Assembly (NCBI GenBank): GCA_030018135.1
Contig: JASEGJ010000030.1
Location: forward strand, 1-7,463
Origin: Candidatus Hodarchaeaceae archaeon
GTDB taxonomy: Archaea; Hadarchaeota; Hadarchaeia; Hadarchaeales; Hadarchaeaceae
Direction of reading: 5' to 3'
Length of the DNA stretch: 7,463 nucleotides
The number at the start of each line of letters is the position of its first letter. The stretch's first letter is position 1. Made by a program: the position numbers and the translations under genes. Below are positions 1 through 7,463 of this stretch, in pieces. Under the pieces are notes generated by a model, which searched no databases, was not told where the DNA came from, and worked only from the letters and a program-made list of their open reading frames with translations.

Positions 1-342
1 ATTCAATTCCTTAAACGGTTTTCCTCAGGATTATTGATTTAAACAACCAAGCCCCCGGCCTAGGCTAAAAGGTGGTGGCGGAACTCGGACGTGGGGACTA
101 GCCTAAACCATTTTCAGCCCAGAATTTTTCGTGTGGGGAGAAGGACAAGAAGTTAGCAACGCTGCTAATCTCGGCTTCGGAAATCACGGGACCGCTAAAT
201 TCACCACAACTCAGAAATTCTGAGGAACATCCGGCGGGTCGAGCTCACCACGAATTTGGGATCTCGTACATCCCCGCGAAGCTTTAACTTCAGCGGCGAG
301 AAGTCCCCTTCCCTCCGCGCGAGCCCGAGTTGCTCATTATTT
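1..342. other. No gene recognised; window-edge spacer
   Basis: I see no convincing coding region or RNA gene here. A reading frame open from TTG 256 joins the prepilin peptidase frame, but its first 29 residues are Ser/Pro-rich and unlike the family N-terminus, so I treat it as upstream sequence. Two inverted repeats are visible. CTCAGAA/TTCTGAG at 210-224 has a single central A. A 7-bp pair, TAGGCTA (61-67) and TAGCCTA (99-105), is separated by 31 bases. Either could be chance. Confidence 0.5.
210..224. repeat. 15-base palindrome (7-bp arms, central A)
   Basis: CTCAGAA and TTCTGAG flank a single A about 120 bases before the likely start of the prepilin peptidase. It could be a regulator site or a small hairpin. 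There is no second copy nearby and no TATA box associated with it, so function is unproven. Confidence 0.3.
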
Positions 343-1491
343 ATGTCCGTTCGTGAGCTAACCGAATGGTGGGTGACCTTGCTCGAGCCGGAGCTCCTGC
401 CCTTGGGCCTAGCGATCTTCGCGGTCTGCGCGGCTAACTACACCGACCTGAAGAGGCGCATCATCCCGAACGAATTGACGCTCCCGCTCATCGCCGTCGG
501 GTTGGCCTTTTACGCCCTGCTCGGCGCCTACCAGCGGGATGTCTGGGTGGCCGCCTCAGGCGCGCTCGGGGCCTCGCTGGCGTTCGCCATCGGCTACGCC
601 ATATGGCTCGCGGGCGGCTGGGCGGGGGGCGACGTCAAGCTCTTCACAGCCCTAGGCGCGCTGCTGCCGAAGTACGAGCCGCCGTACTCTCAGGCGCCCT
701 ATCCCTTCGCGCTCACGCTCCTGTTCAACGCCGTCATCGCCGTCGCGCCCGTCCTGCTCCTGTACATCGCCGTCAGCTGCGCCCGCAGGCCCGGCATCGG
801 AGGGAAGATAATCTCGCCCATCCGCGCGTCCGCCTTAAGGTTCGTTGAAGCCCCCTTCGTAATCGTGGGTTGCTCGGCGCTGGGGCTGGAGGTCGCGTCC
901 CGCATGGGCCTCAGCTGGCCGCTTGGGTGGCTGCCGGCGGGCCTGCTGATCGTCGTCGCGTACCGCCTGCCCTCGAGGGCTAGGGTGCCGATCGCCGTGG
1001 CGCTCACCGGCTATGGGCTCTACCTCGCCCCGCTGACCGCCGCGAGAGCTTTTGTTCTCATCCTCCTCGCGCTGCCGGGGCTGAGGCTGCTGATAAGCGC
1101 GGTGAACGTCGCCAACCGGGAAGTATTGCAGGAAGAGGTGAAGATCAAGGAGCTCAAGGAGGGGATGATCCCGGCCGAGGTCATCTACGAGAGGGACGGC
1201 AAGGTCGGGAGGTACAGCCCAAGCTACTGGGAACTCCTGAGGGGGAGCGCGAGGAAGCCGAAGTGGGATCGGGTGCTGGCCGACCCAAGGGTGGCGGCTG
1301 GGCTGACGAGGGGGCAGGTGCGCGCGCTCAGGCGGCTCGCGCGCGCGGGAAAGCTGAGGGGCAGCTTGAGAATTAAGAAGGGGATGCCCTTCGCTCCCGC
1401 CCTCGGGCTCGGGCTTCTGATCTCCGTCTTCTACGGCGACGTTTACTGGCACCTCGTGCTGGCGCTGGCAGGCGTTCCCGCTGGCCCTTGA
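343..1491 (+). CDS. Archaeal A24 prepilin/preflagellin peptidase with C-terminal cytosolic domain
   Basis: Membrane aspartyl protease expected to cleave class III signal peptides from pilin- or archaellin-like preproteins at the cytoplasmic face. Seen, numbering from ATG 343 (382 aa): the first catalytic Asp, D35, lies in NYTDLKRRIIPNELT. The second, D97, lies in GGWAGGDVKLFTALGALLP. Their spacing of 62 residues fits archaeal FlaK-type enzymes. Hydrophobic segments lie near 19-33, 44-63, 68-92, 121-145, 170-186, 195-207, 217-233 and 237-252, then a last one near 348-376. Between them, residues 256-343 form a charged domain containing KELKEGMIPAEVIYERDGK and AGLTRGQVRALRRL, as in the longer archaeal A24 proteins (Arc_PepC_II type). 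Oddity: the GxGD motif reads AGGD. Start: ATG 343 is preferred over TTG 256. GTG 373 is possible, since a TATA-like ATTATTTAT lies about 30 bases before it. Substrates are not encoded here. Confidence 0.9.
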   Translation: MSVRELTEWWVTLLEPELLPLGLAIFAVCAANYTDLKRRIIPNELTLPLIAVGLAFYALLGAYQRDVWVAASGALGASLAFAIGYAIWLAGGWAGGDVKLFTALGALLPKYEPPYSQAPYPFALTLLFNAVIAVAPVLLLYIAVSCARRPGIGGKIISPIRASALRFVEAPFVIVGCSALGLEVASRMGLSWPLGWLPAGLLIVVAYRLPSRARVPIAVALTGYGLYLAPLTAARAFVLILLALPGLRLLISAVNVANREVLQEEVKIKELKEGMIPAEVIYERDGKVGRYSPSYWELLRGSARKPKWDRVLADPRVAAGLTRGQVRALRRLARAGKLRGSLRIKKGMPFAPALGLGLLISVFYGDVYWHLVLALAGVPAGP

Positions 1492-1700
1492 AAGGCACTA
1501 ATCCACGACAAAATCTCGTTCATAAATGTGTAGCACGCGATGCGGCGACGGCTTAGGGCACGGAAGCTCAAGAGGTATCCTCGCCTTAAAACGCCTCGCC
1601 ACCAACCGACATTTTTTTCGGAGGGGTATTTTTGCCATGCACTCGGCGGTTTTTTGCGTCAAATCATCAATAAATCGATAAGTTTATTGGTTTATGCAAT
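1492..1700 (+). terminator. Spacer with three T-runs, probable stop region of the peptidase gene
   Basis: After the peptidase stop there are T-runs at 1612-1618 (7 T), 1629-1633 (5 T) and 1650-1655 (6 T). Archaeal RNA polymerase terminates at such oligo-T tracts. Short flanking complementarity (CCGA/TCGG around the first, GCC/GGC before the last) is weak. No gene is seen in this spacer, which becomes A/T-rich towards 1700. Confidence 0.5.
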
Positions 1701-1703
1701 AAA

Positions 1704-1716
1704 CGTTTATAAATAA
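1704..1716 (+). promoter_or_regulatory. TATA box of the matrixin gene
   Basis: TTTATAAATA at 1706-1715 is a near-ideal archaeal TATA element inside an A/T-rich stretch (1660-1735). Transcription would begin near 1735-1738, giving a leader of about 50 bases that carries Shine-Dalgarno sequences. This differs from the leaderless genes in the toxin-antitoxin island. Confidence 0.65.
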
Positions 1717-1758
1717 CGCCGTTATGATTCCATTGTTAGGAGGGAAAAAAGGAGTAAG

Positions 1759-1794
1759 ATGAAAATGACTAAGGGAGGCAAAGTATGGGAATGA
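1759..1794 (+). CDS. Possible 11-codon leader ORF overlapping the matrixin start
   Basis: ATG 1759 opens an 11-residue reading frame (MKMTKGGKVWE) that stops at TGA 1792-1794, overlapping the matrixin start region at 1785 in another frame. GGAG at 1751-1754 lies 4 bases before it, and AGGAGGG at 1738-1744 lies further up. The matrixin gene has its own strong site, GGGAGG at 1773-1778, 6 bases before ATG 1785. The small frame may be a translational attenuator or coupling device, or simply chance in a purine-rich leader. Confidence 0.25.
   Translation: MKMTKGGKVWE
1773..1778 (+). promoter_or_regulatory. Shine-Dalgarno site fixing the matrixin start
   Basis: GGGAGG lies 6 bases before ATG 1785. 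It selects that codon over the second in-frame ATG (1791) and over the out-of-frame ATG codons at 1759 and 1765. Confidence 0.75.
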
Positions 1795-2546
1795 AGAAGG
1801 CGATCTCAGCCCTACTGTTCGTGTCCATGGTGACGATGACGCTATCAGCTGTTCCCGTGGGCGCCGATGCAAACAAGTTAAGCGTGCGTGTTTTCGTAAA
1901 ATACGCTGATTCTGTTGAGCGGACGACTGCAAACGTCGTGGATATCGGTGACCCCGATGGCGATGGTGCACGGGACGGCTATGAGCTCTCGGGCTTGTGG
2001 TGGGACCTGAGCAAATATCCGAGTGGTGTCCCCTATGTAATCAATCCCAAGGATGCCATCAAGCGGCACGGGCTCGCAGAATCCGCCGTTATAGCCGAGG
2101 TAAAGGCCTCATTGGAGTCTTGGGATGCGGTTGTGTCAGTGGAGCTCTATAACGGCTATCCGACGGTTGATTATAAGGCGGGAACCAGGCTGGACTACAA
2201 GAACGTCATCACATGGAAGAGGCTACGGCCCTGCGTTGTAGCCGTAGCCACGATATGGTACTACTCCGCCACAGGCGAAATAGTGGATGCCGACGTGGGG
2301 CTGAATTGGGCCTACAAGTGGAGCATCGACCCCGATGGTGAGGGAACGGGATACATCCTTACCGACGCATTCGACATACGAAACATCGTGACCCACGAGG
2401 CAGGCCATTGGTCGGGGCTAAATGACATTTACGATGATACATATTGGGCCATGACCATGTACGGCTACACCACGTATGGAGAAACCATCAAGATTTCCCT
2501 GGAGCCGGGAGACGTGGCTGGGGTTCAGGCAGTCTACGGGGTTTAA
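1785..2546 (+). CDS. Secreted matrixin-like zinc metalloprotease (metzincin, M10-like)
   Basis: Predicted extracellular peptidase of 253 aa. Residues 1-28 are a Sec signal peptide: basic start MGMKK, a hydrophobic core, and a likely cut after a small residue near VGADA. Mature residues 35-60 lead into DPDGDGARDG (56-65), an EF-hand/thrombospondin-3-like acidic loop with D56, D58, D60 and D64 placed to bind calcium. The catalytic region is HEAGHWSGLND: zinc ligands H204 and H208, general base E205, conserved G211, and D214 where most matrixins have a third His. A Met-turn follows in WAMTMYGYTT (M223/M225), and the end PGDVAGVQAVYG matches the matrixin C-terminal helix. There is no propeptide Cys switch and no C-terminal anchor, so it is probably released. 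The gene stands alone, with its own promoter and ribosome site. The substrate is unknown. Confidence 0.88.
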   Translation: MGMKKAISALLFVSMVTMTLSAVPVGADANKLSVRVFVKYADSVERTTANVVDIGDPDGDGARDGYELSGLWWDLSKYPSGVPYVINPKDAIKRHGLAESAVIAEVKASLESWDAVVSVELYNGYPTVDYKAGTRLDYKNVITWKRLRPCVVAVATIWYYSATGEIVDADVGLNWAYKWSIDPDGEGTGYILTDAFDIRNIVTHEAGHWSGLNDIYDDTYWAMTMYGYTTYGETIKISLEPGDVAGVQAVYGV

Positions 2547-2657
2547 AGATACGGGGCTCGGTTGAAAGTCCTTCCCCAGCCCCTATCCCTTCTTTTGTAC
2601 GTATCAACTACCGACGCGCGCGGCTTCGGTCATCTCCGAACTGAAACATCGTTCAAC

Positions 2658-2673
2658 TGTCACAGCTGTGACA
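2658..2673. repeat. Perfect 16-bp palindrome
   Basis: TGTCACAG is followed directly by its reverse complement CTGTGACA with no spacer. Such sites usually bind dimeric regulators or mark recombination ends. Here it sits between two convergent genes rather than in a promoter. Confidence 0.5.
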
Positions 2674-2678
2674 CCGGG

Positions 2679-2705
2679 GCCTCCGAAAAATCCGCGGGCG
2701 GAGGC
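2679..2705. repeat. Hairpin with 7-bp GC stem and 13-base loop
   Basis: GCCTCCG (2679-2685) pairs with CGGAGGC (2699-2705). It begins 6 bases after the 16-bp palindrome. There is no T-run after it on either strand, so a simple terminator role is doubtful. Confidence 0.4.
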
Positions 2706-2932
2706 TTCAACAGTAGGTACGGGATGGCCCAGACGGCTGGGGACCGAAAACGATTGTCGCGTTCCATCCAAGAAGGCACCGCTGGACAACTTTAGGCTGT
2801 ATCTTGGGCCTCGGCGATGGGACCACGCGGCGATCATTTCGTTACGAGCTACCGGCGGAAGTAGAAAATTCTATGCCGAGAGCATGGCCACGACACGGCC
2901 ACGTGCCCGCATCCACGGAGGCCCCCAGGTGT

Positions 2933-3334
2933 TTACATCAAGCCCTCGAGCACCTTTTGCAGGTAGTCCGCGAACGAGGTGTAGACTATCACGCACACCA
3001 GCAAAGTCAGCGCGATCGTGCACACCAGCGGCACCAGCAACAGCCCTCGCGCGGGTCCTCCTTGGCGGCGGGACTCCGAAATCGCGTGCACCCGAGCGCC
3101 CGCCAAGCTCGAAGCCGACGCGGCCGCCTGCCTGCCGGCCAACCAGCAGTGAGCCTCGCCCACCAGCAGCGCGAGCGAGGCGATGGAGAGGATTATTCCC
3201 GGCAGCCAATCGATGAACGTGTTGTAGGGCGCGAACATCACCGGCTCCCCCTCGAGCTGGAACTGCAGGCACCGCGCGGATATGCTCAGCAACCAAACTG
3301 CGCACAACCAGTACAATACCCTCTTCCCGTTCAC
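2933..3334 (-). CDS. Small three-TM membrane protein, function unknown
   Basis: 133 aa starting at GTG 3334 and ending at TAA 2933-2935. AGGAGG (complement of 3342-3347) lies 7 bases before the start, which strongly supports a real gene and this start. Hydrophobic segments lie near residues 6-22, 40-60 and 97-118. The loop at 66-96 is rich in Arg, Ala and Ser and the N-terminus is basic (MNGKR). By the positive-inside rule this puts the N-terminus and the second loop in the cytosol and the C-terminus (SFADYLQKVLEGLM) outside. Cys residues occur at 11, 22, 63, 105 and 114. I recognise no family. The start overlaps by 4 bases (GTGA) the stop of a tiny upstream ORF, so the two may be co-translated. 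Confidence 0.72.
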   Translation of the reverse strand: MNGKRVLYWLCAVWLLSISARCLQFQLEGEPVMFAPYNTFIDWLPGIILSIASLALLVGEAHCWLAGRQAAASASSLAGARVHAISESRRQGGPARGLLLVPLVCTIALTLLVCVIVYTSFADYLQKVLEGLM

Positions 3335-3450
3335 CGCTGCGCCTCCTGGGCGGAGTTCGCGCTGGAGCTGAACTCAACGCTGAAAAGCCGGCCCTTCCCT
3401 CCGGTGGGCATGTTTGAAGTCCTCCTCGGCCCGACGAACTCTCGGTGCAT
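3331..3450 (-). CDS. Tiny ORF coupled to the three-TM gene
   Basis: A 39-codon frame from ATG 3450, or 26 codons from the in-frame ATG 3411, ends at TGA 3331-3333 and overlaps the GTG start of the membrane protein gene by 4 bases. AGGAGGA (complement of 3420-3426) lies 8 bases before ATG 3411, which makes the shorter form (MPTGGKGRLFSVEFSSSANS and six more residues) the better candidate. An A/T-rich TTATTTGAAA sits just above ATG 3450 and could be the TATA box for that form. The product is Ser/Arg-rich with no known motif. It may be a leader peptide used for translational coupling rather than a functional protein. Confidence 0.4.
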   Translation of the reverse strand: MHREFVGPRRTSNMPTGGKGRLFSVEFSSSANSAQEAQR

Positions 3451-3836
3451 TTTCAAATAAGGGATTAAGAAACTCTGTTCAGAAACCCCGTTCCGAAACT
3501 GACCTCCACTTGTTTAACACGTGAACAGTTTTTAAACGTTTTGAGCCGGAGACTCCTCGAGCGCTCACGGCGCGACACAACGCGTCGATCGCCTTTTCAT
3601 CTAAATCCCCTGCACATCAGAACTTTAAGCAAAAATTTTCTTCAAATTAACAAAATGTATACATATCCGGGCGTTTTTCTTTAATTTGATAGAAAGGCGG
3701 TATTTTTTGAGGAGGGAGGAATATCGCATGGTGTGAAATACTCAAGGATGCACGCGATATTCGTCGAGGCGGAGGAGGTACGTTAGAAATTGGGGAACTC
3801 GCATTCATCCCTTCAGGGAAAATTAAAAACATCAAG
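3451..3836. other. A/T-rich spacer upstream of the membrane-protein operon
   Basis: No confident gene. On the minus strand, AGTTTCTTAATCCC around 3460-3476 may include the operon's promoter. On the plus strand, a very purine-rich GAGGAGGGAGG (3709-3719) precedes a 17-codon frame (GTG 3733 to TAG 3786, MKYSRMHAIFVEAEEVR). A second open stretch in another frame (residues such as LEIGELAFIPSGKIKNIKL) then runs into the vapC end. This may be a fragment of a broken gene, but I cannot name a family. A 9-bp inverted repeat lies at 3719-3762. Confidence 0.4.
3719..3762. repeat. 9-bp inverted repeat, 26-base loop
   Basis: GAATATCGC (3719-3727) pairs with GCGATATTC (3754-3762). It begins directly after the purine-rich GAGGAGGGAGG and spans the start of a 17-codon frame. 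It could fold in RNA and mask that site, or be a binding site or an element end. No flanking duplication was noticed. Confidence 0.4.
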
Positions 3837-4253
3837 CTAAATCGAAACGCTAGGGCCCGCCCCGAAAATCCTCTTTATACCCGGTATCGAGTCGAAGTCC
3901 GCGTCGTTGCTGTATATCTCGGTTATGCCCTCCCGCTGCATTTGTGCGACCATCACCAAATCGTTCCAACCGATTCTATATGTGCGCATCATCTCCTTCG
4001 CCGTTATGATATCCTCGAAGATGCATGGACGCTTTAGGAGGTAACCGTATGTCCTCAGCGCCTCCACAAATTCCGGGACCTCCTGTGGTCTCCCCCGTTT
4101 GAGTAGGTAGATACAAACTTCCTGAATCGCTAGGGTCGAGATCACGGCCTCCTCGCCGTTTTCTATCCCCTCCAATATTCCCCTAGCGACCTTTCCGAAC
4201 CTTGGGTGCCTGTCGAGGACGTAGATGAACACGTTTGAGTCCACGAACCTCAT
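3837..4253 (-). CDS. vapC: VapC-type PIN-domain ribonuclease toxin (first pair)
   Basis: 138 aa from ATG 4253. The PIN domain is a Mg-dependent RNase; VapC toxins commonly cut tRNA or rRNA and are held inactive by VapB. Acidic residues seen in order: D5 (MRFVDSNVF), E45 (LAIQEVCIYLL), D98 (IGWNDLVMVAQM), then D117, D119 and D121 (YSNDADFDSIPGIKRIF). All four PIN motif blocks are present and the length is normal, so the toxin looks intact. It lies directly downstream of an AbrB-type antitoxin. Its ATG would overlap the antitoxin stop by 4 bases (ATGA) if the antitoxin frame were not shifted. GAGAGGG about 5 bases before the start is a fair ribosome site. Confidence 0.9.
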   Translation of the reverse strand: MRFVDSNVFIYVLDRHPRFGKVARGILEGIENGEEAVISTLAIQEVCIYLLKRGRPQEVPEFVEALRTYGYLLKRPCIFEDIITAKEMMRTYRIGWNDLVMVAQMQREGITEIYSNDADFDSIPGIKRIFGAGPSVSI

Positions 4254-4515
4254 CCGATATCCCTCTCAATCCTTCCTTTGCTTCTTCGGCCATGGCCTCC
4301 TCGATAACTTCGTCGGGTCGATCGACCGGAGTCGGCGCCCTAGATAGGTTCCAAAGCATCTCCGTCGGCTTTTCTATCCTGGAGATCGGCAGTATGACGA
4401 TCCTTCCCCCCTCGCGGATCACCTCCACCTCGTCGCCCTCGCGGAGGCCCAGCGATTCCCACAGCTCCGGCGGGATCGAAACCCTGTGGCTTTTTTGGAT
4501 CGTGCGGATGACCAT
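4183..4515 (-). CDS. vapB: AbrB/MazE-fold VapB antitoxin, apparently frameshifted near its C-terminus
   Basis: As read, 110 aa from ATG 4515. Residues 1-45 (MVIRTIQKSHRVSIPPELWE, then GDEVEV and GRIVILP) are a SpoVT/AbrB DNA-binding fold; the rest should wrap the VapC toxin. Earlier in-frame ATGs at 4545, 4533 and 4521 exist. The TATA box overlaps 4545, so 4521 (leaderless) or 4515 (preceded by GGAG) is more likely. Oddity: the frame runs 71 bases into vapC, ending in a basic tail (RPRQAPKVRKGR) unlike VapB. One extra base near 4270-4278 would give EEAKERIERDIG and a stop at 4250-4252, forming the usual ATGA overlap with vapC and a normal 88-aa antitoxin. This is either a real mutation, a programmed -1 shift or a sequence error. 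Confidence 0.82.
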   Translation of the reverse strand: MVIRTIQKSHRVSIPPELWESLGLREGDEVEVIREGGRIVILPISRIEKPTEMLWNLSRAPTPVDRPDEVIEEAMAEEAKEGLRGISDEVRGLKRVHLRPRQAPKVRKGR

Positions 4516-4543
4516 CTCCATCTCCAAAGTCATTAATTTTGTC

Positions 4544-4552
4544 ATTTATAAA
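4544..4552 (-). promoter_or_regulatory. TATA box of the first vapBC operon
   Basis: On the minus strand TTTATAAAT lies about 27 bases before ATG 4521, the spacing of an archaeal leaderless promoter. The stretch 4541-4600 is strongly A/T-rich and also holds a plus-strand TATA-like TTTTTAAAAG, so it may serve two divergent transcripts. Confidence 0.6.
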
Positions 4553-4574
4553 TACTTTTTTATTGACTTTTTAA

Positions 4575-4593
4575 AAGACAAATCAGATGTCTT
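4575..4593. repeat. 6-bp inverted repeat in the divergent promoter region
   Basis: AAGACA (4575-4580) and TGTCTT (4588-4593) are separated by 7 bases. They lie between the plus-strand TATA-like element and ATG 4600, and upstream of the vapB TATA box. This could be an operator for the AbrB-type antitoxin, but the short arms leave room for chance. Confidence 0.3.
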
Positions 4594-4599
4594 AAAAAT

Positions 4600-4740
4600 A
4601 TGAGAAAGCCATCGACTTCAGCCGGGGGTATCGATCCGAGCAAGTTCGTCGCATGGGCATTGCGTTCGTCACAAGCTCAATTCGCCTTCTGCGCTAGCGA
4701 TGCCGGAGATCGCGCGGGCATCAAGCGGCAGGTCGGATAG
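4600..4740 (+). CDS. Possible 46-aa ORF divergent from vapBC
   Basis: Open from ATG 4600 to TAG 4738-4740, starting MRKPSTSAGGIDPSKFVAWA. TTTTTAAAAG at 4568-4577 lies about 27 bases upstream, the right place for a leaderless transcript. There is no Shine-Dalgarno and no motif I recognise. The sequence to 4785 has other short frames, such as one reading KAIDFSRGYRSEQVRRMGIA, so this may be a gene remnant. The call rests on promoter placement alone. Confidence 0.25.
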   Translation: MRKPSTSAGGIDPSKFVAWALRSSQAQFAFCASDAGDRAGIKRQVG

Positions 4741-4785
4741 AGGCGCTTATGTTTCCAAGAGAACTTATCGTGGGTAAGATGCCAA

Positions 4786-4798
4786 AGACTTATACATA
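4786..4798 (+). promoter_or_regulatory. TATA box of the decayed RHH-RelE operon
   Basis: TTATACATA (4790-4798), preceded by purine-rich CCAAAGAC as a possible BRE, is centred about 25 bases before ATG 4819. This fits a leaderless mRNA. The promoter looks intact although the genes behind it are not. Confidence 0.6.
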
Positions 4799-4818
4799 AT
4801 TACTAACATGGTGAAAAC

Positions 4819-5051
4819 ATGGCGAAAGCGAAGCGCCTGACGACGATCGCCATCCGCCCCGAGACGCGGGACCTCCTCCGCCGTTTCGGCCGGAAGGGGA
4901 GGACTACGACACGATACTCACCCGAGTGTTAGAGAACCGCGTGCTCGAGCTGGTTCTCCCGCGATGCCCTCCGAAGCCCGAGGAGATCGGGTCATTGGAG
5001 GGAGAGGGATATGTCTTACTCGAGGAACTCCGAGAGAGGCTCGGGATTTAA
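4819..5051 (+). pseudogene. Ribbon-helix-helix-like antitoxin, frameshifted
   Basis: From ATG 4819 the frame gives MAKAKRLTTIAIRPETRDLL and RRFGRKG. It then goes out of phase and stops at TAG 4930-4932 after 37 residues. The lost phase continues from about 4900 as DYDTILTRVLENRVLELV, ending in EEIGSLEGEGYVLLEELRER and a stop at 5049-5051. One extra G in the G-run 4896-4899 would give KGEDYDTILTRVLE, the usual pattern of small archaeal antitoxins (TTIAI...TRDLL...FGRKGE.YD.I). The repaired protein would be 77 aa, a normal length: an N-terminal DNA-binding strand and helix, then a toxin-binding tail. A RelE-like toxin follows at once, supporting the role. Decay or a base-calling error in the homopolymer are both possible. 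Confidence 0.72.
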
Positions 5052-5267
5052 GGTCGCCATTCGCCCACAGGTTCAAACTTATCCGAGACGATGGCAATCC
5101 ACGCGGCGAAACAGGCCCAGAGGTGTGCGGACGCCCTCGCCGAGCTTGGGCGGGATCCCTTCGGAGATCGATCCGATGTGGACATCAAACGCTGGCGCGG
5201 GCCGGAGTTCCAGTACAGGCTACGGGTCGGACGCCACCGCTTCGGATACGACGTGCGGAAGGGTCAA

Positions 5268-5567
5268 CTACCCCTCCTTGAAAGAAGGGGCTTGTCCCTC
5301 AGGGTGATTCAGGTGTCGCCGACCACCATCATCGGACAAGGCGCGGCGGCTGACTGCGCCGCCAGCCGCAGGAATCTGGGCGTAGGTAACCATGCTTTCG
5401 CCCGCCCCGCGGCAGATGTTGAGCGAAGCCACCCGATCGGCATTTGCCTCGAACCCGCACCGAATGCACTTGAAGTAGCGGAAGTTTCGACGGTTGGCCT
5501 TGTCGACGAGGCACCACCTCAGCCCTATGCGATTTTCGGGGAGAGAGGTCACCGAAAGTAATCCCAA
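5268..5567 (-). pseudogene. tnpB: TnpB C-terminal fragment (RuvC-III and zinc ribbon)
   Basis: TnpB is an RNA-guided nuclease of about 350-400 aa; here only the end remains. From about 5520 the frame reads CLVDKANRRNFRYFKCIRCG and then FEANADRVASLNI. CIRCG is the second zinc knuckle and the Asp of ANADRVASLN aligns with the RuvC-III catalytic Asp. The first knuckle is damaged: a single Cys before LVDKANR where CxxCG is expected. The RuvC-I and RuvC-II acids and the whole N-terminal part are missing. The tail ends PEGQAPSFKEG at TAG 5268-5270, inside the right-end hairpin, as is usual. The frame is open back to TTG 5567, but residues before CLVDK look like left-end sequence fused by an internal deletion. 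No start is expected, so it should not be functional. Confidence 0.85.
5271..5290. repeat. Right-end hairpin of the IS605 remnant
   Basis: CCCCTCCTT and AGAAGGGG arms form an eight-pair stem with one mismatch and a two-base loop. In intact elements this hairpin lies at the 3' end of the TnpB-associated RNA, and the flanking host sequence supplies the guide. Here that flank is relE. Confidence 0.6.
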
Positions 5568-5575
5568 ATTCCTCC

Positions 5576-5595
5576 CCCCCAGCTAAAGCAGGGGG
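5576..5595. repeat. Left-end hairpin of the IS605 remnant
   Basis: Five C's pair with five G's, then an A-A mismatch, two G-C pairs and the loop TAAA. It lies 15 bases inside the inferred left boundary, a usual subterminal position for the TnpA recognition hairpin. Confidence 0.55.
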
Positions 5596-5655
5596 TCTCC
5601 TTGGGGTGTTTTAAATGAAAAAATCGTCGACGTCAAACGGGCTTGGATGAAGTAA

Positions 5656-5760
5656 ATTTTTTTAAAAAAGTTGATGGTACTAACCGCAAAGCTTTATCGC
5701 GCGCCGAAACTTGTCGGTTGAGGGTTGACAACCCGATCGTTTTATATGCCATTCACGAGC
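5656..5760. terminator. Short spacer with A/T block and hairpin between relE remnant and vapC
   Basis: ATTTTTTTAAAAAAG (from 5656) offers T-runs on both strands. It can stop plus-strand transcripts from the relE operon and minus-strand transcripts from the second vapBC. A 13-base hairpin, GGGTT-GAC-AACCC, lies at 5722-5734. TTTTATATG at 5739-5747 resembles a TATA box but has no gene in position behind it. No coding region is seen. Confidence 0.45.
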
Positions 5761-6174
5761 TCATTTAATCTCATTCAAAAATTCAGCTGGCGTAACCGCG
5801 TTGACCTTCTCCCGAACCTCCTTCGTTGAAAAATCCTTGTCCCCGGTTATGAAATAATCTGGCCTCACGGCAAGCGCACAGGCTAAAATTGGAGCGTCTT
5901 TCTTGTCCCCGATCAATTTTGCCGCGCTCGGAATGAGGTCGAGGTATCTCTTGGCCGGGATTACCCTCGCTCCTACCATTCTCAGAAAATTATCCAATAA
6001 GTACTCTCTGTACGAAATTTTTCTCCTAAAAACTGCGCGAATCTCCTCGAGTTCATCCACAGGGATCAGAAGCCTAAGCCTTCGCTTCCCTAACAGCTTG
6101 AGTATCTCTGATGGTTTCCCAGTATAGAGAAGTCCGGAAAAGATGATGTTAGAGTCCACCAAGACGTTTTTCAT
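5761..6174 (-). CDS. PIN-domain toxin (second VapBC-like pair)
   Basis: 137 aa from ATG 6174. The frame is open 12 codons further up, but those residues (RRGRRSGRKS) are in the antitoxin gene and unlike the family. Seen: D7 (MKNVLVDSNIIFSGL), acidic cluster E41/E43/E44 (VDELEEIRAVF), D90 and D93 (GDKKDAPILACALA), D112 and D114 (FITGDKDF). These are the four PIN blocks, and the spacing and the SGLLYTGKPSEIL opening resemble the PIN_3 group of putative toxins more than the first VapC. Expected activity is Mg-dependent RNA cleavage. The start overlaps the antitoxin end by 26 bases, and GGAAGGA about 5 bases before it can act as the ribosome site, so the pair is co-expressed. It looks intact. Confidence 0.88.
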   Translation of the reverse strand: MKNVLVDSNIIFSGLLYTGKPSEILKLLGKRRLRLLIPVDELEEIRAVFRRKISYREYLLDNFLRMVGARVIPAKRYLDLIPSAAKLIGDKKDAPILACALAVRPDYFITGDKDFSTKEVREKVNAVTPAEFLNEIK

Positions 6175-6445
6175 ACTTTTCCTTCCAGATCTCCGCCCGC
6201 GCCGCTTCAATCTCCTCCTCGATGTCTTTCAGAGTCAATCCCTTCCGCTTCGCCAGCTTCCTACAATATCTCTGCAGCTCTTCCAAGGAATCCATTATCT
6301 CGACTTTTTTCAGGAGGGCCAGCTCGCTGCCAACGCTCTCTACTATCAATTTCGCCCCGGGTTCAATGCCGAGTTTTCTTCTGACCTCTTCCGGTATGGT
6401 AACTTGGCCTTTCTTCGTCACAGATACGAGCTTCACCTGGGTCAC
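6149..6445 (-). CDS. AbrB-family antitoxin (second pair)
   Basis: 98 aa from GTG 6445; GTG 6436 is an alternative. The TATA box lies about 30 bases above GTG 6445, which suits a leaderless message. The frame is open much further upstream, but that part overlaps the promoter and the FnIII gene end and is not real. Residues 5-50 (KLVSVTKKGQVTIPEEVRRK, LGIEPGAKLIVE, ELALLKK) are a classic SpoVT/AbrB swapped-hairpin DNA-binding domain. Residues 51-98 form a charged helical tail (EELQRYCRKLAKRKGLTLKD, EEEIEAARAEIWKEKYEKR) expected to bind and mask the PIN toxin. A 21-bp palindrome covers the transcription start, implying self-repression. Unlike the first vapB, its frame ends normally inside the toxin start region. 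Confidence 0.9.
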   Translation of the reverse strand: MTQVKLVSVTKKGQVTIPEEVRRKLGIEPGAKLIVESVGSELALLKKVEIMDSLEELQRYCRKLAKRKGLTLKDIEEEIEAARAEIWKEKYEKRLGGL

Positions 6446-6451
6446 GATTAA

Positions 6452-6480
6452 AAAGTAATACAGTATTACTTTATAAATAT
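6452..6480 (-). promoter_or_regulatory. Promoter and palindromic operator of the second vapBC
   Basis: On the minus strand a TATA box (TTTATAAAG, about 6469-6477) runs into a perfect palindrome at 6452-6472: arms AAAGTAATAC and GTATTACTTT around one central base. The palindrome ends 6 bases before GTG 6445, so it spans the expected transcription start. A dimeric AbrB-type antitoxin bound here would block polymerase. Confidence 0.75.
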
Positions 6481-6510
6481 TGCGGGGTTTTTCAAATTTT
6501 CCTGCTAGCC

Positions 6511-6920
6511 CTATTTCAACTTGAGCCTTGATGCAACGATGAGCGTCGCCACGATCGCCCCGATCGCGCGCCCGATCAAGAGCCAGTTCACGCCTCCCTC
6601 CGGGGGCGGGACTTCGATCGATAAGGTTGTCGCCCACCTCTGGACCGAGTCGCCATAAGAGCCCGCCGCGTCGTGGGTCCGGATTTTGAAGTAGTGGGGG
6701 GTTCCCGGGATAAGCCGCTGGCGGTGCAGGAGGTTGTCGATGCGTCCGTTATCGTCGCGAGCATGGTTTCATCGCTCGGCGTGAAGCCCGGCTCCGTGGA
6801 TCCATAGACCTCGTAGCGCGCGAAATCCTCGAGCGTGCTCTGGGACCAGCTCAGTGTTACAGAACTCGCCCTGACATCCGTCGGCGATTTGAGAATTATC
6901 GCCCTGCCCGCCGCCCCACC
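6511..6920 (-). pseudogene. Fibronectin-III domain plus C-terminal membrane anchor, headless and frameshifted
   Basis: The minus strand reads AIILKSPTDVRASSVTLSWS, then RYEVYGSTEPGFTPSDE and ATITDASTTSCTASG in one phase to about 6714. It then continues in another phase as LIPGTPHYFKIRTHDAAGSY, WATTLSIEVPPPEGG and a hydrophobic WLLIGRAIGAIVATLIVA with tail SRLKLK, stopping at TAG 6511-6513. FnIII marks are the LSW tryptophan, the YEVYGS strand and the PGTPHYFKI strand. One extra C near 6713 restores SGLIPGTPHYF. There is no start codon: the first phase runs back into the 3' end of the upstream ATPase gene. What is left is the last domain and anchor of what was probably a larger surface protein. 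The orientation matches both neighbours. Confidence 0.72.
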
Positions 6921-6927
6921 TACCGCT

Positions 6928-7463
6928 TTACAGCTCCTCCGAGGCGGTGCCCTCGCTCCCCTTCGTCCCCCCGACGGGTTTCCCGACTCCCTCCATCTCC
7001 TTCTTTGACCTCTTCTTTGGCTCCTCCGGGATCTTCTTCACCACTATGCCCTGGTCGGTTATGTTGAAGAAGTGCAGCTGGTTGCTGTGCTCCGTGCCCC
7101 GCATCTTCCTTATCTCCAGCGCCCTGTCACGCGTCAGGCCCTCGCCCTCGTAGTACAGCACTATCACGCCGTCCGCGACGTCCTCTTCCATGCCGACCCT
7201 GCTGAGCTCCTCCCTGCCCTCCCTGATCTGGGATGTCAGCAGCGAGGTACAGTCGAGCCTTGCCAGCCTGTCCTTGAGGTCGCCCAGCTGCAGCCTCATC
7301 GTGAACTCGTCCGGGGCGAACGCGGAGAGCAGCTCCACCCCGTCTATGGCAACGCGCTTGGACTCCGAGCTCTCGACCGCCTCCACCACTTCCGCGAAGA
7401 TGTCCTCGATCGCTGCTTCCGCCTTCTTCATCGCCTTGGTCACGCTCGCCAGGGGGCCGCCCA
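6928..7463 (-). CDS. KaiC/RAD55-type RecA-fold ATPase, C-terminal part (runs off window)
   Basis: The frame is open through the window edge, so the N-terminal part with Walker A is not visible; GTG 7443 is internal, not the start. Seen: a charged helix AMKKAEAAIEDIFAEVVEAV, then the Walker B strand RVAIDGVELLSAF. LARLDCTSLLTSQIREG follows, then VADGVIVLYYEG, and RALEIRKMRGTEHSNQLHFF with ITDQGIVV, the order found in archaeal KaiC-like proteins. RKMRGT corresponds to the conserved KMRG segment that reaches the neighbouring subunit. The last 35 residues (EEPKKRSKKEMEGVGKPVGG, then acidic residues) are a charged, probably unstructured tail. Such proteins are signalling or DNA-associated ATPases; ArlH of the archaellum is one relative. 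The exact role here cannot be told. Confidence 0.85.
   Translation of the reverse strand, partial: GGPLASVTKAMKKAEAAIEDIFAEVVEAVESSESKRVAIDGVELLSAFAPDEFTMRLQLGDLKDRLARLDCTSLLTSQIREGREELSRVGMEEDVADGVIVLYYEGEGLTRDRALEIRKMRGTEHSNQLHFFNITDQGIVVKKIPEEPKKRSKKEMEGVGKPVGGTKGSEGTASEEL

What the first reader, a model, noticed from the sequence alone, without database searches (positions are those of the whole stretch)
5044..5655. RelE-like toxin split by a TnpB-derived element; the toxin rejoins in frame when the insert is removed
Toxin sequence stops at codon 5259-5261 (GYDVRK) and restarts at 5611 (LNEKIVDVKRAWMK, stop 5653-5655). Dropping 5262-5610 (349 bases) restores the phase. On the minus strand the left end of the element is bordered by TTTAA (5611-5615), which fits a TnpB/TnpA target motif, and the right end borders relE sequence. 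This is a readable record of a transposition into a toxin-antitoxin locus, and it predicts both the target motif and the guide sequence the ancestral element would have used.
Basis: partly seen in the sequence, partly recalled or inferred. Interest (0 to 1): 0.7.

Follow-up and report, generated by a model that had tools for sequence, protein, structure and literature searches.

The report
Toxin gene split by dead transposon
An already broken toxin gene of a Hadarchaeota archaeon is interrupted by a 352-base leftover of a jumping gene that cannot move by itself; relatives with the uninterrupted gene and other copies of the element fix its exact ends, and the element carries the same promoter-like motif as several of the host's DNA-repair genes.

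Summary
The core observation holds. A RelE/ParE-superfamily toxin gene is interrupted by a TnpB-derived element on the minus strand, and relatives carry the uninterrupted gene. Three independent lines place the insert at 5263-5614 (352 bp, not 349). Six intact homologues all have 60 nt from the FGY codons to stop, against 412 in the window. All 17 right ends in this order finish exactly in GGGGTAGTTGAC. The left end follows TTCAT, not TTTAA: 20 of 23 left ends have TTCAT and 22 of 23 have TCAT. TTTAA is one base of TTCAT plus four bases of the element.

The gene is also broken elsewhere: single-base frameshifts near 4898 (antitoxin) and 5083 (toxin). The insert is a core-deleted IS200/IS605 (TnpB-only) element, like the PATEs of haloarchaea, without N-terminal TnpB. 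So this is a new member of a known kind.

Noticed on the way, and more surprising: the element keeps a promoter-like motif that in this genome lies upstream of MCM, RadA, NurA, Hef, Hel308 and Top6B, and also of other mobile genes. Most copies in the order whose left flank was read abut a host start codon.

The parts
4819..5051 (+). Antitoxin gene, broken by a single-base frameshift near 4898
   Evidence: DNA alignment to the intact G012 gene; in G012 it is 74 aa and weakly like DUF7557 (E 0.034)
5011..5262 (+). 5' piece of the RelE-like toxin gene, with a single-base frameshift near 5083
   Evidence: 75% protein identity of 5091-5261 to G012; alignment
5263..5614 (-). The inserted element, 352 bp: core-deleted TnpB-only IS200/IS605-type element
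   Evidence: gene spacing excess 352; right end shared by 17 copies; left end; G017 full form
5615..5655 (+). 3' piece of the toxin gene with its stop codon
   Evidence: 44-bp alignment to G012, E 5e-6; same length from FGY codons to stop once 352 bp are allowed for
5615..5619 (-). Target motif TTCAT next to the left end
   Evidence: TTCAT in 20 of 23 left ends, TCAT in 22 of 23
5576..5595 (-). Left-end hairpin
   Evidence: fold; conserved block in related left ends
5545..5559 (-). Promoter-like motif ACTTTCGGTGACCTC shared with host recombination genes
5271..5519 (-). C-terminal TnpB remnant (half of the zinc finger and RuvC III)
   Evidence: 83% identity to residues 323-405 of P0001; PF07282
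5263..5292 (-). Right-end hairpin and terminal GGGGTAGTTGAC
5247..5262 (-). Flank that would serve as guide of the omega-RNA (16 nt shown)
   Evidence: inference from the right-end boundary and known TnpB biology (PMC10097598)

Best explanation
A TnpB-only element of the IS200/IS605 superfamily, from a family that inserts 3' of TTCAT and ends in GGGGTAGTTGAC, inserted on the minus strand into the 3' part of a RelE-like toxin gene without a target duplication. The copy lacks about 1 kb of core relative to the G017 element: the left end, the C-terminal TnpB codons and the right end with its omega-RNA region remain. It cannot make TnpB, and no intact Y1 transposase was found in the 93%-complete genome, so it is stranded unless moved in trans. 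Shown: the ends, the empty site in relatives, the TnpB fragment, the missing core, the host gene's frameshifts. Inferred: single-strand transfer, the guide, whether the deletion came before or after insertion, and the order of the lesions.
For: Intact homologues with the site uninterrupted; excess of exactly 352 nt against six relatives; right end identical in 17 copies with divergent flanks; TTCAT at left ends found without asking for a flank; full-length relative with a guided_TnpB protein; another short copy in the same genome between rpl24e and ndk, whose junction is empty in six relatives; only a remnant of TnpA in this genome.
Against: No population data or reads, so the insertion cannot be dated and assembly error cannot be excluded for the two frameshifts. 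The RelE assignment of the host gene rests on sub-threshold profile hits.
Confidence: 0.93

Rival explanations
1. One reading: a 349-bp element at 5262-5610 with target motif TTTAA, as in Sulfolobus TnpB elements.
For: TTTAA is present at 5615-5611 on the minus strand, and the phase is restored.
Against: Gene spacing demands 352; the right end stops at 5263 in 17 copies; the left flank is TTCAT in 20 of 23 left ends.
Confidence: 0.03
2. The insert is still useful to the cell: its omega-RNA is made and guides a TnpB encoded elsewhere, or acts as an antisense RNA on the toxin locus.
For: The right-end RNA region is intact and folds somewhat better than shuffles (z -2.1); short copies in relatives also keep this region.
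Against: No full-length TnpB of this family was found in the genome; P0001 hits only the two fragments. The TATA-like box of the element's promoter motif is altered, and the host gene is frameshifted.
Confidence: 0.04

Closest known systems
PATEs and core-deleted IS605-type elements of Haloquadratum walsbyi (PMC3119063)
   Same: Near-terminal palindromes, no inverted repeats, no target duplication, core of a TnpB element lost, both ends kept
   Different: This copy keeps 83 codons of TnpB, has a TTCAT border and sits inside a toxin gene; other phylum
Full TnpB element of Hadesarchaea G017 (L017)
   Same: Same ends, 89% identity over the right 248 bp, same border motif
   Different: 1.34 kb with an intact 405-aa TnpB; lies upstream of a class II tRNA synthetase gene (proS-like)
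Sulfolobus islandicus TnpB elements (PMC10640517)
   Same: Archaeal TnpB, border motif 5' of the left end
   Different: Border motifs TTTAA and TTTAT there, TTCAT here
RelE/YoeB/ParE toxins
   Same: Weak profile similarity over nearly the whole length of the intact relatives
   Different: Below Pfam's cut-off; the window copy is broken three times

Membership tests
IS200/IS605 superfamily, TnpB-only (IS1341-type) element, core-deleted | Encodes or derives from TnpB | tested here: met
   TNB domain in the remnant; 83% identity to a guided_TnpB protein
IS200/IS605 superfamily, TnpB-only (IS1341-type) element, core-deleted | Subterminal hairpins at both ends, no terminal inverted repeats | tested here: met
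   Folds and alignment of ends
IS200/IS605 superfamily, TnpB-only (IS1341-type) element, core-deleted | Insertion 3' of a fixed short motif without target duplication | tested here: met
   TTCAT; exact accounting of 352 bp against the empty site
IS200/IS605 superfamily, TnpB-only (IS1341-type) element, core-deleted | Transposition by a Y1 transposase through single-stranded DNA | not testable with these tools
   Only a TnpA remnant in this genome
PATE (palindrome-associated transposable element) | Too short to code for a transposase, palindromes close to the termini, no target duplication | tested here: met
   352 bp; hairpins; definition in PMC3119063
RelE/ParE toxin superfamily (host gene) | Match to the family profile above cut-off | tested here: inconclusive
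   PF05016 at 22.9 bits against 23; YoeB E 0.003 by profile
RelE/ParE toxin superfamily (host gene) | Paired with a small upstream antitoxin gene | tested here: met
   Overlapping small gene upstream in the relatives and, frameshifted, in the window
RelE/ParE toxin superfamily (host gene) | Ribosome-dependent mRNA cleavage or gyrase poisoning | not testable with these tools
   Needs an assay of an intact relative

The most novel reading that the evidence does not exclude
In Hadarchaeota a shared promoter element (about ACTTTCGGTGACCTCTCCCC followed by a TATA-like CGCTTAAA) defines a host recombination and fork-repair regulon (RadA, NurA, Hef, Hel308, MCM, Top6B). Mobile elements that need host recombination or single-stranded DNA to spread (TnpB and TnpA elements, LAGLIDADG homing endonucleases) carry the same element, so their nucleases are made when the host's recombination machinery is. 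The window's dead insert preserves a copy of it.
Probability: 0.5. Interest if true: 0.75.

Novelty: new member of a known kind. Interest (0 to 1): 0.42.

Why it matters
The split gene itself is an ordinary transposon scar, but it helps fix to the base the ends and the TTCAT motif of a widespread TnpB family, and so makes the intact TnpB of a relative directly testable. The promoter motif it carries would matter more: the paper searches made here found no description of a shared promoter motif for archaeal recombination genes, and one also used by transposons and homing endonucleases would link selfish-element expression to host repair.

Tried and rejected
Rfam on the window gave nothing; on related copies the only hits near the elements were sub-threshold HEARO (opposite strand) and HgcC matches, discounted. 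A ribosome-binding-site role of the left end read in antisense (GGTG before the ATG) looked good in Hadarchaeota, but the methanogen copies lack it, so it was dropped. Paper searches for TTCAT with TnpB and for archaeal repair promoter motifs found none; a wider search listed only general papers, judged from titles and abstracts. The protein downstream of the motif in L004, L261 and L275 looks primase-like by eye, but L004 has no Pfam, NCBIfam or PDB match and L261 no NCBIfam match; it is not counted as a repair gene. AlphaFold and Foldseek were not used, since the sequence evidence settled the question.

Full report
What was checked. The window is contig C23 of a 1.1-Mb genome, 93% complete. 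Its named relatives are Hadesarchaea: the G017 contig matches JAGMBM010000082 of isolate RS_16_21 in length and match position, and G025 contigs match JAPDJF01 of isolate S4B3_HD70. The split gene was always searched as separate pieces; the two flanks were never joined.

The host gene. Residues coded by 5091-5261 match intact genes in several Hadarchaeota, best 75% in G012. The intact relatives are 97-103 aa, match ParE_toxin PF05016 below its cut-off, and as a profile match YoeB (E 0.003) and an archaeal RelE-type protein (1wmi, E 0.018) in the PDB. RelE/ParE superfamily is therefore the best name, not a proven one. A small antitoxin-like gene overlaps upstream.

The gene is broken in more than one way. 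Against G012 the window lacks one base near 4898 in the antitoxin and one near 5083 in the toxin, so the stretch 5044-5261 is not one frame. Real decay or assembly error cannot be told apart without reads.

The empty site. DNA of G012 aligns to window 4784-5260 and then, with no base between, to 5613-5656. In six intact relatives the distance from the FGY codons to the stop is always 60 nt; in the window it is 412, an excess of exactly 352.

The ends of the element. The motif GGGGTAGTTGAC occurs 17 times in the 27 genomes of the order, 13 of them in G025; the four genomes that hold it have no hit for the reversed control. Every copy diverges after it. That puts the right end at 5263. The left end was found by its hairpin block without asking for a flank: 20 of 23 have TTCAT, usually 10-12 nt before the block, and 22 have TCAT. 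That puts the left end at 5614 and the motif at 5619-5615. Then 5263-5614 is 352 bp, as the gene spacing demands.

What the element is. G017 carries the full form (1.34 kb) with a 405-aa TnpB that scores as guided_TnpB (7e-31). The window copy keeps residues 323-405 and both ends, and lacks about 1 kb of core. Another short copy lies at C21:502-840, between rpl24e and ndk. That junction is uninterrupted in G001-G006. The right-end pattern occurs in at least 120 stretches of the genome collection, mostly methanogens, Thermoplasmata and Hadesarchaea, some bacteria. The only Y1 transposase in this genome is a remnant. The nearest described kind is the PATE / core-deleted IS605-type element (PMC3119063).

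How it works, and how sure. Shown: position, ends, motif, missing core, empty sites. From established knowledge of the family: single-strand transfer by a Y1 transposase, and a guide taken from the flank at 5262 and below (PMC10097598). Inferred: the order of deletion, insertion and frameshifts.

Noticed on the way: start codons. The TCAT at the left end is the antisense of a gene's ATG start in five of the seven Hadarchaeota copies whose left flank was read: ndk, a class II tRNA synthetase (proS-like), a topoisomerase and two likely membrane proteins. In the 22-copy set, 11 have an open frame of 100 codons or more from that ATG, against 23% of TTCAT sites in general. The motif plus selection against gene disruption explains this simply. 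The window copy is one of the exceptions.

Noticed on the way: a promoter-like motif. The left end contains ACTTTCGGTGACCTC (5545-5559). In this genome it occurs 15 times at up to one mismatch, with no hit for the reversed control. Downstream lie MCM, NurA and Top6B, Rad51/RadA, Hef (5e-174) and Hel308 (8e-102), a radical SAM protein and an unassigned protein. Mobile genes are also downstream: two LAGLIDADG genes, the two TnpB elements discussed here, a site near the TnpA remnant, and a possible N-terminal TnpB piece with no family match. One site is unclear. In relatives the motif again precedes RadA, NurA, a topoisomerase and replication factor A as well as TnpA, TnpB and LAGLIDADG genes. 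Loci were fetched by the element or the motif, not by gene; the control for how often a random site lies before such genes was not run. That it is a functional promoter element, and a regulon, is inference.

Noticed in passing
window 5526-5572 (minus); L004, L006, L007, L009, L013, L286, L287, L005, L015-L019, L052, L091, L101, L102: Promoter-like motif ACTTTCGGTGACCTC..CGCTTAAA upstream of MCM, RadA, NurA, Top6B, Hef and Hel308 and of LAGLIDADG, TnpA and TnpB genes in Hadarchaeota; 15 sites in this genome against 0 for the reversed control.
   Followed up: partly
L002:498-501, L017:401-406, L077, L079, L072: Five of seven Hadarchaeota copies of the element abut the ATG start codon of a gene read away from the left end, because TTCAT contains the antisense of ATGAA; the rpl24e copy also supplies that gene's stop codon.
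   Followed up: partly
window 3837-4545, 4819-5655, 5761-6451: Three toxin-antitoxin-like modules side by side: two AbrB/PIN pairs on the minus strand flank the broken RelE-like module.
   Followed up: no
G025 (L072, L077, L079), G015 (L067), L002: Short copies (214-339 bp) without TnpB codons or nearly so keep about 200 bp of conserved, structured-looking sequence before the right end: stand-alone omega-RNA-like elements.
   Followed up: partly
window 6500-6930: A gene with a C-terminal membrane anchor on the minus strand appears frameshifted, so decay or assembly errors are not confined to the toxin locus. Read by eye only.
   Followed up: no
L287:825-3200: The Hel308 gene of this genome contains an intein with a LAGLIDADG domain.
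   Followed up: no
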